Part shown: piece by piece, positions 1-9,614 of the stretch
Numbering within the stretch: position 1 is the stretch's first letter
How the letters are laid out: every line of letters starts with the position of its first letter
Origin: JALXCG01 sp026991065 [NCBI: Gemmatimonadota bacterium]
Lineage (GTDB): Bacteria; GCA-2686955
Direction of reading: 5' to 3'
Assembly (NCBI GenBank): GCA_026991065.1
Contig: JALXCG010000889.1
Coordinates: forward strand, 1-9,614
DNA length: 9,614 nucleotides
The notes under the pieces: generated by a model
What the model was told of the DNA's origin: nothing
Databases searched by the model: none
Seen by the model: only the letters and a program-made list of their open reading frames with translations
Made by a program: the position numbers and the translations under genes

Positions 1-65
1 TTGGTGAACCGACCGGCAGTGCCCTCCTGCGTGGTGACCGGCGCCGCCGTCGAGTGCAGATTCAC
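1..65 (-). CDS. Possible start of a third gene in the ABC operon (runs off the window)
   Basis: On the minus strand a GTG codon (65-63) overlaps the permease TGA stop (64-62) in a GTGA arrangement, typical of translationally coupled operon genes. The frame stays open to the window edge and gives 21 residues beginning MNLHSTAAPVTTQEG. No family can be recognised from so little. It could be another operon member, such as a second permease or an accessory protein, or a chance open frame: 65 bases of GC-rich DNA without a stop is not strong evidence. The call rests mainly on the overlap and on the lack of any visible terminator after the permease. Confidence 0.35.
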   Translation of the reverse strand, partial: MNLHSTAAPVTTQEGTAGRFT

Positions 66-1363
66 GCCGACTGCTCCAATCTCCGCCGCGACAGCAAGAA
101 TCCGATTCCAAATCCGACCAAACCAAAAAGCAGGAGAAAGACAGCCGGCTCCTCCACCGCCATGACCGCCGCCGGAGTAGACGCGCCGCGGTCGAGCATC
201 AGCGATCGCATGGCGTCGATGAACCAGTAGTTCGGTGTGTAGGGAGCGAGAGCCCGGGCGAAGTGGGGCAGTGATTCGAGCGGCAGCATAGAGCCCCCGG
301 CAAACGAGATCGCCAGGAGCACCGCCGGCGCCGCCGCCTGCGATTGCTGCTGGGTGCGCACCATGCCATGCAGGGCGGCGGTGGTTCCGGCGGCGGCAAT
401 CGCCCCACTGATCACCACCATCACCAGGGCCACGGGATCGCCCCAATGGCTACCGAAAAGCAAGGTTCCACAGGCCAGAAGCAGAATCAGTCCAATCCCG
501 GCCAGTGCCGCCGCCGCCAGCGACTTGGAGGCCAGAAGCAGACTGGGCCGCAACGGCACGGTGCGCAGCCGCTCGAAAGTCCCCACCATGTGCTCATGAA
601 AAAGATCCTGGTGTGCCGCCGTACCGAGAAAAAGCAGCGTCAGGAAAGCCAGCCCCGGCAACACATAGGTGAAGACATTAACGCCCGCCACGGATTCGGC
701 GTCGGCCGCCGCTGCATCCGGAGCGGCTCTCTCAAAGGTCACCAGCGGTGGCGAAAGCCAGCGCTCGAAGCGGCGCAACTCCCCATTCCACAACGTGGAA
801 AGAGTCGTGACCACACCGTTGTCCGGCCAATTCTGCAGGGTGTCCGTTATGCCCCGCGTCAAGCGCAAAGGCGCATCCAGCAGCAGTGCCCCCTGCGATC
901 CCGCGACCGCCGCCACCCCAACCACCTCTTCCACCACTTCCGGAAGAATCCGCTGCGCCGGATTGCGCACCACGCCCAGTTTGACCACACCGCCGTGCCA
1001 CAAACTGTCCGCCATTCCGGGTGGCAGTTCAATCATCGCCGCCACTTCGCCGCGACGCATCATCGCCGCCGCCTCGGCCTCGCTCTCCACCGCCCGCGGA
1101 GTGAACTCGATGGGGGCGTTCTTACCGTCGACCCCGCCCAAAAGCCCGGCGACGAACCGGCTGGTAGGCGTTTGGTCGTGGTCGAGCACCGCCACCCCGA
1201 TCGGCGGCAGTGCTGAGCCGCCCCCCTCGCCGCCGAACGCCAACCCGATGACCCCCGCCAGAACCAGCGGCAGCGCCAGGCTGAGCAGAGTTTCCAGCGG
1301 TGCGCGCAGCCGGCGCCGCAGATCCTTGACGATGAGCGTTCGCAAAGCGCTGAAACTACTCAC
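62..1363 (-). CDS. ABC-2 type transporter permease
   Basis: This is a 433-residue membrane subunit of an ABC transporter. It probably forms the channel through which the neighbouring ATPase drives export of a drug, lipid or polysaccharide; the substrate cannot be read from sequence. Hydrophobic segments lie near residues 23-44, 230-250, 279-303, 310-333, 341-362 and 406-424. A large soluble loop (about 46-228) sits between the first and second segments, and the last five are clustered. This is the layout of ABC-2 permeases of the YhhJ/DrrB-like class. The stretch HEHMVGTFERLRTVPLRPS (about 257-274) is the cytoplasmic coupling region typical of the family, and an LP/PNYWFIDAMR pattern lies near 373-387. 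The start is GTG at 1363, overlapping the ATPase stop by 8 bases, so translation is probably coupled. The length is normal for the family and no damage is seen. Confidence 0.93.
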   Translation of the reverse strand: MSSFSALRTLIVKDLRRRLRAPLETLLSLALPLVLAGVIGLAFGGEGGGSALPPIGVAVLDHDQTPTSRFVAGLLGGVDGKNAPIEFTPRAVESEAEAAAMMRRGEVAAMIELPPGMADSLWHGGVVKLGVVRNPAQRILPEVVEEVVGVAAVAGSQGALLLDAPLRLTRGITDTLQNWPDNGVVTTLSTLWNGELRRFERWLSPPLVTFERAAPDAAAADAESVAGVNVFTYVLPGLAFLTLLFLGTAAHQDLFHEHMVGTFERLRTVPLRPSLLLASKSLAAAALAGIGLILLLACGTLLFGSHWGDPVALVMVVISGAIAAAGTTAALHGMVRTQQQSQAAAPAVLLAISFAGGSMLPLESLPHFARALAPYTPNYWFIDAMRSLMLDRGASTPAAVMAVEEPAVFLLLFGLVGFGIGFLLSRRRLEQSA

Positions 1364-2342
1364 GCAATTCCCGCCCGGTCAATTTGATGAATACGCTGCT
1401 CAAATCCGGCTCGCGCACAGAGAGATCGTCGATGTCCAGACCATGCTCCGAAACCAGGTCGAAAAGCGCGGGAATCGAGCCGCGTGCCACCGTGAGCAGA
1501 ACCCGCTCGGCGGTGGAGGCCACCACTGCGATCCCCTCCACCGGCGCCACCACGCTCTCAACACGCCCGGACTCGAAGCGCCCGCGCAACACCACAATCT
1601 TGCCCTCTCCCAGCATCGCCACCAATGATTCCGGCGTACCGGCGGCCAGAATCCGCCCGTGGTCAATGATCAGAATGCGGTCGCAAAGCCGCTCCGCTTC
1701 TTCCAGGTGGTGAGTCGTATAGAGAACCGCCCGCCCCCCCGCCGCTTCTTCGCGGATCAGTTCCAGAATCGCCAGCCGCGCCTGTGGATCGATTCCAACG
1801 GTCGGCTCATCGAGCAAGAGCAACTGCGGCTTGTGCATCAGCGCCACGGCGATGTTGAGCCGCCGCTTCATCCCCCCGGAGAAACGCGAAATCGGCTCCC
1901 GCGCCCGCTGCTCCAACCCCACTCTCTGCAGCAACTCCTGCACCCGCGCCTTCAATTCCCCGCCCCGAAGCCCTTGCATGCCACCCCAAAACTGCAGCTT
2001 CTCGCGCGCCGACAATTCGTCATAGAGGGCAATATCCTGCGGCACATACCCAAGCCGCGATTTCGCCGCCAACGGCTCGCTCGCTACATCGTGGCCGGCA
2101 ATGAAAACGCGCCCCGCAGTGGCTGGCAAAAGACCGCAGATCACCGAGATGATCGTGGTCTTCCCGGCGCCATTTGGGCCCAGCAGCCCGACAATCTCCC
2201 CCGCCGCAAGGGAAAACGAGAGATCTTCCACCGCAGTCATTTCAGCAAAACTCTTGCGCACGTTCTCGACGCGCAACACTGCCTCGCCTGGGGCGGGAGA
2301 ATCCGGAGCAGGTTTGGTCGGCTTTGTGGTCGGTGTGGGCAT
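1356..2342 (-). CDS. ABC transporter ATP-binding protein
   Basis: This 328-residue ATPase powers the permease encoded immediately downstream. The nucleotide-binding domain is complete: Walker A GPNGAGKT (55-62), Q-loop Q102 in YVPQD, signature SGGMK (155-159), Walker B LLLLDE (174-179), D-loop after VGID, and switch histidine H211 in TTHHLEEAE. After about residue 245 comes a C-terminal regulatory-type domain, as in CcmA/DrrA-like exporters. The N-terminal 20 residues are rich in Pro and Thr and probably disordered. The start is taken as ATG at 2342. An in-frame TTG at 2348 would add two residues. Neither has a strong Shine-Dalgarno sequence, although a GAG lies about 10 bases upstream of the ATG. 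It is the first gene of the operon. Export direction follows from the ABC-2 pairing; the substrate is unknown. Confidence 0.95.
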   Translation of the reverse strand: MPTPTTKPTKPAPDSPAPGEAVLRVENVRKSFAEMTAVEDLSFSLAAGEIVGLLGPNGAGKTTIISVICGLLPATAGRVFIAGHDVASEPLAAKSRLGYVPQDIALYDELSAREKLQFWGGMQGLRGGELKARVQELLQRVGLEQRAREPISRFSGGMKRRLNIAVALMHKPQLLLLDEPTVGIDPQARLAILELIREEAAGGRAVLYTTHHLEEAERLCDRILIIDHGRILAAGTPESLVAMLGEGKIVVLRGRFESGRVESVVAPVEGIAVVASTAERVLLTVARGSIPALFDLVSEHGLDIDDLSVREPDLSSVFIKLTGRELRE

Positions 2343-2678
2343 GCTCAATTCACTCGACTTTCACCGGGGATCACCCCCCGGCTCACGCAGAGAGCCCGGC
2401 AACATCACGCCAAGCCCCGGTCGCGGCTGGTCGGTGACGCCCGAGTTGTCTCTCCTACGGGGCCCAGTATCGAAGAGTTTCATTCCCTTGTATAGTGGTG
2501 GGGGCTTCGGAGACGGTCAATCAACCACCACGCATGCTTCAAGGGGGCGGCAAGAACTGGATTCCAGGTTACCCTGTGGAGGATCCTGGAAGGGCGAAAA
2601 CTGGCTGCCATCTCTTTCGCTTGGCCCATTCCCTTCCGGTTGCCTCCCCCCTTCCTCCCCACCGCGGAGACCGCGCCC
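2343..2678. other. Divergent intergenic region between ABC operon and protease gene
   Basis: No gene is supported in these 336 bases. They must hold the promoters of both neighbours, but neither is clear. The least GC-rich patch carries TTGTATAGTGG (2488-2498). On the plus strand TATAGT (2491-2496) could be a -10 box but lacks a recognisable -35. On the minus strand TTGACC (2520-2515) and TATACA (2494-2489) resemble promoter boxes, but their 20-bp spacing is too long. An inverted repeat TTCCAGG (2562-2568) / CCTGGAA (2585-2591) with a 16-nt gap lies in the presumed protease leader. The last 50 bases before the protease are pyrimidine-rich on the plus strand. Confidence 0.5.
2364..2381 (-). 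promoter_or_regulatory. Hairpin in the leader of the ABC operon
   Basis: CCGGGG (2364-2369) and CCCCGG (2376-2381) form a perfect 6-bp stem with a 6-nt loop. On the minus strand it ends about 21 bases before the ATPase ATG. It could influence translation of the first operon gene, or be a chance product of GC-rich DNA. There is no T-run, so it is not an intrinsic terminator. Confidence 0.25.
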
Positions 2679-4559
2679 ATGCCAAAGTCAACTCCCCTGC
2701 TCCTCGCCCTCCTGATTGCCGCGCCCGCATTTGCCGCCGGCGATTACCACTACACATCGGCGTATAACGGCAAGCACTTCGTCCTGGAGGAGGTCCCCGG
2801 TCAGGTCCAGATCTCCCTCGATGCCGCCCTCTCCGTGGATGCCGCGCGCAATCTGCTGGCGCCCTACGGCCGGGTCGTCAAGGTTGCCGGTTACGTCGAG
2901 CCCTATCTCCTGCTGCAACTGAGCCGGAACTCCGCCGCCGCCGGCAGCGCAACCCTGAACGCCCTGCGCGCCCTCCCCGGCGTTCGCGCCGTGCTCCCCT
3001 TGCTGCGCGACCAGGAGGGCTACCTTAAGACCTTCGCCCCGGATCAACTAACCGTCCAGTTTCGCGCCGATCTCTCCCGTGCCCAACAGGAAGCTGTCAT
3101 CCACTCCCTCGGCGCAAGGGTCGCCCGGATCCAGCGCACGCCCGGCTACTACACCCTCTTCGCGCCCCGGGACCGCTCGCTCTTCCAGGCGATCCGCGAT
3201 TTCAACGCCCATCCCGCGGTGCGCTTCGCCGAGCTTGCCGCCTACGGTTTCGATGATGCCACCCTGGTTCCCGACGACCCGCTCGAAGATGAGCAGTGGG
3301 GGCTTAACAATCCCGGCCTCTACGGCGGCACGCCCGGCGCCGACATCCACGCCCACGCTGCCTGGGATCTGGAAACCGGCGACCCCAATGTCATCATTTC
3401 GGTCATCGACACCGGCATCGACTGGGATCATCCCGACCTGGCCCCCAAGATCCTCCCGATCGGCGACGAGGATTGGGATTTCTCCAACGGCCCGAACAAG
3501 ATCCCGCATGACTCCGGCTATCATGGCACCGCCACCAACGGCATCGCCGGCGCCGCCACCAACAACAGCACCGGTATCGCCGGCGTTGCCCCCGGCTGTC
3601 GCCTGATGCCGCTCAAGATCGACCTGAGCAGCGGTGCCAATGCCAACCGCGCCGACGCCATCAACTACGTGGTCACGCGCAAGGATGACTTCAAACAGAT
3701 CGTCATCTCCTGCTCCTGGCGCATGTCCTCCGGCGACTTCACCGCAGTCGAAGCAGCCTGCCAGAATGCTCGTGACAACGGCATCATCCTTTGCTTCTCG
3801 AGCGGTAACGACAACGGCGCGGTCAACTACCCCGGAAAGTACGTCACCACCCTGTGCGTAGGCGCCAGCAGCCAGTGTGACGAGCGCAAGAGCTTCAACT
3901 CCTGTGACGGCGAATACTGGTGGGGCTCCAACTACGGCCCCGAGATGCACATCATCGCGCCGGGCGTGCATGTCACCACCACCACTTCCGGAGGTGGCTA
4001 TACCTCCAGTTTCAATGGCACCTCCGCCGCTTGTCCCCACGCCGCCGGTTCGGTCGCCATGATCTGGTCCGCCGACCCCAGCCTCTCCGCCGCCGAAGCG
4101 CAGGCGATCCTGCAATACACCGCGGATGATCAAGTGGGCCCGCCCAGCGAAGACACCCCGGGCTGGGACCAATACATGGGCTGGGGTCGCATCAATCTTT
4201 CCGAGGCGGTCTCCGCCGCCCTCGCCGGAGAATGTGACTATGTCGTCGAGGTGCAGAACTACCCGCCCTCGGTTCCGGCCGGTTCGCAGCAGAGTTTTGA
4301 CCTCTACATCGCCAACAACTGCGTCGCCGCGCTGAAATTCGACGAGGTGCGGCTGCACGCCGAAGGCCCCCAACCCTTCACCACCACCCTGATGGACAAC
4401 GATCCCAAGAGCATGCCGAGCGGCAGCGCGGTTACCACCACGGTCAACATCACCGTTCCCGCCGCCGCGCCCGCGGGCCTCTATGATGTGACTCTTACAC
4501 TCTACAACAACACCCTGCCGGTCGAAAGTCACACCGTGCCGGTCGAGATCACCAACTGA
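2679..4559 (+). CDS. Secreted subtilisin-like serine protease (peptidase family S8)
   Basis: This 626-residue exported endoprotease carries the full S8 catalytic set: Asp244 in VIDTGID, His282 in YHGTA, oxyanion Asn377 in SSGND and Ser449 in NGTSAACPHAAG. An N-terminal signal peptide with a Leu/Ala-rich core ends near AFAA (17-20). Residues about 25-110 and 116-191 look like two consecutive propeptide modules of the fervidolysin type, each ending in a LxALPGVRAVLP- or FNAHPAVRFAEL-like strand. The catalytic domain spans about 200-515 and is followed by a beta-strand-rich domain (about 520-626) ending in PVEITN. There are ten cysteines in the mature part, so disulfides are plausible. The start is ATG at 2679, because GGAGA lies 8 bases upstream and the signal peptide then begins with Met-Pro-Lys; an upstream in-frame TTG (2640) would place 13 Pro-rich residues before it. 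Residues after HGT (ATNG) differ from the common HVAG. The role is probably extracellular protein degradation. Confidence 0.95.
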   Translation: MPKSTPLLLALLIAAPAFAAGDYHYTSAYNGKHFVLEEVPGQVQISLDAALSVDAARNLLAPYGRVVKVAGYVEPYLLLQLSRNSAAAGSATLNALRALPGVRAVLPLLRDQEGYLKTFAPDQLTVQFRADLSRAQQEAVIHSLGARVARIQRTPGYYTLFAPRDRSLFQAIRDFNAHPAVRFAELAAYGFDDATLVPDDPLEDEQWGLNNPGLYGGTPGADIHAHAAWDLETGDPNVIISVIDTGIDWDHPDLAPKILPIGDEDWDFSNGPNKIPHDSGYHGTATNGIAGAATNNSTGIAGVAPGCRLMPLKIDLSSGANANRADAINYVVTRKDDFKQIVISCSWRMSSGDFTAVEAACQNARDNGIILCFSSGNDNGAVNYPGKYVTTLCVGASSQCDERKSFNSCDGEYWWGSNYGPEMHIIAPGVHVTTTTSGGGYTSSFNGTSAACPHAAGSVAMIWSADPSLSAAEAQAILQYTADDQVGPPSEDTPGWDQYMGWGRINLSEAVSAALAGECDYVVEVQNYPPSVPAGSQQSFDLYIANNCVAALKFDEVRLHAEGPQPFTTTLMDNDPKSMPSGSAVTTTVNITVPAAAPAGLYDVTLTLYNNTLPVESHTVPVEITN

Positions 4560-4833
4560 CGCCCGGGTCGAGATGGTGTTTTTCTATCTGCACCTCTACC
4601 GCTCCCGGTGGAACCTCACGCCGGTTCCCCGGGAGCAACCCGCGCTGCGGAGCATGCCCCGACCTGGCCGAACCGGCTGACCGGCGAGGGCTGTGTGCTC
4701 TTGGCTCATCTCTTGCCATTCGCGCCGCCCGCTGGTTCTACAGCCCCGCTCCGGCGCGTCGGTTCCAGCTCTCCGCGGCCGCCGGCAGGACATCCAATGC
4801 CCGGCAGCAAGAAGTCGGCAACACCCCCACCGA
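4560..4833. other. Convergent intergenic spacer
   Basis: Apart from the hairpin at 4601-4636, these 274 bases show no supported gene. Just after the protease stop the motif GGTCGAGAT, present at the very end of the coding region, occurs again near 4567-4575. Open frames here on both strands have no start signals and low-complexity, Arg/Pro-rich translations. Confidence 0.5.
4601..4636. terminator. Strong hairpin between convergent genes, terminator-like but without T-run
   Basis: GCTCCCGG (4601-4608), a bulged T (4609) and GGAACC (4610-4615) pair with GGTTCC (4623-4628) and CCGGGAGC (4629-4636) around a 7-nt loop. The result is 14 base pairs interrupted by one bulge. It begins 41 bases after the protease stop and lies about 200 bases beyond the stop of the opposing Rpn-family gene. 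The position suits a two-way transcription end or an RNA-stabilising 3' structure. Neither strand has a T-run directly after the stem; TTTTT (4579-4583) lies before it on the plus strand. A dispersed palindromic (REP-like) element is the main alternative. Confidence 0.5.
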
Positions 4834-5733
4834 TCATCCGCGGGTGCCTGGATCGATTCCGCGCTCCATCAATAGCGCCCGGAGCCGGGCCTCTTCCTCC
4901 TCGGCTCGTAGCGCCCGAGCCTTCTCCTTCTCGGCCCGAGCCGTCTCCTTCTCGGCCCGAGCCTTCTCCTTCTCGGCCCGAGCCTTTTCCTTCTCAGCCC
5001 GAGCCTTCTCCTTCTCGGCCCGAGCCGTCACCTCTCGCAGCTCACGCTCCCGCTGGCGGTGCAGCCGCAGTGCATCCAATCGGGACATATACTGCATGTG
5101 GTTGAGCTGCTTTTCGGAGAACTCTCTCAAAACTGCCATGGCGCGTCTCATCTCCGGCGTTTCGATCTCGGGCGGCAAGGCGTTCCATTCCCGTGCCTCC
5201 TTAAAAAAGTATAGCCAACGATCCCGCCCATCAAGAGTGCCGTGACCGCGGTGCCACTTGGCCAGTTCGAGAATGTGCAACGCGATGTGCTCACTGAGAG
5301 TAACCCGGTGCTCCGGGTCGTGGAGAAGGAACTGGTGGTGGCAGGCCGGGGATTGCGTCAAGAGGTTGTTGCGCAAGACCCAGATGCAGACCACGGGGCG
5401 CAAGCGATCGTAGTCATCTCCGGAGACCAGTTGCTCGTGGTAGAGACTGCTCCAGTTGTACAGCATCCGCGCGGGCAGTGAGGGGCGGCGCTCCAACTGG
5501 ATCTCGACCTGGTAGACCACGCCGCGTTCGTCGGTCGCTTTTACATCCACAATGGTCAGCTTGTCACCCTCGAACTCGCGTTCGTTGTAGGGGTTGAGAA
5601 TCTGCACTTGGGCGATCGGCGGGGTCGGCCGCAGAACCCCGTTGAGGAAGTCCAGCAGCAGGTCCGAGTGCCGGGGCGAGCCCAGCAATGCCTTGAAAAC
5701 ACAATCAACTGTCGGATCGATGCGATGTTTCAT
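4834..5733 (-). CDS. Rpn-family / PD-(D/E)XK nuclease transposase-like protein with coiled-coil repeat tail
   Basis: This 299-residue protein belongs to the Rpn family (recombination-promoting nuclease, RpnA-E of E. coli; also annotated PD-(D/E)XK nuclease family transposase). Members are DNA endonucleases, some linked to RecA-independent recombination or phage defence. The N-terminus MKHRIDPTVDCVFKALLGS is the family's usual opening. Asp63 in IVDVKA and Glu77-x-Gln79 in YQVEIQ match the D...ExQ catalytic core. LYNWSSLYHEQL and the central helical part also fit. Residues 237-271 are five heptads ARAEKEK (one ends in T), then an acidic/Leu helix ending LRALLMERGID. The start ATG at 5733 is chosen for the family opening; the frame stays open upstream, but the extra 91 residues look non-coding. 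The Shine-Dalgarno is weak (GGACC). It lies 345 bases after the AKR gene, so it is probably transcribed separately. No inverted repeats or partner genes suggest an active transposon. Confidence 0.9.
   Translation of the reverse strand: MKHRIDPTVDCVFKALLGSPRHSDLLLDFLNGVLRPTPPIAQVQILNPYNEREFEGDKLTIVDVKATDERGVVYQVEIQLERRPSLPARMLYNWSSLYHEQLVSGDDYDRLRPVVCIWVLRNNLLTQSPACHHQFLLHDPEHRVTLSEHIALHILELAKWHRGHGTLDGRDRWLYFFKEAREWNALPPEIETPEMRRAMAVLREFSEKQLNHMQYMSRLDALRLHRQRERELREVTARAEKEKARAEKEKARAEKEKARAEKETARAEKEKARALRAEEEEARLRALLMERGIDPGTRG
4921..5025. repeat. Five 21-bp tandem repeats inside the Rpn-family gene
   Basis: Five back-to-back copies of a 21-bp unit reading CTTCTCCTTCTCGGCCCGAG+C on the plus strand run from 4921 to 5025 and differ at only a few positions: CGTCTCC at 4942, and CTTTTCC with TCAGCC at 4984-5004. 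Each copy encodes one heptad ARAEKEK on the minus strand, so copy-number change would stay in frame and shift the coiled-coil length by one heptad. Such near-identity suggests recent expansion by slippage or unequal recombination. Confidence 0.95.
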
Positions 5734-6078
5734 TCGGGGTCCGTTTGATGCTTCGGAGCCACCCTTCTTGCGGATGGCGGGCAGCCGGCCCAGTCTGCGC
5801 GGCGGGACCATCCAGCCACGGTTGCCGGGGTGAATGCCCGGAACCATCGCAAGAGCGGGACCAGAAGAGGCGCGACATGGGAAACCCTCGGCGCAATGCT
5901 GCGGATTCCCGGAACGCCTCTTGCTAGACGGATGCCAGGCGGGAACGGACCGGCGATGGGCGCATCTTAGTGCGCCGCGGGGAGGCAGTCCCGCAGCCAA
6001 TGACACAGTTGGGGTCTTGATGGTGGTCGACGTATCTCCGGTCCCCAGGCGCCCTTCATGAGCGCCTGGAAGCAGCGC
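5734..6078. other. Intergenic region between AKR and Rpn-family genes
   Basis: No gene is supported in these 345 bases. Besides the stem-loop at 6045-6069 they hold two weaker hairpins. GGCGCA (5959-5964) / TGCGCC (5971-5976) has a 6-nt loop. GTTGCCGGG near 5821 pairs with CCCGGAAC ending at 5844, with one bulged base. A promoter for the Rpn-family gene should lie here on the minus strand, but no -35/-10 pair with acceptable spacing was found. The open frame continuing the Rpn-family reading upstream has an Arg/Pro/Gly-rich translation and no family likeness. Confidence 0.5.
6045..6069 (-). terminator. Stem-loop just after the AKR gene
   Basis: CCAGGCGC (6045-6052) and GCGCCTGG (6062-6069) form a perfect 8-bp stem with a 9-nt loop. 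It begins 9 bases after the AKR stop codon on the minus strand. The position suggests the end of the SDR-AKR transcript or a 3' stabilising structure. There is no T-run, so Rho-independent termination of the classical kind is not shown. Confidence 0.45.
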
Positions 6079-6948
6079 TTACGGCACATAGGGCAGCCGC
6101 TTGCGCGCCTTGACCGCGCGGCCGTAGGCGCGGACCCAAGCATCCTCCTCGGGAGAGAGCGGACCGGCGTCGAGAGCGGCGAGGTTTTCGCGCAGTTGAG
6201 CTGTGTTGGCCGGGCCGGAAAGCACCACCTGAACCTGTGGACTGGAGAGGCAGAAGCGGTAGCAGAGCGGCGCGGTGAGCGGCGGTGCTCCGGCGAAGGC
6301 GGGCGTGGCCGGGGGAGGCGGCAGTTCGCTCGCGCCCTTGAGCGGTCGCAGCAGTTGCCGCCAGGAGGTAGCGGTATAAGCGACAATCGCCGGGCGGCGC
6401 TGCTGCAGGTGGGGAAAGATATCCTGCTCGGCGCCGGGGTGCTTGGCGTTGTAGCGAATCATCAGCAGATCGAGAATCGAATCGGCCGCCAGCCGCCCCG
6501 CCCGCCGCCGATCATGGATGCTGCAGCCGAGTGCCCGCACCAGACCACGCTCGCGCAGTTCCACCATCGCCTCCTGCATCGCCGGCGTGAAGAAGGAGCC
6601 GCGCCCCAGCCAGGAGACCTGGTAGATGTCGAGATGGTCGGTGCCCAGCAAGCGCAACGCCTTCTCCACGCCGCGCCGCACCATGCCGGCACTGTAGGCG
6701 GTGCCCAGCATGGCGACCACATGCTGCTCCCGCTCCGCGCGCAGGAGCGGCGCCAGTGCCGCGGTCATCTTCTTCATCCGCGGCGTCCAGACCCAGTAGC
6801 GCACCCCCAGCTCCGCCGCCAGGCGAATGCCGGCCGTGTCCAGGCCGTAGTTGCCGGCGACGCCCAAGCGCGGGACGCGCTTCTTCACGCAGGTCAGGTC
6901 TGTGTAGCGAAACGAATCGGCGGGTGCAGAGAGTGTCGGCGAATCCAT
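6079..6948 (-). CDS. Aldo/keto-reductase-fold protein lacking the usual catalytic tetrad
   Basis: This 289-residue protein keeps the outline of the AKR (TIM-barrel) family: RLGVAGNYGL near the first strand, LRLLGTDHLDIYQV (98-111), ELRERGLVRALGCSIHD (130-146), RYNAKHPGAEQDIFPHL (165-181), and a C-terminal cofactor-binding-like stretch VQVVLSGPANTAQLRENL (239-256). By eye the tetrad Asp-Tyr-Lys-His appears lost. The usual GINFFDTA segment reads GVRYWVWT (Val53 for Asp), no Tyr follows where YG is expected, the Lys strand reads VVAMLG (about Met80), and the usual YQxH reads YQVS (Ser112). I recall bacterial AKR-annotated proteins with a similar YW variant, so this may be a stable subgroup and not decay. 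The start ATG at 6948 has GGGAG 5 bases upstream; an open upstream frame of 29 codons has no such signal. It lies 93 bases after the SDR gene on the same strand, probably co-transcribed. The reaction is unknown. Confidence 0.85.
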   Translation of the reverse strand: MDSPTLSAPADSFRYTDLTCVKKRVPRLGVAGNYGLDTAGIRLAAELGVRYWVWTPRMKKMTAALAPLLRAEREQHVVAMLGTAYSAGMVRRGVEKALRLLGTDHLDIYQVSWLGRGSFFTPAMQEAMVELRERGLVRALGCSIHDRRRAGRLAADSILDLLMIRYNAKHPGAEQDIFPHLQQRRPAIVAYTATSWRQLLRPLKGASELPPPPATPAFAGAPPLTAPLCYRFCLSSPQVQVVLSGPANTAQLRENLAALDAGPLSPEEDAWVRAYGRAVKARKRLPYVP

Positions 6949-7041
6949 GAAGTCTCCCGCGAGGAGGGCGAAGGGTGGAGAACGGAGCGGCACGGCACCG
7001 CCTGATCCGGAAGCGTGACGGAATCGCGCCGGCAATCCGGG

Positions 7042-7962
7042 TCAACCGGTGGCGGCCGGCAACGCATGGTGTACGCCGGTCAACTCTTCCGAGATCCGCC
7101 ACAGTCGGCGCGCGGCGTCTTCATCCCGGGCCGCGGCGCTGGAACTCGCGGGGCCGGGATAACCGCGGACCTCGAACCACCCCTTGGGACCGTAGTAGCC
7201 GCCGGGAACCACCTCGGGGGCGGTCGCGGCGTAAAGGGTGGGCAACGCGCCCTGCCAGGGCGGCATCGCCATGAAAGGATTGAGGAGTTCGAAGAGCCGG
7301 ACGTGACGCTGGAGATCGGTGTGGGTCCAGCCGGGATGAGCGGCCACGGCCAGTGTGCCGCTTCCGGCCGCTGCCAACCGGCGTTGCAGCTCGGCGGTGA
7401 AGAGCAGGTTGGCCAACTTGCTCTGGCCGTAGGAGCGTTTCTTGTCGTAGCGACGCGATTGCCACTGCAGATCGTCGAACTCCAGGCTGCCCAACCGGTG
7501 GGCCATGCTGGCAACCGTGACCACCCGGGACCCGGGGGTCTTCAGCAACGGTTTCAGCAGCAGACCGGTGAGGGCGAAATGGCCCAGGTGGTTGGTGCCG
7601 AACTGAAGCTCGAAACCGTCCGCGGTCCGGGAGAGCGGCGGCATCATCACACCGGCGTTGTTGATCAGCAGGTCGAGACGGTCGAAGCGGTGCAGAAACT
7701 GATCGGCAAAGGCGCGCACCGCGGCCAGCGCCGCGAGGTCGAGCAGCATCAACTCGACCGTCGCCGATGGGTGCTTGCGATGGATCGCCGCGACCGCTTG
7801 TTCGCCCTTGACCCGATCGCGACAAGCCACGATCACTGTCGCGCCCTTTGCGGCCAGCGCGCGGGCGGTTTCGAACCCGATTCCGCTGTTGGCGCCGGTC
7901 ACCAGCGCGACTCTTCCCCGCTGCTCCCCCATCTGTTCCGTCGTCCAGGCTTTGTTCTGCAT
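7042..7962 (-). CDS. Short-chain dehydrogenase/reductase (SDR), retinol-dehydrogenase/WWOX-like
   Basis: This 306-residue NAD(P)-dependent oxidoreductase is cytoplasmic and acts on an unknown alcohol or carbonyl substrate. The classical SDR signature is intact: TGANSGIG (22-29) for the cofactor, LLDL (73-76), NNAG (101-104), catalytic Asn124, Ser152 in TVASMAH, and Tyr178/Lys182 in YGQSK. Arg48 in ACRDR after the second strand favours NADP(H). The C-terminal part (HPGWTHTDLQ, GYYGPKGWFEVRG) resembles the retinol dehydrogenase/WW-domain oxidoreductase branch. The start ATG at 7962 is fixed by the Shine-Dalgarno GGAGGAG (7972-7966), the best in the window. The gene is the first of a two-gene unit with the AKR-like protein and is divergent from the TetR gene. 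Its promoter (8098-8070) contains a probable TetR operator, so repression lifted by a small molecule is likely. Confidence 0.95.
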   Translation of the reverse strand: MQNKAWTTEQMGEQRGRVALVTGANSGIGFETARALAAKGATVIVACRDRVKGEQAVAAIHRKHPSATVELMLLDLAALAAVRAFADQFLHRFDRLDLLINNAGVMMPPLSRTADGFELQFGTNHLGHFALTGLLLKPLLKTPGSRVVTVASMAHRLGSLEFDDLQWQSRRYDKKRSYGQSKLANLLFTAELQRRLAAAGSGTLAVAAHPGWTHTDLQRHVRLFELLNPFMAMPPWQGALPTLYAATAPEVVPGGYYGPKGWFEVRGYPGPASSSAAARDEDAARRLWRISEELTGVHHALPAATG

Positions 7963-8050
7963 GATCTCCTCCGGCGGTCTGCTGAATCCGCGTACTGGCG
8001 GCCCCGCTTTCACCGCGTTCCCACGACCGCGAATCCAGGCCGGGGCGGGA

Positions 8051-8064
8051 TCAGTGACCACTGA
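8051..8064. promoter_or_regulatory. Third palindrome near the SDR transcription start
   Basis: TCAGTG (8051-8056) and CACTGA (8059-8064) flank a central AC. The palindrome falls about where the SDR transcript should begin, 6 bases past the -10 box. It overlaps GACC half-sites at 8056-8059 and 8063-8066 but does not match the GACCnnnGGTC pattern. It may be an extra binding site or a 5'-end hairpin. Confidence 0.3.
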
Positions 8065-8069
8065 CCAAC

Positions 8070-8098
8070 TGTATAGGAGACCGCTGGTCGGTTGTCAA
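8070..8098 (-). promoter_or_regulatory. Sigma-70-type promoter of the SDR-AKR unit
   Basis: Read on the minus strand, a perfect TTGACA (8098-8093) is followed by exactly 17 bases (8092-8076) and TATACA (8075-8070). The transcript should start near 8063, leaving a leader of about 100 bases before the SDR ATG. The spacer holds the palindrome at 8078-8090, so a bound repressor would block RNA polymerase. Confidence 0.75.
8078..8090. promoter_or_regulatory. Probable TetR operator 1 (SDR promoter spacer)
   Basis: AGACCGCTGGTCG contains the perfect inverted arms GACC (8079-8082) and GGTC (8086-8089) around GCT. It sits inside the 17-bp spacer of the minus-strand promoter. Its centre (8084) is 22 bp, about two helical turns, from operator 2. 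Inverted repeats of this size next to a divergent tetR-type gene are usual targets of that repressor. Confidence 0.65.
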
Positions 8099-8120
8099 GA
8101 GACCAATGGTCTGCTATTTT
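8092..8120 (+). promoter_or_regulatory. Sigma-70-type promoter of the TetR gene
   Basis: TTGTCA (8092-8097), a 17-bp spacer (8098-8114) and TATTTT (8115-8120) form a good promoter reading toward the TetR gene. Its -35 shares bases with the -35 of the opposite promoter. TATTAT at 8124-8129 is an alternative -10 with poorer spacing. The expected leader is about 80 bases. Confidence 0.65.
8100..8112. promoter_or_regulatory. Probable TetR operator 2 (TetR promoter spacer)
   Basis: AGACCA (8100-8105) and TGGTCT (8107-8112) form a perfect palindrome around A8106. It occupies the same place in the plus-strand promoter that operator 1 has in the opposite promoter, which implies autorepression. It is the stronger of the two sites, with 6-bp against 4-bp perfect arms. 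Confidence 0.68.
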
Positions 8121-8205
8121 CTGTATTATATTCTCACCACTTAGATTGCAACTACGATCGACCAAGTCCAGATAAGAGACCATCAGTCACAACGCGACGA
8201 ATAAG

Positions 8206-8850
8206 ATGACCTGGAAACGAGCACGCAGTCCCGAGCAAAAGGAGGAGCGGCGCAGGGCGATCCTGGCCGCGGCCGCCGCCCTCTACGAGAGCCGGGGCCT
8301 GGAGGGCGCCGGGCTCAACGCCATCGCGCGCCGCGCCTGCCTCTCCAAGGCCAATATCTACCGCTATTTCGAGAGCCGGGAAGAGATCTTTTTGCACCTC
8401 ACGCTGGAGGAATATCGCGCCTGGATCGGCGAAATCGAACAGGCTTTGGCCCCGCTGGCGGGCCGGGATGACGAATGCGCGCTGGCGGCAACGCTGGCGG
8501 CGAGTTTGGCCGCCCGCCCGCGCCTCTGCGGCCTCTCCGCGTCGATCTCGGTGGTGCTGGAGACCAATGTCTCGGTCGAGGTGGTGGTCTGGTTCAAGAC
8601 CCGGCTGCTGGAGCTGATGTTGCGCCTGAGCAACGCGATCCGGGTCGCCATGCCGGCGCTGGATGGTGACGGCACGCAGCACTTCTTGCGCCTCGCCCAC
8701 CTGCTGGTGACCGGGTTGTGGCCGGCGGCGCAGCCACCGCCGGCGGTGCGGGAGGCGCTGCGGCGGCCGGAGTTGCAGTATGCCCGCGTCGACTTCGAGA
8801 GGGACCTCAGGGAGTCGCTGGTGGTTGTGCTGCGCGGCCTGATGGGCTGA
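8206..8850 (+). CDS. TetR/AcrR-family transcriptional regulator
   Basis: This 214-residue DNA-binding repressor has an N-terminal helix-turn-helix: RAILAAAAALYESRGLEGAG (17-36), then LNAIARRACLSKANIYRYFESREEIF (37-62), with the characteristic IYRYFxSREE recognition end. The remaining part (about 63-214) is helical and should form the dimer and ligand pocket; it includes VVLETNVSVEVVVWFKTRLLELM (about 121-143). The ligand is unknown. It is divergent from the SDR-AKR unit, and two matching palindromes lie in the shared promoter, so it very probably regulates both directions. The ATG at 8206 gives the standard TetR N-terminus but has almost no Shine-Dalgarno (AATAAG), which fits low-level repressor synthesis. 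No truncation is seen. Confidence 0.95.
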   Translation: MTWKRARSPEQKEERRRAILAAAAALYESRGLEGAGLNAIARRACLSKANIYRYFESREEIFLHLTLEEYRAWIGEIEQALAPLAGRDDECALAATLAASLAARPRLCGLSASISVVLETNVSVEVVVWFKTRLLELMLRLSNAIRVAMPALDGDGTQHFLRLAHLLVTGLWPAAQPPPAVREALRRPELQYARVDFERDLRESLVVVLRGLMG

Positions 8851-9078
8851 TTCTGCAGGGCGGGCCGCGCAAGGGGATGCGGCGGCGATTCCGGCGGCGG
8901 CATGCGCGGCAGCCGGATGCGGCAGCGACAGTAACACCGACCGGCGGTGCCGGGTCGAAGGAGCCGAAAGGACGGGAGGAACGGTTCCGGACGGCTGGTT
9001 GCACCGTTGCGGGGCCGGACAGGGGGCGAAGGGCGGCGCGGGTGCGCTTTTCCAAGAGGGGAAAAATGTTGGTGCGCG
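8851..9078. other. Spacer between TetR and M16 protease genes
   Basis: These 228 bases hold no supported gene. After the TetR stop comes a run of GGCGGC/GGATGCGGC-type short repeats (about 8874-8925), and a small hairpin CACCG (8935-8939) / CGGTG (8945-8949). Just before the protease, TTTTCC (9048-9053) and GGAAAA (9060-9065) form an inverted repeat, flanked by a direct repeat GGTGCGC (9041-9047 and 9071-9077). A promoter for the protease was not recognised. Confidence 0.5.
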
Positions 9079-9614
9079 ATGGGAGTACGGTATTGTGTTT
9101 TGTTTTGCGTCCTGCTCTTGCCGCGAGTCTTTTCCGCCATGGGTTGTTTCTTCCATTCCGACGCTTCAGGGCCCGGTTCTGCAGCATCCTCTTCCGCCTT
9201 TTCCGCCGCCGGCGAGGGGGGCGGGGAGGCCGGTGGGCAGGGCGGACGAGAACGACTGGAGATCGCTCTGGGGGCGCGGGAGTGGGTGTTGGAGAATGGG
9301 TTGCGTCTGGTGACGGCGCATCGGCCGGAGCTGCCGCTGACGTCGGTTCAGCTCTATTACCGGGTCGGATCGGGGGCCGAGGAGGCGGCCTGGCGCGGGA
9401 CGAGTCATTTTCTGGAACATCTGATGTTCAAGGGGTCGGCGGGGTATCCGGAGGGGAGCTTCGACCGCCTGGTGGAGGAGGCGGGGGGGGCTTCGAACGC
9501 TTATACGACGGAAGATTTGACCTGCTACCACACCGATCTGCCGACGCAGAACCTGGAGCTGTTGCTGCGGTTGGAGGCGGATCGGCTGGAACGGCTGCGC
9601 TTCTCGGCGACCGG
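9079..9614 (+). CDS. M16-family (pitrilysin-like) zinc protease, exported, N-terminal part only
   Basis: The first 178 residues of an M16 metallopeptidase are present; the rest lies beyond the window. The inverted zinc motif HxxEH is clear as HFLEH (110-114) in GTSHFLEHLMFKG. It is preceded by VLENGLRLVTAH and VQLYYRVGSGAEE and followed by AGGASNAYTTEDLTCYHTDLP, all typical of bacterial processing-peptidase-like M16 proteins. The third zinc ligand should lie outside the window. A short hydrophobic segment (about 5-20) with FSA before residue 21 suggests export. AMGC (20-23) is a poor lipobox, so lipoprotein status is uncertain. Residues about 28-57 are a Gly/Ser/Ala linker. The start is ATG at 9079, because the hydrophobic leader begins there; ATG at 9139 would remove it. 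No Shine-Dalgarno fits 9079 well. Many such genes occur as tandem M16 pairs, so a partner may follow. Confidence 0.9.
   Translation, partial: MGVRYCVLFCVLLLPRVFSAMGCFFHSDASGPGSAASSSAFSAAGEGGGEAGGQGGRERLEIALGAREWVLENGLRLVTAHRPELPLTSVQLYYRVGSGAEEAAWRGTSHFLEHLMFKGSAGYPEGSFDRLVEEAGGASNAYTTEDLTCYHTDLPTQNLELLLRLEADRLERLRFSAT

What the first reader, a model, noticed from the sequence alone, without database searches (positions are those of the whole stretch)
8070..8120. Mirror-symmetric two-way promoter with one operator in each spacer
Two promoters point outward with overlapping -35 boxes (TTGACA on minus, TTGTCA on plus) and identical 17-bp spacers. Each spacer holds one GACCnnnGGTC palindrome (centres 8084 and 8106), and the whole element is symmetric about roughly 8095. 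One repressor species could silence both directions, and the 22-bp centre spacing puts both dimers on the same DNA face. Divergent TetR control is well known; the exact symmetry and compactness (51 bp) are unusual.
Basis: partly seen in the sequence, partly recalled or inferred. Interest (0 to 1): 0.6.

Follow-up and report, generated by a model that had tools for sequence, protein, structure and literature searches.

The report
TetR operator array around divergent promoter
A bacterial repressor gene and its neighbouring enzyme gene are separated by a row of evenly spaced repressor-binding sites that fit into the gaps of the promoter; the row is conserved in many bacteria, but the exact mirror image seen here is a rare local version of it.

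Summary
GACCGCTGGTC (8079-8089) and GACCAATGGTC (8101-8111) lie 22 bp apart. Each is centred in a 17-bp spacer, and the -35 boxes overlap in TTGTCAA (8092-8098). It is the most inverted-symmetric 51-mer of the window (34 of 51), and its exact pair occurs once in the held genome.

Comparison with 93 related loci supports TetR control but changes the picture. Arrays of GACCnnnGGTC at 22-23 bp recur, with promoter hexamers in the linkers. The conserved unit is the leftward promoter (-35, 3 nt, operator, 3 nt, -10-like hexamer) plus a second operator 22-23 bp further on the SDR side (22 of 27 loci of this layout). Here that partner is the degenerate 8056-8066.

Many close relatives have a separate TetR-proximal operator (9 of 15 at 43% identity or more); here that is 8178-8188. 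So the leftward promoter is well supported, while the rightward TTGTCA/TATTTT promoter is uncertain: its -35 is a by-product of TTGACAA, and promoter counts are at chance. Binding, repression and start sites are inferred.

The parts
6079..6948 (-). aldo/keto reductase gene downstream of the SDR on the same strand, probably one operon (start codon uncertain)
   Evidence: PF00248 7.8e-15; ORF
7042..7962 (-). short-chain dehydrogenase/reductase (PRK06197 subfamily), putative target gene; GGAGGAGA precedes its ATG
   Evidence: PF00106 1.6e-29; NF004846 9.3e-129; sequence
8056..8066 (.). degenerate operator GACCACTGACC (2 mismatches), 23 bp from 8079, over the expected SDR transcription start
   Evidence: the SDR-side position is occupied in 22 of 27 loci of this layout (window included)
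8070..8075 (-). -10 candidate of the SDR promoter, TATACA
   Evidence: sequence; 4 of 6 matches
8079..8089 (.). operator GACCGCTGGTC centred in the SDR promoter spacer; the conserved one
8093..8098 (-). -35 of the SDR promoter, TTGACA, 3 nt from the operator
8092..8097 (+). -35 candidate of a rightward promoter, TTGTCA (overlaps the minus -35)
   Evidence: not above chance by itself
8101..8111 (.). operator GACCAATGGTC centred in the rightward spacer; extra, rarely shared
   Evidence: counterpart in 2 of 26 other loci
8115..8120 (+). -10 candidate TATTTT of the rightward promoter
8171..8176 (+). GATAAG, a -10 candidate of a TetR-proximal promoter, next to operator 8178
   Evidence: sequence; ATAAGAGA also runs into the proximal operator of L069, L073 and L097
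8178..8188 (.). TetR-proximal operator GACCATCAGTC (1 mismatch), starting 28 bp before the TetR ATG
8206..8850 (+). TetR-family regulator with TetR_C_34 C-terminal domain
   Evidence: PF17929 8.3e-35, PF00440 1.3e-12; PDB 2zcx 6.7e-27

Best explanation
The element is an in-phase operator array of the TetR_C_34 repressor encoded at 8206-8850. One dimer per GACCnnnGGTC binds at 8079 and 8101, more weakly at 8056 and perhaps at 8178. The 22-23 bp operator period nearly equals the 23-bp step from the start of a -35 to the start of a -10. Operators therefore fall in promoter spacers and the hexamers fall in the 11-12 bp linkers. A dimer at 8079 sits in the spacer of the leftward SDR promoter (TTGACA-17-TATACA) and blocks RNA polymerase. 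Dimers at 8101 and 8056, on nearly the same DNA face, could stabilise it. A ligand, probably a substrate of the SDR and aldo/keto reductase, would release the repressor. Site 8101 also covers any rightward promoter in TTGTCAA, and 8178 would cover a TetR-proximal promoter, so the regulator represses itself. Shown: motif, spacing, their conservation and the -35 placement. Inferred: binding, cooperativity, repression, ligand, transcription starts.
For: 55 of 94 loci (window included) have an exact site within 220 bp upstream of the TetR match (shuffle mean 0.6), and 62 of 94 have at least two sites with at most 1 mismatch (0.84); spacings 22 (26 pairs) and 23 (19 pairs) dominate. In 73 non-redundant loci, 22 (20 pairs) and 23 (15 pairs) still lead, and 14 have chains of three or more operators (up to 2 mismatches) at 21-23 bp (0.1 in mononucleotide shuffles). 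72 of the 73 regulators were scanned and 72 of 72 match TetR_C_34. In the 26 divergent-SDR loci TTGACA (5 or 6 of 6) on the SDR strand lies exactly 3 nt from the operator at 18 of 50 sites, and at 0 of 50 for every other offset from 0 to 8. 22 of 27 loci with a leftward -35 so placed have a further operator 21-24 bp on the SDR side (1.2 expected). Similar arrays with a rightward TTGAC -35 in the linker precede TetR genes of the G029 group without a detected divergent SDR, which ties the motif to the regulator rather than to the SDR.
Against: No binding or expression data. -10 hexamers are only weakly enriched at the matching offset. 46 of 73 non-redundant loci lack the leftward -35/operator layout, and 17 of 73 show no site by the criterion; 8 of those 17 are regulators under 36% identity. 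Spacing is not universal: 35 bp in L003, 32 bp in L004, 30 and 17 bp in L081-L083 and L085, 29 bp in L063. The SDR-TetR start-to-start gap is 243 bp, above the 200-bp rule of PMC3511530. Same-face binding at 22-23 bp (2.1-2.2 turns) is geometry, not data. Co-occurrence cannot exclude another regulator that travels with these genes.
Confidence: 0.78

Rival explanations
1. One reading: a true two-way promoter, with tetR transcribed from TTGTCA-17-TATTTT (8092-8120) and operator 8101 as its dedicated site, so the 51-bp mirror element controls both directions symmetrically.
For: Operator 8101 is exact and sits in the centre of the 17-bp spacer. Two other loci have an operator 22 bp on the TetR side of the SDR-spacer operator (L069 with 2 mismatches, L126 with 1). 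In three Bacteriovorax-type loci a -35-like TTGTCA (L011, L013) or CTGTCA (L012) is followed after 18 nt by TATTC[AT] in the same direction (read by eye), though without an operator in that spacer.
Against: Only 2 of 26 other loci have the TetR-side operator, 0.5 expected by chance. TTGTCA is the unavoidable reverse reading of TTGACAA. The promoter scan is at chance. Many close relatives have a TetR-proximal operator instead, some with a better promoter.
Confidence: 0.4
2. tetR is transcribed from a proximal promoter just before its start (-10 GATAAG 8171-8176, operator 8178-8188). Site 8101 then acts only as an upstream helper of the SDR repression complex.
For: Of the 15 other loci at 43% identity or more, 9 have an operator (at most 2 mismatches) starting 22-28 bp before the TetR match start; the other 10-bp bins of the last 80 bp hold 0 to 2 (L014, a fragment without sites, was not in that count and is counted here as lacking it). 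L001 has TTGACA-17-TATATA and L097 TTGACG-18-TATAAG right before it.
Against: In the window the -35 for GATAAG is poor (TTGCAA at 19 nt by eye) and one search lists no promoter there. 6 of the 15 lack the proximal site. Distance to the start codon differs: in L069, L070, L073 and L074 the operator ends about 2 bp before an ATG, in the window 17 bp.
Confidence: 0.5
3. The palindromes serve a different regulator, or are chance in GC-rich DNA.
For: GACCnnnGGTC with one mismatch is at chance in the window, AGACCnnnGGTC is at control level in the held genome, and the pair with 2 mismatches allowed is at control level too.
Against: The exact pair is unique in the held genome, and the motif tracks TetR_C_34 genes across loci titled Deltaproteobacteria, Acidobacteria, Planctomycetota, Bacteriovoracaceae and Variovorax.
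Confidence: 0.05

Closest known systems
tetR/tetA control region with tetO1 and tetO2 (passages of PMC3037858, PMC3511530 and PMC9736018 seen)
   Same: Divergent genes, two palindromic operators overlapping the promoters of both genes, one TetR-type dimer per operator; PMC9736018 states an 11-bp separation of the two 15-bp operators
   Different: Target is an SDR, not an efflux pump; different operator sequence; centres 22 bp apart; each operator centred in a promoter spacer; arrays of up to five operator-like sites in relatives (L078)
PA3973 of Pseudomonas aeruginosa (PMC9736018, abstract passage and further passages seen)
   Same: TetR-type regulator with two closely spaced palindromes (14 bp, separated by 11 bp) around the predicted -10 of its own promoter
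   Different: Motif SAAGRNMTGAACG, not GACCnnnGGTC; its named target genes are PA3972-PA3971 (acyl-CoA dehydrogenase, thioesterase)
2zcx, TetR-family regulator (PDB)
   Same: Full-length homologue (6.7e-27 over residues 3-212)
   Different: No paper with this code in the held library; its operator was not examined here. That it is SCO7815 is recalled, from no call; the one paper found for SCO7815 (PMC3737563, passages) only mentions the gene as annotated TetR-family

Membership tests
TetR family, TetR_C_34 subgroup | TetR_N helix-turn-helix plus PF17929 domain | tested here: met
   PF00440 1.3e-12, PF17929 8.3e-35, both over cut-off; 72 of 72 scanned regulators of the comparison set match both
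TetR-type divergent repressor/target control | Regulator divergent to its target with a short gap | tested here: met
   SDR on minus, TetR on plus, 243 bp between start codons; longer than the 200 bp of PMC3511530
TetR-type divergent repressor/target control | Palindromic operators overlapping the target promoter | tested here: met
   8079 in the SDR spacer; arrangement conserved
TetR-type divergent repressor/target control | Dimer binds operators and a ligand releases it | not testable with these tools
   needs binding assays
Mirror-symmetric two-way promoter | Both promoters active, one operator each | tested here: inconclusive
   leftward promoter conserved; rightward -35 a by-product, TetR-side operator in 3 of 27 loci with the window

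The most novel reading that the evidence does not exclude
TetR_C_34 regulators use a modular operator ruler: operator units repeat with a 22-23 bp period matched to the -35/-10 distance, so promoter hexamers sit in the linkers. Adding or losing one unit moves repression from one-way to two-way control, and this window records such an expansion, with a new TetR-side operator and a decaying SDR-side one.
Probability: 0.4. Interest if true: 0.55.

Novelty: new variant of a known kind. Interest (0 to 1): 0.4.

Why it matters
It gives a TetR subgroup a specific testable operator, GACCnnnGGTC, and a layout rule linking operator period to promoter spacing, and it predicts an SDR and aldo/keto reductase target operon. 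Searches of the held open-access library for this domain name, for the 2zcx code and for this operator layout listed no paper whose listing describes it; one search showed only 10 of 134 papers, and most subscription journals are not held. The window suggests how one added operator could turn a one-way switch into a near-symmetric two-way one.

Tried and rejected
Promoter consensus scan: no signal above chance. AGACCnnnGGTC over the held genome: at control level, so the single motif does not reveal a regulon. The pair in the held genome: exact only at this locus; the 2-mismatch place on C45 (L128) was not pursued, since the control gives as many places. Recognition-helix comparison: four loci with many GAAC half-sites (L068, L070, L073, L074) share AKSNVYRYF, but that helix also occurs with GACC operators (L088, L094), so no simple code. 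Plasmid search: 7 records, 6 fetched; the three Streptomyces loci fetched (L050, L052, L054) show a same-strand layout and no array, one isolated exact site in L052 apart. The same-family genome G001 has only a weak TetR hit (1.3e-5), so nothing could be compared inside the family.

Selection. Loci came from capped hit lists (at most 30 loci per genome search), so they are not a census. At, 124 loci (two copies of the window left out) plus the window were examined and 94 kept; 16 with TetR bits under 60, 3 without a hit and the remaining 12, with an identical last 120 bp upstream, fell away (counts). A similarity filter on the last 160 bp upstream gave 73. A divergent SDR could be seen only within the fetched flanks and by weak matches too (tblastn E up to 1e-3), so 26 of 73 is approximate. 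Of the 27 loci, 20 have a detected divergent SDR and 7 do not; one of the 27 (L098, TGGACA at an operator 22 bp from the match start) is doubtful. The list of 29 relatives was chosen by hand and left out L014 (49%), a fragment without sites; it was also left out of the scan.

Full report
What is there. The window is a whole 9614-bp contig of a 902-contig, 4.14-Mb draft genome. An SDR oxidoreductase gene (7042-7962, minus; NCBIfam PRK06197 subfamily) faces away from a TetR-family gene (8206-8850, plus) with a TetR_C_34 domain (PF17929 8.3e-35). An aldo/keto reductase gene (PF00248) follows the SDR on the same strand. The start codons are 243 bp apart.

Two exact GACCnnnGGTC palindromes, centres 8084 and 8106, flank TTGTCAA (8092-8098), and each fills the middle of a 17-bp spacer as 3+11+3. 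The 51-mer at 8070 is the most inverted-symmetric one of the window (34 of 51). Two exact copies in the window are somewhat unlikely by chance (8 of 200 shuffles). The exact pair is unique in the held genome, though with two mismatches allowed the pair is no commoner than its control. Two more sites are not in the finding: GACCACTGACC at 8056-8066 (2 mismatches) and GACCATCAGTC at 8178-8188 (1 mismatch).

Comparison. Relatives of the TetR protein came from a genome scan (16 loci), plasmid records (7 hits, 6 fetched) and whole-genome searches. After filtering, 94 loci with the window were analysed. An exact site lies within 220 bp upstream in 55 of 94 (shuffle mean 0.6), and at least two sites with at most one mismatch in 62 of 94 (0.84). 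The commonest spacings are 22 and 23 bp (26 and 19 pairs), and 44 bp, twice 22, is third (12 pairs). After removing similar upstream regions, 73 remain: 22 bp 20 pairs, 23 bp 15 pairs, and 14 of 73 with three or more operator-like sites in step (0.1 in mononucleotide shuffles); L078 has five. All 72 regulators of these 73 that were scanned match TetR_C_34 and TetR_N (L014, a fragment, was left out). The operator and its period are therefore not chance, and they accompany this regulator.

Where the promoter sits. In the 26 divergent-SDR loci, TTGACA with at least 5 of 6 matches lies on the SDR strand exactly 3 nt from the operator at 18 of 50 sites, and at none of the other offsets 0 to 8. This is the strongest evidence for the leftward promoter. 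-10 matches are weaker and not sharply placed. In the 47 other loci the rightward strand shows the same offset at 11 of 62 sites (one site each at offsets 4 and 8) and the leftward strand at 5 of 62 (two at offset 2). In the G029 group the order is operator, TTGAC(G/A), operator.

Which pair is conserved. 27 of 73 loci have a leftward -35 three nt from an operator with at most two mismatches; 20 of these have a detected divergent SDR. Of the 27, 22 have another operator 21-24 bp on the SDR side (1.2 expected) and only 3, the window included, on the TetR side (0.5 expected). The window's 8079 is thus the conserved core, its conserved partner is the degenerate 8056, and 8101 is an uncommon addition shared in position with L069 (2 mismatches) and L126 (1 mismatch). 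L001, the closest relative (57% identity), lacks a TetR-side site.

The tetR promoter. Of the 15 other loci at 43% identity or more, 9 have an operator 22-28 bp before the TetR match start. L001 and L097 have good promoters just upstream of it, and L069, L073 and L097 read ATAAGAGA into it. The window has AGATAAGAGACCATCAGTC there. The distance to the start codon varies: the operator ends about 2 bp before an ATG in L069, L070, L073 and L074, and 17 bp before it in the window. The rightward TTGTCA/TATTTT promoter may still work, but TTGTCA is the other strand of TTGACAA and the match count is at chance.

Mechanism. The likeliest reading is repression by occupation: a dimer in the SDR promoter spacer excludes RNA polymerase, and in-step neighbours about two helical turns away may add cooperativity. 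The period of 22-23 bp close to the 23-bp -35/-10 step explains why operators and hexamers interleave. Ligand, cooperativity and transcription starts are inferences. Exceptions are L003 (35 bp) and L004 (32 bp), about one helical turn longer, and L081-L083, L085 (30 and 17 bp) and L063 (29 bp), which do not fit the step.

Known relatives. TetR regulators with paired operators at divergent promoters are well known: PMC3511530 (passages) describes two 15-bp palindromic operators repressing tetR and tetA and a 200-bp rule of thumb, and PMC9736018 (passages) gives an 11-bp separation for tet operators and for the PA3973 sites. The mechanism is therefore known in kind. The searches made listed no paper whose listing describes a GACCnnnGGTC array of TetR_C_34 regulators; one of them showed 10 of 134.

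Verdict. Observation confirmed; TetR control supported; strict mirror-symmetric two-way promoter only partly supported and not conserved.

Noticed in passing
L018, L101-L111, L113, L116, L123 (upstream of the TetR gene): In this group the last operator, GAC[TC]CATGGTC, seems to contain the TetR start codon (ATG GTC AGC). CATGGTCAGC occurs near the presumed start in 17 of 94 loci, 15 of them with the GAC[TC] arm.
   Followed up: partly
L078 (about 209 to 111 bases upstream of the TetR match start): Five operator-like sites (0 to 2 mismatches) in tandem at 21-23 bp steps, the last followed by the SDR -35; L071 has three.
   Followed up: partly
L005-L010, L015, L055 (Variovorax, Mitsuaria, Rhizobacter, Paraburkholderia by the titles of those): Operators 23 bp apart with AT-rich -10-like sequence between them instead of -35 boxes, so the two promoters may overlap through their -10 regions.
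   Followed up: no
window 6079-7962: SDR and aldo/keto reductase adjacent on one strand; a Streptomyces plasmid locus with a related TetR also lists aldo/keto reductase and SDR genes, hinting at carbonyl metabolism.
   Followed up: no
window 4834-5742: PDDEXK_2 transposase-family protein (PF12784) with a repeated RAEKEKA tail in its C-terminal part.
   Followed up: no
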